DNA from: Isoptericola dokdonensis DS-3
GTDB taxonomy: Bacteria > Actinomycetota > Actinomycetes > Actinomycetales > Cellulomonadaceae
Direction of reading: 5' to 3'
NCBI RefSeq assembly: GCF_001636295.1
Contig: NZ_CP014209.1
Location: 3,162,001-3,226,000 of the forward strand
DNA length: 64,000 nucleotides
The notes beneath the pieces were generated by a model. The model did no database searches and had not been told where the DNA came from. It was given only the letters and a program-made list of their open reading frames with translations. How positions within the stretch are numbered: the first letter of the stretch is position 1; every line of letters starts with the position of its first letter. Of the stretch, positions 1 to 64,000 are shown in pieces. Position numbers and translations under genes: made by a program.

Positions 1-951
1 TACGGGCTGCGGCTCACCACCGAGCAGCTCGCTGCCCTCGGGCAGCTCTGGCTGCAGCGGGGCCGGTGGGAGGGACGCCAGCTGGTCCCGGCGGCCTGGG
101 TGGACGAGATGACGTCCGCGCAGGTGCCGAACGGCCCGCGGGACGAGCCGGGGGAGCCTGGCGACTGGTCCCAGGGGTACGGCTTCCAGTTCTGGCGGTG
201 CCGGTTCGGCGCCTACCGCGCCGACGGCGCCTTCGGGCAGTTCTGCGTCGTGTGGCCCGAGCACGACCTCGTCGCCGTCCTCACGAGCGGGACGGCGCGC
301 ACCGCGGCCGAGCTCACGGCGGTGCTCGCCGAGCTCGGCCCGGCGTGCTCGCCGGCGCCTGCCGAGGTTGCCGTACCGGCGTCGGACGGCGTCCCGTTCG
401 CGCCGCCCGGTCTCGCCGTGTCGTGGCCGCGAGGTGCGGCGGGCACGCCGCTGGGGGCGATGGTCGAGGGCGCGCCGTTCGTCCTGGCGCCGCACGCGGG
501 GGACCACCTCCCCGGCGGGTCCCCGGACGCCGACCCGGACACCGGCGACGAGGCCGACCCGGACGCCGCACCGGGCAGCCCGGACGACGAGCGGGCCGGT
601 GCGTTCCTGCGCTGGCACGCCGTCGCCGTCCACCACGCCCCCGACGGGATCGAGCTGCGCTGGACGACGGAACCGGACGGGCCCTGGCACACCGTGCGCT
701 GCGGCGTCGGACGCTGGACCACCGGTGAGGTGGTGCTGGTCGACGAGCCGATCCGGGTCGCGGGCGCCGCGGCCTGGACCGCGCCCGACACCCTGCTGCT
801 CCGCCTGCTCTGGCAGGGGACGCCGTTCGCGCTGGACGTCACGCTGCGGTTCGGCGGCGACGGCGAGGGGCGGCACGTCGAGGTGGCCGTCGACCAGAAC
901 GTCGCGTTCGGGCCCACCGCCCTGCTGCGCGCGACCGGCCTGGGGGCCTGA
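1..951 (+). CDS. Serine hydrolase of the beta-lactamase family, C-terminal part (5' truncated by window)
   Basis: The frame is open from the first base, so the N-terminus with the catalytic SxxK lies outside the window. About 316 residues are visible. The first 115 look like the end of a class C beta-lactamase/DD-peptidase fold: a helix ending in LVPAAWVDEM, then GYGFQFWRCR and DGAFGQFCVVWPEHDL, where the last strand of such enzymes usually lies. After that come about 200 residues, acidic and proline-rich at first and then beta-rich, resembling the extra C-terminal domain of some actinobacterial serine hydrolases. The substrate cannot be told. Short CCGGACCG repeats lie just downstream, before the next gene. 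Confidence 0.7.
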   Translation, partial: YGLRLTTEQLAALGQLWLQRGRWEGRQLVPAAWVDEMTSAQVPNGPRDEPGEPGDWSQGYGFQFWRCRFGAYRADGAFGQFCVVWPEHDLVAVLTSGTARTAAELTAVLAELGPACSPAPAEVAVPASDGVPFAPPGLAVSWPRGAAGTPLGAMVEGAPFVLAPHAGDHLPGGSPDADPDTGDEADPDAAPGSPDDERAGAFLRWHAVAVHHAPDGIELRWTTEPDGPWHTVRCGVGRWTTGEVVLVDEPIRVAGAAAWTAPDTLLLRLLWQGTPFALDVTLRFGGDGEGRHVEVAVDQNVAFGPTALLRATGLGA

Positions 952-1092
952 CCGGCCCGCCGGCCGGCACCGGACCGCGCCGGACCGCACCGGACCGGGA
1001 TGACAGATGTCACGCCGCACCCGTGCGCTCCGCACACGAACCGGTGAGAGGTGGCACTACCTGCGACGACGCCCCCGCGGCAGGCTGGGGTC

Positions 1093-2040
1093 ATGACCGA
1101 GAACATCATCTCCCTGCGCGGCGTCCGACGCCGCTACGGCCGGTTCGAAGCGGTGCGCGGCGTCGACCTCGACGTCCGCCGCGGCGAGCTGCTGGCCCTC
1201 CTCGGGGTCAACGGCGCCGGCAAGACCTCGCTGGTCGAGCTCGTCGAGGGCCTCGCGCCCGCCGACGGCGGCACGATCAGCGTCCTCGGGCACGACCCGT
1301 ACCGCGAGCGGCACCGCGTCGTCGGCGGCCTCGGGATCATGCTCCAGGAGGCCGGCTTCTCCGCCGACCTCACCACCGCCGAGACGGCCCGCATGTGGGC
1401 CGGCACCCTCGGCGCCCCGCGCGACGTCGACGAGGTGCTCGCCTCGCTCTCCCTCGACGGGCGGGCGGACGTCCGCGTCGGCAGCCTGTCCGGCGGCGAG
1501 CGCCGCCGCCTCGACCTGGCGCTGGCGATCCTCGGGCGTCCCGAGCTGCTCATCATGGACGAGCCCACCACGGGCCTCGACCCGGAGAGCCGTCGCGCCG
1601 TGTGGCGGCTGGTGCGTGGCCTGCTCGACGACGGCATGACGGTGCTGCTCACCACGCACTACCTGGAGGAGGCGGAGGCGCTCGCCGACCGCATCGCGAT
1701 CATGCGGGCGGGGCGGGTGGTCCGGGAGGGCACGGTCGCCGAGACCGTCGCCGCGGAGCCCGCCCGCATCGAGTTCGTCCCGCACTCCGACGGCGGCGAG
1801 CGGCTCACGCTCACCCCGTCCGACCTGCCCGTGCTCGCCGGGACGGTGGGCGTCGAGGTCGACCGCGACCGCGTGCTGCTGCAGACCACCGCGCTCCAGC
1901 GCGACCTGGAGGGCCTGCTGGTGTGGGCCCGTGAGCGCGGAGTGGTCCTGGAAGAGCTCGATGCGCGCGCCGCGTCGCTCGAGCAGGCGTTCCTGTCCCT
2001 GGCGCAGGGCGCCGACACCGACGAGGAGGTTGCCGCATGA
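1093..2040 (+). CDS. ABC transporter ATP-binding protein (DrrA-like)
   Basis: 315 residues forming the nucleotide-binding subunit of an ABC exporter. Walker A GVNGAGKT is at residues 38-45, the signature is LSGGE, and Walker B LLIMDEPTTG is followed by the H-loop in LLTTHYLEEAE. The last 100 residues match the regulatory tail of drug or antibiotic exporter ATPases. The frame is open upstream to 1051, but ATG 1093 fits where the domain begins and sits 6 nt after a CAGGCT -10-like box. Its stop overlaps the permease start (ATGA), so the two are probably coupled. A histidine kinase and response regulator follow, which suggests efflux induced by a cell-envelope or drug signal (inference). Confidence 0.9.
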   Translation: MTENIISLRGVRRRYGRFEAVRGVDLDVRRGELLALLGVNGAGKTSLVELVEGLAPADGGTISVLGHDPYRERHRVVGGLGIMLQEAGFSADLTTAETARMWAGTLGAPRDVDEVLASLSLDGRADVRVGSLSGGERRRLDLALAILGRPELLIMDEPTTGLDPESRRAVWRLVRGLLDDGMTVLLTTHYLEEAEALADRIAIMRAGRVVREGTVAETVAAEPARIEFVPHSDGGERLTLTPSDLPVLAGTVGVEVDRDRVLLQTTALQRDLEGLLVWARERGVVLEELDARAASLEQAFLSLAQGADTDEEVAA

Positions 2041-2864
2041 GCACCACGACCGTTCCTGCCCCTGCCGCCCGCGCGACCGCGCCGCGGTTGCGGAGGCTGA
2101 TGTCCCTGACCCGCGCGGAGACGCTGCTGCTGCTGCGCAACCGCACGGCACTGATGTACGCGCTGGCGCTGCCGGTGGCGTTCGTCCTGCTGTTCTCCGT
2201 CGTCGGTGGCATCGGTCGCGAGGACGCCGTCGGCCAGGAGGTCTCGGCGGGCGTCCTGGTCACGCTGCTGACGATCTCGTTGATCTTCGTCGTCTACTAC
2301 AACATCACCACCGCGTACGTGGCCCGCCGTGAGGACCGGGTGCTGCAACGACTCCTCACCGGCTCGGCGTCGCGGCTCGACGTGCTGCTCGCACCCGCCG
2401 TCCCGCCCGCCGTGATCGTGCTGGCCCAGGTGGTGCTCGGGTACGTGGCGGTCACGCTGCTGCTCGACCCGCCCGGCCTGGTGAACCCGGTGCTGGTGCT
2501 GCTCGCCGCGGTCGGCGGCACGGCGGTCATGGTGGCGCTCGCGGCGGCCACGGCCGGCATGTCGAGGACGGTCGAGTCGGTGCAGCTCACCACGCTGCCC
2601 GTCATCGTGCTGGTGCTGCCGTTCGCGGGGATGTTCCCGCTGCCGCAGGGCAGCGTCATCGACACCGTCGCGCGGTTCACGCCGCTGCGCGGCGTCACGG
2701 ACCTGCTGTGGCTCGGCCTGACGGGCCGGGACGCGGACGGCGCCACCCTGACCTTCGCCGAGACGTTCGTGGCGGCCGCGCAGCCGCTCGGCGTCGTGAT
2801 CCTGTGGACGGCGCTGGCCGCCTGGGCCGCACGACGGTGGATGCGCTGGGCCCCGCGTCGGTGA
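2037..2864 (+). CDS. ABC-2 type transporter permease
   Basis: 275-residue membrane partner of the preceding ATPase. A short polar N-terminus leads into about six hydrophobic segments: LMYALALPVAFVLLFSVV, VLVTLLTISLIFVVYY, a pair around residues 120-160, VIVLVLPFAGMF, and a C-terminal helix. The segment RREDRVLQRLLTGSASR between helices 2 and 3 is the usual cytosolic loop of ABC-2 permeases. The ATGA overlap with the ATPase supports a two-gene exporter. The substrate is unknown. The nearby two-component system suggests regulated resistance or lipid export, as in DrrAB- or YhgE-like systems. Confidence 0.88.
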   Translation: MSTTTVPAPAARATAPRLRRLMSLTRAETLLLLRNRTALMYALALPVAFVLLFSVVGGIGREDAVGQEVSAGVLVTLLTISLIFVVYYNITTAYVARREDRVLQRLLTGSASRLDVLLAPAVPPAVIVLAQVVLGYVAVTLLLDPPGLVNPVLVLLAAVGGTAVMVALAAATAGMSRTVESVQLTTLPVIVLVLPFAGMFPLPQGSVIDTVARFTPLRGVTDLLWLGLTGRDADGATLTFAETFVAAAQPLGVVILWTALAAWAARRWMRWAPRR

Positions 2865-2899
2865 CCGGCGCGCACCGAGGGGCGTGGCAGGCTGGCGGG

Positions 2900-4162
2900 G
2901 TGACCTCCCACCGGCCTGCCGCGTCCCTCGCGGGCGGTGCCCGCGGCGTCGAGCTCTACACGCGGGTCACCCTCTACCTGTTCGTGCCGCTGGAGGCGTT
3001 GTTCTACGTCTACGCGGTGGTCGCCGTCGCGGACAGCGCGGAGCCGCTGCCGTCCGCCGGCGCCCTCGGCGCGCTGCTGGTGACGGCGGTCGTGCACATG
3101 GGGCTGTGCTTCTGGACGATCCACGTCGGGTTCGACGAGCCGCTGGTCGACGGCGGGCGCCCGCACCCGGCGATGGTCGCGATGCTCACGGCGACGGCGG
3201 TGCTGGCGGCGCTCGCGCTGGTGGTCCTGCCGGGCGGGGAGGGCTGGGCCGACGCCCGGTCGCTGACGATCGGCGTGTGCGGCGCGGCGACCTTCGGGGC
3301 GCTGGCCGTCGGGTTCCCGTTCCGCCGGCTGGCGGTGGCGGCGGTCGGGCTGCCGGTGCTGGTCGTCGCGCTGGCCGCGCTGGACGGCGGGCTCGGGGCG
3401 GGCACCGTGTCCCTGGCGGTCTTCCTCTACGCCGCGACCCTGTTCTGGACGGGCACGGTCCGGCTGTCCGTGTGGGTGCTGGAGGTGGTGCGCGAGCTGG
3501 AGGCGACCCGCGAGGTCGCGGCCCGGCTCGCGGTCGCCGAGGAGCGGCTGCGCATCTCGCGGGACATGCACGACGTCGTCGGGCGGGCGCTGTCCGCGGT
3601 GGCGGTCAAGAGCGAGCTGGCGGCGGCGCTGGCCCGTCGCGGCGACCCGCGGGCCGCGGACGAGATGGACGAGGTCCGCACGCTGGCCCACGACTCGCTG
3701 CGCGAGGTGCGCGGCGTCGTCGCGGGCTACCGGTCGGCGGACCTCGCGACCGAGCTCGCCGGGGCGCGGTCCGTGCTGCGCGCCGCCGGGATCGCGGTGC
3801 GCGTCGTCGGGGACGTCCCCGCCCTCGACCCGTCGCGCCAGGAGGCGCTGGCCTGGGTGGTGCGGGAGGCCGTGACGAACGTGGTGCGGCACTCGCACGC
3901 CACCCGCTGCCGCCTCGACCTGGACCGCGACGCCGCCGCCGGCGACGTCGTGCTGCGGGTCACCAACGACGGCGTGGCGCGCACCGCCGACGCGGTGGGC
4001 GCGGCCGACGCTCCCGGCGACGTGCCCCGCCCGCCCGGCGGCACCGGCCTGGCCGGGCTGCGCGAACGCCTCGCCGCCGTCGGCGGCAGCCTCGACGTCG
4101 CCGCGCACGGCCACGAGTTCACCGTCACCGCCCGCGTCCCGAGCCCTGGAGCGACCGCATGA
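2900..4162 (+). CDS. Sensor histidine kinase, HisKA_3 (NarL/DesK) type
   Basis: 420 residues. Five or six transmembrane helices occupy about residues 1-190, with almost no extracellular loop, as in DesK-type intramembrane sensors. The phospho-acceptor helix contains RDMHDVVGRALS with H224. The ATPase part has the N-box VVREAVTNVVRHS and a GGTGLAGLRERL G-box. GTG 2900 was chosen because an upstream extension to 2708 would be arginine-rich shadow sequence. The stop overlaps the response-regulator start (ATGA). It probably phosphorylates the downstream LuxR-type regulator, and given the gene order may control the exporter at 1093-2864. Confidence 0.9.
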   Translation: MTSHRPAASLAGGARGVELYTRVTLYLFVPLEALFYVYAVVAVADSAEPLPSAGALGALLVTAVVHMGLCFWTIHVGFDEPLVDGGRPHPAMVAMLTATAVLAALALVVLPGGEGWADARSLTIGVCGAATFGALAVGFPFRRLAVAAVGLPVLVVALAALDGGLGAGTVSLAVFLYAATLFWTGTVRLSVWVLEVVRELEATREVAARLAVAEERLRISRDMHDVVGRALSAVAVKSELAAALARRGDPRAADEMDEVRTLAHDSLREVRGVVAGYRSADLATELAGARSVLRAAGIAVRVVGDVPALDPSRQEALAWVVREAVTNVVRHSHATRCRLDLDRDAAAGDVVLRVTNDGVARTADAVGAADAPGDVPRPPGGTGLAGLRERLAAVGGSLDVAAHGHEFTVTARVPSPGATA

Positions 4163-4764
4163 TCCGCATCGTCCTCGCCGACGACGAGACCCTCATCCGG
4201 GACGCCGTGGCGCGGCTGCTCGACCTGGAGGACGACCTCGAGGTCGTCGCGGTGGCGGGCAGCGGCCCCGAGGCGCTCGCCGCGATCCGCCGGGAGCGCC
4301 CCGACGTCGCGGTGCTCGACCTGCAGATGCCGGGCGCGGACGGCATCGAGGTCGCCGAGGCGCTGCTCGCCGAGCAGCCGGCGTGCGGGATCGTCATCGT
4401 CACCGGGCACGGCCGGCCGGGGCACCTGAAGAAGGCGCTCGGGTCCGGGGTGCGCGGGTTCCTGCCGAAGTCGGTGCCGGCGACGGTGCTGGCGGACACG
4501 ATCCGGCAGGTCGCCGCCGGGGGCCGGTACGTCGACCAGGAGCTCGCGGCGGAAGCCATCGCCGCGGGGGACTCGCCGTTGACGGCCCGCGAGGCCGACG
4601 TCCTGGAGCTCGCGGCCGACGGCGCCCCCGTCGAGGAGATCGCGGCCCGCGCCGCGCTCGCCCCGGGCACGGTGCGCAACTACCTGTCGTCGGCGGTCGC
4701 GAAGCTCGGAGTCACGAACCGGCACGAGGCCGTGCGGCTCGCCCGCGCGAAGGGCTGGGTCTGA
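4159..4764 (+). CDS. Response regulator, NarL/LuxR family
   Basis: 201 residues. The N-terminal receiver starts IRIVLADDETLIRDAV, with the acidic pair at D8/D9, phosphorylatable D54 in VLDLQMPG, and the conserved Lys in LPKSVP. The C-terminal LuxR-type HTH begins SPLTAREADVLELAADG and ends with the recognition-helix region GTVRNYLSSAVAKLGVTNRHEA. It overlaps the kinase stop and is clearly its partner. The likely targets are its own operon and the upstream ABC exporter, inferred from context. A GC-rich inverted repeat follows the gene. Confidence 0.92.
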   Translation: MIRIVLADDETLIRDAVARLLDLEDDLEVVAVAGSGPEALAAIRRERPDVAVLDLQMPGADGIEVAEALLAEQPACGIVIVTGHGRPGHLKKALGSGVRGFLPKSVPATVLADTIRQVAAGGRYVDQELAAEAIAAGDSPLTAREADVLELAADGAPVEEIAARAALAPGTVRNYLSSAVAKLGVTNRHEAVRLARAKGWV

Positions 4765-4770
4765 GTCTGA

Positions 4771-4820
4771 GCCCGCCGGTGCGGCGCCCCGCGAGGTGCG
4801 CGGGAGCGTCACCGGCGGGC
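4771..4820 (+). terminator. Inverted repeat after the response regulator, probable terminator
   Basis: Perfect 11-bp arms GCCCGCCGGTG (4771-4781) and its complement (4810-4820) enclose 28 nt that can also pair. There is no T-run. It separates the two-component operon from recR, whose -10 box TAGGCT (4823-4828) lies just after it. Confidence 0.5.
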
Positions 4821-4834
4821 CGTAGGCTGAGGGC

Positions 4835-5434
4835 GTGTACGAAGGCGCGGTCCAGGACCTGATCGACGAGCTCGGCCGGCTGCCCGGCGTCGGGCCCAAG
4901 AGCGCGCAGCGGATCGCGTTCCACCTGCTCGCCACGGACGCGTCGGACGTCCGCCGCCTGGTCGACGCGCTGACGGAGGTCAAGGCGCGCGTCCAGTTCT
5001 GCGAGACGTGCGGCAACGTGGCGGAGTCCCCGACGTGCCGCGTGTGTGCCGACCCGCGCCGCGCCGACGACGTCATCTGCGTCGTCGAGGAGCCGAAGGA
5101 CGTCGTCGTCGTGGAACGCACCCGCGAGTACCGCGGCCGGTACCACGTGCTCGGCGGGGCCATCAACCCGCTGGAGAACGTCGGCCCCGACGACCTGCGC
5201 ATCAGCCAGCTCCTCACCCGGCTCGCGGACGGCACGGTCACCGAGGTGATCCTCGCCACCGACCCGAACGTCGAGGGCGAGGCCACCGCCACGTACCTGT
5301 CCCGGCTCATCGCCCCCATGGGCGTCACCGTGTCCCGCCTGGCGTCCGGACTGCCCGTCGGGGGAGACTTGGAGTACGCGGACGAGGTGACCCTCGGCCG
5401 TGCGTTCGAAGGACGACGGGTCGTCGGGGCCTGA
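4835..5434 (+). CDS. recR: Recombination mediator protein RecR
   Basis: 199 residues, the normal RecR length. It has an N-terminal helix-hairpin-helix ([20 protein letters not shown]), a four-cysteine zinc finger (CETC then CRVC, residues about 54-69), and a Toprim domain beginning [14 protein letters not shown] with the conserved EGEATA. It acts with RecF and RecO in loading RecA on gapped DNA. The start is GTG 4835, six nt after a TAGGCT -10 box, so the transcript is probably leaderless. The DUF5063-lysC-asd order downstream is common in actinobacteria; dnaX and ybaB, often upstream, are absent here. Confidence 0.97.
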
Positions 5435-5471
5435 CCGGCCCGCGCGGTCCACGACAGGACAGGTGAGCACC

Positions 5472-6041
5472 GTGCCAGAGATCGCAGCAGACTCCGAGCT
5501 CCGCGAGGTCGCGGAGCTGATGTCCGCGCAGGCCCGCACGTTCCTGTCGACCACCACCCAGGTCGCGTCCGGCGGGTTCCCCGGCGCGGAGATTTCCCTG
5601 CTCATCCTCGCGACGTCCGACCTGCTGGCCGCGGGCGCCCGCCTCGCCGCGATCGTCGACGTCGTCCCCGCCGAACGGTTCGAGCCCGACACCGGGCGCC
5701 AGACCGACGTCGACCCGCTGCGCGACGCCCTGGCGCAGATGTTCGACGGCTTCGACGACTACGCCGAGGTCGCGGACCCGCTGCTCGGCCCCGAGGTCGT
5801 GCCCGCCACCATCTCCGGCGACCTCGCGTGCGTCACCGAGGAGGTCGCCAAGGGCCTCCAGCACTTCGACGACGGCCACGAGCTCGAGGGCCTGTGGTGG
5901 TGGCAGTTCAGCTACCTGTCGATCTGGGGGGACCGCGCGTCCTCCGTGCTGCGGGTCCTGCAGGCCGTGCTCGCCCACCTGCGCCTCGACGTCGAGGACG
6001 ACGTCGCCGCCGAGGCCGAGTACGACGCCCTGCACTCCTGA
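5472..6041 (+). CDS. DUF5063 domain-containing protein
   Basis: 189 residues, acidic and mostly helical. It has the features of the actinobacterial DUF5063 family: a helical region with DLLAAGARLAAI, a central PLRDALAQMFDGFDDY, and GLWWWQFSYLSIWGDRASSVLRVLQAVLAHL near the end. Its function is unknown; it nearly always follows recR. GTG 5472 is preferred because AGGTGAG (5461-5467) gives a Shine-Dalgarno at good spacing. GTG 5463 is in frame but would sit inside that sequence. No signal peptide or membrane helix is seen. Confidence 0.85.
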   Translation: MPEIAADSELREVAELMSAQARTFLSTTTQVASGGFPGAEISLLILATSDLLAAGARLAAIVDVVPAERFEPDTGRQTDVDPLRDALAQMFDGFDDYAEVADPLLGPEVVPATISGDLACVTEEVAKGLQHFDDGHELEGLWWWQFSYLSIWGDRASSVLRVLQAVLAHLRLDVEDDVAAEAEYDALHS

Positions 6042-6088
6042 CCGGACTCCCGGGGCCGCCGCACGCGAGCGCCACCTAGGATCGGCGG

Positions 6089-6868
6089 GTGCTCGATCTC
6101 GACGTCACCACGATCCTCCTGCTCGTCCTCGCGGGCCTCGCCGCCGGGTGGGTGGACGCCGTCGTCGGTGGCGGCGGGCTGATCCAGCTCCCCGCGCTGC
6201 TGCTCGTACCCGGCATCTCACCGGTGCAGGCGCTCGCGACGAACAAGCTGGGCTCCATCATGGGGACCTCGGTCAGCGCGCTCACGTACTACCGGCGCGT
6301 CGGGCCCGACCTCACCACCGCGGCGCCGATGGCGCTCACCGCGCTGGTCGGTGCGTACGGCGGCGCCGCCCTCGCGAGCTACATCCCCGCCGAGCTGTTC
6401 ACCCCCATCATCCTCGTCGTGCTCATCGCCGTGGCTGTCTTCACGATCCTCAAGCCGCAGCTCGGCGCCCACGACGACCTGCGCTGGGAGGGCAACCGGC
6501 ACCGGTGGACCGCCGCCGGGATCGGTGCCGTCATCGGCGCGTACGACGGCCTCCTCGGACCCGGCACCGGCACGTTCCTCGTCATCTCCCTGGTGAGCAT
6601 CCTCGGGTACGCGTTCCTCCCGGCGTCGGCGCTGGCGAAGATCGTCAACTTCGCCACCAACCTCGGTGCGCTGCTGTTCTTCGTGCCGCACGGCGCCGTG
6701 ATCTGGGGGCTCGGCCTCGCGATGGGCGCGGCCAACCTGGTCGGCGGGTACGTCGGCGCGCGGATGGCGGTCGCGAAGGGCAGCGGGTTCGTGCGCGTGG
6801 TGTTCGTCGTCGTCGTCGGGGCGCTGATCCTGCGGCTCGGGTACGACGTCCTCACCGACCTCGTGTGA
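6089..6868 (+). CDS. TSUP family permease (TauE/SafE-like)
   Basis: 259 residues with about eight hydrophobic helices. The first repeat has [20 protein letters not shown] and [16 protein letters not shown], and the second has [18 protein letters not shown] and [15 protein letters not shown]; this internal duplication is typical of TauE/SafE carriers. Members move sulfite, sulfoacetate or other small anions; the substrate here is unknown. GTG 6089 lies six nt after TAGGAT (6077-6082), so it is likely leaderless. It sits between DUF5063 and lysC without an obvious functional link. Confidence 0.9.
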
Positions 6869-6977
6869 CGGTCGCGCCCTGGCGTCGACGGGACGGGCCG
6901 CTACCATGGTCGGCGCAAGCATCAGCACCGGCGGACCGTTGAGAGAGACGGAGGCCGGCGAGGAGGAAGCAGCACAC

Positions 6978-9398
<2,421 letters not shown>

Positions 9399-9410
9399 CG
9401 CGTCGCGCGA

Positions 9411-9530
9411 GTCGGCGCACGTCGGCGTGAGTCAGCGCACGACGGCGCGAGTCAGCGCACGACGGCGCGAGTCAGCGCAGGTCGGCGTGAGTCAGCGCAC
9501 GACGGCGCGAGTCAACGCGCAAGGGCCCGA
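9411..9530 (+). repeat. Tandem array of a 20-bp repeat (array 1)
   Basis: Six head-to-tail units of exactly 20 bp begin at 9411, 9431, 9451, 9471, 9491 and 9511. Three are identical (GTCAGCGCACGACGGCGCGA). Two vary at a few positions (GGTCGGCGT in the second half), and the last is degenerate. The sequence lies just after the asd stop and before its terminator. The reverse complement of the same unit is tandemly repeated at 9781-9920. No coding frame is convincing. Confidence 0.9.
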
Positions 9531-9552
9531 CGGCGAGAGATCGCCGTCGGGC
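9525..9552 (+). terminator. Intrinsic terminator of lysC-asd
   Basis: A perfect 12-bp stem GCCCGACGGCGA (9525-9536) with a GAGA loop and its complement (9541-9552) is followed by TTCGTCGT. It overlaps the last degenerate unit of the repeat array and ends the asd transcript. Confidence 0.8.
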
Positions 9553-9585
9553 TTCGTCGTGCCTGGGTGACCTGACGGCGTGGCA

Positions 9586-9650
9586 GGACGTGGCAGATGT
9601 GTTGCCACGTCCACCAGACCTGTCAAAGAGGCGTGCGAACTTTGACAGGT
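9586..9650. repeat. Two consecutive hairpins between the repeat arrays
   Basis: GGACGTGGCA (9586-9595) pairs with 9603-9612 around 7 nt, then ACCTGTCAAAG (9618-9628) pairs with 9640-9650 around 11 nt. Both stems are perfect. A shorter palindrome ACATCCG/CGGATGT follows at about 9672-9688. The second is unusually A/T-rich for this genome and could be a protein-binding site. No gene is visible between 9399 and 9991; the stretch holds only these repeats and the promoter of the next gene. Confidence 0.6.
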
Positions 9651-9780
9651 GGGACGGACGAGCCGTTCATCACATCCGTGACGGATGTCGGCGCGACCCC
9701 GGCCGCGCGCGAGGCGCTCTGCGCCACCGGTCGGCGCTCTATGCAGGGTTCGAAGAGGTCGGACGGCGTGCCGTGCCGTG

Positions 9781-9920
9781 TCGCGCCGATCTGCGCTGAC
9801 TCGCGCCCGGCTGCGCTGACTCGCGCCGTCGTGCGCTGACTGGCGCCGCTGTGCGCTGACTCGCGCCCGGCTGCGCTGACTCGCGCCCGACCGCGCTGAC
9901 TCGCGCCGACGGGTTGACGC
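9781..9920 (-). repeat. Tandem array of the same 20-bp repeat, inverted (array 2)
   Basis: Units of exactly 20 bp start at 9781, 9801, 9821, 9841, 9861 and 9881, with a degenerate seventh at 9901. The unit TCGCGCCGTCGTGCGCTGAC (9821-9840) is the exact reverse complement of the array 1 unit. TCGCGCC and GCGCTGAC are nearly constant while about five central bases vary. The last unit supplies a TTGACG -35-like box (9914-9919) for the downstream GntR gene. Confidence 0.9.
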
Positions 9921-9934
9921 CGTCGTGCATCCAT

Positions 9935-9958
9935 GGTTCATTAGTGGAGTAATGAACC
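9935..9958 (+). promoter_or_regulatory. Perfect palindrome, probable operator of the GntR regulator
   Basis: GGTTCATTA (9935-9943), six spacer bases, then TAATGAACC (9950-9958). It lies just upstream of the GntR gene, over the region where a -10 would follow TTGACG at 9914. Placement and symmetry fit autoregulation by a YtrA-type GntR repressor. An AGTACTAC sequence follows at 9961-9968. AGGAGG at 9981-9986 is the ribosome-binding site. Confidence 0.7.
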
Positions 9959-9991
9959 CCAGTACTACAGAACCATCGTGAGGAGGCCCGC

Positions 9992-10378
9992 GTGTTCGAC
10001 GGACCCGAGCCGATCTACGTCCAGATCGCACGGATGATCCGGGCGCAGGTGCTCGCCGGTGATCTCGCGGAGGAGGAGCAGGTCATGTCCACCACCCAGT
10101 TCGCGACGACGTTCCGCATCAACCCGGCCACCGCCGCCAAGGCGTTCGCCGGTCTGGTGGACGAGGGCGTGCTCTACAAGCGCCGCGGTCTCGGCATGTT
10201 CGTCGCGCCCGGCGCGCGGGAACGCCTGCTCGACCAGCACCGCAAGGCCTACTTCGACGACGTCCTCGCCCCCGCCCTCGCCCAGGCGGCGGTCCTCGGG
10301 ATCAGCGCCGACGACGTCGTCGCCTACGTCCGGGGCACCGACGGCCACGCCCGACCGACCACCACGGAGAAGTCATGA
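9992..10378 (+). CDS. GntR family transcriptional regulator (YtrA subfamily)
   Basis: 128 residues. The N-terminal winged helix begins GPEPIYVQIARMIRAQVLAGDL, with the recognition region TQFATTFRINPATAAKAFAGL and the wing YKRRGLGMFVAPGA. Only a short C-terminal helical tail follows, the mark of the YtrA group, which represses adjacent ABC operons. The start is GTG 9992 with AGGAGG five nt upstream. The stop overlaps the ATPase gene (ATGA), so regulator and transporter are one operon. Its inducer is unknown; in relatives, cell-wall stress often relieves repression. Confidence 0.92.
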   Translation: MFDGPEPIYVQIARMIRAQVLAGDLAEEEQVMSTTQFATTFRINPATAAKAFAGLVDEGVLYKRRGLGMFVAPGARERLLDQHRKAYFDDVLAPALAQAAVLGISADDVVAYVRGTDGHARPTTTEKS

Positions 10379-11358
10379 CGCCCGCACCCTTCGGCGCCCG
10401 CCTCGACGACGTCGTCGTCGAGTTCGGCAGGCAGCGCCGGCTGACCACCGACGGCAGCACCGTCACCAGCGACGCGACGACCGCTCTCGCCGGCGTCGGC
10501 CTGACGCTGCGCCCCGGCGTCATCACCGGCGTGCTCGGCCGCAACGGGGCCGGCAAGTCCACGATGCTGTCCCTGCTGGGCGCGTTCACCCGGCCGACGT
10601 CGGGCACCGTCCGGCTCGGCGCCGGGGACGTCGCCCCCGAGCAGTGGGAGGACCCGTGGGAGAACCCCTGGGTCACCGCCAACGTGCAGGTGGTCCGCGA
10701 GAGCGGGGACCTCCAGGACGACGAGAAGGTCGTCGAGACGCTCAAGTACTACGAGGCGATGCGGCCCGCCTGGGACGCCGAGCTCGCGGGCCGGCTCCTC
10801 GACCTGTTCGAGGTCGACGTCCGCAAGAAGCCGGCGGCGCTGTCCCGCGGCAAGCGGTCCGCCGTCGGCGCGACCATCGGCCTCGCCGCCCGGGCGCCGA
10901 TGACCGTGTTCGACGAGGTCTACCTCGGCATGGACGCGCCCACCCGGTACGCGTTCTACGACGAGATCCTCGCCGACTACGCCGAGCACCCGCGCACGAT
11001 CCTGCTGTCCAGCCACCTGGTCGAGGAGGTCGAGCGGCTGTTCGAGGACGTCGTCGTGCTCGACCGCGGCCGGGTGCTCCTCGCAGAGACGGCGGAGGAG
11101 ATGCAGGCCCGCGGGTTCAGCCTCACCGGTCCCTCGTCGGCCGTCGACCGGCTCGTCGGCGGGCGCCGGGTGCTGCACCGCCAGCAGCTCGGCGCCACCG
11201 TCCAGGTCACACTCGAGGGCACGCCGGTCGACGGCGAGGCCGCCGCCGCGCGCGACGCCGGCGTCGAGATCGGGTCCCTGCCGCTGCAGGACCTGTTCGT
11301 CCGGCTCACCGACCCGCGGCGCGACCGCGCCGCCGACGATGCGAGGGCCGCCCGATGA
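10375..11358 (+). CDS. ABC transporter ATP-binding protein with atypical signature motif
   Basis: 327 residues. Walker A is GRNGAGKST near residue 57, and Walker B is MTVFDEVYLGMD. The signature reads LSRGKRSAV instead of LSGGQ, and the expected EP(T/S) after Walker B is EVY, as in YtrB/YtrE-like ATPases next to GntR regulators. The H-loop LLSSHLVEEVERLFED and a 90-residue C-terminal domain follow. ATGA overlaps on both sides place it in a four-gene operon with the GntR gene and two membrane proteins. It probably powers export or membrane maintenance; the substrate is unknown. Confidence 0.88.
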   Translation: MTPAPFGARLDDVVVEFGRQRRLTTDGSTVTSDATTALAGVGLTLRPGVITGVLGRNGAGKSTMLSLLGAFTRPTSGTVRLGAGDVAPEQWEDPWENPWVTANVQVVRESGDLQDDEKVVETLKYYEAMRPAWDAELAGRLLDLFEVDVRKKPAALSRGKRSAVGATIGLAARAPMTVFDEVYLGMDAPTRYAFYDEILADYAEHPRTILLSSHLVEEVERLFEDVVVLDRGRVLLAETAEEMQARGFSLTGPSSAVDRLVGGRRVLHRQQLGATVQVTLEGTPVDGEAAAARDAGVEIGSLPLQDLFVRLTDPRRDRAADDARAAR

Positions 11359-12110
11359 CGATCTCCCTGGACGAGCGCGCGGCGTTCGAGGCCGAGATGC
11401 GCCGGCGCGGGTTCCGCCGGGTCGTCGACTGCGTGACCGGCGGCGGCGTGATCTTCGGCGCCGGGTTCTGGGCGGTGTTCACGCTGTTGGCCGTGATCGT
11501 GCCCGTCATCGTCGACCACTACGGCAACGAGATGGGGGGCGGCGTCCTCATCGGCGCGGAGTACAGCGCCCGCTGGTTCGCCTTCACGCTCGGGATCATC
11601 CTCGTGTCGATGATCATGACGAACCACGTCGCCGCCGGTGGCACCCGCCGGTCGCTCTTCACCGGTTCCGTCGTCGCCGCCGTCCTCACCGGGGCGGTCT
11701 ACGGCGTGCTCAACGTCGCCGCGTTCCTCGTGGAACGGGCCGTGTTCACCGGCTTCGGCTGGACCTGGCACGCCCCGGGCGACGTCCTGCCCGACGGGAT
11801 CGGCTGGTGGGCGGGCGTCGCGCTGTCCGAGCTGCTCGTCGTCACCGTCTACGTCATGGTCGGCATCGCCGTCGCGGTGGGCTACCAGAACCACGGCGTG
11901 TGGACCGGCACCCTGCTGATCGTGCCCGCGCTCGTCCTGCTCGCCGCCGTCGAGGTGGCCGCCGGGACCGGCACCGCCGACGACCTGCTCGGCCACCTCC
12001 GCACGGGCTCCGGCCCGCTGTGGTACGCCTTCGGCCTGGTGGTCGTGGCGGCCGCCGCGGGCTGGATGCACGTCCACCTGTCCCGGCTGCGACTGCGACC
12101 CACGCGATGA
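11355..12110 (+). CDS. Membrane protein of the GntR-ABC operon (first of two paralogues)
   Basis: 251 residues. About six transmembrane helices are seen: GVIFGAGFWAVFTLLAVIVPV, WFAFTLGIILVSMIMTNHV, VVAAVLTGAVYGVLNVAAFLV, GVALSELLVVTVYVMVGIAVAVGY, LLIVPALVLLAAVEVA, and WYAFGLVVVAAAAGWMHV. It shares NHVAAGG(T/S)RR-type and helix-order features with the next gene, so the pair probably arose by duplication and forms the permease of this ABC system. It matches no well-known ABC-2 domain by eye. The ATG overlaps the ATPase stop. Confidence 0.8.
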   Translation: MTISLDERAAFEAEMRRRGFRRVVDCVTGGGVIFGAGFWAVFTLLAVIVPVIVDHYGNEMGGGVLIGAEYSARWFAFTLGIILVSMIMTNHVAAGGTRRSLFTGSVVAAVLTGAVYGVLNVAAFLVERAVFTGFGWTWHAPGDVLPDGIGWWAGVALSELLVVTVYVMVGIAVAVGYQNHGVWTGTLLIVPALVLLAAVEVAAGTGTADDLLGHLRTGSGPLWYAFGLVVVAAAAGWMHVHLSRLRLRPTR

Positions 12111-12892
12111 GCGCCGCCCTGCCGACCGCCCCCGGCCGAGCGACGCGCCCCGGCGAGCTCCGCGCCCACACCGCCCAGCGGCGTGCCGCGTCGATCGCGC
12201 GCCGCCGGTTCGCCCGCGGCCTGACGCTCGCCGGGCTGCTCTTCTGGACGGCGTGGACCTTGCTCGTCCTCGGGGCGCCGCTCGTCGTCGCCCGCTGGGG
12301 CGGCGAGCTGGACGGCCTCACCTACGACGCGGCCGGCAGCCCCGCGCGCTGGGTCGTCTTCGGCACCGGCGTGGCCACCACCGCCGGGCTGCTGCGCATC
12401 CACGTCGCCGCCGGCGGCAGCCGGGCGGCGTTCGTCCGGGGCGCGGCAGGCGCCGCGCTGCCCGTCGGGGCGGTCTTCGGCGTCCTCACCGTCGCCCTCG
12501 TCCTCCTCGAGCGGGCCACCTACGCCCGGGCCGGCCTGCCCTGGCAGGGCGCCGCGGCGGCGCTCGACCCCGCGACCTGGACCGGTGCCGCGGTCGTCGT
12601 CGTCACCGAGGCGATCGGCGCCGTCGCCTACGTCCTCGTCGGCGTGGCGGTCACGGCCGTCTACCGCCGGTTCGGCGCCCTGCGCGGCACGCTCCTGGCC
12701 CTGCCCCTGCTGGTGCCCTGCGTCGTCGTCGACCTCACCACCCGCTCCGGCGTCTTCGGCCTGCCTGTGCGCGGCGCCTACGCCGACACCGCGCTCGGCG
12801 CACCCCTCGCCGTCGCCGGGGCCCTCCTGGCCGCCGCCGCGGCGGCGGTCCTCGCGCACCGGCTGCTGCGCACCGTCCCGCTCCGCCCCTGA
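12107..12892 (+). CDS. Membrane protein of the GntR-ABC operon (second paralogue)
   Basis: 261 residues with six predicted helices, after a basic N-terminus of about 38 residues. It aligns with the preceding protein: RIHVAAGGSRAAFVRG against NHVAAGGTRRSLFTG, the GAVFGVLTVALVLLERATYA helix, and a matching VTEAIGAVAYVLVGVAVTAVY segment. The ATG overlaps the previous stop (ATGA). The two proteins probably form a heterodimeric permease. The gene ends the operon; a short spacer with two CACCACCCAACG copies precedes the next exporter. Confidence 0.78.
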   Translation: MSAALPTAPGRATRPGELRAHTAQRRAASIARRRFARGLTLAGLLFWTAWTLLVLGAPLVVARWGGELDGLTYDAAGSPARWVVFGTGVATTAGLLRIHVAAGGSRAAFVRGAAGAALPVGAVFGVLTVALVLLERATYARAGLPWQGAAAALDPATWTGAAVVVVTEAIGAVAYVLVGVAVTAVYRRFGALRGTLLALPLLVPCVVVDLTTRSGVFGLPVRGAYADTALGAPLAVAGALLAAAAAAVLAHRLLRTVPLRP

Positions 12893-12942
12893 CCCGCCCA
12901 CCGACCGCACCACCCAACGCACCACCCAACGAGGAGAGCATC

Positions 12943-13947
12943 ATGGAAGCACCCGTCGTGGAGGTGACGAACCTCCGCAAGACCTACGGCCCCAAGGTGG
13001 CCGTCGACGACGTGTCGTTCACGGTCCGGCCCGGCGAGATCTTCGGGATCCTGGGCCCCAACGGCGCCGGCAAGACCACCACCGTCGAGACGCTCGCCGG
13101 GCTGCGGCACGCCGACGCCGGGACGGTGCGCGTCGCCGGGATCGACACCCAGCGCGACCCCGCCGCCGTCCGCGACATCCTCGGCGTGCAGCTCCAGGAG
13201 GCGACGCTGCACGACAAGATCACCGTCGCGGAGGCCCTGCACCTGTTCGCCGGGTTCTACGCCGACCCCGCCGATCCCGCCGAGCTGATGGACATGCTCG
13301 ACCTGGCCCCGCACGCCGGGCGCCAGTTCGCCAAGCTGTCCGGCGGGCAGAAGCAGCGCCTGTCCATCGCGCTCGCCCTCGTCGGCAACCCGCGCATCGC
13401 CGTCCTCGACGAGCTCACCACCGGTCTCGACCCGCAGGCGCGGCGCGCCACCTGGGACCTCGTGGAGCGGGTGCGGGACCGCGGCGTGACGATCCTGCTG
13501 GTCACCCACTTCATGGAGGAGGCGGAGCGGCTCTGCGACCGCCTCGTCGTCATCGACGCCGGACGGGTCGTCGCCGAGGGCACCCCGCGTGGCCTGATCG
13601 ACGGCCTCGACGACGGCAGCACCGTCGTCCTGCGGTTCGGGGTCGCGCAGGCGTCCCGCGCCGTCGAGGTGCTCGACCGTCTCGTCGGGCCGGACCACGA
13701 CGTGCGGCAGGTCGAGGCCCTCGACGCCCCCGGCGAGATCGCGGTCACGGGGACCGCGCGCGTGCTCTTCGCCGTCGTCCCCGCCCTCGCGGCGGCCGAC
13801 CTGGTGCCGGACGACGTCCGCACCGTCACGCGGACCCTCGAGGACGTGTTCCTCGCCGTCACCGGCCGCACCTACGACCCCGGCACCCACCGCGAGGACT
13901 CGGCGGCCAGTCCTCAGCCCGCCCTGGCCGAAGGAGGCCGGTCATGA
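12943..13947 (+). CDS. ABC transporter ATP-binding protein (DrrA/CcmA type)
   Basis: 334 residues. Walker A is GPNGAGKTT (residues about 37-45), the Q-loop is GVQLQEATL, the signature is LSGGQKQR, Walker B is IAVLDELTTGLD, and the H-loop is LLVTHFMEEAE. Walker B has ELTTG where EPTTG is usual. The C-terminal 100 residues include the TRTLEDVFLAVTG motif typical of drug-export ATPases. The start ATG 12943 has GAGGAG upstream. The stop overlaps the permease start (ATGA). This is a separate exporter from the GntR operon but may be transcribed with it. Confidence 0.9.
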   Translation: MEAPVVEVTNLRKTYGPKVAVDDVSFTVRPGEIFGILGPNGAGKTTTVETLAGLRHADAGTVRVAGIDTQRDPAAVRDILGVQLQEATLHDKITVAEALHLFAGFYADPADPAELMDMLDLAPHAGRQFAKLSGGQKQRLSIALALVGNPRIAVLDELTTGLDPQARRATWDLVERVRDRGVTILLVTHFMEEAERLCDRLVVIDAGRVVAEGTPRGLIDGLDDGSTVVLRFGVAQASRAVEVLDRLVGPDHDVRQVEALDAPGEIAVTGTARVLFAVVPALAAADLVPDDVRTVTRTLEDVFLAVTGRTYDPGTHREDSAASPQPALAEGGRS

Positions 13948-14765
13948 CCACGACCACCGTCCCCACCACGCGGGCGCAGGCGGCCCGCCGCAGCTCCGGC
14001 TGGCGCGGCCTCGGCCTCCTGCTGCGTACCGAGACCCGCGTGTGGCTGCGCGACTTCACGTCGGTGTTCTTCGGCGTCCTGTTCCCGTCGGTGCTGCTGA
14101 TCGGGGTCGGCTACGCGATCCCCGGGATGCGGGAGCCGATGACCCAGGACATCCCCCCGGACTCCGCCTGGTACGGCATCCCGGCGATCATGGCGTACCT
14201 GCCCACGGTCCTCGCCATGGCGGTCGGCACGCTCGCCGTGCTGTCCCTGCCGGTCACCTTCGCGACCTTCCGCGACAAGGGCGTCCTGCGGCGGTTGTCC
14301 ACCACCCCGATGCGTCCGCAGGGGATCATCGTCGCGCACCTCGTCATCAACATCGTCACCAGCCTGGCCGGGGTCGCCCTCGCCCTGGTCGTCACCCAGG
14401 TGGCGTTCGACCTCGTGGCTCCCGACAGCGTGGGCGTCGTCGTCGTCGGCCTCGTGCTGGGCATCCTGTCGATGTTCTCGCTGGGCATGCTCATCGCCGC
14501 GCTCGTCAACAAGCCGTCGACGGCGAACGCCGTCGGGTCGCTGATCTACTTCCCGCTGCTGTTCCTGGCGGGGCTGTGGACGCCGGGACCGATCATGCCG
14601 GACTTCATCCGTGAGGTCGGCGTGTACACCCCGATGGGGGCTGCCGCGCAGGCCATGGACGCCGGCTGGTTCGGCGGGGACCTCCCGCTGCAGCAGTACG
14701 TCGTCATGGCGGTGTGGACCGCCGTGCTCCTGCCGCTGTCGATCCGCCTGTTCCGCTGGACCTGA
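13944..14765 (+). CDS. ABC-2 type transporter permease
   Basis: 273 residues and six helices, with the ABC-2 landmarks LLRTETRVWLRDFTSVFFGVLFP at the N-terminus, TFRDKGVLRRLSTTPMRP in the cytosolic loop, and FPLLFLAGLWTPGPIMPDFIREVGVYTPMGAAAQAM before the last helix, the usual C-terminal signature of DrrB/YadH-like permeases. It overlaps the ATPase by ATGA. The exported substrate is unknown. A GC-rich hairpin terminator follows at 14775-14806. Confidence 0.9.
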   Translation: MTTTTVPTTRAQAARRSSGWRGLGLLLRTETRVWLRDFTSVFFGVLFPSVLLIGVGYAIPGMREPMTQDIPPDSAWYGIPAIMAYLPTVLAMAVGTLAVLSLPVTFATFRDKGVLRRLSTTPMRPQGIIVAHLVINIVTSLAGVALALVVTQVAFDLVAPDSVGVVVVGLVLGILSMFSLGMLIAALVNKPSTANAVGSLIYFPLLFLAGLWTPGPIMPDFIREVGVYTPMGAAAQAMDAGWFGGDLPLQQYVVMAVWTAVLLPLSIRLFRWT

Positions 14766-14774
14766 CCGGTCCGC

Positions 14775-14806
14775 GCCGCCCCTCGCGCGCTCGCGCGGGG
14801 GGCGGC
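14775..14806 (+). terminator. GC-rich hairpin terminator
   Basis: Arms 14775-14788 (GCCGCCCCTCGCGC) and 14793-14806 pair at 13 of 14 positions around GCTC. It lies right after the permease stop and just before the -10 box (TAGCGT, 14808-14813) of the next gene. There is no T-run. Confidence 0.6.
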
Positions 14807-14820
14807 CTAGCGTGGTGGTC

Positions 14821-15552
14821 ATGAAGCCGTTCCTGCTGCTGGCGACGCGCGCCGAGGACGTCGCCGCCGACGGCGAGTACGCGGCGTTCTGCCGGTTCGG
14901 CGGCCTGGAGCCCGCCCGGCTGCACCGGGTGCGGCTGGAGGCCGGGCCGATGCCGGACCTCGACCTCGACGACTACGCCGGGATCGTCGTCGGCGGCGGC
15001 CCGTACAACTCCTCGGACCCCGAGGTCGAGAAGTCGGACGACCAGCGCCGCGTCGAGCGGGAGATGAACGCCCTGCTCGACGTCGTCGTCGCCCGGGACC
15101 TGCCGTTCCTCGGCGCGTGCTACGGCGTCGGGACGCTCGGCGCGTACGCCGGGGGAGCGATCGACCGCACCTTCGGCGAGGACGTCGGGCTCGCCACGAT
15201 CGAGCTCACCCAGGAGGGTGCCGCCGACCCGCTGCTCGCCGGGCTGCCGCCGGCGTTCTCCGCGTTCGTCGGGCACAAGGAGGCCGTGCGCACCCTCCCG
15301 TCCGGGGCGGTGCGGCTCGCGCTGTCACCGCGGTCGCCCGTGCAGATGTTCCGGCTCCAGGACAACCTGTACGCCACCCAGTTCCACCCCGAGCTCGACC
15401 TCGCCGGGCTGGTCCAGCGGGTGCGCGTCTACCGCGACCACGGGTACTTCGCCCCCCAGGACGCTGACGCCGTCATCGCCCGGGCGTCGTCGCGCCGGGT
15501 CACGCAGCCGCCGAAGATCCTGCGGAACTTCGTCGAGCGGTACGGGGGCTGA
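14821..15552 (+). CDS. Class I glutamine amidotransferase-like protein
   Basis: 243 residues, one GATase1 domain as in GuaA-like free-standing amidotransferases. The nucleophile elbow is PFLGACYGVGTLG, with C about residue 100. The catalytic His is in ATQFHPELD, with the Glu two residues later. GGGPYN supplies the oxyanion loop. Such proteins serve as gamma-glutamyl hydrolases or amide donors, and the partner is unknown. The start ATG 14821 lies 7 nt after TAGCGT, so it is likely leaderless; the frame is open upstream only as a shadow of the permease. It converges with the Nudix gene. Confidence 0.88.
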   Translation: MKPFLLLATRAEDVAADGEYAAFCRFGGLEPARLHRVRLEAGPMPDLDLDDYAGIVVGGGPYNSSDPEVEKSDDQRRVEREMNALLDVVVARDLPFLGACYGVGTLGAYAGGAIDRTFGEDVGLATIELTQEGAADPLLAGLPPAFSAFVGHKEAVRTLPSGAVRLALSPRSPVQMFRLQDNLYATQFHPELDLAGLVQRVRVYRDHGYFAPQDADAVIARASSRRVTQPPKILRNFVERYGG

Positions 15553-15573
15553 CGTCGGCCAGGCCGGCTGCGT

Positions 15574-16071
15574 TCAGCGGACGAGCACGGTGCCGTCGTG
15601 CGGGGCGGCGAGGTAGCGCTCGACGAGCGCCAGCCGCTCGCGGGTCGAGGCCGCGAGGTCCGCGGGCAGGTCGTCGGGCGGGAACCAGCCGACCTCGGTC
15701 GACTCGTCGTCCGCGACGTGCGCGGCCGACGCCGCCTCCGCCGAGACGGGTCGCGCCACGAAGCACAGGTCGAGGTACGCGGTGCGGTCGCCGTTCGGGT
15801 AGGTGACCTCCGGCGTGGTGGACACCGCGGCCAGCGCCTCCACCTCGACCTCGACGCCGGTCTCCTCCAGCACCTCCCGCGTGATCCCGCGCGCCGGCTC
15901 CTCGCCCGGCTCGAGGATGCCGCTGACCAGCGCCCACAGGCCGTTGTCGGCGCGCCGGCCGAGCAGGAGGCGGCCCGCGTCGTCGCGCACGACGGCGGTC
16001 ACGCCGGGAAGCCACAGGGGAGCGGTGCCGACGTGGGCACGCAGGGCGAGGACGAAGTCGGGGACCGGCAT
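15574..16071 (-). CDS. NUDIX hydrolase
   Basis: 165 residues. The Nudix box is intact: GILEPGEEPARGITREVLEETGVEV contains the G-x5-E-x7-REUXEE pattern that binds the metal. The N-terminus PLWLPGVTAVVRDDAGRLLLGRRADN and the RTAYLDLCFVARPV strand match actinobacterial NUDIX enzymes acting on nucleoside diphosphate derivatives. The start ATG 16071 lies 6 nt after a TAGCGT -10 box (complement of 16078-16083), so a leaderless message is likely. The substrate is not predictable. Confidence 0.92.
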   Translation of the reverse strand: MPVPDFVLALRAHVGTAPLWLPGVTAVVRDDAGRLLLGRRADNGLWALVSGILEPGEEPARGITREVLEETGVEVEVEALAAVSTTPEVTYPNGDRTAYLDLCFVARPVSAEAASAAHVADDESTEVGWFPPDDLPADLAASTRERLALVERYLAAPHDGTVLVR

Positions 16072-16199
16072 GCGCCGACGCTAGCCGACACCGTGTCCGT
16101 GCGGGCCGCCGTCGGGCCGCTGTGCGGTCCCTCACGAACCGGGCCCGCATCGTGGACACGCCTGGACGACGCGCTCGGGGGCGGCGTACTGTCGTCGCC

Positions 16200-16265
16200 G
16201 TGAACATCCGTTGGTATTGGCGCTTTACGCCGGCTCCGCTGGGAGCTCGGCGGGCTCGCGCCTGA
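16200..16265 (+). CDS. Aromatic leader peptide (attenuator) upstream of DAHP synthase
   Basis: A 21-residue reading frame from GTG 16200 encodes fMNIRWYWRFTPAPLGARRA plus RA. Trp-Tyr-Trp-Arg-Phe at residues 5-9 is a dense run of the three aromatic end products of the pathway controlled by the next gene. Codons such as CGT, TAT, TTT and GGA are rare elsewhere here. A -10-like TACTGT (16187-16192) lies 7 nt upstream, so the leader is probably translated leaderless. Downstream hairpins (separate entry) complete the picture of transcription attenuation. The peptide is seen; control is inferred from the classic trp/phe leader model. Confidence 0.75.
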   Translation: MNIRWYWRFTPAPLGARRARA

Positions 16266-16330
16266 CCGACACCTTCCACCGGAGCCAGCACAGGGCCTGG
16301 GACGCGTCTGCGTCCGGGCCCTTCGTCGTC
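16232..16330 (+). promoter_or_regulatory. Probable attenuator: alternative hairpins before DAHP synthase
   Basis: A terminator-like stem pairs GGGCC (16293-16297) and GGACGC (16300-16305) with GCGTCC (16310-16315) and GGCCC (16317-16321) around GTCT, followed by TTCGTCGTC. Upstream, GGCTCCG (16232-16238), inside the leader-peptide frame, can pair with CGGAGCC (16280-16286). Ribosome position on the Trp-Tyr-Trp codons could decide which structure forms. Pairing was found by eye and no energies were computed. Confidence 0.5.
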
Positions 16331-16422
16331 GGACGGGCCTCCGGTCGGGATCGGGTGCTGTGCGGCGACCACGCCGGTCCACCCCAGCCCCGAACCCGAC
16401 GCACCGACGACCTGGAGCCCCG

Positions 16423-17538
16423 ATGAGCAGCACCGCCACCCCGGCGCGCGACGCCCGCCCGGACCATACTGAGCTGATGGCCGAGACCTCCGACCTGCGC
16501 GTCCGCGCGCTGGACCCCCTGCCCGCACCGCGGTCCCTGCGCACCGAGCTGCCGCTCGGCACGACGCGCAGCGACCTCGTCACGACGTCCCGCCGTGAGG
16601 TGCGCGACGTCCTGCGCGGCGAGGACGACCGGCTCGTCGTCATCGTCGGCCCCTGCTCCGTGCACGACCCGGCCGCGGCCCTCGACTACGCGAACCGCCT
16701 CGCACCCGTCGCCCGCGAGCTCTCCGAGGACCTCGTCGTCGTCATGCGCGTCTACTTCGAGAAGCCGCGCACCACCGTCGGGTGGAAGGGGCTCATCAAC
16801 GACCCGCACCTGGACGGCTCCCACGACGTCCACCACGGCCTGCGGCTCGCCCGCGAGGTGCTGCTCGGCGTGCTCGACGCCGGCGTGCCCGCCGCGTGCG
16901 AGTTCCTCGAGCCGACCAGCCCGCAGTACATCGCGGACGCCGTGACCTGGGGCGCCATCGGGGCGCGCAACGCCGAGTCGCAGGTGCACCGCCAGCTCGC
17001 GTCGGGGCTGTCGATGCCGGTCGGGTTCAAGAACGCCACCGACGGCGACGTGCAGATCGCCGTGGACGGCTGCATCACCGCCGCCAGCGAGCACACGTTC
17101 TTCGGGGCGGACGCCGAGGGCCGGGCCGCCGCCGTCGAGACGGCCGGGAACCCCGACTGCCACGTCATCCTCCGTGGCGGGCGGGGTGGCCCGAACTACG
17201 GTGCGGACGACGTCGCGGCGGCCCTGGCCACCGCCCGCACCTCCGGGCTCGGCGGCGCCGTCGAGGCGGGCGTCGTGGTGGACGCCTCGCACGGCAACTC
17301 CGGCAAGGACCACGTGCGTCAGGCGGAGGTCGTCCGCGAGATCGCCGCGCGCCTCGCCGACGGCGAGCGCGGCATCTCGGGTCTCATGATGGAGAGCTTC
17401 ATCGAGGCGGGCGCCCAGGCTCCGGGGCCGCTCGACGAGCTGGTGTACGGCCGGTCCGTCACCGACAAGTGCATGGACTGGTCCACGACCGCCGAGCTGC
17501 TCGGCGTGCTCGCCGGCGCCGTCCGCGCGCGCCGCTGA
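16423..17538 (+). CDS. 3-deoxy-7-phosphoheptulonate (DAHP) synthase, class I
   Basis: 371 residues. It condenses phosphoenolpyruvate and erythrose 4-phosphate, the entry step of aromatic amino acid synthesis. Family motifs are IVGPCSVHDP, FEKPRTTVGWKGLINDPHLDGS, GAIGARNAESQVHRQLASGLS, NPDCHVILRGG and DASHGNSGKDH. These mark the AroG/AroF class I type rather than the plant-like class II enzyme also found in actinobacteria. ATG 16423 has GGAG upstream; ATG 16477 is an alternative that removes 18 poorly conserved residues. The aromatic leader peptide at 16200 suggests attenuation by Trp/Tyr/Phe supply. Confidence 0.95.
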   Translation: MSSTATPARDARPDHTELMAETSDLRVRALDPLPAPRSLRTELPLGTTRSDLVTTSRREVRDVLRGEDDRLVVIVGPCSVHDPAAALDYANRLAPVARELSEDLVVVMRVYFEKPRTTVGWKGLINDPHLDGSHDVHHGLRLAREVLLGVLDAGVPAACEFLEPTSPQYIADAVTWGAIGARNAESQVHRQLASGLSMPVGFKNATDGDVQIAVDGCITAASEHTFFGADAEGRAAAVETAGNPDCHVILRGGRGGPNYGADDVAAALATARTSGLGGAVEAGVVVDASHGNSGKDHVRQAEVVREIAARLADGERGISGLMMESFIEAGAQAPGPLDELVYGRSVTDKCMDWSTTAELLGVLAGAVRARR

Positions 17539-17552
17539 CCCTCGAGGCCGTC

Positions 17553-17607
17553 GAGCGTCTCTGGATGTCGCGATGCGAGCGCTGATGCGCGACGTCCAGA
17601 GACGCTC
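17553..17607. repeat. Palindromic repeat flanking the DUF559 gene (downstream copy)
   Basis: Arms 17553-17572 (GAGCGTCTCTGGATGTCGCG) and 17588-17607 pair at 19 of 20 positions around a 15-nt loop. The element lies between the convergent DAHP synthase and DUF559 genes, 6 bp from the latter's stop. A related palindrome is on the other side of the DUF559 gene (18656-18710), and a 17-bp half copy occurs at 25463-25479. It could act as a bidirectional terminator, but the repetition suggests a dispersed element. Confidence 0.8.
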
Positions 17608-17613
17608 GGCCCG

Positions 17614-18594
17614 TCAGGGGAGACGCAGGACGACGTCGGGCCGCACCGGGCGTGGTCGCCACCCCGACTCCCGCAGCAGCGCGGAGACCTCCACGCCGAC
17701 GCGGCCGTGCCAGGCGTCGGCCCCCGTGCAGCGGCGCACGACGGTCCGTCTTGTCACGAGGAGGTTCTGCCGCTCCCGGTCGCGGAACACGGCGCGGGGG
17801 AGCGAGTGGACCTCCTGACCGTCGACCTCGACGAGCAGCCACGTGCCGTCCGGGAGCAGCCACGCGAGATCGACCCGGCCGACCCGGCCACCGGCCAGGA
17901 ACGGGAGCTGGACGACGTCGGGCGGGACGCCCTCGTCGAGGCACGACAGCCGCGCCCAGGTCTCGGCCGGCGACTCGGCGCGTCCGTCGGCCTGCGACCA
18001 CCACTCGTGGGTGCGCGCCACGCCCCGTCGTCCGGCCGCGGCGCGGTGCGCGGCAGCGAGACCCGCACGGGTGACGAGACCCTGGTGGAGCGCGGAGTCC
18101 ATCAGTGCGACCGCGTGGCGCCGGCCGACCTCGGGCACGGCCTGCGTCAGGGCCCGGTCCACCGGCACGCAGGGGAGAAGACCGTCGACGAGCACCGGGT
18201 CCGCGACCGGCGAGCGTCGTAGCCGGACGCCGGATCGCGTGGCCCGCGGCGCGCCGGTGGGCACCGAGACCTCGGGCGTGATGGAGAGGGGCGCACCCTG
18301 CGCGCCGTGGAGGACGAGTGCGCACAGCCCGGTCGCGACGGAACCCGGATGGGCGAGGAGCCCGAGGACCGCGGACCGCCGGCGACGACGGTCGGGGCCG
18401 TCGGCCGCACCGGGCGGGGGCCCGAGGTCGACGACGCCTCGGACGGGCCGCTCCCACTCCTTGGCGCGAACCCTGGCGGCGACCTGGGCGTTCGTCAGGC
18501 CCGCCGCCGCGCACTGCCGGACGGCGAGCAGCCCTTCCTGGCGGGCGGCCAGGGCGACCAGGTGGACGGGGAGGGGAGAGGGACGACCGGACAC
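17614..18594 (-). CDS. AbiEi-antitoxin-like/DUF559 domain protein (Vsr-like nuclease fold)
   Basis: 326 residues. The N-terminal part (AVRQCAAAGLTNAQVAARVRAKEWERPVRGVVDLG) resembles the HTH of AbiEi-type antitoxins. The middle has ALVLHGAQGAPLSITPEVSVP and VDRALTQAVPEVGRRHAVALMDSALH. The C-terminal DUF559 region has RVDLAWLLPDGTWLLVEVDGQEVH, with the D and E-x-D pattern of PD-(D/E)XK enzymes, then RDRERQNLLVTRR. Families like this are multiplied in actinobacteria and have no proven role. No toxin gene is adjacent. Two similar palindromes bracket the gene. Confidence 0.75.
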   Translation of the reverse strand: MSGRPSPLPVHLVALAARQEGLLAVRQCAAAGLTNAQVAARVRAKEWERPVRGVVDLGPPPGAADGPDRRRRRSAVLGLLAHPGSVATGLCALVLHGAQGAPLSITPEVSVPTGAPRATRSGVRLRRSPVADPVLVDGLLPCVPVDRALTQAVPEVGRRHAVALMDSALHQGLVTRAGLAAAHRAAAGRRGVARTHEWWSQADGRAESPAETWARLSCLDEGVPPDVVQLPFLAGGRVGRVDLAWLLPDGTWLLVEVDGQEVHSLPRAVFRDRERQNLLVTRRTVVRRCTGADAWHGRVGVEVSALLRESGWRPRPVRPDVVLRLP

Positions 18595-18655
18595 CTGGGG
18601 GAGCGAACCAGGTCGGCGGGCGCGCCGCCGTCGTCATCCACAGGTCTCGTCCGTC

Positions 18656-18710
18656 GAGCGTCTCTGAATGTCGGGAGTCCGGCGTTGGTTCGCGACATTC
18701 AGAGACGCTC
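18656..18710. repeat. Palindromic repeat flanking the DUF559 gene (upstream copy)
   Basis: Perfect 18-bp arms 18656-18673 (GAGCGTCTCTGAATGTCG) and 18693-18710 surround 19 nt. The sequence differs from the copy at 17553-17607 mainly by compensated changes in the arms (GGATGTC/GACGTCC against GAATGTC/GACATTC) and by a different loop. It lies 61 bp upstream of the DUF559 start and 50 bp before the sigK promoter. Confidence 0.8.
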
Positions 18711-18759
18711 GGCGGACGGGCGCTCGGCGGTGGCGGCCGTGGCTGCGGTGGGGATGGAC

Positions 18760-18786
18760 CCATCCGCGCGGCCGTCGGCACCGAAC
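18760..18786 (+). promoter_or_regulatory. SigK-type promoter of sigK-rskA
   Basis: CCATCC (18760-18765), 15 bp, CCGAAC (18781-18786). The same two hexamers with the same spacing occur before the fasciclin gene and dipZ. Mycobacterial SigK promoters have a CCATCC -35 and a CCGAAT-like -10 (from memory), so autoregulation is likely. The transcript would start near 18793, about 75 nt before the sigK start codon. Confidence 0.8.
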
Positions 18787-18867
18787 CACTGGTGTCCCGG
18801 ACGGTCCGGGACGACGGCGGGAGGCACGCAGATCGACCCGGCACGCACCGTGCGGCACACTGTTCGG

Positions 18868-19434
18868 GTGCCACCACCGGGGACGACACCGATCGACGAC
18901 GCGCTCGTCGCGTGCGCCGACGGCGACGCCGCGACCTTCGGCGCCGTGTACGACGCGCTCGCGCCCGTCGCGCACGGCACAGCGCTCGCGGTCCTGCGCG
19001 ACCCGGACCACGCCGCCGAGGTGACGCAGGAGGTGATGGTCGAGGTGTGGCAGACAGCAGCACGGTTCGACCCCGCCCGCGCCTCCGCGCGCACCTGGGT
19101 CGCGACGCTCGCCCGACGGCGGGCCGTCGACAGGGTGCGGTCCGAGCAGTCGCGACGCGACCGCGACCAGCGTGACGTGGACTCCTCCCGGGCCGGTGCG
19201 GACCGGGACGTCGTCGCCGAGGACGTCGAGCGTCGGCTGGAGGGTGCCGCGGTGCGCCGCTGCCTCGACTCGCTCACGCCGACCCAGCGGGAGGCCGTCG
19301 TCGACGCCTACTACGGCGGGCGGACCTACCGGGAGGTCGCCGACCGGCTCGGCGCCGCGCTCCCGACCGTGAAGTCCCGCATCCGCGACGGCCTCGGCCG
19401 CCTGCGCGACTGCCTGGGGGTGAACCGTGGCTGA
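18868..19434 (+). CDS. sigK: ECF RNA polymerase sigma factor SigK
   Basis: 188 residues. Region 2 covers about 30-95 (VYDALAPVAHGTALAVLRDPDHAAEVTQEVMVEVW, ARTWVATLARRRAVDRVR) and region 4 about 125-180 (SLTPTQREAVVDAYYGGRTYREVADRLGAALPTVKSRIRDGL). Cysteines fall at residues 132 and 182; M. tuberculosis SigK has a redox-sensing pair C133/C183 (from memory), so the switch may be conserved. GTG 18868 was chosen for domain fit, and the frame is open far upstream without homology. It overlaps rskA by 8 bp. The neighbours rskA, a fasciclin lipoprotein and dipZ match the mycobacterial SigK locus. Confidence 0.92.
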   Translation: MPPPGTTPIDDALVACADGDAATFGAVYDALAPVAHGTALAVLRDPDHAAEVTQEVMVEVWQTAARFDPARASARTWVATLARRRAVDRVRSEQSRRDRDQRDVDSSRAGADRDVVAEDVERRLEGAAVRRCLDSLTPTQREAVVDAYYGGRTYREVADRLGAALPTVKSRIRDGLGRLRDCLGVNRG

Positions 19435-20245
19435 CGACTACCGCGACGCCTGGGACCTGTTGCCCGCGTACGCGCTCGACGCCGTCGACGACCTGGAGCG
19501 GCGTGCCGTGGAGCGGCTGCTCGCCGACGACCCGGCCGCGCGCCGGGCGCTGGACGAGTACCGCGACGTCGTGGCCGCGTTCACCGTGGAGGCAGAGCCT
19601 CCGGCGCACGTGCGCGACGCCGTGCTGGCGCGCATCGCCGATGCGCCTGCGGGCGCTGCCGAACCCGACGCGACCGCCCCTCCCGTCCCGCTGGTGCGGC
19701 CCGGCACGTCGCCCGGCGACGACGTCGGCCAGGACGGGACGCCGGTGTCGCCCGCCGGGTCGACGTCCGACGGCGTGGTGCCGATCGACCGGCCCCGTCG
19801 CCGCCGCTGGACGTTCGTGGCGGCCGCGGCCGCCGCGGTGGTCGCGGTCGCCGTGCCGACGACGGTCGCGGTGCAGGCCCGCCAGGAGCAGGCCGTCATG
19901 CAGGAGCGTGCGGACGCCGTCGCCCGGATGATGGCCGACCCGTCCGCTCAGCTCATGCGGGGTGAGGTCACCGGCGGCGGTGAGGCGACGGTGCTGGTGG
20001 CGGGTGACGACTACCTGTTCAGCGCGACCGGGCTGCCCGGCCCGGGCGACGGGCAGGACTATCAGCTGTGGGTCGTGGGGGCGGACGGCGCGGTCTCCCC
20101 GGCGGGCGTGCTGCCGACCGACGACGGCGCGACGGAGCAGCTGGTGCAGGACGTCCCGGGTGTGGGCGTCGCGGTGACGATGGAGCCCGAGGGCGGTTCG
20201 GAGCAGCCGACGTCGGACCCGATCGTCGTGCTCGCACAGGGATGA
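19427..20245 (+). CDS. rskA: Anti-sigma-K factor RskA
   Basis: 272 residues. The N-terminal anti-sigma domain (about 1-75) starts DDYRDAWDLLPAYALDAVDDLERRAVERLL, typical of RskA, which lacks the zinc-binding His/Cys of ZAS proteins. A proline-rich linker, basic RPRRRRW and one membrane helix (about 127-147) follow. The extracytoplasmic RskA domain includes YLFSATGLPGPGDGQDYQLWVVGADGAVSPAGVL. It should hold SigK at the membrane until regulated proteolysis releases it. The overlap with sigK indicates coupling. A 24-bp direct repeat begins over its stop codon. Confidence 0.93.
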   Translation: MADDYRDAWDLLPAYALDAVDDLERRAVERLLADDPAARRALDEYRDVVAAFTVEAEPPAHVRDAVLARIADAPAGAAEPDATAPPVPLVRPGTSPGDDVGQDGTPVSPAGSTSDGVVPIDRPRRRRWTFVAAAAAAVVAVAVPTTVAVQARQEQAVMQERADAVARMMADPSAQLMRGEVTGGGEATVLVAGDDYLFSATGLPGPGDGQDYQLWVVGADGAVSPAGVLPTDDGATEQLVQDVPGVGVAVTMEPEGGSEQPTSDPIVVLAQG

Positions 20246-20318
20246 CCCGGAGCGAGCTGGCGAGTGCAGGGGCAGCGCGACCATGGGTACCGCGGATGAC
20301 CCGGAGCGAGCCGGCGAG
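20241..20318 (+). repeat. Direct repeat of 24 bp at the end of rskA
   Basis: Copies at 20241-20264 and 20295-20318 match at 23 of 24 positions (GATGACCCGGAGCGAGCYGG then CGAG), 54 bp apart. The first includes the rskA stop codon. The rest of 20246-20363 holds no recognisable gene. Confidence 0.75.
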
Positions 20319-20363
20319 CCCGACCCGGCCACGTGCACCGGTGCCGGACCGGCCCAGACGCGA

Positions 20364-20399
20364 ACCGGCCCGCCTCGTCGGGTGACGAGACGGGCCGGT
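20364..20399. terminator. Bidirectional terminator between rskA and the fasciclin gene
   Basis: Arms 20364-20379 (ACCGGCCCGCCTCGTC) and 20384-20399 match at 15 of 16 positions around GGGT. It lies between convergent transcripts and can serve both. Confidence 0.75.
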
Positions 20400-20440
20400 G
20401 GTTCCGCTCCGGGCGCCCCCTGCGCGCCCGGGGCGTGGGA

Positions 20441-21139
20441 TCACATGGTCGGCATGAGGACGGAGTCGATGAGGTACACGGTGGCGTTCTGCGTCATGAC
20501 GCCGCCGCAGACGACGTTCGCGTCGTTGACCATGAGCTCGTCGCCGGAGCCGGTGACCTCGAGGGTGTCGCCCTGGACGGTGGTGTGCTCGCCGGGCAGG
20601 TCCTCGGGGAGGGTCTGGCCCTCGACGACGTGGTAGGTGAGGACGGACGTCAGGAGGTCGGCGTCGGTCGACAGGGTGTCGAGGGTGGCGGCGTCGACGG
20701 CCTCGAAGGCTTCGTCGACGGGGGCGAAGACGGTGAACTCGCCGCCGTTGAGGGTGTCGACGAGGTTGACGTCGGGGTTGAGCTCGCCGCTGACGGCGGA
20801 CACGAGCGTGGTGAGCATCGGGTTGTTGGACGCGGCGACCGCGACGGGCTCGGTGGACATGCCCTCGATGGAGCCGGCGCCGTCGGGCACCTGCTCGGCG
20901 TACGCCTCGCAGCCGGGGCCGACGAGGTTGGCGGCGGGGTCCATGGCCATGTCGGACTCCATGTCCTCCTCCATGGGGGACTCGGAGGCCATGTCGTCCT
21001 CCATCGGGGTCTCCTCGGTCATGGTGTCCTCGGAGCCCGACATGTCACCGCTGTCGTCGGAGGAGCAGGCGCCGAGCGTCAGCAGGGCCAGGGTGGCGAA
21101 ACCGGCGGCGGCGGTGCGGGTGCGAGTGGATGCCTTCAT
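20441..21139 (-). CDS. Fasciclin (FAS1) domain lipoprotein, MPT83/MPT70-like
   Basis: 232 residues. A lipoprotein signal ends LLTLGAC with the lipidated C25. Residues about 33-65 are acidic and rich in Met (eight in some 35 residues). The FAS1 domain (about 95-232) has [43 protein letters not shown] and ends [11 protein letters not shown]. In mycobacteria the SigK regulon encodes MPT83 and MPT70, secreted or lipidated FAS1 proteins. The gene here has its own SigK-type promoter (21189-21215). ATG 21139 follows AGGAGAGAACG. It is likely an envelope protein for adhesion or stress; its role is not established. Confidence 0.92.
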
Positions 21140-21188
21140 CGTTCTCTCCTTGCCTCGTCGCCCCGACCTCTCCGGGGCTTCACGGGTG

Positions 21189-21215
21189 GTTCGGAGCGGT
21201 GCGGCGGGTGGATGG
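21189..21215 (-). promoter_or_regulatory. SigK-type promoter of the fasciclin lipoprotein gene
   Basis: On the minus strand CCATCC (21215-21210), 15 bp, CCGAAC (21194-21189), identical hexamers and spacing to the promoters at 18760 and 21894. Transcription would start near 21182, about 43 nt before the start codon. Confidence 0.8.
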
Positions 21216-21250
21216 CTCCGGATCGAACTTTTTCTCGGCAGACTCGGGTC

Positions 21251-21889
21251 ATGAGCGCGAGGGCGGCGGTGCGGCGGTTCGACGGGGCGATCCTCGGCGT
21301 GGGGACGACGTCGGGCACCCGGCTGGTGGTGGGTCGCTGGGCGAGGTCGCCGTTCGGCGCGTTCGCGGACGTGATGGTCGAGGACGTGGCGGGGCGGCGC
21401 CTGCTGATGGCTCCGGCGCACGTGGCGGGCTTCGTCGCGACGACCTACGGGTTCGACGACGTCTGGGAGGGGCCGGTGGTCGCGCGGCGGGAGGCGGCGC
21501 CCGCCGAGGGCGCGGCGGCGGCCTCGCGGGCGATCACGGTCGTGGCGGGTCCGCTGCGGCTGCGCGCGGTCGTCGGGCCGCGTACCGCGCTCGGGCGGCT
21601 GCTGCGCACGGTGCCACGCCCGCTCGCGACCTCGTCGTCGTTCACCCTGGTCACGGACCCGGTGGCGCGGCTCCTGGTGGGTGGCGTCCGCACCCGCGGG
21701 TCGGCGGGCGGGGGCCGGCTGGAGACGTACGGCGCGACGGACGTGCACGCCGTCGTGGCGGTCGAGGCGACGTGGGACGGGGCGGACCTCGGGTCGTTGG
21801 CGGACGTCGACCCGCCGGTGCGGTTCGGGTTCGGCTCGACGCCGCGGCGTCCGTCGTTGACGACGGTGACCACCACGGTGCGGGGGTAG
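21251..21889 (+). CDS. Hypothetical protein between the fasciclin gene and dipZ
   Basis: 212 residues, no signal peptide or membrane helix, rich in beta strands. The start is ATG 21251. Landmarks are [57 protein letters not shown], and [22 protein letters not shown] do not recognise a family. It is divergent from the fasciclin gene, ends 38 bp before dipZ, and could be part of the SigK cluster. No CCATCC/CCGAAC box is seen on this strand; a weak CAGACT lies 6 nt before the ATG, compatible with a leaderless message. Confidence 0.7.
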
Positions 21890-21893
21890 CGGG

Positions 21894-21920
21894 CCATCCG
21901 CGGGGCCGCCGGCTCCGAAC
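21894..21920 (+). promoter_or_regulatory. SigK-type promoter of dipZ, giving a leaderless message
   Basis: CCATCC (21894-21899), 15 bp, CCGAAC (21915-21920). Only 7 nt separate the -10 box from ATG 21928, so transcription should begin at or next to the start codon. Confidence 0.8.
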
Positions 21921-21927
21921 CGGGGTC

Positions 21928-23964
21928 ATGGAGACGCTCATCCTCATCGGTCTGCTCGGCGGTCTGATCACCGGGATCTCGCCGTGCATCCTGCCGATGC
22001 TGCCGGTCATCTTCTTCGCGGGCGGGGTCGAGGGGGCTCGGGAGCGGTCCGCCGACGCCTCGGACGACGCGGACCCGGACACGCCGGACGGCGAGCACGC
22101 CCGGGACGGCGCCGCGCAGCCCGTCGCGGCGGCGACGTCGGGCGGGGGCGTCGACCCGGCGCTGTTCGCCGGGGCGCCGCCGGTGCGGGTGGGTCGCGGG
22201 GGTCGCGTGGTGACCGGCGCGGCGGCCGGTCGCGGGCCGGTGTCGGTGCCGATCTCCGGTGACACCTTGCCGGACGCTGCCGATGCCGGCGACACCGGTG
22301 CCGGGTCCGTCGCGCCGGCGGGCATCCCGGGCGACGCGGACGTGTCACGACGTCGGGCCGCGCGGTCGTGGCGGCCCTACCTGGTGATCGCGGGTCTGGT
22401 GGTGAGCTTCAGCGTCTTCACGCTGCTGGGTTCGCTCATCCTGGGTGCGCTGGGGCTGCCGCAGGACCTGCTGCGCTGGCTGGGCATCGGGCTGCTCGTC
22501 GCGATCGGCGTGGGGATGATCGTGCCTCGCTTCGAGGAGGTCCTGGAGCGGCCGTTCCTGCGGGTCGCCGCGTGGGGCTCGCGTCGCGGGCCGAGCCAGG
22601 ATCGTGGCGCGTTCCTGCTGGGGCTGGGCCTGGGCGTGCTGTACGTGCCGTGCGCGGGGCCGGTGCTGGCCGCGATCACGGTGGCGGGCGCGACGGGCGA
22701 CATCGGTCCCGGCACCGTGGCGCTCACGGTGAGCTTCGCCGTCGGCGCGGCGATCCCGCTGCTCGTCTTCGCCCTGGCCGGACGTCGGGTGGCCGAACGG
22801 GTGCGCGGCTTCCAGCGGCACCAGCGCGGCATCCGGGTCGCCGGGGGCGCCGTCATGATCGCCCTGGCCGGGGCGCTCGCGCTGAACCTGCCGGCCCAGC
22901 TCCAGCGGGCCCTGCCGGACTACACCGGCACGCTGCAGGAGCGGCTCGACTCCAGCGACGCCGTCGACGAGGCGCTGGGCCTGGGCGGCATCGTCACGGA
23001 CACGAACCGCGAGCTGTCGAACTGCACGAGCGGGTCGACCGAGCTCGCGGACTGCGGCACCGCGCCGCCGCTGACCGGGATCACGCAGTGGCTGAACACG
23101 CCGGGCAACGCTCCCGTGGACCTGGCGGACCTGCGCGGCAAGGTGGTGCTGATCGACTTCTGGACGTACTCCTGCATCAACTGCCAGCGGGCGCTGCCGC
23201 ACGTCAACGCCTGGTACGACGCGTACGCCGACGCCGGGCTGGAGGTGATCGGGGTGCACACGCCGGAGTTCGCTTTCGAGCGCGAGACGCGCAACGTGAT
23301 CGCGGGCGCCGAGGACCTCGGCGTCGACCACCCGATCGCGCAGGACAACTCCTACTCCACGTGGACGGGCTACCGGAACCGGTACTGGCCGGCGGAGTAC
23401 CTCATCGACGCCGACGGCACGGTGCGCTACCTGAAGTTCGGCGAGGGGGACTACGCCACGACCGAGCAGCACGTCCGGGACCTGCTGCGCGCGGCCGACC
23501 CGACCGTGGAGCTCCCGGAGCCGACCGACATCGAGGACTCCACCCCGGACGGCTCCACGACGCCGGAGACGTACCTCGCGCTCAACAAGGTCTTCAACTA
23601 CTCGGGGCCGACGGCGTACGGGAGCGGGGAGCGGGAGTTCGAGGCGCCGGAGGAGCAGCCCGCGGACACGTTCTCGCTCGCCGGGACCTGGGAGGTCGAC
23701 TTCCAGGGGGCGACGTCGGTGTCCGACGACGCCCGGCTGCGGCTCGGCTACCGGTCCACGGACGTGTACGCCGTCCTCGGCGGCGAGGGCACCGTGACCG
23801 CGCGGGTTCTCGCCGACGACGGGACGGTGCGGGCCGAGCGGGAGATCGACGTCACGGGGAGCCCGACGCTCCACGACGTGCTGCGCGGGGACTCCCCGAC
23901 GTCGGGCACGGTCGAGCTGGACGTCCCGCCGGGCGTGACGGTGTACACCTTCACCTTCGGGTGA
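21928..23964 (+). CDS. dipZ: DipZ: CcdA-type membrane domain fused to a thioredoxin-like domain
   Basis: 678 residues. The CcdA/DsbD-like membrane part has GLLGGLITGISPCILPMLPVIFF at the N-terminus and GLGLGVLYVPCAGPVLAAI later; these two cysteines probably carry electrons across the membrane. After about residue 395 a thioredoxin-like domain has WTYSCINCQRALPHV (CxxC) and VIGVHTPEFAFE. A C-terminal carbohydrate-binding-like beta domain (about 560-678) follows, as in M. tuberculosis DipZ. Residues about 36-145 between the first two helices form a long, acidic/Gly-rich insert. DipZ supplies reducing power to extracytoplasmic thiols. It sits next to the fasciclin gene as in mycobacteria. Confidence 0.95.
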   Translation: METLILIGLLGGLITGISPCILPMLPVIFFAGGVEGARERSADASDDADPDTPDGEHARDGAAQPVAAATSGGGVDPALFAGAPPVRVGRGGRVVTGAAAGRGPVSVPISGDTLPDAADAGDTGAGSVAPAGIPGDADVSRRRAARSWRPYLVIAGLVVSFSVFTLLGSLILGALGLPQDLLRWLGIGLLVAIGVGMIVPRFEEVLERPFLRVAAWGSRRGPSQDRGAFLLGLGLGVLYVPCAGPVLAAITVAGATGDIGPGTVALTVSFAVGAAIPLLVFALAGRRVAERVRGFQRHQRGIRVAGGAVMIALAGALALNLPAQLQRALPDYTGTLQERLDSSDAVDEALGLGGIVTDTNRELSNCTSGSTELADCGTAPPLTGITQWLNTPGNAPVDLADLRGKVVLIDFWTYSCINCQRALPHVNAWYDAYADAGLEVIGVHTPEFAFERETRNVIAGAEDLGVDHPIAQDNSYSTWTGYRNRYWPAEYLIDADGTVRYLKFGEGDYATTEQHVRDLLRAADPTVELPEPTDIEDSTPDGSTTPETYLALNKVFNYSGPTAYGSGEREFEAPEEQPADTFSLAGTWEVDFQGATSVSDDARLRLGYRSTDVYAVLGGEGTVTARVLADDGTVRAEREIDVTGSPTLHDVLRGDSPTSGTVELDVPPGVTVYTFTFG

Positions 23965-23983
23965 CGAGCCCGGGCGCGGGCGT

Positions 23984-24028
23984 CCCCACCCGTCTCGCGC
24001 CGGCCCCCGCGGAGCGGGACGGGTGGGG
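23984..24028. terminator. Hairpin between convergent dipZ and DUF4232 gene
   Basis: Perfect 11-bp arms CCCCACCCGTC (23984-23994) and 24018-24028, with further GC pairing inside. It lies between two converging genes, so it is probably a shared terminator. Confidence 0.55.
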
Positions 24029-24044
24029 TCGCTCGCGCCCGGTC

Positions 24045-25385
24045 TCAGGGGACGGACCACCCCGACGACGCCTGGACCCACGGGCTGACGCGCACCTCGG
24101 CGCCGTCGAGGACGTCGAGGGTGGCCGGCCCGGCCTCCGTGCCGAGACCCGGCGCGATCTCGGGGACGAGGCGCACGGGGTCGGCGTCGGTGACGGTCGT
24201 GACCTCCACCGCGACGGTGACGTCCGGGTCGTTCGCGGTGGACATGGCACCCCACTGGAGGGTCGACATCACGGACTCCCCGGCGGGCACCACCACCCGC
24301 CCCGGGACGACGCCGTCCGCCGCGGCGACGACCCGGACGTCGTCCTGGGGTGCGTCGGCGGCGTCGAGGAACACGAGCCGGGGCACGCCGTCGACGGCGC
24401 ACGACCGGCCGGACGTGTTGCGCGCCAGGACGGAGAGGTAGCGCTGCCCGGCTGCGGCGTCCGGGGCGGAGAGGGTCGGTTCGAGGTCGTCGCCGGTGCA
24501 GTCGGGCGCGTCGTGATCCGCGGGCCAGGCCTCCACGCCGTCGGGCAGGGGCACCGTGTGCGGCACGACGGCGGGTGGTTCGAGCCCTGCGACCCAGACC
24601 TGCACCGGCTCGCCGTCCGGCACGGTGATCTCGGCCTCGGAGGGGGTCACGACGGACGCCTCGTCCTGCGTGGCGAGCCACGCGGCGAGCTCCTGCGCGG
24701 CGGCCGCCGACGTGGCGGTCACGGTGAGCAGGCTCGGCGACGCCTGGTTCCACGTGAAGACGGCGGAGGTGACGTCGGGGCGGGCGGCGACGTCGGCGAC
24801 GAGCCGGGCGGTGGCCTCCCGCGGCACGAGCCCGGCCGCGTACGTGGCGGTGCCGTCCGCGGTCCGCAGGGTGGCCGGTGGGGTGAACAGGTCGGCCCGG
24901 GCCACGAGGTCCGCGGCGACGGCGAGGTCGGCCGGGTCCGGCACGGTGACGGTGGTGTCGTCGACGGACACCGCACCGGCGGCCAGCAGCCGGTAGGCGA
25001 GCGCGACGGTGCCGTCGTCGGGCGAGTAGAGCTCGACGGGGCGCTCGCCGGCGTCGTCCGGCTCACCGGAGACGACCGTGACGTGGACGGCCGACGGCGT
25101 GCCCCAGCCGGTCGGGGCGAGCGCGGACGCGGCGTCGTCGGCGGCCTGCTGCGCGGCGTCGGGCGCGAGGTCGGGGTCGAGGTGCACGGTGACGCTCACG
25201 GCCCCGCCGTCGGCCTCGTCCCAGGCCTGCGCCTCGACGTCGACGACGCCGGGTACCTCGGCGGCCTGCCCGACGTCGTCGCGGACCCCGGACGGCAGCC
25301 CCGCGTCCCACGGGCTCCACCAGAGCAGGCCGAGGAGCGCGACCGCCACCACGACGACGGTCAGGGCGGCGAGGCGGCGAGGCAC
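24045..25385 (-). CDS. Membrane-anchored protein with a C-terminal DUF4232 domain
   Basis: 446 residues. One N-terminal helix (LAALTVVVVAVALLGLLWW) anchors it, with the rest outside the cytoplasm. Residues about 40-270 hold two or three similar alpha/beta repeats without a recognised family, each with D-x-A-A-Q/D helices. The C-terminal 150 residues match DUF4232: DCTGDDLEPTLSAPDAAAGQRYLSVLARNTSGRSCAVDGVPRLVF gives the two paired cysteines and the N-x-S-G-x-x-C core. The function is unknown. The start is GTG 25385, preceded by CAGGAT seven nt upstream. Confidence 0.78.
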   Translation of the reverse strand: MPRRLAALTVVVVAVALLGLLWWSPWDAGLPSGVRDDVGQAAEVPGVVDVEAQAWDEADGGAVSVTVHLDPDLAPDAAQQAADDAASALAPTGWGTPSAVHVTVVSGEPDDAGERPVELYSPDDGTVALAYRLLAAGAVSVDDTTVTVPDPADLAVAADLVARADLFTPPATLRTADGTATYAAGLVPREATARLVADVAARPDVTSAVFTWNQASPSLLTVTATSAAAAQELAAWLATQDEASVVTPSEAEITVPDGEPVQVWVAGLEPPAVVPHTVPLPDGVEAWPADHDAPDCTGDDLEPTLSAPDAAAGQRYLSVLARNTSGRSCAVDGVPRLVFLDAADAPQDDVRVVAAADGVVPGRVVVPAGESVMSTLQWGAMSTANDPDVTVAVEVTTVTDADPVRLVPEIAPGLGTEAGPATLDVLDGAEVRVSPWVQASSGWSVP

Positions 25386-25462
25386 GTCGACGATCCTGGC
25401 ACCTCGCGTGCCGGTCCGGGTGAGGGGGCGGTGCAGGACGTGTGTCGGCGCTCCCCCCGATC

Positions 25463-25479
25463 ACGTCCAGAGACGCTCG
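25463..25479 (+). repeat. Half copy of the DUF559-flanking palindrome
   Basis: ACGTCCAGAGACGCTCG is identical to one arm of the palindrome at 17553-17607 (bases 17592-17608). No complementary arm is nearby. It lies between the DUF4232 and oxidoreductase genes. Confidence 0.7.
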
Positions 25480-25488
25480 ACGGGCAGG

Positions 25489-26688
25489 TCAGGCGGCGAA
25501 CGCCTCCAGCGCGGCGCGGTCGACGGGTCCGGTGGCGCGGATCAGCTCCTCGGCGTCGTCCATGCGGTCCCACACGTTGATCCCCATCGCGCCCTGCACG
25601 CGACCGCCGTCCACCCAGAACAGCACGCACTCGCGGTCCGCCACGGACCCGCTGACGACGACCTCGCCCTCGGTGAGCCCCTTCGCCTCCATGCCGAGGT
25701 CGAGCTGGTCGGAGTAGAAGTAGGGGAGCACGTCGTAGGGCGCGCTCTCCCCGAGGATCGCGCGGGCGGCGTGCCTGCTCGTCTCGTCGGCCGTGGCCCA
25801 GTGCTCGAACCGCAGCAGGCGCCCGTAGCGCAGCGACGGGACGGCGGCGATGTCGCCCGCCGCCCAGACGTCGGGCGCGCTGGTGCGCAGGGTCCCCTCG
25901 ACGGCGAGGCCGCCGCCCGCGGAGCCCGGCACCAGCTCGATCCCGGCCTGCGACGCGAGCTCGGTCTCCGGCGTCACGCCGATCCCGACGACGACGGTCA
26001 CCGCGTCGAGCGTGGTGCCGTCGTCGAGGCGTACGCCGGTGGCGTGTCCGTCGCCGAGCACCTCCACGACGCTGCGGCCGTGCAGCAGCCGCACCCCGTG
26101 CTCGGTGTGCACGCCGGTGAAGATCGCCGCCGCCTCGGCGCCGAGCACGCCCAACGGGTGCGCCTCGCGCCCGACGACGGTGACGTCCCGCCCGAGCTGC
26201 CGCGCCGACGCCGCGACCTCCATGCCGATCCAGCCGTCCCCGACGACCACGACCGGGCCGTCCTCGGCGAGCGCTGCGGCGAGCCGGTCGGCGTCGGCGA
26301 CGCTGCGCAGGTGGTGCACGCCGTCGTGGTCCGCGCCGGGCACGTCGAGGCGTCGCACGCGGGAGCCGGTGGCGAGCAGCAGCCGGGAGTACCGCAGGGT
26401 GCCGCCGGGCGCCGTGTCGACGGTGCGGCCCGCGACGTCGAGGGCGAGGGCGGTGGTGGCGGTGCGCAGGTCGACGCCGTGGTCGGCGTACCAGCCGGCG
26501 TCGAGCGGGGTCAGGGTGTCCCGGCCGGCCTCGCCGCGCAGGTAGTCCTTGGACAGCGGCGGCCGCTCGTAGGGCACCTCCGCCTCGGCGGCGACGACGA
26601 CGAGGTCGCCGTCGTAGCCCTGCTCGCGCAACGTCTCGGTCGCGCGGGCCGCGGCGAGCCCGCCTCCGACGACGACGATCGGATCCAT
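25489..26688 (-). CDS. FAD-dependent NAD(P)H oxidoreductase (ferredoxin reductase type)
   Basis: 399 residues. The FAD-binding Rossmann motif is IVVVGGGLAAARATETL at residues 4-20. PYERPPLSKDYLRG is the signature of the rubredoxin/ferredoxin reductase family of dioxygenase systems. The NADH-binding site is VVVVGDGWIGMEVAASA, with D in the third position where G-x-G-x-x-G is expected, and FAD motif 2 is VWAAGDIAAVPS. It has the C-terminal reductase domain. It would pass electrons from NAD(P)H to a ferredoxin or small redox protein; none is adjacent. GGAGG precedes ATG 26688. Confidence 0.9.
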   Translation of the reverse strand: MDPIVVVGGGLAAARATETLREQGYDGDLVVVAAEAEVPYERPPLSKDYLRGEAGRDTLTPLDAGWYADHGVDLRTATTALALDVAGRTVDTAPGGTLRYSRLLLATGSRVRRLDVPGADHDGVHHLRSVADADRLAAALAEDGPVVVVGDGWIGMEVAASARQLGRDVTVVGREAHPLGVLGAEAAAIFTGVHTEHGVRLLHGRSVVEVLGDGHATGVRLDDGTTLDAVTVVVGIGVTPETELASQAGIELVPGSAGGGLAVEGTLRTSAPDVWAAGDIAAVPSLRYGRLLRFEHWATADETSRHAARAILGESAPYDVLPYFYSDQLDLGMEAKGLTEGEVVVSGSVADRECVLFWVDGGRVQGAMGINVWDRMDDAEELIRATGPVDRAALEAFAA

Positions 26689-26773
26689 GCTGATCCTCCA
26701 TGACCTGGGTGGGTGCTCGTCTCACACCTTGTCACGGGGCTCGCGCGCGCGCCGTGGGGCGGCGGCGAGGGGA

Positions 26774-27484
26774 TCAGCGGGGTCGGTCGACGGCGGAACC
26801 GTCGCCCTCGTCCCACTCGTCGCCGGTCGGGCCGCCGGTCGTCGTCCGGTCGGTGGCGTCCTCGCGGGGTCGGGGGGCCCGGCCGCGGGCGCCGGCGCGC
26901 TTGTCGAGGTCCTTCTGGCGCGTGGTGGTGGAGAGCCCGCCGACGGCGAGGACGGCCCCGGAGAGCACGAGGTAGAGGCCGAGGAGCATCGCGACGGTGG
27001 TGACGTCGTCGGTGGGGCGGGCGAGGACGGCGACGCCCAGGATGATCCACAGGACCGCGTTGACGAGCTGCCAGTCCCACGCGAGGTTGCGGGTGACGCG
27101 GCCACGGAGCCCGGCGATGACGCCGAGCACGCCGGCGATGCACGCCCAGATCCCGACGGCGAGGAACACGACGGACGAGGTCATCGACGGCCACAGCACG
27201 ATGAGCGCGGCGGCGACGATGCTGATGATCCCGGCGATCAGCCGCCACTGCTGACCGTCGTCCTGCGCGGACCGGGCGGCGTACCCCTCGAGGGCGAGGA
27301 GGATGCCCTGCGCGGCGATCGCGATGCCGATGAGCCACCGCAGCGCCTCCAGCCCGCCGTCCGGGTTGACGAAGAGCAGCACCCCCACGACGAGGTAGGC
27401 GACGGCGCGGAGGTAGACGAGCCCCCACAGCCTGCGGGCAGTGCCCATCGTCCGCTGGGAGAGCGGTGTGCCGCTGTCGGTCAT
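26774..27484 (-). CDS. HdeD/DUF308 family membrane protein
   Basis: 236 residues. Six hydrophobic helices are arranged as three helical hairpins (about residues 25-190): VYLRAVAYLVVGVLLFVNPDGG, LRWLIGIAIAAQGILLALEGY, IAGIISIVAAALIVLWPSMT, VFLAVGIWACIAGVLGVIAGLRG, WQLVNAVLWIILGVAVL, MLLGLYLVLSGAVLAVGG. A charged tail of about 45 residues follows. Repeating helix-loop units ending in P-x-x-x are typical of HdeD, linked to acid stress in enterobacteria. ATG 27484 with GGAGG upstream is preferred over 27553. Confidence 0.85.
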   Translation of the reverse strand: MTDSGTPLSQRTMGTARRLWGLVYLRAVAYLVVGVLLFVNPDGGLEALRWLIGIAIAAQGILLALEGYAARSAQDDGQQWRLIAGIISIVAAALIVLWPSMTSSVVFLAVGIWACIAGVLGVIAGLRGRVTRNLAWDWQLVNAVLWIILGVAVLARPTDDVTTVAMLLGLYLVLSGAVLAVGGLSTTTRQKDLDKRAGARGRAPRPREDATDRTTTGGPTGDEWDEGDGSAVDRPR

Positions 27485-27605
27485 CGAGGGCCTCCCCGTC
27501 GCCGGTCCTGGGTCGATGGTACGAGCGGGGTGCGCCGGAAGTGCTGTGGACACGCCCGTCGTCGAGCCGCGCTGACGTGCGCGGAGACCGGTGCGATCCG
27601 CCGGC

Positions 27606-28580
27606 TCAGGACGAGGAACGCCGGACGACGACGCTCGGCTCCGTCGGCGAAGGCGGCAGCGGGGCGCCGTCGAGCACCGCCTCGACGCACGCCGCGAGGT
27701 GCGCGGCCTGGGCGGCGGACGGCTGGCTGATGCTGGTCAGCGGCGGTGCGGCCAGCGCGGCGGCGGGCACGTCGTCGAGGCCGATCACCGCGAGGTCGCC
27801 GGGGACGGCGAGCCCCGCCGCGCGGGCACCTGCGAGGACCGCCAGGGCGACGTCGTCGTTGTAGCAGGCGACGGCGTCGACGCCCGTCTCGACCCAGGAC
27901 CGGACGGTCTGCGTCGCGGGCAGGCGGAGGTCGAGGGTGACGCACGGCGGCTCCGGCAGGCCGAGCCGGGCGCACTCGGTGCGGATACCGTCCGTGCGCA
28001 GGTCCGCGAACTCCCGCAGCCGCCGGTCCGGCGTCGTGGCGACGGCGACCTGCCGCCGTCCCCGCTCGACCAGGTGCTGCACCTGGAGGGCGCCCAGCCC
28101 GCGCTGGTTCCCGGCGTCGATGCCCGGGTGGCCGCCGTCGCCGGCGTCCCCCGCCCCGACCACCTCGATGCCCGCCTGCCGCAGGGCCCGCAGGTCCTCG
28201 TCGGGGAAGTGCGTCAGCCCGACGACGACGCGCGGCGTCACCGCCCGCCACAGGTCGCTCAACGGGCGCGACGGACGATGGTGGTGCACCAGGAGGAAGA
28301 GGCCGCGGTCGGCGAGCGCGTCGGTGAGCAGGTCCAGCACGGTGTCCACCACGGGGCCCGTCGGCCAGTCGGGCAGGACGCACACGACCAGGTCGCTCCG
28401 CCCGCGCCGCAGGGCGCGGGCCGCCGCCGACGGCGCGTACCCGAGCCGGACGGCGGTGGTTCGGACGAGCTCGCGGGTCGCGGTCGAGATGTTGGCGCCC
28501 GGGGTGTCGTTGAGCACGTAGCTCACCGTTGTGCGGGACACCCCGGCGGCGCGCGCGACGTCGGCGCTGGTGACAGGCAT
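27606..28580 (-). CDS. LacI family transcriptional regulator
   Basis: 324 residues. The N-terminal HTH is VTSADVARAAGVSRTTVSYVLNDTPGANIS with a hinge through about residue 60, followed by a periplasmic-binding-protein-like effector domain (DLVVCVLPDWPTGPVV, VVGLTHFPDEDL, DAVACYNDDVALAVLAGARAAGL). It normally represses a sugar-use operon, but no such operon is next to it, so its target and sugar are unknown. ATG 28580 has GGAGG at good spacing; the frame extends upstream to 28661 without the family N-terminus. Confidence 0.93.
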   Translation of the reverse strand: MPVTSADVARAAGVSRTTVSYVLNDTPGANISTATRELVRTTAVRLGYAPSAAARALRRGRSDLVVCVLPDWPTGPVVDTVLDLLTDALADRGLFLLVHHHRPSRPLSDLWRAVTPRVVVGLTHFPDEDLRALRQAGIEVVGAGDAGDGGHPGIDAGNQRGLGALQVQHLVERGRRQVAVATTPDRRLREFADLRTDGIRTECARLGLPEPPCVTLDLRLPATQTVRSWVETGVDAVACYNDDVALAVLAGARAAGLAVPGDLAVIGLDDVPAAALAAPPLTSISQPSAAQAAHLAACVEAVLDGAPLPPSPTEPSVVVRRSSS

Positions 28581-28608
28581 TGTCGGACCTCCGGTGGTTG
28601 CCCGCACT

Positions 28609-29661
28609 CTACGCGGGCCCGGTGTCCTCCGCGTCGCCCTGCTCACCGTCGCCCGGGTCACCGTCGAAGAGGGTCGCGAGCGCGCCGATCACCGGCCACG
28701 CACCCTCCGAGCTGTTGCCGAGCACGCTCACCGTGGTCGCCGTCGCCGGGTCGTGCGTCGACCGGAACGACACCCCCGGGTCGTAGCCCTCGATGATGAG
28801 CGCGTCGCCCGTGCTGTGCACGAACACGCCCATGCCGCTGCGCATGTCCTCACCGGGCACCTCGTGGCGGGGCCGGACCATCTCCGCGACCGTCGCGGGA
28901 CCGACGATCCGGCCGGCGAGGAACGCGCGCCAGAAGTCGTGCAGGTCTGTGGCGGTGGTCCACGCGCCACCGTCACCGTTCCCCAGCACCGGCAGGTGCA
29001 GCACGTTCGTCACGTTCCCCGACTCCTCGAGGTAGCCGTGGGCGGTGTGGCCCGGCAGGTCGTCGGAGCGGAGGTAGTCGGTGGCGGTGAGACCGGCCCG
29101 GTCGAGCACCTCGCCCCGGACCAGGTCGTGGAACGTGCGGCCCGCGACCCGCTCCGCGACCACCGCAAGGACCATGTACCCGCCGTTGTTGTACATGAAA
29201 CGGGTCCCGGGCGGCGACGCCTGCGGGAACCCGGTGAGCTCCGGCAGGAACGCCGCCGCCGAGTCGAAGACGTGCACCGGCTGCCGCAGGACGTGGTCGT
29301 GGGGGTCCCAGTCGGCCTCCTCGTCGAGGTAGTCGCCGATGCCCGAGGTGTGGGTGAGCAGGTGCTCCACCGTGACGGCGTCGTCGATCTCCGGCAGGTC
29401 GTCGCGCAGGATCGTGCGCACCGGCGTCGTCAGCGCCAGCGCGCCCTGCTCCACGAGACGCAGCACCGCCAGCGCCGTGAACATCTTGGAGCCGCTCGCC
29501 ATCGCGAACCGCGTCGACGGCGTGCACGGCACCCCGAGCGCGCGGTGGGCGAACCCGTGCGCCTGCTCCAGGACCCGTTCGTCGCCGACGTCGATCGTGA
29601 CGACACCCGTGAACGCGTCCTCCTGCACCGCCCGCGCGAGCGCCTCCTCGTCGATCCGCAT
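28609..29661 (-). CDS. Serine hydrolase, beta-lactamase/DD-peptidase family
   Basis: 350 residues. The catalytic SxxK is in MASGSKMFTALAVLRL (residues about 53-70). The YxN motif is FMYNNGGYMVLA, and HTSGIGDY is the conserved loop before it. The C-terminal motif (HTG) is not clearly preserved; it may correspond to the EGYDPGVS region. No signal peptide is seen, so it is probably a cytosolic esterase or peptidase-like enzyme rather than an antibiotic resistance protein. It lies upstream of the LacI gene on the same strand, 28 bp apart, but a link is unproven. Confidence 0.88.
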   Translation of the reverse strand: MRIDEEALARAVQEDAFTGVVTIDVGDERVLEQAHGFAHRALGVPCTPSTRFAMASGSKMFTALAVLRLVEQGALALTTPVRTILRDDLPEIDDAVTVEHLLTHTSGIGDYLDEEADWDPHDHVLRQPVHVFDSAAAFLPELTGFPQASPPGTRFMYNNGGYMVLAVVAERVAGRTFHDLVRGEVLDRAGLTATDYLRSDDLPGHTAHGYLEESGNVTNVLHLPVLGNGDGGAWTTATDLHDFWRAFLAGRIVGPATVAEMVRPRHEVPGEDMRSGMGVFVHSTGDALIIEGYDPGVSFRSTHDPATATTVSVLGNSSEGAWPVIGALATLFDGDPGDGEQGDAEDTGPA

Positions 29662-29802
29662 CTCCCGATTGTGCGTCGACGGAGGCCTGCTCGCGCAGCG
29701 AATTTGCCGGCGGCCGCGCGGAACCTCATGCGTCGGTTGTCGACGGGTGAGGAGGGACGGCGTCGGACGGAGGGGTTCGGCGTCGGTTCGTAGGGTGGGT
29801 CC

Positions 29803-30351
29803 ATGAGCGACGACGACCCCGTCCGCCGGGCGGCGCAGTACCGCGTGGACCGGGACGCGGCCCGCGACCGGGCCGCGCAGGAGCCGGCCCGCGCCGACCG
29901 GACCGGCCCGGCCGACGAGGGCACCGCCGAGCCGCAGGACCGGCCGCCGCGCCGCATGGACGACCGTGCCCTGTGGGTCGACACCGTCATCGACCAGGCG
30001 ATGCGCCGCGGTGAGTTCGACGACCTGCCCGGTCAGGGCAAGCCGCTGCGAGGGATCAAGGGCACCCACGACCCCGACTGGTGGCTCAAGAACCTCGTCG
30101 AGCGCGAGCAGATCACCGGCGTCCTGCCCGCCGCCCAGCTGCGCCGCGACGCCGCCGAGCTCGACGACACCGTCGATCGCGAGAGCGACGAGCGCGGCGT
30201 GCGACGGGTCGTCGAGGACTTCAACGCCCGCGTCGTCGACGCGCGACGGCAACTCCTGGGCGGCCCGCCCGTCGTCACGCCCACGCGCGACGTCGACGCC
30301 GAGGTGCAGAGGTGGCGCGAACGCCGCCGTGCCCGCGGGATCCGCGACTGA
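29803..30351 (+). CDS. DUF1992 (DnaJ-homologue domain) protein
   Basis: 182 residues. After a charged N-terminal region the DUF1992 core lies at about 50-130: WVDTVIDQAMRRGEFDDLPGQGKPLRG and DPDWWLKNLVEREQITGVLPAAQLRRD. The C-terminus is basic. The family is related to J-domain proteins by name but lacks the HPD motif; no function is established. ATG 29803 lies 6 nt after TAGGGT (29791-29796), giving a probable leaderless message. Confidence 0.88.
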   Translation: MSDDDPVRRAAQYRVDRDAARDRAAQEPARADRTGPADEGTAEPQDRPPRRMDDRALWVDTVIDQAMRRGEFDDLPGQGKPLRGIKGTHDPDWWLKNLVEREQITGVLPAAQLRRDAAELDDTVDRESDERGVRRVVEDFNARVVDARRQLLGGPPVVTPTRDVDAEVQRWRERRRARGIRD

Positions 30352-30412
30352 CCGGAGGCGTGTCGGTCGGGCGTCGTCACGGACGCGGCAGCCCGGCCCG
30401 GACCCGGAATCC

Positions 30413-30925
30413 TCAGGCGGAGGTGTGGGCCGCGAGACCGGCGCGGACGTGCTCGACGATGCCGTCGGCCGCCGCTTCGATCTCCGCGATCGTCGTCTCG
30501 AACCCGGCCTGGTCGCCGTACCAGGGGTCCTCCACGTCGATCAGGTGCTCGTCCAGCAGGCCGACGGTCGGGGCCGCCGGGTCGAACGACCGGAACATGC
30601 GGACCGGCGCGTTCGGCGCGAGGGACCGCAGCCGGCGAGCGTGCTGCGACGTCATCGCCAGGACGAGGTCGCGCTCCCCGAGATCGGCCGACGTCACCTG
30701 CCGCGCGCGGTGCCCGTCACCCGCCGGGTAGCCGTGCGAGGCCAGGGTGCGGCGGGCGCGCGGGTCGACGGGGTTGCCCCGCTCCTCGTCGCTGACGCCG
30801 GTCGAGTCGACCACGACACGGTCGGCCAGGCCGGCGGCCTCCAGCCGGTCCCGCAGCACGATCTCGGCCATGGGGGAGCGGCAGATGTTTCCGGTGCAGA
30901 CGGTCATCACGCGGTACGGGCTCAC
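30413..30925 (-). CDS. Low molecular weight protein-tyrosine phosphatase
   Basis: 170 residues. The catalytic loop C-x5-R is VCTGNICRSPMAE, close to the N-terminus as in the LMW-PTP family, and the general acid Asp is in DVEDPWYGD. STGVSDEERGNPVDPRARRTLASHG covers the usual region after the first helix. It dephosphorylates tyrosine phosphate on proteins, often with a BY-kinase in capsule or envelope control; no kinase is nearby. GTG 30925 is the likely start; an upstream open frame to 31063 lacks homology. Confidence 0.92.
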   Translation of the reverse strand: MSPYRVMTVCTGNICRSPMAEIVLRDRLEAAGLADRVVVDSTGVSDEERGNPVDPRARRTLASHGYPAGDGHRARQVTSADLGERDLVLAMTSQHARRLRSLAPNAPVRMFRSFDPAAPTVGLLDEHLIDVEDPWYGDQAGFETTIAEIEAAADGIVEHVRAGLAAHTSA

Positions 30926-31059
30926 CCGTCCATCATCCACGATCCGCACGGTCCGGCGGTCGGTCGTCCCGGTGACGTGCGTCGCGTCCGGGCGCGCCGG
31001 AACCTCTGCTCCACCTCGCTCCTGACCTGGTGCGGCGCCGGTCCCGTGCGCCCGCGCCC

Positions 31060-31299
31060 TCACGGGCGGTGAGGCCGCTTCTCGTTGCCGCGCCGGTAGT
31101 TTCCCGTGGCCCGGGCGAGCAGGAGCTGGACCTCGTCCTCGTCAGCGCGGTCCGCGGCCCGCTCCAGCGCCGCAACGAGCCGTGCGGCCGCCGCGCCGGC
31201 GACCGTCACGACGACGCGTCCTTCGCGCGCGACCCGGACCCGGCCGTCCTGGGTGACGTGGTGATCGAACGGGTGGGGGAACGCCTCGGAACTTGCCAT
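31060..31299 (-). CDS. Small conserved hypothetical protein
   Basis: 79 residues: a beta-rich start (HHVTQDGRVRVAREGRVVVTVAG), then a helix (AAAARLVAALERAADRADEDEVQLLLARATGNYRRGNE). The end LLLARATGNYRRGNE is a pattern I recall from small uncharacterised actinobacterial proteins. ATG 31299 was chosen because TAGCGT (complement of 31306-31311) sits 6 nt before it; GTG 31302 is the next codon upstream. The gene borders the accessory island at 31.3-34.7 kb. Confidence 0.65.
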   Translation of the reverse strand: MASSEAFPHPFDHHVTQDGRVRVAREGRVVVTVAGAAAARLVAALERAADRADEDEVQLLLARATGNYRRGNEKRPHRP

Positions 31300-31402
31300 C
31301 ACGCCACGCTAGGAGGTGCCGGACGGCGTGCGCACGATCTTTTCGAACGTGTGGTCGCCCACGAGACGTTCCAGGTCATCGCGGAGCCGTGACAGCTGAC
31401 CG

Positions 31403-32250
31403 GACGCCGTCGCGATCCAGGGCGGCATGGGCGTCAAGCTGCGCATGGGCGAGCAGGGCACTCGCGCGACCGCAGATCTCGATGTCTCCACGCGTGCGCG
31501 TGGAGAAGATTTCGAGCAGGCGTTCGGTGACCGGCTCGCACGCGGTGGGGTTGAGGGTTCCGGCATCCAAGGGTGCGCTGCGCCGTGACCCCGATGCCCC
31601 GGCCCGGGTCGCCTGCACGGCCTCGGTGCGTGCGGTGCGACTCCACGACCCCGGGCTTGCCGAGCCGCAGTACGTGATGCACCCCTACCGGGTCTCGATC
31701 CCGTTCCTCGGCAAGGCGTGGGCAGGCCTGGACGTCGAGGTCTCCGACCCCGAGATCGGTCCGTTCGCCCACACCCGCAGGCAGATCGACGGGCACCTAA
31801 TGGAGTTCGGCGACCACTTCGGGTTCGGCGACCTGCAGCCGGTCGAGCTCGTCGATCTGGAGTACCAGATCTCAGAAGGTCCACGCCGTCACCGACCCCG
31901 ACGACGTGCGGGCCCACGACCTGGTGGACCTGCAGCTGCTGTGGTTGCGCGCCCCGACCTGAGCGTGCTGCGGCAGATGTGCGTGCGCACCTTCGCCTTC
32001 CGCAATCAGCAGTCCTGGCCCCCGCTGCCGCTGCGGCCGATGGATGACTGGTCCCTGGCGTATGCCGACGCGCGCGACGAGACTCTCGTCGACGGGACCA
32101 CTCCGATCCTCGCGACGCTCGACGAGGCCCGCGCCTGGCTCGCCGACAAGGTGCGCGAGATCGACGAGGTCTACGCACGCTGCAGACCTGGGCGGACGCG
32201 ACACTGGTGCCGGTGCACGAAAAGGTCTGCGCCGCTTCGCAAGCCCCAGA
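31403..32250 (+). pseudogene. AbiEii-family nucleotidyltransferase toxin, frameshifted relic
   Basis: Pieces of one AbiEii-like protein read through at least three frame changes. From 31403: VAIQGGMGVKLRMGEQGTRATADLDVSTR, with the GG and D-x-D nucleotidyltransferase motif. From about 31565 in another frame: PQYVMHPYRVSIPFLGKAWAGLDVEVSD. From about 31873, shifted again: KVHAVTDPDDVRAHDLVDLQLLWLRAP. From 31950, back: LSVLRQMCVRTFAFRNQQSWP. Near 32180 it shifts once more. A stop (31397) precedes the first piece. No matching AbiEi antitoxin is intact. It lies just outside the 45-bp tRNA repeat. Confidence 0.75.
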
Positions 32251-32340
32251 AAGCCCCCAGCGACCACGAAGAGGTCTCTCGGAGGAAGCGAGCAGGACCG
32301 CTGCCCTGAACAAACGCCTAGGTCAGCGGCCCTTCTCGGC

Positions 32341-32385
32341 TGGTCGGGGTGACAGGATCTGAACCTGCGACCTCTTCGTCCCGAA
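32341..32385 (-). repeat. Copy of the tRNA-Pro 3' end (putative att site)
   Basis: 45 bp identical at 44 positions to 34634-34678, which is the 3' half, including CCA, of the intact tRNA-Pro on the same strand. Beyond the anticodon region the match stops, so no tRNA can form. This is the classic trace of integration into a tRNA gene. The 2.25 kb between the copies is the putative inserted segment. Confidence 0.8.
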
Positions 32386-32511
32386 GGGCAGTAGCACTGC
32401 TCGCGACCTGGGGAAGCGCACGTGTTTCCGCGCTTTGTCGTCCTTGGCTGTCGGTCGCCGTCGGACCGGCAGGGAGGCCGTAGATGCTCACTTAGTGCCC
32501 GGGGTAAACCA

Positions 32512-33276
32512 CTAGTTCGTGAGGATCCGCAGTGCTGCCTGGCCTTCGCGACGGGCCTCACCCGGGATCGCATTCCAGTAGCGGGAGTCGTCGGGCAGTT
32601 TCCGCGTCAGTGTGGCGATGCGCTGACGGTCCGAACCGGCAAACGTCTCACGGATGGCGAATGGGTCATCGAGGCAACACAGCAGCGCGGCCGCGTCTTG
32701 AAGATGACGCTCGGGGTTGCGGGAGTCGGTGCGGTAGGCCGCGGCCTTGAGGATGAGCGCCCCGAACACGTTGGGCACACTGATGGTCGTCCGGCACTCG
32801 TCGATGACGAGATCTGCGTTGACGGTGCGGCGCAGCGCCTGGGTGCCGCCTTCGATCGCGACGAGGTCGTGGCCGCGGATCAGCTCGACCACACTCGGTG
32901 CAGCGTGGTCTGCGACCAGGACGTCGACGACGTCACTCGTGACCAGGTCGATGCGGTCGGTTCCGCGGACGAACCGGTGCGCGGTGCGCTCGCGCGGGTC
33001 GATCGAGGTGAGCATCCGGTATCCGAGGGACTCCAGGGCGCGCGCGGCCTTGGCCGGTAGGCCGCGCGTGGTCTCAACGTGCAGCACGATGTCGACATCG
33101 TTGGTCGGCCGGACGACGTCCAGGCCGTGGTGGATCGTGTGGAACTGGGTCATGAGCCCGCCGACGAGGGTCCACGCGGTGTGCGGTAGTGCGCCGGCGA
33201 TCTCGGCAACATTAGGCCAGGGCGCGAGCCATCCGCCCGGTGGGGTCGCGACGGCGATGGTGGTGCGGTCAGCCAC
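32512..33276 (-). CDS. AbiEii-like nucleotidyltransferase (putative toxin)
   Basis: 254 residues. The nucleotidyltransferase core is TAWTLVGGLMTQFHTIHHGLDVVRPTNDVDIVLHVE: the GG, then R-x-T-x-D-x-D, where the two Asp bind metal. After it come EFL-type helices and a helical C-terminus (HLQDAAALLCCLDDPFAIRETFAGSDRQRI). It resembles minimal AbiEii/MenT-like toxins that modify tRNA. GTG 33276 overlaps the upstream HTH gene (GTGGCTGA), as in toxin-antitoxin pairs. Its toxicity is inferred; it could instead be a harmless relic-type NTase. Confidence 0.7.
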   Translation of the reverse strand: MADRTTIAVATPPGGWLAPWPNVAEIAGALPHTAWTLVGGLMTQFHTIHHGLDVVRPTNDVDIVLHVETTRGLPAKAARALESLGYRMLTSIDPRERTAHRFVRGTDRIDLVTSDVVDVLVADHAAPSVVELIRGHDLVAIEGGTQALRRTVNADLVIDECRTTISVPNVFGALILKAAAYRTDSRNPERHLQDAAALLCCLDDPFAIRETFAGSDRQRIATLTRKLPDDSRYWNAIPGEARREGQAALRILTN

Positions 33277-33931
33277 GCAGCTTCTCCAGGGCATCGGTGA
33301 GGGCGTCCAGGCCGGCGACGCGCTCGCGGACATCGAGCGACCCGGCAAGGTCCAGTGCGGCGAGCGCGGTGCCTGCATCGGCGAGGCGCGTGATCGTGGC
33401 GATCGGGAATGCGGTCGCGCGGAGTGTGATCCTGCCATCGGTGTCTCGGGTCAGCCCGAACCGGCGTTCCAGGTTGCCGAGTTCGTCCACGGCGACGTAA
33501 CCGTCGATCGCGTTGGCCTCCGCCAGCCCGAGCTGGGGCCGCACGGCGCTCGTGCCGACGATCGCACCCCTCAGGCGCCCGGCGACGGTCGAGTGCCCGG
33601 CGTACCGGAAGGTATCGGCGCGATCCCTCGCCCTGTCGACCAGGTCCGCGGAACTCATGGTTCGAAGCCGCGCCTTGAGCCGGGACCGTTGGCTGGCGCC
33701 CATCCATGACGCCTCGAGCCCTGACAGGATTGCGACCGAGCCCCACGCCGTCTCCGGCAACCACGCCCTGGTGCGTCGTTGACCGCGCTCGGCAAGAAAC
33801 GCCTCGATCGAGTCCGAGTCGATGACCCCACGTGCGAGTGCCGTCAGCTCACCCTGGGCGACGAGATGCTGCACCTGCCGAGTCGAGACCCCCAGGCGCT
33901 CGGCTGCATCCCGCACGGCAACCAACGACAT
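33269..33931 (-). CDS. HTH protein, putative antitoxin of the nucleotidyltransferase
   Basis: 220 residues. The N-terminus is an excisionase/MerR-like HTH: VAVRDAAERLGVSTRQVQHLVAQGELTALARGVIDSDSIEAFLAERG. The rest (about 60-220) contains a helical region and ANAIDGYVAVDELGNLERRFGLTRDTDGRITLRATAFP, perhaps contacting the partner. It is the first gene of the pair and overlaps the toxin-like gene. The palindrome TTTCGCYTAAGCGAAA-like at 33941-33956 lies directly upstream, suited to autorepression. This is not the usual AbiEi antitoxin type. Confidence 0.68.
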   Translation of the reverse strand: MSLVAVRDAAERLGVSTRQVQHLVAQGELTALARGVIDSDSIEAFLAERGQRRTRAWLPETAWGSVAILSGLEASWMGASQRSRLKARLRTMSSADLVDRARDRADTFRYAGHSTVAGRLRGAIVGTSAVRPQLGLAEANAIDGYVAVDELGNLERRFGLTRDTDGRITLRATAFPIATITRLADAGTALAALDLAGSLDVRERVAGLDALTDALEKLRG

Positions 33932-33938
33932 GACAGAC

Positions 33939-33967
33939 AGTTTCGCCTAAGCGAAACAATCAGTCAA
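33939..33967 (-). promoter_or_regulatory. Promoter and operator-like palindrome of the HTH/NTase pair
   Basis: On the minus strand TTGACT (33967-33962), 17 bp, GAAACT (33944-33939) fits a vegetative promoter. Between the boxes lies TTTCGC (33941-33946) paired with GCGAAA (33951-33956), one centre mismatch from a 16-bp palindrome. The start codon follows 8 nt after the -10 box. Binding here would block polymerase, as expected for antitoxin autoregulation. Confidence 0.65.
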
Positions 33968-33983
33968 TTGATCACGCTGAGGA

Positions 33984-34448
33984 GCCAAGGACCCCTTGTA
34001 TCGTGCGCGCCGGACTCTGCACACCGGCGCCGACCTGCTGACCGACAAGCAGCAGGCACGTCTCGAGGCGGTGTTCGCCATCGAGGAACATGTAGAGGTC
34101 GAGGCGACCTGGGGCATCTACCAGCGCATGATCACCGCCTACCGCCACCCCGACCGCGCCCAGGGCCAGGCTCTCATGACCGCCGTGATCGACTCCCTGA
34201 CACGCGGCGTCCCCGCCGCGCTGAGCGAGCTCGTCACCCTCGGCCGGACCCTGAAGAAACGCGCCGCCGACGTGCTGGCATTCTTCGACCTGCCCGGCAC
34301 GAGCAACGGCCCCACCGAGGCCATCAACGGTCGTCTCGAGCACCTGCGCGGCTCCGCCCTCGGCTTCCGCAACCTGACCCACTACATCGCCCGGTCCCTG
34401 CTCGAGGCCGGAGGCTTCAGACCGCTGCTACACCCTCAGATCGGATGA
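33984..34448 (+). pseudogene. ISL3-family transposase, C-terminal fragment
   Basis: About 154 codons with the ISL3 C-terminal signature: KDPLYRARRTLHTGADLLTDKQQARLE near the start and SNGPTEAINGRLEHLRGSALGFRNLTHYIARSLLEAGGF at the end. The N-terminal two-thirds, including the zinc-binding part and first catalytic Asp, is missing, and no start codon in a suitable context exists. The break falls within 20 bp of the -35 box of the HTH gene. No terminal inverted repeat was recognised downstream to 34630. Confidence 0.8.
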
Positions 34449-34586
34449 GCCACTCTGCCGGAGCCCTGGCCTCGACCCCTACCCAGCCGCCACCACCGGC
34501 GCCCGGCGTGTCACCCGAGCACCCCCTCATCTGCGCTGAGCCAGTTAATGAAGCACCCCGGTTTCGTGGCGCTCGGGGTAAGACGA

Positions 34587-34628
34587 AAGGCCCTCCGCGC
34601 CAAGCGTTTCCGCTGGCCGGAGGGCCTT
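34587..34628 (-). terminator. Terminator of tRNA-Pro
   Basis: Perfect 11-bp arms AAGGCCCTCCG (34587-34597) and 34618-34628 around 20 nt. On the minus strand it follows the tRNA and ends in TTTCGTC. Confidence 0.75.
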
Positions 34629-34633
34629 CCTGG

Positions 34634-34710
<77 letters not shown>

Positions 34711-34808
34711 AGGGATCACGTCCGCTCGACGAACCTGGGCCGAGCCCGGGCCCCGCGTGCGGAAGCCTGCTCAGAATAGCCGACGATCGGCCCGGAACGA
34801 AAATCAGA

Positions 34809-35723
34809 TCAGCGCCGTGCGGTGAACGTGATCAAGGTCGCCTCCGGGCGGCACGCGAACCGCACCGGCGCGTACGGGGAGGTGCCGGCACCGGCCGACA
34901 CGTGCAGCCACGTCGAGCCCTCGCCGCCGTGCTCGTCGGGGCGCGCGTCGGGCCAGCCGTGCAGGCCCTTGACGCGGTGGCGGTCGATGTCGCAGTTGGT
35001 CACCAGCGCGCCGTAGAACGGCAGGCAGAGCTGCCCGCCGTGGGTGTGCCCGGCGATGATCGCGTCGACGTCGTCGGCGTGCATCTGGTCGAGGACCCGC
35101 ACGTACGGGGCGTGGGTGACGCCGAGGCGCAGCACGGTGCCCGACGGCGCCTCGGCGGCCTCCGGGTAGACGTCACGGTCGATGTGCGGGTCGTCCACGC
35201 CCACGAGGGTCACGGGGCGGCCGTGGACCTCGACGACGTCCCGGCGGTTGTCGAGGTCCGCCCAGCCGGCGGCGGACATCGCCTTCGCGAGCTCGTCGGC
35301 CGGCAGGTCGGGCTGCCGGCGGAACGGGAGCCGGGCGTCCGGCAGCAGGTAGCGGGCCGGGTTCTTGAACGAGGGGGAGTAGTAGTCGTTCGACCCCATG
35401 ACGAACGCGCCCGGGAAGGCCAGGAGCGGTTCCAGCGCGTGCAGGAGAGGGGCCAGGGAGTCCGGGTGGGCGAAGTTGTCGCCGGTGTTCACCACGAGGT
35501 CGGGCTCCAGGGCCGCCAACGACCGCACCCACTCGATCTTGCGGCCCTGGCCCGGGGTGAGGTGCAGGTCGGACACGTGCAGCACGCGCACGTCACGCTC
35601 GCCGGGAGTCAGCACGGGCACGGTCACGCGACGCAGCGTGAAGAGCTTCGTCTCCAGGTGCGCGTAGGCGAGTCCGGCCGCCGCGACGCCGACAGCGCCG
35701 CCGAGCAGCTTCAGCGGGTTCAG
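34809..35723 (-). CDS. Metallophosphoesterase, membrane-anchored
   Basis: About 304 residues. The dimetal motifs are VLHVSDLHLTP (D-x-H), NTGDNFAHP (GD), GSNDYYSP in place of GNHD, and IAGHTHGGQL near residue 225. The first GTG (35627) would omit a typical hydrophobic N-terminus; reading on upstream gives LLGGAVGVAAAGLAYAHLETKLFTLRRV, as in related actinobacterial enzymes. The only start that keeps it is CTG 35723, overlapping the PBP stop as CTGA, with GGGAG six nt upstream. The start is therefore uncertain. The substrate is unknown. It is probably cotranscribed with the PBP gene. Confidence 0.85.
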   Translation of the reverse strand: MNPLKLLGGAVGVAAAGLAYAHLETKLFTLRRVTVPVLTPGERDVRVLHVSDLHLTPGQGRKIEWVRSLAALEPDLVVNTGDNFAHPDSLAPLLHALEPLLAFPGAFVMGSNDYYSPSFKNPARYLLPDARLPFRRQPDLPADELAKAMSAAGWADLDNRRDVVEVHGRPVTLVGVDDPHIDRDVYPEAAEAPSGTVLRLGVTHAPYVRVLDQMHADDVDAIIAGHTHGGQLCLPFYGALVTNCDIDRHRVKGLHGWPDARPDEHGGEGSTWLHVSAGAGTSPYAPVRFACRPEATLITFTARR

Positions 35724-38095
35724 TCGTCGCTCCCGCCGTCGCCGCCACGACCGCCGCCGTTCCCGTTCCCGTTGCCGGGGCCGTTGCCGTTCCCGGGGCC
35801 GCCGGAGTCACCGGAGTCGCCGTCGTCCGAGCCCGAGTCGCCGCCGTCGTCGCCGGAGTCCTCGTCGGAGTCTCCGTCGTCGGTCGTCGGAGGGGCGGGC
35901 GGCGCGGCCACCTGGCCGATGAGGTCCGGGTCGGGCTCGCCGAAGTCCTGGACCGGCATGCCCTTGACCGCCTGGTCCATGTACGTCTTCCAGGCGGGGG
36001 CGGCCACGGACGAGCCGTACAGCGGCTCGAAGTACTCGCCGTCGACCCACAGGCCGTTCGTGTGGTCCTCCGTCTGGCTCTCGATCGACCCGACCCACAC
36101 CGAGGTCGCGAGCTGCGGCGTGAAGCCGCTGAACCAGGTCTGCGCGGCCAGCTGCGAGGTGCCCGTCTTGCCGGCCACCGGACGGCCGTCCTCGAGGCCG
36201 CCGAGGCGACGCGCGGTGCCGTCGGTGAACACGCGCTCCATGGCGTACACCATGGTGTTGGCGATGTTGCTCGCGAGGGCGTTCTTGTCGCAGTCGGCCT
36301 GCGGCACCTCGTAGCTCTCGCCGCCCGGGCCGGTCACCTCGTTGATCGCGACCGGCGAGCAGTAGGTGCCGCCCGAGGCGATCGTCGCGTACATCGACGC
36401 GACGGCCAGGGGAGACGTCTCCTGCGTGCCGACGATCATCGGCGCGACGACGTCGATGTCCTTCTCCTTGACGTCCGTCGTGCGCAGCGGGCCCCGGTCC
36501 TCGACGTCGCCCGTGCTCTTGCTCGTCGGTCGGAAGCCCATCTCGTAGGCGGTGTGCCGCAGGTCGCACAGGTTGAGCTGGTAGCCCATGGACACGTAGG
36601 CCGTGTTCACCGACTCGTAGGTGGCCTGGAGCACCGGCATCGTGCCGCCCGTGTTCCCCTCCGCGTTCCGCGGGTCCCAGGGCGACGTACCCAGACCGTT
36701 CGTGCACGGCGACGCCTGGAAGTTCCCGACCGTGTAGGTCGTGTGGTTCGCGCTGACGCGCTCGTTCAGCGTGTGCCCGGACCGCAGCCACTCCGCCAGC
36801 ACCACCGGCTTGAAGTTGGACCCCGGCTGCAGGCCGCCCGACGCGCCGTGCAGGTAGTCCGCGTTGAAGTTGACGGTGGTGTCACGGCTGGCCTTGTCGC
36901 CCTCCGCGGTCCCCGAGTACGGCACGTTCTGCGCCATGGCGAGGATCTCGCCCGTGCCCGGCTCCACCGTGACGATCGCCGCCTCCAGGTTGGAGTCGTC
37001 GTCCTCCGGCACGGCCTGGTTGATCGTCTTGTACGCCGCCTTCTGCTTCTTCCAGTCCAGCGTCGTGTGGATCTCCAGGCCGCCCCGGTACAGCAGCTCC
37101 TGACGGTCCGCGCGGGTCTCCCCGAACGCGGGGTCCAGCAGGACCTCCTTGATGACGTAGTCGCAGAAGAACGCCGCCTGGTTCGCGGCCTGGCAGCCCG
37201 CCGACGTCGGGGTGACGTCCAGGGTGTCCTCGATCGGCGTCGCCTGCGCCTCGTCGCGCTGCTCGTTCGTGATGTAGCCGAGCTTCCACATGTTCTGCAG
37301 GACGGCGTTGCGCCGCTCCTCCGCCTTGTCCGGGTTGCGCGTCGGGTCGAAGAGGCCGGGAGCCTTCGTCACGCCCGCGATCGTCGCCGCCTCGACGGGC
37401 GTGAGGTCCGCCGCGGACTTGTCGAAGTAGTAGCGCGACGCCGACTCCACGCCGTACACGCTCGCCGAGCCGAACTGGGCGACGTTCAGGTAGCCCTGGA
37501 GGATCTCCTCCTTCGAGATCTGCTTCTCGAGCGCGACCGCCATCTTCGCCTCGCGCAGCTTGCGGTTGAGGGAGTCCTCGTGCGCGTCGATCACGGCGAA
37601 CGGGTCGTCGTCCTGCAGCGCCGACTCGATCAGCATGTTCTTCACGTACTGCTGCGTGATCGTCGACGCGCCCTGGGTCGAGTCGCTGCTGAAGTTGTTC
37701 ACCGCGGCACGCGTGATGCCGCGCGCGTCGATCCCGTTGTGCTCGTAGAAGCGCTCGTCCTCGATCGCGATCACCGCGTGCTGCATGTGCTCCGAGATCT
37801 GGTCCAGCGGCACCACGATGCGGTTCTGGTAGTAGAACGTCGCCAGGAGCCGGCCGTTCGACGCGTAGATCCGCGACTGCTGGGACAGCGGTCGCGGCTC
37901 CAGCTCCGCCGGGACCTCGTCGTAGATCTCGATCGTGCTGTCGGCGGCGGCGTTCGCGCCCGCCACGGCAGGGATCACGAACCCGGCGGCGAGCACGCCA
38001 CCGGCCCCCGCGGCCAGCACGAAGGCGAGCAGCAGGGCGACCAGCTGGCCGGCCGGGATCGTTCGGGTGATGCGGCGGGACTCGGGTGACGCCAT
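35720..38095 (-). CDS. Class A penicillin-binding protein (transglycosylase/transpeptidase)
   Basis: 791 residues. One N-terminal helix (LVALLLAFVLAAGAGGVLAAG) is followed by a GT51 glycosyltransferase (about 80-270), with AIEDERFYEHNGIDARGITRA as donor-site motif and GASTITQQYVKN. The transpeptidase follows, with SNFK (SxxK) in LQPGSNFKPVVL, SVN in YESVNTAYV, and KTGT in AGKTGTSQLA. The tail (about 715-791) is Asp/Gly/Asn-rich low complexity. It polymerises and crosslinks peptidoglycan outside the membrane. ATG 38095 lies 6 nt after TAGGCT, pointing to a leaderless message and away from GTG 38128. Confidence 0.95.
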   Translation of the reverse strand: MASPESRRITRTIPAGQLVALLLAFVLAAGAGGVLAAGFVIPAVAGANAAADSTIEIYDEVPAELEPRPLSQQSRIYASNGRLLATFYYQNRIVVPLDQISEHMQHAVIAIEDERFYEHNGIDARGITRAAVNNFSSDSTQGASTITQQYVKNMLIESALQDDDPFAVIDAHEDSLNRKLREAKMAVALEKQISKEEILQGYLNVAQFGSASVYGVESASRYYFDKSAADLTPVEAATIAGVTKAPGLFDPTRNPDKAEERRNAVLQNMWKLGYITNEQRDEAQATPIEDTLDVTPTSAGCQAANQAAFFCDYVIKEVLLDPAFGETRADRQELLYRGGLEIHTTLDWKKQKAAYKTINQAVPEDDDSNLEAAIVTVEPGTGEILAMAQNVPYSGTAEGDKASRDTTVNFNADYLHGASGGLQPGSNFKPVVLAEWLRSGHTLNERVSANHTTYTVGNFQASPCTNGLGTSPWDPRNAEGNTGGTMPVLQATYESVNTAYVSMGYQLNLCDLRHTAYEMGFRPTSKSTGDVEDRGPLRTTDVKEKDIDVVAPMIVGTQETSPLAVASMYATIASGGTYCSPVAINEVTGPGGESYEVPQADCDKNALASNIANTMVYAMERVFTDGTARRLGGLEDGRPVAGKTGTSQLAAQTWFSGFTPQLATSVWVGSIESQTEDHTNGLWVDGEYFEPLYGSSVAAPAWKTYMDQAVKGMPVQDFGEPDPDLIGQVAAPPAPPTTDDGDSDEDSGDDGGDSGSDDGDSGDSGGPGNGNGPGNGNGNGGGRGGDGGSDD

Positions 38096-38216
38096 GGTGA
38101 ACAGCCTAGAGGTTGACCTCCGGGCCACGACCCGAACCCGACGGGGCGCGTGTGCAGGTCCTGTGGAATGGTCGTGCCGGGCATCGAGCAGAGGGCCGCC
38201 GGGCTACCATCGCGCC

Positions 38217-38375
38217 ATGGCTACCACGTGGGAGTACGCGACCATCCCCCTCCTGATCCACAACACCAAGGCGATCCTCGACCAGTGGGGTGCGGACGGC
38301 TGGGAGCTGGTCCAGGTCGTGCCCGGACCTGACGGCACCGGCCTCGTGGCCTACCTCAAGCGTCCCGGGGCGTGA
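38217..38375 (+). CDS. DUF4177-like small protein
   Basis: 52 residues, too short for many gene finders. It reads MATTWEYATIPLLIHNTKAILDQW, then GADGWELVQVVPGPDGTGLVAYLKRP (split here only for length). WEY at the N-terminus and DGWELVQV are DUF4177 hallmarks. The function is unknown. ATG 38217 lies 6 nt after TACCAT (38205-38210), so it is likely leaderless. Its stop overlaps the RidA start (GTGA), which indicates cotranslation; this pairing recurs upstream of ridA and crp in actinobacteria as I recall. Confidence 0.8.
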   Translation: MATTWEYATIPLLIHNTKAILDQWGADGWELVQVVPGPDGTGLVAYLKRPGA

Positions 38376-38848
38376 CCGTCGTGAGCGTCGAGGCACGCCT
38401 CGCCGAGCTCGGCATCACCCTCCCGGGCGTCGCCGCACCCGTCGCGGCCTACCAGCCCGCCGTCCGCTCCGGTGCGCACGTCTACACGGCCGGGCAGCTC
38501 CCGTTCGTCGACGGCGCCCTGCCCGTCACCGGCAAGGTCGGCGACGGCGAAGGCCTCGTCGACCCGGCGACCGCCGCGGACCTAGCCCGTACCTGCGCGC
38601 TCAACGCCCTCGCGGCCGTCCGCAGCGTCGCCGGCACCCTCGACGGCGTCCGCATCGTCAAGGTCACGGGCTTCGTCGCGAGCGACCCGTCGTTCACCGG
38701 TCAGCCGGCCGTCCTCAACGGGGCCAGCACCGTCCTCGGCGAGATCTTCGGCGACGCGGGCACCCATGCCCGCTCCGCCGTCGGCGTCGCGGTCCTGCCG
38801 CTGGACTCCCCGGTCGAGGTCGAGATCATCGCGGAGCTCCCCGCCTGA
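38372..38848 (+). CDS. RidA family protein
   Basis: 158 residues. It has the YjgF/RidA fold of the longer subtype (YjgF_endoribonc): LAELGITLPGVAAPVAAYQPAVRSGAHVYTAGQLPFVDGALPVTGKVG at the start, and the ACALNALAAVRSVAGTLDGV helix. The final catalytic Arg of canonical RidA (CxxR...E) is replaced by NGASTVLGEIFG, so enamine deaminase activity is uncertain. Canonical RidA hydrolyses reactive enamines from PLP enzymes. It overlaps the DUF4177-like gene. Confidence 0.88.
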   Translation: MTVVSVEARLAELGITLPGVAAPVAAYQPAVRSGAHVYTAGQLPFVDGALPVTGKVGDGEGLVDPATAADLARTCALNALAAVRSVAGTLDGVRIVKVTGFVASDPSFTGQPAVLNGASTVLGEIFGDAGTHARSAVGVAVLPLDSPVEVEIIAELPA

Positions 38849-38885
38849 TCCCGACGGGGTTGCGGTGATCGTCGCGCTCGCGCTC

Positions 38886-38984
38886 GCGGGGTGACGGTGA
38901 GGTGCGCGCGGCCGCGTTCACGCGCCCCAGGGGGCGCTCCACCTCGGGCAGGAGACGGCCGCGCGCACCACACCGCCACCCCGC
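38886..38984 (+). repeat. Structured intergenic element A (99 bp)
   Basis: Arms 38886-38914 and 38956-38984 pair at 27 of 29 positions. The loop reads CGTTCAC, a hairpin GCGCCCC/GGGGCGC (38922-38928, 38931-38937), then TCCACCTCGGG. Element B nearby has other stem sequences but the same loop bases, in the opposite orientation. The intergenic region 38849-39198 contains these two elements and no gene. Confidence 0.8.
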
Positions 38985-39069
38985 TCCGTCGTCGGCTCAC
39001 GTCCGGCGCACGACGACGACGCATCGTGACCACAGGTGTCGTCGAGCGAGGCGCGACCCAGACGACGAA

Positions 39070-39167
39070 GCGGGAGGGCGAGGGTGCTCCGCGTCGTCGT
39101 CCCACCCGAAGTGGAGGTCGCGCAGCGACCGTGAACGCGACGACGCGGAGCACCCTCGCCCTCCCGC
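39070..39167 (-). repeat. Structured intergenic element B (98 bp)
   Basis: Arms 39070-39099 and 39138-39167 are perfectly complementary over 30 bp. On the minus strand the loop reads CGTTCAC, a hairpin GGTCGC/GCGACC, then TCCACTTCGGG, matching element A. Both elements are followed by a CTYCGTCGTC sequence in their own orientation. It lies 31 bp from the crp stop and may also terminate that gene. Confidence 0.8.
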
Positions 39168-39198
39168 AAGGAGTCGAGGACGAAGGCCGAGCGGAACC

Positions 39199-39888
39199 TC
39201 AGCGGGCGCGACGTTCCAGCCGGTCGAGGTCGAGGAGCACGACGGCGCGGCCCTCGCGGCGCACCCAGCCGCGGGTGGCGAAGTCGGCCAGCGCCTTGTT
39301 GACGGTCTCGCGGGACGCGCCGACGAGCTGGGCGAGCTCTTCCTGCGTGAGGTCGTGCGCGACGCGGACGCCCTCGTCGTTGGTCTCGCCGAACCGGTTG
39401 GACAGGTCGAGCAGCGCCTTGGCGACCCGGCCGGGGACGTCGGAGAAGACGAGGTCCGCGAGGGTCTCGTTGGTGCGGCGCAGACGGCGGGCGAGCGCAC
39501 CGAGGAGCGTCGTGGCGACGCTGGGGTGCTGGGCGATCCACTGCACGAGGGCCTGGTGCCGCAGCTCGTAGATGAGCGCCTCGGACACCGACGACGCGGT
39601 GGCGGTGCGGGGGCCGGGGTCGAACAGGGAGAGCTCGCCGAACATCTCCCCGGGGCCGAGGATCGACAGGAGGTTCTCGCGGCCGTCGCTCGACCGGCGT
39701 CCGAGCTTGATCTTGCCCTGCGCGATCACGTAGAGACGGTCGCCCGGCTCGCCCTCGCGGAACAGGACGTCCCCGCGGCTCAGCTCCACGGGCACCATGG
39801 AGGCGAAGAGCGCCTTGGACTCCTCGCTCTCCATGTCCGAGAAGAGGGGGGCAGAGAGCACGACGGTGTCGTCCACAGCATTCCTCAC
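39199..39888 (-). CDS. Crp/Fnr family transcriptional regulator (GlxR-like)
   Basis: 229 residues. The cyclic-nucleotide-binding domain is at about 10-125, with [60 protein letters not shown], including the GEL and R-T-A contacts to cAMP. The C-terminal winged helix has [30 protein letters not shown]. Length and sequence match the actinobacterial global regulator Crp/GlxR, found next to nth as here. The start is ATG 39888. Confidence 0.94.
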
Positions 39889-40082
39889 GATCTCTCAGGG
39901 CCGACCTGGCGCCGGCCCGGTCTGCGCACAAGTGTGTTCCAGGTCTCAGTCTGCCTCACCAGGGGGCTCCGCGCCCGGAGGCTCGTCGCGTCGACGGCCG
40001 GGGGATGAACGACCGGCGCGCGCCGGAAGTTCCGTCAGGAGCGGGACCGGCCGGTGTCGGAGGCGGTGGATACGCTGCGGTG

Positions 40083-40814
40083 GTGCCCACGGTGAACCGC
40101 CAGCAGCCTACCCCGTCCGGTGAGTCGCACCTGTCGTTGGTGCGTCGTGCGCGGAAGGTGGACCGGGTGCTGGCCGAGACGTACCCGGACGCGCGGGCGG
40201 AGCTGGACTTCACGACGCCGCTGGAGCTGTTGGTGGCGACGGTGCTGTCGGCGCAGACGACGGACGTGCGGGTGAACGCGACCACGCCGACGCTGTTCGC
40301 GCGGTACCCGGACGCGGTGGCGCTGGCGGCGGCGGACCCGGCGGAGATGGAGGAGATCCTGCGGCCCCTGGGGTTCTTCCGGGCGAAGTCGCGGGCGACG
40401 ATCGGGCTGGCGCAGGCGCTGGTGGAGCGGTTCGACGGCGAGGTGCCGCCCCGGCTGGCAGACCTGGTGACGCTGCCGGGCGTGGGTCGCAAGACGGCGA
40501 ACGTGGTGCTGGGCAATGCGTTCGGCATCCCCGGGATCACGGTGGACACCCACTTCGGCCGGCTGTCGCGCCGGCTGGGCTTCACCACGGAGGAGGACCC
40601 GGTCAAGGTGGAGCACGCGGTGGGCGCGCTGTTCGAGAAGCGCGACTGGACGATGCTCAGCCATCACCTGGTGTGGCACGGGCGGCGCGTGTGCCACGCG
40701 CGGCGTCCGGCGTGCGGGGCGTGCCCGGTGGCGCGCTGGTGCCCGTCGTCGGGCACCGGGGAGCAGGACCCGGTGGCGGCTGCGAAGCTGCTGAAGCCAG
40801 GGCCGCGCGGCTAG
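40083..40814 (+). CDS. nth: Endonuclease III
   Basis: 243 residues from GTG 40083. This DNA glycosylase/AP lyase removes oxidised pyrimidines. The HhH is [21 protein letters not shown], with catalytic Lys in GRKTA and Asp in [14 protein letters not shown]. The 4Fe-4S cluster cysteines are C-x6-C-x2-C-x5-C in [21 protein letters not shown] 40083 was preferred to ATG 40005 because TACGCT (40071-40076) lies 6 nt upstream and the extra residues are Gly-rich without homology. It is divergent from crp. Confidence 0.93.
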
Positions 40815-40828
40815 GGCACGGCTGCCGG

Positions 40829-41194
40829 TCAGGCAGGTTCGGACGCCGGTGCGAGGGTGGCGGCCAGCACCCGCCAGCTCTCGCCCGCGCGCACCCAGAG
40901 CCGCGTGTAGGTCAACCGCGCGGAGACCGCGGTGCCGCCCTGGATCGCGTCCACCGCGGCGACCAGCCGGGTCACTCCGCTCAGGGCGTCCTCCTGGACG
41001 TCCAGCGACTCCTCCTCCAGGCGGGTGATCTGCAGCAGACCCGAGCGGTAGCCCTCCAGGTCGTCGTCCTTGGAGAAGACGGACCCGTCCGGGCCGACGC
41101 CGACGCAACGGGGATGCAGCAGCTCCTCCAGGGCGCTGACGTCGCCGCCACGCTGGGCGGCCTGGAGCGCGCGCTCGGCCTCGAGAAGACTCAT
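40829..41194 (-). CDS. SnoaL/DUF4440-like (NTF2 fold) protein
   Basis: 121 residues, one cone-shaped alpha+beta NTF2-like domain: AERALQAAQRGGDVSALEELLHPRCVGVGPDGSVFSKDDDLEGYRSG, a strand block, and LTYTRLWVRAGESWRVLAATLAP at the end. Such proteins bind small ligands or act as isomerases; no substrate can be predicted. ATG 41194 lies 6 nt after TAGACT (complement of 41201-41206). The gene sits 9 bp after the hydrolase gene on the same strand and has its own apparent promoter. Confidence 0.82.
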   Translation of the reverse strand: MSLLEAERALQAAQRGGDVSALEELLHPRCVGVGPDGSVFSKDDDLEGYRSGLLQITRLEEESLDVQEDALSGVTRLVAAVDAIQGGTAVSARLTYTRLWVRAGESWRVLAATLAPASEPA

Positions 41195-41203
41195 CGCCCG
41201 AGT

Positions 41204-42151
41204 CTAGGCAGCGGGGAGGCTCATCATCGGCGCCAGCCACTCCGTGAGGAGTGCGTTGACCTGCTCGGGCGCCTGCTCGGGCAGGAGGTGCCCGGCGCCG
41301 TCGACGGTCTCGAACCGGAAGCGGCGGGCGAGGGCAGCGCCGTCGACGTCGGCGTTCCCTGGTCGCCAGAACGCGTCGACGGAGCCGTGGACCTGCAGGA
41401 CGGGCACCTCGATGGGCCGGCGCAGCGCGGCCAGGTAGTGCCGGCCGTCGGGCCGCACGGAGGTGCGGGTGAGCCACCGGACCGCCTCGACGGCGCTGTG
41501 CGCGGCGAACGGGATGCGCAGCACGTCGCGGTAGCGGGCGAGGTCCTCCTCCGGCAGCGGCGTGCCGCCCCCGGCGCTCAGGACGGCGTCGACGCCGCGC
41601 CCGTCGACGAGCCGTCGCTCGGGCAGGGACGGGATCTGGGCGAGCGTCAGGAGCCGCTTCGCGGCGGGGGTGAGGAGGCGCCGGGGCGGGACGTGCAGCC
41701 GCAGCGGGTGCGGGGCGGACAGCGCGGCGACGCCCGCGGTGATCCCGGGCTGCAGGGCGGCCATCGCCCAGGCGAGGATCCCGCCGGTGCCGCAGCCCAC
41801 GACGACCGCCTGCTCGTGCCCGAGCGACCGGACGACGCCGGCGACGTCTCGCGTGCGGGTGGGGACGTCGTAGCCGGACGGTGGCTTGTCGGAGGCGCCG
41901 GTGCCGCGCAGGTCCATCGCGGCGACGCGGATCCCGGCGTCGGCGAGGCCGGTGAGCTGGTGGCGCCAGGTCCACCAGAACTGGGGGAACCCGTGCAGCA
42001 GCACCACGAGGGGTCGGCGGTCGCCGTGGGTCCGTGCGGGCCCGGCGGTGGCGACGTGGAAGCGGGACCCGTTGGCGGGCACGAGCTCGTGGCGCCAGGG
42101 ACCCTCGACCAGGGCACGGCTGTAGTCGGTGGCGTCGGACATGGCGGTCAC
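41204..42151 (-). CDS. Alpha/beta hydrolase fold protein lacking the usual nucleophile
   Basis: 315 residues. HGFPQFWWTWRHQL is the oxyanion region typical of epoxide hydrolases and dehalogenases; DLRGTGASDKP follows as usual. The nucleophile elbow reads VVVGCGTGGILAW: the position of Asp or Ser is Gly121, between C120 and T122. The later Asp (SVDAFW) and His (DGAGHLLPEQ) are kept. It may be inactive, bind a ligand, or use another residue. GTG 42151 is 6 nt after TAGGTT, so the message is probably leaderless. Confidence 0.85.
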   Translation of the reverse strand: MTAMSDATDYSRALVEGPWRHELVPANGSRFHVATAGPARTHGDRRPLVVLLHGFPQFWWTWRHQLTGLADAGIRVAAMDLRGTGASDKPPSGYDVPTRTRDVAGVVRSLGHEQAVVVGCGTGGILAWAMAALQPGITAGVAALSAPHPLRLHVPPRRLLTPAAKRLLTLAQIPSLPERRLVDGRGVDAVLSAGGGTPLPEEDLARYRDVLRIPFAAHSAVEAVRWLTRTSVRPDGRHYLAALRRPIEVPVLQVHGSVDAFWRPGNADVDGAALARRFRFETVDGAGHLLPEQAPEQVNALLTEWLAPMMSLPAA

Positions 42152-42184
42152 GCCCGCAACCTACCGGCTCGGAGGCCGACCGGC

Positions 42185-42928
42185 TCAGCCGCCGGAGGTC
42201 ACCGGCGCGGCGGAACCCTGGCTGCCGGACTCGCTGCCGCTCTCGGCGACGCGGTCCTTGGGCGGGTCGAACCGGTAGCCGACGTTGCGGACGGTGCCGA
42301 TGAGCTGCTCGTGCTCGGGGCCGAGCTTGGCCCGCAGGCGCCGGACGTGCACGTCGACGGTGCGGGTGCCGCCGTAGTAGTCGTAGCCCCAGACCTCCTG
42401 GAGCAGCTGGGCGCGGGTGAACACGCGGCCCGGGTGCTGCACGAGGTACTTGAGGAGCTCGAACTCCTTGTAGGTGAGGTCGATGGGGCGGCCGCGCAGC
42501 CGGGCGGTGTAACCGCCGGCGTCGATGGCGAGCTCGCCGGCGGAGATCTCCTGCGGGGAGTCGTCGGCCGGTCCGCGGGCGGACCGCTCGACGACGAGCC
42601 GCAGCCGGGCCTCGACCTCGGCGGGGGAGGCGTTCTCCAGCAGGAGGTCGTCGGCGCCCCACTCGTGGTTGACGACCGTGAGCCCGCCCTCGGTGAGGAC
42701 GAGCACGAGCGGCACCGTGAGACCGGTGGCGTGCAGCAGTCGACAGGTCGTGCGGGCGGCGACCAGGTCGCGGCGCGCGTCGAGCAGGACGACGTCGGCG
42801 TCCGGGGCGTCCACCAGGGCGGACGGCTCCATCGGCAGCACACGCACCTTGTGCGTGAGCAGGCCGAGTGCGGGCAGCACCTCGACCGAACCGCCGGTCG
42901 CCGGGGTCAGGATCAACAGCTCGGCCAC
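42185..42928 (-). CDS. glnR: Nitrogen regulator GlnR (OmpR-family orphan response regulator)
   Basis: 247 residues. The receiver-like domain [52 protein letters not shown] matches actinobacterial GlnR, which senses nitrogen without a partner kinase. The winged-helix domain has [54 protein letters not shown], nearly identical to Streptomyces GlnR as I recall it. It should control glnA, amtB and related genes. GTG 42928 follows GGGAGGAG; the longer frame to 42958 adds unrelated residues. The C-terminus has a Ser/Gly-rich tail. Confidence 0.95.
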
Positions 42929-43014
42929 GCGTGCTCCTCCCGTTGCCGCTGGTGGCAAAGGTACCGTGCCGTGAGCGACAGGTCACAACCGACCACCATG
43001 GGAGACTCGACCCC

Positions 43015-43749
43015 GTGACCGTGACCTCCCGCGCCGTGACGACCGCCGTGCTCGCCACCCTCCTGGCGGTCGCGTCGTTCGTCGGGCCGCTGTGGACGGC
43101 GGTCGCGGCCGCGCTGCTCGTCGTGCTGCTGGCCGTGGGCTGGGCCCCGCTGCTGCGGCTCCCTGCGGAGGGTGCGACGACGCTCGTCGTCCTGGTCGCG
43201 GGGCTGGGCGGTCTGGCGGTCACGTGGTTCACGCAGGGCGAGCCGGTGCTGCGGAACCTGCCGCTGGTGATTGCGATGTCGCTCGTGCTGGCCTTCGTCG
43301 CCCAGATGCTGCGGCGCGGCGGCCGGCCACGGCTCGTGGAGTCGGTGAGCGGCATGACGGCGGGCGTCGTGGCGGCCGTGTGCGCGGCGGGCTGGGTGGC
43401 GGCGGTGCGCACCGACGCGGGCGCGGACCTGGTGACGACGAGCGCGGTGGCCCTGGCCGTGGGGTCGGCGGTTTCTGCGCTGCCGATCGCGGCGGGCTGG
43501 ACCGGGTCGCTGCTCGCGGCGGCGCTGGGCGCGGCGGCCGGCGTGGGCGCGGCGTCCGCCCTGCCGGAGGTGGAGCCGCTGCTGGGGCTGGTCGTGGGTC
43601 TGGTGGCGGGTCTGGTGGCGGCCGCCCTGCGGTTCCTGTTCGACCGGCAGCCCACGCTGGCGCGACGACGGGCGGCCCTGGCCGCCGTCGCGGTCCCCGT
43701 CACGGTGACGGGGATGCTGGTCCTGGTGGTCGGTCGCCTGCTCGTCTGA
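43015..43749 (+). CDS. Conserved membrane protein next to glnR
   Basis: 244 residues, almost entirely hydrophobic, with about seven or eight predicted helices (TTAVLATLLAVASFVGPLWTAVAAALLVVLLAVGW, ATTLVVLVAGLGGLAVTW, LPLVIAMSLVLAFVAQMLRRGG, SGMTAGVVAAVCAAGWVAAV, LLGLVVGLVAGLVAAALRFLF, AVAVPVTVTGMLVLVVG). RRGGRPRLVESVSGMTAGV is the one polar conserved stretch. Its function is unknown; it is divergent from glnR. GTG 43015 with GGAG upstream starts at the point where homologous membrane proteins usually do. Confidence 0.8.
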   Translation: MTVTSRAVTTAVLATLLAVASFVGPLWTAVAAALLVVLLAVGWAPLLRLPAEGATTLVVLVAGLGGLAVTWFTQGEPVLRNLPLVIAMSLVLAFVAQMLRRGGRPRLVESVSGMTAGVVAAVCAAGWVAAVRTDAGADLVTTSAVALAVGSAVSALPIAAGWTGSLLAAALGAAAGVGAASALPEVEPLLGLVVGLVAGLVAAALRFLFDRQPTLARRRAALAAVAVPVTVTGMLVLVVGRLLV

Positions 43750-43764
43750 CGGCCGGGCCGCGCG

Positions 43765-44418
43765 TCACTCGGCGCGGATCGCCTCGCCGGCGAGCTCGAT
43801 GCGGACCTTCTTGGCGACGAGGACGCCGCCGGCCTCGAGGGCCACGTTCCACAGCAGGCCGAACTGCTCCCGCTCGAAGTCGGCGGTGGCGCTGAACCCG
43901 AAGAGGTTGCGGCCGTAGGGGTCGGTCCCGGCGCCGCCGAACTCGGCGTCGAGCGCGATGGGCCGCGTGATGCCGCGGATCGTCAGCTCGCCGTGCAGCA
44001 CGAAGCTGGTGCTGCTCCCGGGGTCCCGCTGGAGGCCGAGCCGACCGGGGCTGCTGCGCTTGAGCATCGCCCACGAGAAGATCGGGTCGGGTGCCGGCTG
44101 CCACTCGATGCCCGTCGAGCGGAACTCGATGGTCGGGTGGTTCTCGACGTCGAGGAAGTCGGGGCTCTTGAGGTGGGTGTCGCGGTCGTCGAGGTGCGTC
44201 GAGATGGAGGCGGACTCGATGGTGGCGGTGACCCAGGAGTCGAGGGGGTCCTCGGCCACGTGGATCGTCGCGGACCCGGTGCCGAACTCGCCCCGGACGG
44301 GGCTGACCATCATGTGCATGGCGAGGAACCCGATGCGCTTGTGCGCCTCGTCGAGGTCGTACCTCCCCGGTGCGGGGATGACCAGGTCGTTCCAGGTCCG
44401 GGTGGGCGCTGCGGGCAT
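43765..44418 (-). CDS. YceI family lipid-binding protein
   Basis: 217 residues, one YceI beta-barrel: YDLDEAHKRIGFLAMHMMVSPVRGEF near the start, ESASISTHLDDRDTHLKSPDFLDVENHPTIEFRST in the middle, and GELTIRGITRPIALDAEF, then DRENFG-like ADFEREQFGLLWN. No signal peptide is seen, so it is probably cytosolic, unlike periplasmic YceI. The barrel binds isoprenoid or other lipids; the role is unclear. ATG 44418 has AGGAGG upstream and was preferred to the longer frame to 44511. Confidence 0.92.
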   Translation of the reverse strand: MPAAPTRTWNDLVIPAPGRYDLDEAHKRIGFLAMHMMVSPVRGEFGTGSATIHVAEDPLDSWVTATIESASISTHLDDRDTHLKSPDFLDVENHPTIEFRSTGIEWQPAPDPIFSWAMLKRSSPGRLGLQRDPGSSTSFVLHGELTIRGITRPIALDAEFGGAGTDPYGRNLFGFSATADFEREQFGLLWNVALEAGGVLVAKKVRIELAGEAIRAE

Positions 44419-44555
44419 CGTGGGCCTCCTGAGGGGCGGCGCGGGGAGCACGGGACGGGCACAAGGGTGCGTCGGGGGTGAGGCCCCGGGCAACGACCCG
44501 GGAACATCCATGCAAACCGATATGTTCCCACCCTGGCACGGAGGAGGTCACGCGA

Positions 44556-45020
44556 ATGTCCGAACAGTGGACGATGCTCGCTCTGCTCGTCGCCGTCACC
44601 ACGCTCGTCGGCCTGGTGTGGCGCCGGGCCCAGGGTCGTGTCCGGACGACGGTACCGGCTGCCGGGTCGGGGGTCGACGACGGGTGGGGCGCCGAGGTGG
44701 AGACGGCCGGGGCGACGCTCGGTGAGCGGGCGACGTTCCTCCAGCTGTCGGCCGAGGTCTGCTCCGCCTGCCGTTCCACGGCGCGGACGCTGCGCGCCGT
44801 GCGGGACGCCGAACCGGGGGTCGAGCACGTCGAGGTCGACGTCGACGACCGGCCCGACCTCGTGCGGCGCGCCGGTGTGCTCCGCACCCCGACCGTGCTC
44901 GTCCTGGACCCCACGGGTTCCGAGGTGGCCCGTGCGTCGGGCACGATGTCCTCCGACCAGGCGCGCGAGGCCCTCGCCGCCGTCGACCGCTCCGGTCGAT
45001 CCCCGAGGAGGACCCCGTGA
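44556..45020 (+). CDS. Thioredoxin-fold protein with N-terminal membrane helix
   Basis: 154 residues. A membrane anchor (WTMLALLVAVTTLVGLVWRR) is followed by a short linker and a thioredoxin fold: ATFLQLSAEVCSACRSTARTLRAV with a CxxC (CSAC), VEVDVDDRPDLVRRAGVLRTPTVLVLD with the cis-Pro loop (TPT), and a final helix. Orientation after the helix suggests a cytoplasmic or extracytoplasmic thiol protein; by the positive-inside rule the domain is likely cytosolic. GGAGGAGG precedes ATG 44556. The stop overlaps the DUF4395 gene. Confidence 0.85.
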   Translation: MSEQWTMLALLVAVTTLVGLVWRRAQGRVRTTVPAAGSGVDDGWGAEVETAGATLGERATFLQLSAEVCSACRSTARTLRAVRDAEPGVEHVEVDVDDRPDLVRRAGVLRTPTVLVLDPTGSEVARASGTMSSDQAREALAAVDRSGRSPRRTP

Positions 45021-45475
45021 CGACCGCCACCACCCGCACCGGCATCGACCCGCGCGGCCCGCGCGTCGGCGCGGGCATCACCGCCGCGCTGCTCGCCGTC
45101 GTCGTCCTGCTCGGCGCGACCACGCCCGCGCTGCTGCTGCTGGCGTTCGTCGCGCTGTCGTTCGTCCCCGGCGCCGTCAAGGGCCCGCAGGCCACCTGGC
45201 AGGGGTGGCTGTTCCGCGTCCTCGTGCGGCCGCGGCTGGCGCCGCCGACCGAGCTGGAGGACGTCGCACCGCCCCGCTTCGCCCAGCTCGTGGGTCTCGT
45301 GGTGACGGGCGTCGGCGTCGTGGCGGGCCTCGCGGGCGCGACGGCGGTCGTGCCGTGGGCGGCGGGCGTCGCGTTCCTCGCGGCCGCGCTCAACGCCACG
45401 CTGGGGCTGTGCCTCGGGTGCGAGGCCTACCTGCTGCTGAGCCGGCTGCGCCGGCGCGCAGGTCGCGCCACCTGA
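45017..45475 (+). CDS. DUF4395 membrane protein
   Basis: 152 residues. Four helices are seen: ITAALLAVVVLLGATTPALLLLAFVALSFVPG, FAQLVGLVVTGVGVVAGLAGATAVVPWAAGVAFLAAALNATLG. A conserved C-x2-C-containing end GLCLGCEAYLLLSRLRRR follows. DUF4395 proteins occur beside thioredoxin-like genes; the two Cys suggest transmembrane thiol or sulfur transfer (inference). GTG 45017 overlaps the thioredoxin stop, so the pair is translationally coupled. A DsrE gene converges downstream. Confidence 0.88.
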   Translation: MTTATTRTGIDPRGPRVGAGITAALLAVVVLLGATTPALLLLAFVALSFVPGAVKGPQATWQGWLFRVLVRPRLAPPTELEDVAPPRFAQLVGLVVTGVGVVAGLAGATAVVPWAAGVAFLAAALNATLGLCLGCEAYLLLSRLRRRAGRAT

Positions 45476-45502
45476 CGCAGCGCGCGTCGGCGCCGCCCGG
45501 GG

Positions 45503-45880
45503 TCAGTAGACGAGCGCCTGGGCCCCCGGCCGCAACGACTCCTCGACGAACACCGCCGCACCCGCGATCCGCACCCCCGGCAGCACGTCGTCCTCGGTGA
45601 TGCCGCGGCGGGCCGCGCACTGCGTGCAGACGGTGACGGTCCCCGCGGCCAGGACGGCGTCCAGCAGGTCCGCCGCCGGGGCGGCGTGGTCGAGCTCGAG
45701 CTCAGCCGCCCGCCCGGGCACCCCGAACCAGGCGGCCTCGCCCGTCAGCCACAACGACACCTCGACGCCCGCGGCCACCGCCGCTGCCGCCACCGTGAGC
45801 ACCTGGTTCGCGGCCTCCGGCCGGTCGGTCCCCGAGGTCGACTTCAGGACGAGCGTGCGCGCCGGTGTGGTGTCGGTCAT
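45503..45880 (-). CDS. DsrE family protein
   Basis: 125 residues: LVLKSTSGTDRPEAANQVLTVAAAAVAAGVEVSLWLTGEAAWFG is the DsrE fold start, and VTVCTQCAARRGITEDDVLPGVRIAG carries two cysteines (C-T-Q-C) at the usual sulfur-carrier position. Such proteins bind persulfide or act as small alpha/beta switches. It lies next to thioredoxin/DUF4395, which may form one thiol module. ATG 45880 is 6 nt after TAGGGT (complement of 45887-45892), so it is probably leaderless. Confidence 0.86.
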   Translation of the reverse strand: MTDTTPARTLVLKSTSGTDRPEAANQVLTVAAAAVAAGVEVSLWLTGEAAWFGVPGRAAELELDHAAPAADLLDAVLAAGTVTVCTQCAARRGITEDDVLPGVRIAGAAVFVEESLRPGAQALVY

Positions 45881-45920
45881 AGCGCGACCCTAACCGCACG
45901 TCGGTGGGTACGATCTGAGC

Positions 45921-46034
45921 ATGTCGGTCCACGCGCTCGAGATCTTCTTCACCAGCCTCCTGGTCGTCACCGTCGGCGTCATCACCTGGTTCGCCGGGTA
46001 CGTCGTCTACAAGCTGTTCCAGGGTCAGCGCTGA
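45921..46034 (+). CDS. Short conserved membrane peptide (37 residues)
   Basis: MSVHALEIFFTSLLVVTVGV, then ITWFAGYVVYKLFQGQR: a single transmembrane helix with a positive C-terminus. It is shorter than usual gene-finder limits, but TACGAT (45909-45914) lies 6 nt before ATG and its stop overlaps the next start (TGATG), supporting real translation. The function is unknown. Short peptides of this kind precede the nitrobindin-like gene in other actinobacteria, as far as I recall. Confidence 0.72.
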   Translation: MSVHALEIFFTSLLVVTVGVITWFAGYVVYKLFQGQR

Positions 46035-46597
46035 TGCCTTTCGCCTTTCCCGACGGCCTCGCGCCCGAGGTGTACCCCCTGGCCTGGCTGGTCGGCCGGT
46101 GGGCGGGCACGGGAGTCGTCAAGTACGAGGGCATCGACGAGACGCCCTTCGTGCAGGAGCTGGTGTTCGACCACGACGGCGGCCCCTACCTGCGTTTCGA
46201 GTCGACGATCCGTGTCCGTTCCGGTGCGGCCGCCGACGGCGAGGTGCCCGACGGCGAGACCGGCGACGACGCCGGGTTCGACACCGTCTGGTCGACCGAG
46301 ACCGGGTACTGGCGCATCTCGACGGACCGCCCCGACGGGCTGCCCGAGGACAAGCACGTCGTCGAGGCGCTCGTCACGGACGCGTCCGGGCGGCTCTCCC
46401 TGTTCCTCGGCGCCGTCGGTGACGGCCGGGTCGACCTGGCCACCGACTTCGTCGCCCGGACCTCCACCGCGGCCGAGGTGACCGCCGCGAAGCGGCTCTA
46501 CGGCAACGTCGAGGGCCGTCTCCTCTGGGTCGAGGAGCTCGCCGCCTTCGGTCACCCGATGGCGTCGTACGCGTCCGGGGAGCTCGACCGCCAGTGA
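46034..46597 (+). CDS. Nitrobindin/FABP-like heme-binding protein (DUF1794)
   Basis: 187 residues, a ten-stranded barrel of the THAP4/nitrobindin type: PLAWLVGRWAGTGVVKYEGI near the N-terminus (the GxWxGxG motif), QELVFDHDGGPYLRFEST, TGYWRISTD, and FGHPMASYASGELDR at the end, which includes the proximal His region. Nitrobindins bind heme and handle NO or peroxynitrite. Residues about 60-80 form an acidic insert. ATG 46034 overlaps the small gene upstream, and the stop overlaps ygfZ. Confidence 0.88.
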   Translation: MPFAFPDGLAPEVYPLAWLVGRWAGTGVVKYEGIDETPFVQELVFDHDGGPYLRFESTIRVRSGAAADGEVPDGETGDDAGFDTVWSTETGYWRISTDRPDGLPEDKHVVEALVTDASGRLSLFLGAVGDGRVDLATDFVARTSTAAEVTAAKRLYGNVEGRLLWVEELAAFGHPMASYASGELDRQ

Positions 46598-47760
46598 CGT
46601 ACCGCAGCCCGTTGCTCAGCAGGTCCGGGGCGGTCGCCGCCACCGGACCCGACGCCGGCGTCGCCTGGCACTACGGCGACCCGGTCGCCGAGCAGCGCGC
46701 CCTGGTCCGCGGCGGCGCCGTCGTCGACCAGTCGCACCTGGGCGTCGTCCGGCTCACCGGGCCGGACCGCCTCACCTGGCTGCACTCCATCACCTCGCAG
46801 GACGTGCAGGCGCTGCCGCCGCGCACCTCCACCGAGCTGTTCGTGCTGTCCCCGCAGGGCCGCGTCGAGCACGCGCTCGCCGTGGTCGACGACGGCACCT
46901 CCACCTGGCTCGTCACCGAGGCCGACCACGTCGAGCCGCTGGTCGCCTGGCTGACCCGGATGCGGTTCATGATGCGTGTCGAGATCGACGACGTCACCGG
47001 CGAGTACGCCGCGCTCGGCGAGCCCGTCGACGCCGAGGGCACCGCCGACGAACCCGTCACCTGGCGGGACGCCTGGCCCCACGTCGCGCCCGGCGGGACC
47101 CGGTACGGCGCACCGGCCGACGAGCACCCCGGCGCCGACCGTCCGTGGCGCCTCGTGCTCGTCCCGCGCGCCGACCTGGACGCCGCCGTCGCCGCGCGCG
47201 AGGCCGCGGGCTGGCGGCTCGCCGGCACGTGGGCGTCCGAGGCGCTGCGCGTCGAGGCGTGGCGGCCCCGCCTGGCCCGCGAGGTCGACGACCGCACCGT
47301 CCCGCACGAGCTCGACTGGCTGCGCACCGCCGTCCACCTGCACAAGGGCTGCTACCGCGGTCAGGAGACGATCGCGCGCGTGCACAACCTCGGCCGCCCG
47401 CCGCGGCGCCTCGTGTTGCTCCACCTGGACGGCTCCCAGCACGTCGTGCCCGACGCCGGCGCCGAGGTCCGCCTCGACGGCCCGGACGGCAAGGTCGTCG
47501 GCGTGGTGACGACCCTCGCGCGGCACCACGAGCTCGGCCCCGTCGCGCTCGCCGTGGTCAAGCGCAACGTCCCGCAGGACGCGCTGCTCGCCGTCGTCGG
47601 ACCGGTCGGTCCGGGCCCCGGCGCCGAGGAGATCGTCGTGGCCGCCACCCAGGAGGTCGTCGTCCCCGGCGACGGCGTCTCCGCGGACCGGCCCGAGTCG
47701 CGCGGCGAGACGATGCGCGGCCTCACCCCTCGCGGCAGCGGCGCGCAGAGCCTGCTGTGA
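46594..47760 (+). CDS. ygfZ: Folate-binding protein YgfZ/GcvT-like
   Basis: 388 residues. The tetrahydrofolate-binding GcvT-like fold has VVDQSHLGVVRLTGPDRLTWLHSITSQDV near the start. The signature K-G-C-Y-R-G-Q-E (HLHKGCYRGQETIARVHNLG) identifies YgfZ, which helps iron-sulfur enzymes such as MiaB. The last 50 residues are a low-conservation extension. The start overlaps the nitrobindin-like gene; actinobacteria often pair these two genes. It acts in the cytosol. Confidence 0.93.
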   Translation: MTYRSPLLSRSGAVAATGPDAGVAWHYGDPVAEQRALVRGGAVVDQSHLGVVRLTGPDRLTWLHSITSQDVQALPPRTSTELFVLSPQGRVEHALAVVDDGTSTWLVTEADHVEPLVAWLTRMRFMMRVEIDDVTGEYAALGEPVDAEGTADEPVTWRDAWPHVAPGGTRYGAPADEHPGADRPWRLVLVPRADLDAAVAAREAAGWRLAGTWASEALRVEAWRPRLAREVDDRTVPHELDWLRTAVHLHKGCYRGQETIARVHNLGRPPRRLVLLHLDGSQHVVPDAGAEVRLDGPDGKVVGVVTTLARHHELGPVALAVVKRNVPQDALLAVVGPVGPGPGAEEIVVAATQEVVVPGDGVSADRPESRGETMRGLTPRGSGAQSLL

Positions 47761-47767
47761 CCCGCCC

Positions 47768-48904
47768 GTGAGCGACGGCCCCGAGGCCCGCCCGGCGGGC
47801 GAGGTCGCGGGCGCCGCGCTCCGGACGCTCGTCCGGCAGGTCCGGCTCCGCCAGGGGTTCGGGCGGGTGCGCAGCGGGTTCTGGCCCGTCGTGCAGGCGT
47901 CCCTCGCCGCCGGTGCCGCGTACGCGATCGCCCACTACGGGCTCGGCCACGACCAGCCCTTCTTCGCGGCCGTCGCCGCGTGGGTCTGCCTCGGCTACAC
48001 GTTCGACCGGGACCCGCGGCGTGTGGCCGAGGTCGCCGTCGGCGTCGCGGTGGGCGTCGGGATCGGCGACGTCGTCGTCCACCTCATCGGGTCCGGCTGG
48101 TGGCAGCTCACCGTCGTCCTGCTCGTCTCCGCGCTGCTCGCGCGCTTCATCGACCGCGGGCCGCTGCTCGTCACGCAGGCCGGGGTCCAGGCGATCGTCG
48201 TCGTGGGGCTGCCGGCCGCGACAGCCTCCGCCGGGCCGCTCAGCCGCTGGACGGACGCCCTCGTCGGCGGTCTCGTCGCGCTCGCGGTGACCCTGCTGAC
48301 ACCCGACGACCCACGACGCCGGCTGCGCGTGCTCGCCGGGGAGGCGACCACCGAGCTCGCCGAGACCCTCGAGTCGGTGGCGCGCGGGCTGCACGACCAG
48401 GACGTCGACGAGCTGGCGTCGGCGCTGGTGCGCGGGCGGGCGTCGGAGCCGGTCCTCGCCGACTGGATCCAGAGCGCCCGGCGGTCCGCCGAGGTCGCGC
48501 GGGTGAGCGTCAACCGGGCGCGACGCGACGACATCCTGCGGCTCGTCGACCAGGCCGTCCTGGTGGACCGGGCCATGCGCAGCGTGCGGCTGCTGGCCCG
48601 GCGCGCCCCGACGGTGGTCGCGGCGGACGGCACGTGGCCCGAGGTGGGTCCCACCGCGGAGGTCGTGGAGCGCTGCGCCGCGGGCGTGCGCCTGCTGGCG
48701 GGTGCGCTGGCCGACGGCACCTCGACGGAGGGCGCGCGCGAGGTGCTGTCAGACGCGGCGCGGCGGGCCGACCCGCACGCGCTGGGCGGCGACCACTTGC
48801 GGGTCGCGTCGCTCGCGCTGCTGGTCAGGTCTCCGCTCGTGGACGTCCTGGAGGCCGCCGGAACGGACGCGCGGGACGCGCGGGCGATGCTCCCCGAGCT
48901 CTGA
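47768..48904 (+). CDS. FUSC family aromatic acid exporter-like membrane protein
   Basis: 378 residues. An N-terminal group of about six helices (GFWPVVQASLAAGAAYAIAHYGLG, FFAAVAAWVCLGYTFDRDPRRVAEVAVGVAVGVGIGDVVV, QLTVVLLVSALLARFI, ALVGGLVALAVTLLTPDDPRRRLRVLAGE) is followed by a helical cytosolic half. This is the FUSC_2 layout seen in p-hydroxybenzoate exporters and related proteins. The LTPDDPRR loop is characteristic. Substrate unknown. It follows ygfZ after 7 bp, and converges with the MFS gene. Confidence 0.85.
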   Translation: MSDGPEARPAGEVAGAALRTLVRQVRLRQGFGRVRSGFWPVVQASLAAGAAYAIAHYGLGHDQPFFAAVAAWVCLGYTFDRDPRRVAEVAVGVAVGVGIGDVVVHLIGSGWWQLTVVLLVSALLARFIDRGPLLVTQAGVQAIVVVGLPAATASAGPLSRWTDALVGGLVALAVTLLTPDDPRRRLRVLAGEATTELAETLESVARGLHDQDVDELASALVRGRASEPVLADWIQSARRSAEVARVSVNRARRDDILRLVDQAVLVDRAMRSVRLLARRAPTVVAADGTWPEVGPTAEVVERCAAGVRLLAGALADGTSTEGAREVLSDAARRADPHALGGDHLRVASLALLVRSPLVDVLEAAGTDARDARAMLPEL

Positions 48905-48921
48905 GGCACCCGGGGCGGCGC

Positions 48922-50925
48922 TCAGCCCCGCGCGTCCTCCGGGTCGCGGTCGAGGATCGCGGCGATCTCGTCGGCCAGCGCGTCGATCTCCGGCTCGTCG
49001 CCGGGCCACTCCCGCACGAGCTGCTGGATGCGGCGCCGCTCGGCCTCGCGCAGCACCTCCGCGGCCAGGTCGGTCTGGTCGTTGGCGAGCACGGTGTCGC
49101 CGTCGAGCACCACCATGCCGCGGGCCGCGAGGCCGGTCGCGACCGCGCGCACCGTGGAGGGCGCGGCGTGGGCGCGCGCCGCCATGACGTCCACCTCGCG
49201 GGTGCGCTTGAGCGCGACGCGCGTGACCATCCACGCCTCCTCGGGGGACAGGTCGGCGTCGGGGGCGGTGATCTCGTAGACCCGCAGCGGGTCGGCGCGC
49301 CCGACGCGGCGCCACAGGATCATCCGGAGCTCTTCGAGCGACGTGCGGCTCGACGGCAGCGCGAACGCCTCGCCCGCCGCGAGGCCCGCGGCCTCGGTCG
49401 GCTCGGTGTCCCGGGTGGCCGTGCGGAGCTCGACCTGGGGGAGCAGCCAGGCGAACGCGAACGCGACCAGCGCCACCGGTACCGCGAACAGGAACACCGT
49501 CTGGATGGTGGCGGTGTAGCCGTCGAGGAACCAGCCCTGCACCTCCGGCGGGCACTGGGCCAGCCCTGCCACGCTCGCCTCGAGCGACTCGGGTCCGCAC
49601 GCGCCCGTGGCGCCCGCGGGCGGCGCGGTGGTGAGGTTCGTCGTGAGCCCGCCTGCGAAGATCGTGCCGAAGACGGCGACGCCCACGGACGAGCCGATCG
49701 TGCGGAAGTACGTCGCGCCCGACGTGGCGGTGCCGAGGTCGCGGTACGCGACGGCGTTCTGGACGGCGATGACGAGCACCTGGTTGATCAGGCCGAGCCC
49801 GAGGCCGAGCACGAACATGCTGCCCGCGGCCTGCAGGGTCGACGTGTCGCGGTCCATCAGGGACAGCAGGTACAGGCCGACGGCGGTGGTCGCCGTCCCG
49901 ATGATCGGGTACGGCTTGTACCTCCCCGTCCGGGTGATGAGCTGGCCGGACACGATGGACGTGAGCAGCAGCCCCAGCATCATCGGGGTCATCTCGAGGC
50001 CGGACGCGGTGGGGGAGGAGCCCTTGACGGTCTGGAGGTAGAGCGGCAGGTAGGTGATGGCGCCGAACATCGCGAAGCCCGACACGAACCCGACGACCGC
50101 GGCGACGCTGAACACCTTGTTCGAGAACAGGCGCAGCGGGAGCACCGGCTCCGTGGCCCGGCGCTCGACCACGACGAACGCGACGAGTCCCGCAACGCCG
50201 AGCGCGGCCCACGTGTAGGTGGTCAGCGAGCTCCAGCCCCACACGGTGCCGCCCAGGCTCGTCACCAGCACGATCGCCGTGGAGACGAACGCGAGCAGGA
50301 CGATGCCGGCGTAGTCGATCCGCGGCCGCGATCCCGGCTTGATGCGGGGCAGCACGGAGGCCACCACGACCAGCGCGACGATCCCGATCGGCACGTTGAT
50401 GTAGAACACCCACTGCCAGGACAGGTTGTCCACGAAGAAGCCGCCCAGCAGCGGGCCCGCCACCGACGACACGCCGAAGACGGCCCCGAACAGGCCCTGG
50501 TACCGGCCCCGTTCCCGCGGCGAGACGACGTCGCCGATGATCGCCTGGCTGAGCACCATCAGCCCGCCGCCGCCGATGCCCTGCAGCGCGCGCCAGGCGA
50601 TGAGCTGGCCCATCGTCGTCGACGTGCCGCACAGCATCGACCCGACGAGGAAGATGACGATGCAGACGATGAAGAGCTCCTTGCGGCCCAGCAGGTCGCC
50701 GAGCTTGCCCCACAGCACCGTCGTGGCCGTGGAGGCCAGCATGTACGCGGTCACGACCCACGACAGGTGGTCGGCGCCGCCCAGGTCGCTGACGATCGTG
50801 GGGAGCGCGGTGGAGACGATCGTCTGGTCGAGCGCCGCGAGCAGCATCGCGAGCATCAGGCCGGCGAAGATCGCCCAGACCTTGGACTGTGGAAGTGCCT
50901 GCGGGTCTGCCGTCTGAGCGCTCAC
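48922..50925 (-). CDS. MFS multidrug exporter (DHA2/EmrB type) with a C-terminal winged-helix-like extension
   Basis: 667 residues. Fourteen helices fill about 1-500, with motif A GKLGDLLGRKELF, LDQTIVSTALPTIVSDLGG in helix 1, and GGGGLMVLSQAIIGDVVSPRERGRYQG in the motif C region. The C-terminal ~150 residues (SLEELRMILWRRVGRADPLRVYEITAPDADLSPEEAWMVTRVALKR onward) are cytosolic and resemble a winged-helix or DUF-type regulator domain, unusual for this family. It probably exports lipophilic drugs. GTG 50925 follows GAGGAGGG; the upstream frame is unrelated. Confidence 0.9.
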   Translation of the reverse strand: MSAQTADPQALPQSKVWAIFAGLMLAMLLAALDQTIVSTALPTIVSDLGGADHLSWVVTAYMLASTATTVLWGKLGDLLGRKELFIVCIVIFLVGSMLCGTSTTMGQLIAWRALQGIGGGGLMVLSQAIIGDVVSPRERGRYQGLFGAVFGVSSVAGPLLGGFFVDNLSWQWVFYINVPIGIVALVVVASVLPRIKPGSRPRIDYAGIVLLAFVSTAIVLVTSLGGTVWGWSSLTTYTWAALGVAGLVAFVVVERRATEPVLPLRLFSNKVFSVAAVVGFVSGFAMFGAITYLPLYLQTVKGSSPTASGLEMTPMMLGLLLTSIVSGQLITRTGRYKPYPIIGTATTAVGLYLLSLMDRDTSTLQAAGSMFVLGLGLGLINQVLVIAVQNAVAYRDLGTATSGATYFRTIGSSVGVAVFGTIFAGGLTTNLTTAPPAGATGACGPESLEASVAGLAQCPPEVQGWFLDGYTATIQTVFLFAVPVALVAFAFAWLLPQVELRTATRDTEPTEAAGLAAGEAFALPSSRTSLEELRMILWRRVGRADPLRVYEITAPDADLSPEEAWMVTRVALKRTREVDVMAARAHAAPSTVRAVATGLAARGMVVLDGDTVLANDQTDLAAEVLREAERRRIQQLVREWPGDEPEIDALADEIAAILDRDPEDARG

Positions 50926-51044
50926 CAGGGTGCCCTCCTCGTCCGTCGCTCCCTGGGAGCCTGCCACGACTGCCCGGTGAGCGCCCGGCGACGCCGACCG
51001 CCCGGCCTGTTCGCCGGGGTCGACCTGCGGTAGCGTCACCGGTC

Positions 51045-51335
51045 ATGGAGGTCGCCGTCAGTGCCTTGCGTGCCGAGCTGAAGTCGTGGATCGAGAAGGC
51101 CCGAGGAGGCGAGGAGGTCGTCATCACCGACCGGGGTGTGCCTGTCGCGCGCCTGACCGGCGTGGCCAGCGCCGACCTCCTGTCCGACCTGGTGCGCGAG
51201 GGTCTCGTGACCCCCGCGCGTGCCGAGCGCCCGCTGCACGCCGTCCCCGCGCCGGAACCCGCCACGTCGGCCCCGGTCGCGGCCGCCCGCGGCACGTCGG
51301 CGCTGTCGGGTCTCGTCCGGCGCATCCGCCGCTGA
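51045..51335 (+). CDS. Phd/YefM-family antitoxin
   Basis: 96 residues. The N-terminal dimer domain VAVSALRAELKSWIEKARGGEEVVITDRGVPVARLTGV is typical of Phd/YefM antitoxins that pair with PIN or RelE toxins. The disordered C-terminus (about 60-96, PAPEPATSAPVAAARGTSALSGLVRRIRR) would wrap the toxin. The gene lies 4 bp before vapC. TAGCGT (51030-51035) lies 9 nt before ATG 51045 and may be its -10 box. Confidence 0.88.
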   Translation: MEVAVSALRAELKSWIEKARGGEEVVITDRGVPVARLTGVASADLLSDLVREGLVTPARAERPLHAVPAPEPATSAPVAAARGTSALSGLVRRIRR

Positions 51336-51339
51336 CCCG

Positions 51340-51762
51340 ATGGCCCTCGTCTACTTCGACGCCAGCGCCCTGGTGAAGCTCTGCGTCCGCGAGCCCGGCT
51401 CCGAGCTGGCCAGCGCCCTGTGGAACCGTGCGGACGTCGTCGTGACGTCGTGCCTGTCCGATGTCGAGCTGCGGGCCACGCTCGCCGCGGGCGGCCGCGC
51501 CGGCGTCCTCGACGACGCCGCTCGGCGGCGCGCCGCCGAGCGGTGGGACGCGCTGTGGCCCGCGCTGCACCGGGTCGAGCTGACCGAGTCCCTGGCGGGG
51601 TCGGCGTCCGCGCTCGCCGGCGGTCCGCACCCGCTGCGCGGCGCCGACGCCGTGCATCTCGCCAGCGCGCTCGCCGTCGCGGGGCCCGACACGCTCGTCG
51701 CGGCGTGGGACGAGGGTGTCGCGTCCGCGGCGCGCTCCCACGGGCTGCGCGTCCTGCCGTAG
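51340..51762 (+). CDS. vapC: PIN-domain toxin (VapC)
   Basis: 140 residues with the four PIN acidic residues in order: D7 in VYFDASALVKLCV, E in SDVELRATLA, D in GADAVHLASALAV, and D in VAAWDEGVAS. It would cleave a specific RNA (often tRNA or rRNA) when not bound by the antitoxin. It forms a two-gene operon with the Phd-like antitoxin. The TAGCCT of the next gene's promoter overlaps its stop codon. Confidence 0.9.
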   Translation: MALVYFDASALVKLCVREPGSELASALWNRADVVVTSCLSDVELRATLAAGGRAGVLDDAARRRAAERWDALWPALHRVELTESLAGSASALAGGPHPLRGADAVHLASALAVAGPDTLVAAWDEGVASAARSHGLRVLP

Positions 51763-51771
51763 CCTGGGCGC

Positions 51772-52098
51772 GTGATCGGCAACCTCCAGCTGTACGTCCT
51801 CATCGCCCTGGCGGTCGTGGTCTTCGTCGTGCAGGTCTACGCGCTCGTCGACGCGCTGCGTCGTCCGGCCCGTGGCTACACGTCCGAGGGCAAGCTCACC
51901 AAGCCGATCTGGCTGCTCATCCTCGGCGTGGCGACGGCCATCGGGTTCCTCGGGCTCCCGCCCCTCATGGTGACCTCGCGCAGCTTCCTCAACCTCATCG
52001 CCTGCGTCGCCGCGATCGTCTACCTCGTGGACGTGCGCCCGCGCCTGCAGCCGTACGGCACCGGCAAGGGACGCCCGCAGCGTCCCAGCGGCTGGTGA
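51772..52098 (+). CDS. DUF2516 family membrane protein
   Basis: 108 residues. Three helices: LQLYVLIALAVVVFVVQVYALVDALRRP, PIWLLILGVATAIGFLGLP, and FLNLIACVAAIVYLVDVRPRL, followed by a basic tail. The pattern YALVDALRRPARGYTSEGKLTKPIWLL defines DUF2516, a small actinobacterial family without known function. GTG 51772 is 6 nt after TAGCCT (51760-51765), so it is leaderless by inspection. Its stop overlaps the asparaginase start (GTGA). Confidence 0.9.
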   Translation: MIGNLQLYVLIALAVVVFVVQVYALVDALRRPARGYTSEGKLTKPIWLLILGVATAIGFLGLPPLMVTSRSFLNLIACVAAIVYLVDVRPRLQPYGTGKGRPQRPSGW

Positions 52099-53090
52099 CC
52101 GCCGCCGTCGCCCGGGGCGCGGCACCGCTCGCCGAGGTCGTCCGCGGCGACCTCGTGGAGTCCGTGCACCTGGGCCACCTGGTCGTGCTCGACGCCGCCG
52201 GTGACGTCGTCGTGTCCGTCGGCGACCCGGCCACCACCATCTGGCCGCGATCGTCCCTCAAGCCCGTGCAGGCCGTCGCCATGCTCCGTGCGGGGCTGGA
52301 CCTGCCGTCCGAGCACCTGGCGCTCGCCGCCGCGAGCCACGACGGCACGGCCCGGCACGTCGAGGTGGCGCGCGCGATCCTCGCGGGCGCGGGCCTGACG
52401 CCCGACGACCTCGCCAACACCCCTGACCTGCCGCTCGACCCGGCCACCGCGGCCGGCTGGCAGGTCGCCGGGCACGGGCCCGACCGGCTCACCCAGAACT
52501 GCTCCGGCAAGCACGCCGCGATGCTCGCCACGTGCGTCGCCGCAGGGTGGCCCACCGACGGCTACCTGGCCCTCGACCACCCGCTGCAGCAGGCCGTCCG
52601 CGCCGCCGTCGCCGAGCTCTGCGGCCCCGACGGCGCCGTGCACGCCACGGTCGACGGCTGCGGGGCACCGCTGTTCTCCACGACGCTCGTCGGCCTGGCC
52701 CGCGGCTTCTCCCGCCTCGTGACCGCCCCCGCCGGGAGCCCTGAGGCGCGGGTCGCGGCCGCGATGTCCGGCCACCCCGCGCTCGTCGGCGGGGAGCACC
52801 GGGACGCGACCGCCGCGATGCGGGCCGTGCCCGGGGCGGTCGCGAAGGACGGTGCCGACGGCGTGTACGCCGCCGCGCTGCCCGGCGGTGCGGCGATCGC
52901 CTTCAAGGTGCTCGACGGCGCCGGGCGTCCCCGGCCGGCCGTGCTCGTCCGTGCCCTGCTGCTCGCCGGGGCGGCCGCCGTGCCCGGCGCCGACGTCGAC
53001 GCCCTGGACGCGCTCGCCCGGACCCCGGTGCTGGGCGGCGGGCAGCCGGTCGGCGAGGTCCGGGCCGTCGTCGGGCAGGAGCAGGCATGA
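52095..53090 (+). CDS. L-asparaginase II family protein
   Basis: 331 residues of the asparaginase_II (YgeA-unrelated, thermolabile plant-actinobacterial) group: [30 protein letters not shown] at the start, [17 protein letters not shown] with the conserved [19 protein letters not shown], and [16 protein letters not shown]. It hydrolyses asparagine to aspartate and ammonia. GTG 52095 overlaps the DUF2516 stop, and the stop overlaps dtd (ATGA), giving a three-gene coupled unit. Confidence 0.92.
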
Positions 53091-53512
53091 GGGCCGTGGT
53101 GCAGCGTGCGACGCGCGCGAGCGTGACCGTCGACGGCGAGGTCGTCGGGAAGATCGACCGGCCGGGTCTCGTCGTCCTCGTCGGGGTCACCCACGACGAC
53201 GGCCCCGACGACGCCGCGACGATCGCGCGCAAGGTCGCGGAGCTGCGCATCCTGCGCGGCGAGCGGTCGGCCTCCGACGAGGGCGCACCTGTGCTCGTCG
53301 TCAGCCAGTTCACGCTCTACGGCGACGCGCGCAAGGGGCGGCGCCCCACCTGGCAGGCGGCAGCGCCCGGTCCGGTGGCCGAGCCGCTCGTGGACGCGGT
53401 CGTCGCCGACCTGCGCGGGCGCGGGCTGGAGGTCGCCACCGGCGTGTTCGGCGCCGACATGGCGGTCGAGCTCGTCAACGACGGGCCGATCACGCTCCTG
53501 CTGGAGACCTGA
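53087..53512 (+). CDS. dtd: D-aminoacyl-tRNA deacylase
   Basis: 141 residues, standard length. [21 protein letters not shown] is the family start. [15 protein letters not shown] carries the active-site Ser-Gln-Phe-Thr motif, and [10 protein letters not shown] is the Gly-cis-Pro motif that recognises D-aminoacyl-tRNA. It hydrolyses D-amino acids (and glycine mischarged on tRNA-Ala) from tRNA. ATG overlaps the asparaginase stop. A strong terminator follows. Confidence 0.97.
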
Positions 53513-53543
53513 GGCCGGCGTCCCCGCCCGACGACCCGGAAGC

Positions 53544-53595
53544 GGACGCACCGCGGGCCCCCGACGGGTGCGCGTCGGGGGCCCGTGGTGCGTCC
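53544..53595. terminator. Bidirectional terminator between dtd and the LPRTG gene
   Basis: 22-bp arms (53544-53565 and 53574-53595, starting GGACGCACC) match at 21 positions, with an 8-nt loop. Convergent genes end on both sides. Confidence 0.85.
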
Positions 53596-53603
53596 GAGGG
53601 AGC

Positions 53604-54710
53604 TCAGTCCTCGGCGTGCCGGCGGCGTCGCACCAGCAGGACCGTGGCGGTGCCGACCGCCAGCAGGCCCGCGGCCAGCGCGATCAGGCCGGCGACCTCG
53701 CCGCCCGTGCGAGGCAGCTCGCTCTCGCCCGGGTCGTTGGGGTTCGCTCCGGGGTCGTTCGGGTTCTCGCCCGGGTCAGGGGTGTCGCCCGGCTCGCCCG
53801 GGGGCACCTCCTCCTCGACGCAGTTCTCCGTGTCGTCAGGGTAGGTGACCGTGACCGTCACCTCGGGGTTCACGGCGAACGTGACGTCGACGTCACCCAC
53901 GGCCCAGCCGAAGTCGCGGGTGTTCTGCCACATGTTGTTGACCAGCTCCCACCCCTCGTCGGCCGGCAGGTCGACGAACCGTTCCGGGTAGGCGCCGGGC
54001 CAGAGCACGCGGCCCGACAGCGGCTGGTCGGCGTGCACGTAGTCCTCGCCGTCGGGGTTGTCCCAGGTGAGCGTCACCGTGTCGTTCGGTGTGCCGGTCA
54101 CCTCGACGGCGTAGTCGAGGTAGGTCACCCCGGCCACGCAGAGCGGGGTGAGGGTGTCCACGTCGATGGTGGGCTCGGGGGTGCCCGGCGGGGTGGCGCA
54201 GGCGGGCGACGCCTCGGGGTAGCCGACCGTCGCCGTCGCCGTCGGGTTCACCTCGAACTCGAGGGACACCGAGGGGCGCACCCAGTCGAACTCGTCACCG
54301 ACGACCCACTCGCCGTCGACGAAGCTCCAGCCGGGCCAGTCGAGGGCCTCGCCCTCGGGACCGACCTCGGCGCCGGGCCACAGGACCCGGCCCGTGAGCG
54401 GGAGGCCCGCCTGCACGACGTCGTCGCCCTCCGGGTTGACCCAGGTGATGTCGACGGTGTCCGGCGGGTCCTCGAGGTTCTCGACGTCCACGGCGTACCG
54501 CAGGTACGGGACGTCGCCGTCGCAGATCGGCTCCAGCACGTCGACGGTGAGGACGGGCGGCGGGGCGTAGCCGTCGACCTCTGCGGAAGGGCTCTCCTCG
54601 GGCGAGGGCTCGACGTCCGCCACCGCTGTCCCGGCCCCGCCGAGCACGAGCGTCGCGGCGAGCACCGTCCCCGCTGCGGCGCGTGCGCGCACCGCTCCTC
54701 GTCGACTCAT
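53604..54710 (-). CDS. LPXTG-type cell-wall-anchored surface protein
   Basis: 368 residues. Signal peptide (about 1-31, ending AGTAVADV). Two similar extracellular repeats of some 115 residues follow: LTVDVLEPICDGDVPYLRYAVDVENL and LTPLCVAGVTYLDYAVEVTGT open them, and both have TLTW-D/NPDGED, LSGRVLWPGA and EVNP-T-T-TV-YP motifs. A Pro/Asp/Asn-rich stalk (PDPGENPNDPGANPNDPGE) leads to the sorting signal LPRTG, a helix and RRRRHAED. Sortase should attach it to peptidoglycan. No sortase gene is in the window. GGAGGG precedes the ATG. Confidence 0.9.
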   Translation of the reverse strand: MSRRGAVRARAAAGTVLAATLVLGGAGTAVADVEPSPEESPSAEVDGYAPPPVLTVDVLEPICDGDVPYLRYAVDVENLEDPPDTVDITWVNPEGDDVVQAGLPLTGRVLWPGAEVGPEGEALDWPGWSFVDGEWVVGDEFDWVRPSVSLEFEVNPTATATVGYPEASPACATPPGTPEPTIDVDTLTPLCVAGVTYLDYAVEVTGTPNDTVTLTWDNPDGEDYVHADQPLSGRVLWPGAYPERFVDLPADEGWELVNNMWQNTRDFGWAVGDVDVTFAVNPEVTVTVTYPDDTENCVEEEVPPGEPGDTPDPGENPNDPGANPNDPGESELPRTGGEVAGLIALAAGLLAVGTATVLLVRRRRHAED

Positions 54711-54791
54711 CCGGCTGCCCTCCTGGTCGGTCCCTGCGAGTGCAGAGTGCTGCCCACGCTAGTGAGGAGGGAAGTCGTACGGATCAGGCGG

Positions 54792-54830
54792 TGCGGGTGA
54801 AACCGGCCGGAAAACGATGTTTCACCCGCA
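54792..54830 (-). terminator. Inverted repeat at the end of the DUF4012 gene
   Basis: Perfect 12-bp arms TGCGGGTGAAAC (54792-54803) and 54819-54830 around 15 nt. It overlaps the stop codon of the DUF4012 gene (54822-54824). It is probably a terminator, though there is no clear T-run. Confidence 0.5.
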
Positions 54831-56714
54831 GACGGGGACGTCGAGGACATGCAGCCCCGACGACGACACGGTCGGGGTGGCCCACACCTCGAGGTCGCCC
54901 GGCCGGGCGGACCCCTCGCCGCGCGCCGCCGTGGCCGACTGGCCGACCGTGACGTCGACGGCGGTCGAGTCGCCCGGGTCGAGGTCGACCGTGACCGCGA
55001 CGCGGTCCCGGCCGTGGACGTCGAGCGTCTCGCCCGCCACGGGCCCGTCGTCCCGCGTCAGCCGGGGGACGTCGCCGCCCCGGGTGCCGTACGCGGACAG
55101 CGTGAGCTGCATGCGACCCCGGTCGGGGTCGTCCGGCGGCCCCGCGACGTAGTCCGGCAGGGAGGCCGCGGCGTCGGCGTCCAGCCGGTTCGTCAACGTG
55201 ACCCGGACCGTGTCGGCGCGTCCCTCGCCGGTGCAGACCGACTCCGCGACGCCCACCTGCACCTCGAGGTAGGCGCTGAGCTTGCCCACGACCAGGTCGT
55301 CGAGGAAGACCCCGACCGCGTCGCGCGCCCGGTCGTCGGCGAACGTCCCCGCCACGAGGGTCCCGGCGAGGTCGGCCTGCTCGTCCGGTCGCGCCGACCA
55401 GACGAGCAGCCGGTGCTCCCGGGCGGCCCGCTCGAACGCGGCCAGCAGGTCGGCCGGTGCGACGTCGCCGTTCGAGAGCTCGTCGAGGACGGCTGCCGCC
55501 ACCACCGCGTAGAACCGGTCGGCCTGCTCGTCGTCGAGCACCTCGTAGGTGCGCCGCAGGAGGAGGTCGACGACGGTCTCCGGCTCGGCGGTCACCCGGT
55601 CCGTGCCGATCGCCGCAGCGATGCCCCGCGGGAGGTCGACCCGTACCGGTCCGGTGGCCTCCAGCAGGTACGACAGCGCCACGGGATCGGTGGCGAGCAC
55701 GCCGTCCACCTCGACGTCCTGCGACCGCCGCCACATCTCGGCGGCCAGAGGGCCGGTGGTCGCGAAGTCGGGGGTGAGCGTCACGTCCTGGACGAAGCGC
55801 CCGAGCCGGGTCGTGTAGGCCGCCTCGTCCGCCGGGTCGAGCGGCAGCACCGGGCGGCGGAACGGACCGACGTCACCGGTCGCGGCCTGGGCGCCCACCG
55901 CCACGCGGCCACCGTCGATCTCCACCTCCATGAGTGCGCCGGGGATGCCGCCGGCCGCGCGCAGCTCCGCGTTGGACATGCCGAGCAGCAGGTACCGCCG
56001 CGGTCCGTCCGCCCCGAGCATGGCGGGCAGGAGGGTGGTCGTGCGCTCGGCCGTGGCGAGGAGCCGGTCGAGGGCGCCGAGCTGGTCCGCGAGGTCGACG
56101 ACGGGCCCCACGAACTCGGCCTGGACACGCTCGAGGTCGACGGCGTCGAGGTCGGCGTGCGCGGCCGTCACCACGTCGTGCGCGTGCGCCGTGTCGGCCG
56201 CTACCGCCGCGAGGGGGGCGAGGTCGATGCCCCCGTCGTCGGTGCGCGTCGTGCGGGCGGCGGCGTCCGCCGTCATGGCCAGCGCGGGCAGGGCGACGTC
56301 GGCGACGTCGTCGATCACCGCGGAGACGGTCGTGGCGGCGCCGACCGACGGCCCGATGCCGGGCAGGTGTGCGGCGAGCCACCACACGGGGCCGTCGGTG
56401 GCGTCGCGGGCCGTCTCGGTCGACTCCTGCAGGGCGAGCAGCGCCGGGTCGTCGGCGAGGGACGGGGCGTCCGGTGCGGGGTCGCGGAGCCTGTCCCGGA
56501 TCGCCTGGGAGACGGCGGGGACGGTGGTGGCGGCCTCGTCGAGCGCGTCCCGTGCCACGAAGGCGTCGCGGACGATGAGGACGGCGCAGACGCCGACGAC
56601 GACTGCCAGCAGGAGGATCGTCCCGAGGATGCCGAGCACCCAGCGGCGGGCGCGACGGCGGGGAGGGCGGCGTGCCGGCGAGGGCGCCGCCGTGCCGTCC
56701 GGCGAGAGGGCCAT
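54822..56714 (-). CDS. DUF4012 domain membrane-anchored protein
   Basis: 630 residues. A basic N-terminus, then one helix (VLGILGTILLLAVVVGVCAVLIV), then an extracytoplasmic body. DUF4012 covers about 260-520: RRYLLLGMSNAELRAAGGIPGALMEVEIDGGRVAVG, followed by DFATTGPLAAEMWRRSQDVEVDGVLATDPVALSYLLEATGPV and later RTYEVLDDEQADRFYAVVAAAV. This resembles the fold of LytR-CpsA-Psr proteins, so cell-wall glycopolymer attachment is possible (inference). TACTGT lies 6 nt before ATG 56714. Divergent from the LuxR gene. Confidence 0.9.
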   Translation of the reverse strand: MALSPDGTAAPSPARRPPRRRARRWVLGILGTILLLAVVVGVCAVLIVRDAFVARDALDEAATTVPAVSQAIRDRLRDPAPDAPSLADDPALLALQESTETARDATDGPVWWLAAHLPGIGPSVGAATTVSAVIDDVADVALPALAMTADAAARTTRTDDGGIDLAPLAAVAADTAHAHDVVTAAHADLDAVDLERVQAEFVGPVVDLADQLGALDRLLATAERTTTLLPAMLGADGPRRYLLLGMSNAELRAAGGIPGALMEVEIDGGRVAVGAQAATGDVGPFRRPVLPLDPADEAAYTTRLGRFVQDVTLTPDFATTGPLAAEMWRRSQDVEVDGVLATDPVALSYLLEATGPVRVDLPRGIAAAIGTDRVTAEPETVVDLLLRRTYEVLDDEQADRFYAVVAAAVLDELSNGDVAPADLLAAFERAAREHRLLVWSARPDEQADLAGTLVAGTFADDRARDAVGVFLDDLVVGKLSAYLEVQVGVAESVCTGEGRADTVRVTLTNRLDADAAASLPDYVAGPPDDPDRGRMQLTLSAYGTRGGDVPRLTRDDGPVAGETLDVHGRDRVAVTVDLDPGDSTAVDVTVGQSATAARGEGSARPGDLEVWATPTVSSSGLHVLDVPVCG

Positions 56715-56872
56715 GACGGCACAGTAGAGGCTCCCGGCGGGGCGGACGGGCCGACGACCGGGTGAACCCGTCGTCCGGGAGAACTCGTGGTGAAGCCCAG
56801 GTGGCTTTATGCTGGACTCCTGACAAACCTGTGACCTGCGATGACATCGTACGGAAGGCTGGGTGGTGGACG

Positions 56873-58489
56873 ATGACGTCGCACACGGGAGGGCCGTCCC
56901 TCGTCGTGGCCCCGCGGGCGTCGGGTGCCCCCGTCGCGCCGCACGTCGCGACGACCCTCGGCCGGTTCGGGGGCGACGACGACGACGCCGTCGACCTCCT
57001 GGCGGCCGCGCTCGACCGCGACCAGCTCTCCGGGACCGTGCACCTGCCGGAGCTGCTGCCCGTCCCCGCGCGCCCTGCGCCGCCCACCGACCCGACCGTG
57101 CGGCACGTCGCCCTGCTCGCCGCCCTCGCCGTCACGGACCGCGTCGACCTGCTGGTCCGGGCCGCCGGGTGCGCCGACGACGAGCTCCTCGACGCCCTCG
57201 ACGGCCTCCTCGAGATGCGGCACGGCCGGTTCCGGCCCGCCGACCCGGGCCGCCTCGAGGGCGTCCGCGCGGGCGCCGACCTCGACGCCGTCACCGCCGC
57301 CCACCGCGACCTGTCCCGGGCGGCCCGGGCCGTGGGCGAACCCGGGGTGGCGCTGTGGCACACGGCCCGCGGCACCGTCACCGGCGACGAGCTGCTCGCC
57401 GACGGACTGGTCGAGCTCGCCGGGGTGCTCCTGCGTCGCGGTGACCCGGGCGCCGCCTACGACGTCGCCTGCGAGGCCGTCAGTCACGGCACGGGGGAGC
57501 GGCGGGCGCGGGCGTTCCTGCTCGCCGGGCGGTCCGCCCTGTGGAGCGGTCACCTCGTCGACGCCCGCCGGTGGCTGCACCGGGCGCGCCGCAGCGGGAC
57601 CGAGGCCGTGGAGGCCGCGGCCGGCGCGGTGCTCGCCGCCGTCGACCTGCTGCTCGACGGCCGTGCGCCCGGGCCGGTGCCGGCGTCGGGACCGGGGGAG
57701 TCGTTGGCGACCCTGGTCGGGCTGGTCGCCGTCGACGCCCCCGGCCCCGTGGACCGGGCCGTGCTCGCGGACGTCGTCACGGCGCTGCGCCTGCTCGACC
57801 GCGACCCGGCCGCCGCCGCCTCCCTCGTCGCGCTGGCGGCCGTCCGGGCCGTGCCCGCCTGGTCCCGGCCCGGCACCTGGGCGGACGGCACCGGGCACCT
57901 CACCCCGCTCGCGGAGGCGCACCTGCGCGTGGTGCAGAGCCTCCTGCTGTTCTGCGGCGAGGACTCCGTGGCGGCCGCGGCCGTGCTCGACGACGCCGCG
58001 GCCCGGCTGCCGGTCGCCCACGTGGTCGGTGGCCTCGCCGTCGAGGTGGGTCGCCGGCTCGACCACGACCGCGAGGGGGCGCGTTCCCGTGCGACGCACG
58101 AGCTGTCGCGGATCGCCCCGCGGAGGCAGGTCGCGGCCGGGGCGGTCGCCGCGCTGCGCCGGGGCGGTGCGGCCGCCCCGGACGGGGCCGCCGCGGTGGC
58201 GCGCGCGACGACGTCGCTGGCGGGGGAACCGGCGCGGGGACCGGGCGCCGCCCGCCCCGCGCCGTGCGGCGACGAGCTCGAGCTACCCGCCGGGTGGGCG
58301 GAGCTGCTCACCGTGCGCGAGGTGGAGGTGACGCGGCTCGTGGTGGACGGTCTGGCGAACCGCGAGGTGGCCCAGCGGCTGTGCGTGTCGGTGCGGACGG
58401 TGGAGGTCCATCTGGGGCGCGCGTTCCGCAAGCTCGGGGTGCGCTCGCGCTCCGAGCTCGTCGTCCTCGCGCTGCGTCCCGCGCGGTAG
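56873..58489 (+). CDS. Large LuxR-family transcriptional regulator
   Basis: 538 residues. Only the C-terminal 65 are familiar: a LuxR/NarL HTH, WAELLTVREVEVTRLVVDGLANREVAQRLCVSVRTVEVHLGRAFRKLGVRSRSELV. The upstream 470 residues are helical and Ala/Leu/Arg-rich, with TPR-like character (GDPGAAYDVACEAVSHGTGERRARAFLLAGRSALWSGHLVDARRWLHRARR), but no Walker motifs, unlike full LAL/MalT regulators, so it may be a LAL protein that lost its ATPase. ATG 56873 is preferred; a TATGCT-like box at about 56807 may be its promoter. It may regulate the chitinases downstream (unproven). Confidence 0.85.
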   Translation: MTSHTGGPSLVVAPRASGAPVAPHVATTLGRFGGDDDDAVDLLAAALDRDQLSGTVHLPELLPVPARPAPPTDPTVRHVALLAALAVTDRVDLLVRAAGCADDELLDALDGLLEMRHGRFRPADPGRLEGVRAGADLDAVTAAHRDLSRAARAVGEPGVALWHTARGTVTGDELLADGLVELAGVLLRRGDPGAAYDVACEAVSHGTGERRARAFLLAGRSALWSGHLVDARRWLHRARRSGTEAVEAAAGAVLAAVDLLLDGRAPGPVPASGPGESLATLVGLVAVDAPGPVDRAVLADVVTALRLLDRDPAAAASLVALAAVRAVPAWSRPGTWADGTGHLTPLAEAHLRVVQSLLLFCGEDSVAAAAVLDDAAARLPVAHVVGGLAVEVGRRLDHDREGARSRATHELSRIAPRRQVAAGAVAALRRGGAAAPDGAAAVARATTSLAGEPARGPGAARPAPCGDELELPAGWAELLTVREVEVTRLVVDGLANREVAQRLCVSVRTVEVHLGRAFRKLGVRSRSELVVLALRPAR

Positions 58490-58628
58490 CCCGCGCCCGC
58501 TGCTCGCCGTCCCCTGCGCGCCGCCGGTCCGGGCGGCGGCACGTGCCCGCCTCCTGTCGGGTACGGGAAAACACGTACGGGTGGATGCGCTTCCCGTCCG
58601 GTTCGTGTGGCTTCCCCTGATCCTTTTG

Positions 58629-58650
58629 AAAGGTAAGAGTCCTTACTTTT
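58629..58650 (+). promoter_or_regulatory. AT-rich palindrome before the first chitinase
   Basis: AAAGGTAAG (58629-58637), AGTC, then CTTACTTTT (58642-58650), pairing at 8 of 9 positions. It lies 91 bp upstream of the chitinase start in a 250-bp intergenic region where nothing else is evident. Its position and unusual AT content suggest an operator or leader hairpin; no regulator can be named. Confidence 0.55.
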
Positions 58651-58740
58651 GCCCTGAACGGTGCTCGACGAGGAGCGCAGCGGGTCCCGGCCCGTCGTGG
58701 TGCTCGGCCTCCACCGACCGACCAGTGAGCAGGAGTTCCC

Positions 58741-61323
58741 ATGAGAGCAACACCCTCGGTAAGGCACCGGATCGCCGCGGCGGCCGCCGCCGCGGCCCTC
58801 GCCGTCACCGGCCTCACCGCGATCGCCGCGACGACCACGGCGACGGCCGCCACCCCCTGCGCCGCACAGTGGAGCTCCACGACCGTGTACCGCGGCGGCG
58901 AGGTGGTCTCCTACGACGGCCAGAACTTCCGCGCGGGCTGGTACACCCAGGGCGACGCGCCGGGCGCGACCGCCTGGGGAGCCTGGACCTCCCAGGGCGC
59001 CTGCGGTGACACGACGCCCACGCCCACCCCCACCGCCAGCACCTCCCCGACGCCGACCCCGTCGCCCACGGCGACGTCCACCCCGTCGCCCACCCCCACG
59101 CCGTCGCCCACCGCGACGACGCCGCCCGCGTCCACCAACCCCGACGAGCAGTGCCGCCCCGACGGCATGGCCCCGACCGCGGGTGTCGACACCCCCTACT
59201 GCGACGTCTACGACACCGACGGCCGCGAGATCCTGCCCAACGGTCTCGACCGCCGCGTCATCGGCTACTTCACGAGCTGGCGCACGGGCAAGAACGGCCA
59301 GCCCGCCTACCTCGCGAGCGACATCCCGTGGGACAAGATCTCCCACATCAACTACGCCTTCGCGCACGTCGGCGCCGACGACCGGGTGTCCGTCAACGCC
59401 GACGTGGCGGGCAACGCCGCCACCGACATGACGTGGCCCGGCGTCGCGGGTGCCGAGATGGACCCGGCGCTCGACTACACCGGCCACTTCAACCTGCTGG
59501 CGAAGTACAAGGAGGCCAACCCGGGCGTCAAGGTGCTCCCCGCCGTCGGCGGCTGGGCCGAGACGGGCGGCTATTTCGACGGCGACGGGAACCGGGTCGC
59601 GTCGGGCGGGTTCTACACGCTCACCGAGTCGCAGGCCCGCATGGACACGTTCGCGGAGTCGGTGGTCGACATGATCCGCGACTACGGGTTCGACGGCATC
59701 GACATCGACTACGAGTACCCGACGTCGAACAAGGACGCCGGCAACCCCGACGACTTCGCGATCTCCAACGCCAAGCGCGGCGAGCTCTTCGCCGGCTACG
59801 TCGCCCTGATGAGGACGCTGCGCGAGCACCTCGACGTCGCGGGCGCCCAGGATGGCGAGTACTACCTGCTCACCACCGCCACGCCGTCGTCCGGCTGGCT
59901 GCTGCGCGGCATGGAGGTCTACCAGGTCACCGAGTACGCCGACTACGTCAACATGATGACGTACGACCTGCACGGCGCCTGGAACGAGTACGTGGGCGGC
60001 AACGGCGCCCTGTTCGACGACGGCAAGGACGCCGAGCTCACGGCGGGCGGCGTCTACACCGCCTACGAGGGCAACGGCTACCTCAACGGCGACTGGGCGG
60101 CGCACTACTTCCGCGGCGCCATGCAGGCGGGCCGCATCAACATGGGTGTGCCGTTCTACACGCGCGGCTTCCAGGGCGTCACGGGCGGGACCCACGGCAT
60201 GGGCGGGCGTGCCGCCGCGCCGTCGTCCGCCGTCTGCCCGCCCGGCACGAACGGAAAGTGCGGCAACGGTGCGGACGGCATCGACAACCTCTGGTACGAC
60301 TCCGACCCGCAGGGCGTCGCCATCCCCGCCGGCGTGAACCCGATGTGGCACGTCCTCAACCTCGAGGACGGCGTCGTCGGCGACTACGCGGCGTCCTACG
60401 GGGTCCCCACCACCCTCGAGGGGGCCTACACCCGCCACTTCGACCCGGTGACGAAGAACGAGTGGTGGTGGAACGAGCAGACCAGGACGTTCCTGTCCGG
60501 CGACTCGACCGAGGCGATCTCCGCCAAGGCCGACTACGTCAACGACACCGGTCTCGGCGGCCTGATGATCTGGGAGCTCGCGGGCGACTTCGACTACGAC
60601 CAGGCCGCGGGCCAGTACGGGATGGGCAGCACGCTCGTCGACCTCATGCACGCCAAGTTCTCCGACGGCGGCGCGTACGGGGCCTCCAAGGCCGAGCGGA
60701 CGATGCCGACCCAGGCGCTCGACGTCGACCTGGAGTACACGGAGTTCGCGCTCGGGGACAACAACTACCCGATCTCCCCGAAGGTCGTGCTCCACAACGA
60801 CGGCGCGACCGACATCCCGGCCGGCGCGACGGTCACGTTCCAGTACGGCACCACCGACACCGGGAAGATGAGCGACTGGTCGGGGTACTCGACGACGTCG
60901 ACGGCGGGGCGCAGCGGCCCCAACGTCGGCGGCCTGGGCGCGAACTTCCACACCGCGACGTTCACGGTCCCGACCGGCGGCATCCCCGCGGGCGGATCGA
61001 TCACGAACCAGCTCAAGTGGGCCCTGCCGGTGGCGCAGTTCTCCAACGTCACGATCACCGTCGACGGCACCGAGTACGCGACCACCTACGACCACCCGCG
61101 CGGCGTCACCGTCGTCGACCTGCCGTCGGGCGGCACGGGTGGTACCGGTGGCACGGGTGGTACCGGTGGTGACTGCACCGCGGCCGCCTGGGACGCCACC
61201 GCCGTCTACACCGGCGCGGCCGTCGTGTCCCACGCCGGCCGCACCTGGACGGCGAGGTGGTGGACGCAGGGCGACACGCCCTCGGCCGCCGCCGGCCCCT
61301 GGACCGACCAGGGCGCCTGCTGA
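58741..61323 (+). CDS. Secreted chitinase, GH18 with N- and C-terminal CBM5/12 modules
   Basis: 860 residues. Signal peptide (1 to about 37); CBM5/12 module 40-88 (CAAQWSSTTVYRGGEVVSYDG ... WGAWTSQGAC); Thr/Pro linker; GH18 barrel about 170-640 with SHINYAFAH, KVLPAVGGW and the catalytic FDGIDIDYEYP, whose acid is E325; a beta domain (about 655-800); a GGTGGTGG linker; and a second CBM5/12 to the end. It hydrolyses chitin with retention via the N-acetyl group. The spaced CBMs should hold it on insoluble chitin. It is followed after 102 bp by a second chitinase. Confidence 0.97.
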   Translation: MRATPSVRHRIAAAAAAAALAVTGLTAIAATTTATAATPCAAQWSSTTVYRGGEVVSYDGQNFRAGWYTQGDAPGATAWGAWTSQGACGDTTPTPTPTASTSPTPTPSPTATSTPSPTPTPSPTATTPPASTNPDEQCRPDGMAPTAGVDTPYCDVYDTDGREILPNGLDRRVIGYFTSWRTGKNGQPAYLASDIPWDKISHINYAFAHVGADDRVSVNADVAGNAATDMTWPGVAGAEMDPALDYTGHFNLLAKYKEANPGVKVLPAVGGWAETGGYFDGDGNRVASGGFYTLTESQARMDTFAESVVDMIRDYGFDGIDIDYEYPTSNKDAGNPDDFAISNAKRGELFAGYVALMRTLREHLDVAGAQDGEYYLLTTATPSSGWLLRGMEVYQVTEYADYVNMMTYDLHGAWNEYVGGNGALFDDGKDAELTAGGVYTAYEGNGYLNGDWAAHYFRGAMQAGRINMGVPFYTRGFQGVTGGTHGMGGRAAAPSSAVCPPGTNGKCGNGADGIDNLWYDSDPQGVAIPAGVNPMWHVLNLEDGVVGDYAASYGVPTTLEGAYTRHFDPVTKNEWWWNEQTRTFLSGDSTEAISAKADYVNDTGLGGLMIWELAGDFDYDQAAGQYGMGSTLVDLMHAKFSDGGAYGASKAERTMPTQALDVDLEYTEFALGDNNYPISPKVVLHNDGATDIPAGATVTFQYGTTDTGKMSDWSGYSTTSTAGRSGPNVGGLGANFHTATFTVPTGGIPAGGSITNQLKWALPVAQFSNVTITVDGTEYATTYDHPRGVTVVDLPSGGTGGTGGTGGTGGDCTAAAWDATAVYTGAAVVSHAGRTWTARWWTQGDTPSAAAGPWTDQGAC

Positions 61324-61425
61324 CCGACCCCTCTCCTCCGGCCGCGTCGCCCGCCCCCTCCGGGCGGCGCGGCCGGGCCTCCCCGCACCGCCCGACGTCG
61401 TCGGGCACCACAGGAAGGAACCACC

Positions 61426-63093
<1,668 letters not shown>

Positions 63094-63159
63094 CCCGACC
63101 TGCCCCCGGCGACCCGCCGGGCCCCGGCCGAGCGGACGACTCCCCGCCCGGGCCGGGCG

Positions 63160-63190
63160 ACGACCCCCGACGTCCCGCGTCGGGGGTCGT
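63160..63190 (+). terminator. Terminator after the chitinase genes
   Basis: Perfect 13-bp arms ACGACCCCCGACG (63160-63172) and 63178-63190 around TCCCG, followed by CGTCGTCCCT. Confidence 0.75.
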
Positions 63191-63232
63191 CGTCGTCCCT
63201 GGGGACGGGCTGGGCGCGAGGTGCAAGAGTGG

Positions 63233-63264
63233 GCGCCCTCACGACACATGAGGGGTGAGGGCGC
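63233..63264. promoter_or_regulatory. Inverted repeat upstream of the sigma factor gene
   Basis: GCGCCCTCAC (63233-63242) and GTGAGGGCGC (63255-63264), perfect, 12-nt spacer, 40 bp before the start codon. It could be an operator or leader hairpin for the sigma gene. Confidence 0.4.
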
Positions 63265-63303
63265 ACCCGCGTCCGCGATCGAGGGCGACCGCCAGGAGGA
63301 GCG

Positions 63304-63891
63304 TTGACCACCACGACGGAGGCACCACCGCACGACGGCGCCTGGTTCGACGCGCTGTTCGCCGCGCACGCCGCAGCCGTGCACCGCTACTTCGTGCGGC
63401 GGCTCGCGACGTCCCGCGACGACGCCGAGGACCTGGCCGCCGAGGTGCTCGCGACCGCGTGGCGGCGTCGTGACGACGTCCCCGTCGGCGGCGAGCTGCC
63501 CTGGCTGTACCGCACCGCCGGGTACGTCCTCGCCAACCATCGGCGCAAGGCCCGCGCCCTGCCCGTCGCGGCCGTCCCCGAGGAACCCGACGACGTCGAT
63601 CCCGCCGAGCTCGCCCTCGACGACGACCGGGTGCGCGCCGTCCTCGCCCGGCTCTCCGCCCGCGACCGCCGCGTCCTGCTGCTCGTCGCGTGGGACGGGC
63701 TCGGCGGGGACGACCTCGCCGCCGTCCTCGGGGTCTCCCGCGGGGGCGCCGACGCCGCGCTGTCCCGCGCCCGCGCCCGGCTGCGCACCGCGTGGTCGGA
63801 GGCCGAGCAGGACGACGACCAGACGGGCGCGCCACCTGGTGGCGACCGGACGGCGGACGGCGCGGCACGAGCCGCGAACGACGAGGCGTGA
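63304..63891 (+). CDS. ECF-like RNA polymerase sigma factor
   Basis: 195 residues from a TTG start with AGGAGGA upstream. Region 2: WFDALFAAHAAAVHRYFVRRLATSRDDAEDLAAEVLATAWRR. Region 4: VRAVLARLSARDRRVLLLVAWDGLGGDDLAAVLGVSRGGADAALSRARARLRTAW. The C-terminus is a 30-residue disordered acidic tail. The next gene overlaps the spacing expected for its anti-sigma or regulator partner. The signal it answers is unknown. Confidence 0.9.
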   Translation: MTTTTEAPPHDGAWFDALFAAHAAAVHRYFVRRLATSRDDAEDLAAEVLATAWRRRDDVPVGGELPWLYRTAGYVLANHRRKARALPVAAVPEEPDDVDPAELALDDDRVRAVLARLSARDRRVLLLVAWDGLGGDDLAAVLGVSRGGADAALSRARARLRTAWSEAEQDDDQTGAPPGGDRTADGAARAANDEA

Positions 63892-63905
63892 GGAGGGCTG
63901 TGGAC

Positions 63906-64000
63906 ATGGATGCACGGGACGAGGCCTACGACCGGCTGACCGGGGCCGACCCCGCCGACGGCACCACCACCCGCGAAGGGGTGCTGCGTGCCAAGGTGGA
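63906..64000 (+). CDS. Start of a gene after the sigma factor (3' truncated by window)
   Basis: Only about 31 residues are visible (MDARDEAYDRLTGADPADGT, then TTREGVLRAKV). The position, 14 bp after the sigma gene, suggests its anti-sigma factor or an associated membrane protein. ATG 63906 is spaced well from GAGGAGGG (63891-63898); GTG 63900 is in frame but too close. Confidence 0.55.
   Translation, partial: MDARDEAYDRLTGADPADGTTTREGVLRAKV

What the first reader, a model, noticed from the sequence alone, without database searches (positions are those of the whole stretch)
38886..39167. Two 98-99 bp hairpin elements with covarying stems and a conserved loop, in opposite orientations
Element A (38886-38984) and element B (39070-39167, minus strand) each have a 29-30 bp outer stem. 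Inside is CGTTCAC, a second short hairpin, and TCCACYTCGGG. The outer stems differ at many positions and the inner hairpins are unrelated in sequence (GCGCCCC/GGGGCGC against GGTCGC/GCGACC), yet pairing stays nearly perfect while the unpaired bases stay the same. That pattern is expected from selection on structure, as in an RNA element or a folded single-stranded DNA substrate of a REP-like or rolling-circle enzyme. Both are followed by CTYCGTCGTC. I know no named family with this layout.
Basis: partly seen in the sequence, partly recalled or inferred. Interest (0 to 1): 0.8.

Follow-up and report, generated by a model that had tools for sequence, protein, structure and literature searches.

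The report
Capped hairpins at bacterial gene ends
These two DNA hairpins belong to a family of dozens of copies in one soil-bacterium lineage: most sit just behind a gene, have freely changing but closely matching arms, and end in the same conserved cap, so this is probably a previously unnamed kind of gene-end structure whose cap has an unknown partner.

Summary
The two hairpins belong to a family with 57 full copies and one partial in the window's own Isoptericola-type genome. Strict-pattern copies occur in all 18 genomes of the genus searched, in 4 of 18 other genera of the family and, unexpectedly, 10 times in one rumen Eubacterium assembly. Architecture: arms of 24 bp and more with almost any sequence, capped by CGYTCAC - short hairpin - TSCRCTTCSSG (main forms) - short linker ending in A. 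At sites between converging genes copies lie nearer the stop codon of the gene on their own strand (38 of 40; 37 of 38), with T enrichment on the 3' side. At orthologous sites arms are often rewritten yet paired, with double transversions and few G-U pairs (0.74%), which suggests DNA template switching besides selection; the cap is conserved about as well as neighbouring DNA or better. Best reading: an end-of-transcript (terminator/REP-like) hairpin with a cap read by an unknown factor. REP/RAYT is not supported (no Y1 transposase in 22 genomes; no separate 3' ends in five). No Rfam family matches. Function is inferred; no RNA data.

The parts
38886..38914 (+). Element A, 5' arm of outer stem
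   Evidence: inverted repeat I2, 93% complementary
38915..38921 (+). Element A, 5' part of the cap: CGTTCAC
   Evidence: pattern hit at genome 3200915; invariant in A1, whose members were chosen by this pattern
38922..38937 (+). Element A, inner hairpin GCGCCCC-AG-GGGGCGC
   Evidence: inner pairs covary across copies
38938..38948 (+). Element A, 3' part of the cap: TCCACCTCGGG
38949..38955 (+). Element A, linker CAGGAGA
   Evidence: the last linker base is A in 151 of 154 parsed copies
38956..38984 (+). Element A, 3' arm of outer stem
38985..38993 (+). Element A, weakly T-rich tail TCCGTCGTC
   Evidence: T enrichment on this side only over 57 own copies
39138..39167 (-). Element B, 5' arm of outer stem (minus strand)
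   Evidence: inverted repeat I1, 100% complementary
39131..39137 (-). Element B, 5' part of the cap: CGTTCAC
   Evidence: pattern hit at genome 3201105-3201137 minus
39116..39130 (-). Element B, inner hairpin GGTCGC-TGC-GCGACC
39105..39115 (-). Element B, 3' part of the cap: TCCACTTCGGG
39100..39104 (-). Element B, linker TGGGA
39070..39099 (-). Element B, 3' arm of outer stem
39060..39069 (-). Element B, weakly T-rich tail TTCGTCGTCT
38372..38848 (+). RidA/YjgF-like gene; element A starts 37 nt behind its stop
   Evidence: ORF; PF14588, PF01042
39199..39888 (-). CRP/FNR-type regulator gene; element B starts 31 nt behind its stop
   Evidence: ORF; PF00027, PF13545

Best explanation
A family of end-of-transcript hairpins. 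SHOWN: each unit is a hairpin of 82-119 nt in the own genome (most 91-104), mostly between converging genes and there nearly always nearer the stop codon of the gene on its own strand, with T enrichment on its 3' side only; the arms may have almost any sequence, and an asymmetric cap of about 40 nt (CGYTCAC, inner hairpin, mostly TCCACTTCGGG or a few related forms, short linker ending in A) is what stays constant, with a covarying pair between the third cap base and the fourth base of the 3' strand (T-A or C-G). INFERRED: in the transcript the hairpin ends transcription and/or blocks 3' exonucleases, separating converging genes, and the cap is the binding site of a trans-acting factor (protein or RNA) not yet identified. 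INFERRED: the arms stay complementary largely because replication repeatedly switches template between them, which would explain near-perfect Watson-Crick pairing and rewritten arms at orthologous sites, while selection holds the cap and the existence of a hairpin. Core-less hairpins at some orthologous sites suggest that the hairpin role can do without the cap.
For: Copy number and spread. Position: 40 of 54 own copies outside ORF calls lie between convergent genes, and 38 of those 40 lie nearer the stop of the gene on the CGTTCAC strand (the 38 counted by eye from its table, recounted). In named-genome loci L131-L246: 37 of 38 convergent copies (p 3e-10), tandem 12 sense to 4 antisense, 1 divergent, median 19 nt from the sense stop to the 28-nt arm (of 82 distinct copies 17 fell in ORF calls and 10 at locus edges and were set aside; copies at orthologous sites are not independent; background gene pairs with gaps of 90 nt or more: 60 convergent of 289). 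Tail: T at 61%, 46%, 23% of 57 copies at +1 to +3; the mirror A on the 5' side 4%, 9%, 2%. Arms: 97.2% of cells paired, 26 of 31 pairs with double changes; 95.7% Watson-Crick, 0.74% G-U, 1.8% A-C, 1.8% other over 153 elements x 24 pairs (copies had to pair at about 17 of 24 or better to enter). G000 against G010, 31 matched pairs: 85 double WC-to-WC changes (52 transversions), 49 one-sided changes, 7 with both sides changed and one state unpaired. Cap identity between these orthologues 99.1% (5' strand) and 94.1% (3' strand) with a search that presumes a cap, against 79.3% for outer arms; with a search for hairpins of any interior 96.0% and 90.6%, two opposite-orientation cases included; flanking alignments 71-97% in the rows shown, mostly 84-93%. 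Third cap base with its partner: T-A 128, C-G 20, T-C 5, T-G 1 of 154; 2 of 31 orthologous pairs switched C-G to T-A on both sides, none on one side. Hairpins without the cap at orthologous sites: G010 at 1736604 and 3433630, crp 3' ends of G001, G005 and G019 (sequences, read by eye). Template switching that creates and perfects stems is in print: PMC8794818 (outline, abstract and passages seen); the excess of G-C over C-G (1613 to 1090) and T-A over A-T (444 to 368) pairs goes the way that paper describes.
Against: No RNA data. The tail is a poor U-tract, and the consensus terminator scan finds nothing at the two elements (its loop limit of 8 nt excludes them by construction). In tandem contexts of the own genome 7 of 13 copies are antisense, and in the own genome many copies lie 50-200 nt from the stop. 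In Eubacterium 3 of 10 copies are antisense and several lie in what look like operon spacers (rpmA-obgE, phoH-ybeY, flgK-flgL; genes named from the translations by recall), where a terminator would be odd. One-sided mismatches are A-C more often than G-U (65 to 27, p 9e-5; 25 to 6 between two species), the opposite of what folding of the CGTTCAC-strand RNA predicts. Similar arms and flanks at unrelated sites inside G000 show that whole units have also been copied about. Three G010 regions hold a capped hairpin in the opposite orientation to G000 (1772794, 3141815, 3424264).
Confidence: 0.5

Rival explanations
1. A mobile DNA element: the capped hairpin (or the cap alone) is a non-autonomous transposable unit recognised as folded single-stranded DNA, and gene-end placement merely reflects where insertions are tolerated.
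For: Dozens of dispersed copies; groups of near-identical units at unrelated sites in G000; patchy occurrence in one Eubacterium assembly and in 0 of 98 of its relatives; no element at five orthologous G010 sites (1165361, 1911125, 1958598, 3050067, 3519123); low-GC arms around a GC-rich cap in Eubacterium; REP-like placement.
Against: No Y1 transposase in 22 genomes; no solitary exact 3' ends in five genomes; strong orientation bias relative to genes; many copies kept at orthologous sites across species. No other transposase family was searched for.
Confidence: 0.2
2. A cis-acting RNA regulatory element (protein- or ligand-binding, or self-cleaving) whose work is not termination, for example a 3' UTR stability or processing signal.
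For: Conserved, mostly unpaired cap with internal covariation; position behind stop codons, mostly on the sense strand at convergent sites; Eubacterium copies between genes that look co-transcribed.
Against: No Rfam family at gathering score in the window elements or in nine further loci, Eubacterium copies included; only sub-threshold matches at E up to 10; the preference for converging genes fits termination better; G-U pairs are rare.
Confidence: 0.2
3. Ordinary strong terminator hairpins whose similar loops are shared by recent copying inside the genome, with no function in the cap.
For: Core-less long hairpins exist at some orthologous sites; the window has other long inverted repeats; whole-unit duplication inside G000.
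Against: The cap is present in all 18 genus members searched, in other genera and in a Eubacterium while arms at the same sites have turned over; cap identity is about that of neighbouring DNA or above; internal cap covariation.
Confidence: 0.08

Closest known systems
REP / BIME elements with RAYT transposases (e.g. REPINs; GTAG families)
   Same: Short dispersed palindromes in intergenic space, often in head-to-head pairs, behind genes.
   Different: GTAG stems are 5-13 bp and tagged by an unpaired GTAG (passages of PMC3733652); here arms are 24 bp and more of free sequence, the constant part is at the loop, and no Y1 transposase was found.
CGTC-tagged REPs
   Same: Palindromic repeats without a linked transposase, mostly as head-to-head dimers (passages of PMC3733652).
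   Different: CGTC stems are 8-9 bp with 4-5 nt loops; the layout here is unlike that.
Intrinsic (Rho-independent) terminators
   Same: Stable GC-rich hairpin behind a gene, T enrichment on the 3' side only.
   Different: Arms two to three times longer than usual (recalled), very weak T tract, and a conserved structured cap.
Small dispersed repeats (SDR) of cyanobacteria (Elhai 2008, recalled, not read)
   Same: Very small dispersed elements with compensatory changes, possibly mobile (recalled).
   Different: SDRs are 21-27 nt (recalled); no long free-sequence arms.
Template-switch hairpins (PMC8794818, outline, abstract and passages seen)
   Same: Perfect stems renewed by double changes; excess of G-C and U-A pairs.
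   Different: That paper describes a mutational process, not an element family; here it would act around one fixed cap.

Membership tests
REP/RAYT elements | A Y1 (PF01797) transposase of the family in the genome | tested here: not met
   0 of 22 genomes, 12 of them carriers; 5 of 14 control genomes ring
REP/RAYT elements | Short palindrome with unpaired GTAG foot | tested here: not met
   Constant unpaired bases lie at the loop end; arms 24 bp and more, free in sequence
REP/RAYT elements | Extragenic, many copies, head-to-head pairs | tested here: met
   54 of 58 own hits outside ORF calls; window pair and several other close +/- pairs
Insertion sequence / MITE of one | Ends also found around a longer copy with a transposase gene | tested here: not met
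   In four complete genomes the 18 extra exact TCCACTTCGGG sites look like 16S rRNA or rpsB; G058 has none outside elements. Only this end and exact matches were tested
Intrinsic terminator | Sense orientation just behind a stop codon | tested here: met
   38 of 40 and 37 of 38 convergent sites; tandem sites mixed, 6 sense to 7 antisense and 12 to 4
Intrinsic terminator | U-rich tract after the stem | tested here: inconclusive
   T 61/46/23% at +1..+3; consensus scan negative but excludes such loops
Intrinsic terminator | Transcription ends there | not testable with these tools
   no RNA data held
Known Rfam RNA families | Match at or above gathering score | tested here: not met
   window and nine further loci; sub-threshold hits only at E up to 10
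RNA element under selection for pairing | Double (compensatory) changes beyond shuffles | tested here: met
   covariation score 0.718 against 0.151 shuffled and 0.086-0.133 slid
RNA element under selection for pairing | G-U tolerated as well as or better than A-C on the RNA strand | tested here: not met
   27 G-U to 65 A-C; 6 to 25

The most novel reading that the evidence does not exclude
The cap itself is the evolving entity: a module of roughly 40-60 nt, identical in its unpaired bases in an actinobacterial family and a rumen Eubacterium, that settles behind stop codons and acquires host-derived perfect arms by template switching around it, i.e. one of the smallest mobile elements known, building its own palindrome from local sequence and serving (or exploiting) transcript ends. 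The Eubacterium copies fit this: low-GC, host-like arms of about 16-22 nt (read by eye), one overlapping the last codons of phoH, around the same GC-rich cap.
Probability: 0.2. Interest if true: 0.85.

Novelty: new variant of a known kind. Interest (0 to 1): 0.6.

Why it matters
It would be an unnamed, abundant gene-end element with a specific conserved cap, so it predicts an unknown factor acting at transcript ends in these actinobacteria. It is also a natural laboratory for a mutational question: dozens of orthologous hairpins whose arms turn over while staying paired let one separate template-switch correction from selection on RNA structure, a point that bears on every covariation-based claim of conserved RNA structure. 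The occurrence in a distant phylum raises the question of how so small a thing travels.

Tried and rejected
(1) REP/RAYT: PF01797 absent in 22 genomes. (2) Cap as one end of an insertion sequence: a search for solitary TCCACTTCGGG in five genomes found, outside the elements, 18 sites in four of them that look like 16S rRNA (14) and rpsB (4), recognised by eye. (3) Phage origin: 53 stretches in IMG/VR carry the pattern; none shows a long outer stem, so I take them as chance. (4) Known RNA: Rfam at gathering and at low threshold. (5) Simple core inversion at G010 sites: for two of the three opposite-orientation sites the arms and surroundings printed differ too much to call it an inversion; for the third (3141815) one search printed another interval, so it was not judged. 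(6) A clean empty site: G001 at crp (GGTC-AC-GACC) and G010 at 3433630 are coreless hairpins; the second could be a deletion between direct GACCGGTC copies, so neither proves insertion. Two of the four coreless hairpins counted (3050067, 3519123) may be chance palindromes. (7) A further pair inside the 3' strand of the cap (b2-b10, C-G to G-C) rests mainly on one subfamily and is not claimed. (8) A UUCG tetraloop in the cap: broken in the CTTCCGG and CTTCCCG subfamilies. (9) Literature: no paper on this family in seven searches of an open-access library (two listed nothing); one search found the template-switch papers. PMC3733652 (passages) and PMC8794818 (outline, abstract, passages) were opened; the others were seen as listings only.

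Bias to note: A1 was seeded by the cap pattern and cut at the best-pairing linker, so its invariant cap columns and its pairing are partly by choice of rows; searches used cap patterns and a minimum of pairing; one search chose the G010 candidate with the most similar arms. The model search and the hairpin-first search are the fairer views. Gene calls are my own codon-usage calls, not annotation. Counts over elements include paralogues and orthologues and are not independent events. Of 57 own copies, one search compared 31 (20 with none found or held in G010, 6 missed by its pattern) and one search compared 42 (13 with no G010 locus held, 2 with one flank only).

Full report
WHAT IS THERE. Both fold far better than shuffled sequence. 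They sit between a RidA/YjgF gene (38372-38848, +) and a CRP/FNR-type gene (39199-39888, -) that converge. Element A is on the strand of ridA and starts 37 nt behind its stop; element B is on the strand of crp and starts 31 nt behind its stop.

THE FAMILY. The cap pattern CGTTCAC-N6..36-TCCACYTCGGG hits 19 times in the own genome and never when reversed. It hits 22 of 58 genomes searched, own genome included: all 18 of the genus, 4 of 18 other genera of the family (one genome each), 0 of 22 from other families of the order. A covariance model from 47 sequences finds 57 full and one partial copy in the own genome at E up to 0.01 and 22 of 56 genomes at E up to 0.001. The same scan shows the same cap, with long stems, in 'Eubacterium sp. 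RGIG8302', a rumen assembly: 10 copies. Its relatives have none (0 of 98). Wider samples outside the family show single, chance-like hits: 15 of 394 Actinomycetes, of which only the own genome and G009 are multi-copy, and 4 of 391 genomes of the Eubacterium's class, of which only G058 is multi-copy. The 53 IMG/VR stretches show no long stem.

ANATOMY. Outer arms of 24 bp and more, free in sequence; cap 5' strand CGYTCAC; an inner hairpin whose pairs covary; cap 3' strand, mostly TCCACTTCGGG (109 of the 154 parsed), with subfamilies TCCACTCCGGG, TCCGCTTCCGG, TGCGCTTCCCG and others; a linker of 5-9 nt in the seeds, last base A in 151 of 154; outer arm; tail often TTCGTCGTC. Structure counts on A1 (46 distinct rows): 97.2% of cells paired, 372 cells with double changes against 92 in shuffles; partners slid by 1-3 columns give 37-46%. 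In 2 of 31 orthologous pairs both bases switched, and in none only one. In Eubacterium a short inner stem (GGGGCA/TGCCCC, in one copy GGAGAC/GTCTCC) lies between cap and variable arms.

POSITION AND STRAND. In the own genome 4 of 58 hits fall inside my ORF calls; of the other 54, 40 lie between converging genes, 13 between tandem genes (6 sense, 7 antisense) and 1 between diverging genes. At converging sites either strand is sense to one gene, so the test is distance: 38 of 40 are nearer the stop of the gene on their own strand (read from the table; binomial p 1.5e-9). In named-genome loci, 82 distinct copies: 37 of 38 convergent copies nearer the sense stop, 12 tandem sense, 4 tandem antisense, 1 divergent, 17 inside ORF calls, 10 at edges; median distance 19 nt. 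In the own genome the distances are longer, 10-200 nt. T enrichment directly behind the stem is on the 3' side only. Together these suggest that the CGTTCAC strand is the transcribed, working strand. In Eubacterium 7 of 10 are sense and 3 antisense; the sense caps start 24-50 nt behind the stop, often between genes of what look like operons.

EVOLUTION. At the crp 3' end a capped sense hairpin forms one orthologous group of 13 loci, with arms that differ greatly and are still paired. The window's pair is kept in several species. Over 153 distinct elements and 24 pairs each, 95.7% are Watson-Crick, 0.74% G-U, 1.77% A-C and 1.77% other; 74 of 153 are perfect. RNA helices usually carry several percent to over ten percent G-U (recalled). 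Between G000 and G010, 31 orthologous pairs (of 57 own copies; 20 with none found or held in G010, 6 missed by the pattern) show 600 unchanged WC pairs, 85 double WC-to-WC changes, 52 of them transversions, 49 one-sided changes, 7 with both sides changed and one state unpaired, 3 unchanged non-pairs. Single mismatches in such long stems should hardly matter to a terminator, so the strictness suggests a DNA-level corrector; template switching between arms is the known one (PMC8794818), and the G-C/U-A excess it predicts is seen. This is inference, and paralogous copying could contribute. The cap behaves differently: identity 99.1% and 94.1% for its strands against 79.3% for the outer arms (a search that presumes a cap); flanks align at 71-97%, mostly 84-93%, in the rows shown. 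A search for any hairpin in the 42 G010 intervals with both flanks aligned found 30 caps in the same orientation, 3 in the opposite one, 4 hairpins without cap and 5 intervals without a hairpin of its threshold, two of which do hold an element with poorer arms; cap identity over the 32 it aligned was 96.0% and 90.6%, two opposite-orientation cases included.

WHAT SPEAKS AGAINST. The one-sided mismatches are A-C rather than G-U, which RNA folding of this strand does not predict. I have no explanation; a strand-specific mutation or repair bias on the extruded hairpin is a guess. Antisense tandem copies, the Eubacterium operon copies and the poor T tract do not fit a pure terminator. Whole units also disperse inside G000, with similar arms and flanks at unrelated sites, so mobility is likely in some form, though no mobilising enzyme was found: only PF01797 was searched.

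MECHANISM, COMMITTED. Most likely (0.5) an end-of-transcript hairpin whose arms are a self-repairing palindrome and whose cap is recognised by a factor. The hairpin's role appears separable from the cap, since coreless hairpins stand at some orthologous sites (G010 at 1736604 and 3433630; G001, G005 and G019 at crp).

NOVELTY. No Rfam family, no paper found (open-access library only). It works like a terminator or REP but fails the defining tests of REP/RAYT. Filed as a new variant of a known kind, with a bolder reading (mobile cap that builds its arms) kept open at 0.2.

Noticed in passing
window 9447-9904; flanks of many elements, e.g. L305 2368-2676, L310, L366: A second repeat family: GCGAGTCAGCGC, often at 20-nt spacing, in many loci plus orientation on one side and minus orientation on the other side of a hairpin; 57 of 411 loci hold it, nearly all from G000 and G010. 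In the window the two half-arrays flank another hairpin (9608-9660). Arrays plus element can be absent at the orthologous G010 site.
   Followed up: partly
window 53543-53596, 18648-18718, 17552-17608, 23966-24046: Other long inverted repeats (21-37 nt arms, 86-96% complementary, short spacers) without the cap; those at 17552 and 18648 resemble each other.
   Followed up: no
L330 1744-1829 and 3394-3479; L009 1477-1563; L319 2469-2554: Four own copies fall inside ORF calls, two of them in one 4.8-kb open frame with a variant cap (CTCGCTCAC...TCCGCTACGGC); coding status not checked.
   Followed up: no
L325 2571-2715 and L336 2451-2614: Tandem copies in which the second cap has a much shorter stem (about 6 bp visible for L325), perhaps a minimal form or a partial duplication.
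   Followed up: no
capped hairpins: One-sided arm mismatches are G-to-A type (A-C) more than C-to-T type (G-U): 65 to 27 over 153 copies, 25 to 6 between two species. Unexplained.
   Followed up: partly
L257 2981 and similar; L259 3022: The 11-mer TCCACTTCGGG also occurs in what look like the group's 16S rRNA genes and the start of rpsB; taken as coincidence.
   Followed up: yes
L296 1501-1586 (probably G031, another genus; its row was not printed): A diverged cap CACTCAC...TCCGTTCGGGG, in which cap bases 2 and 3 and their partners differ in a way that would keep both pairs.
   Followed up: partly
L340 4620-4724: A TPP riboswitch match near one own copy.
   Followed up: no
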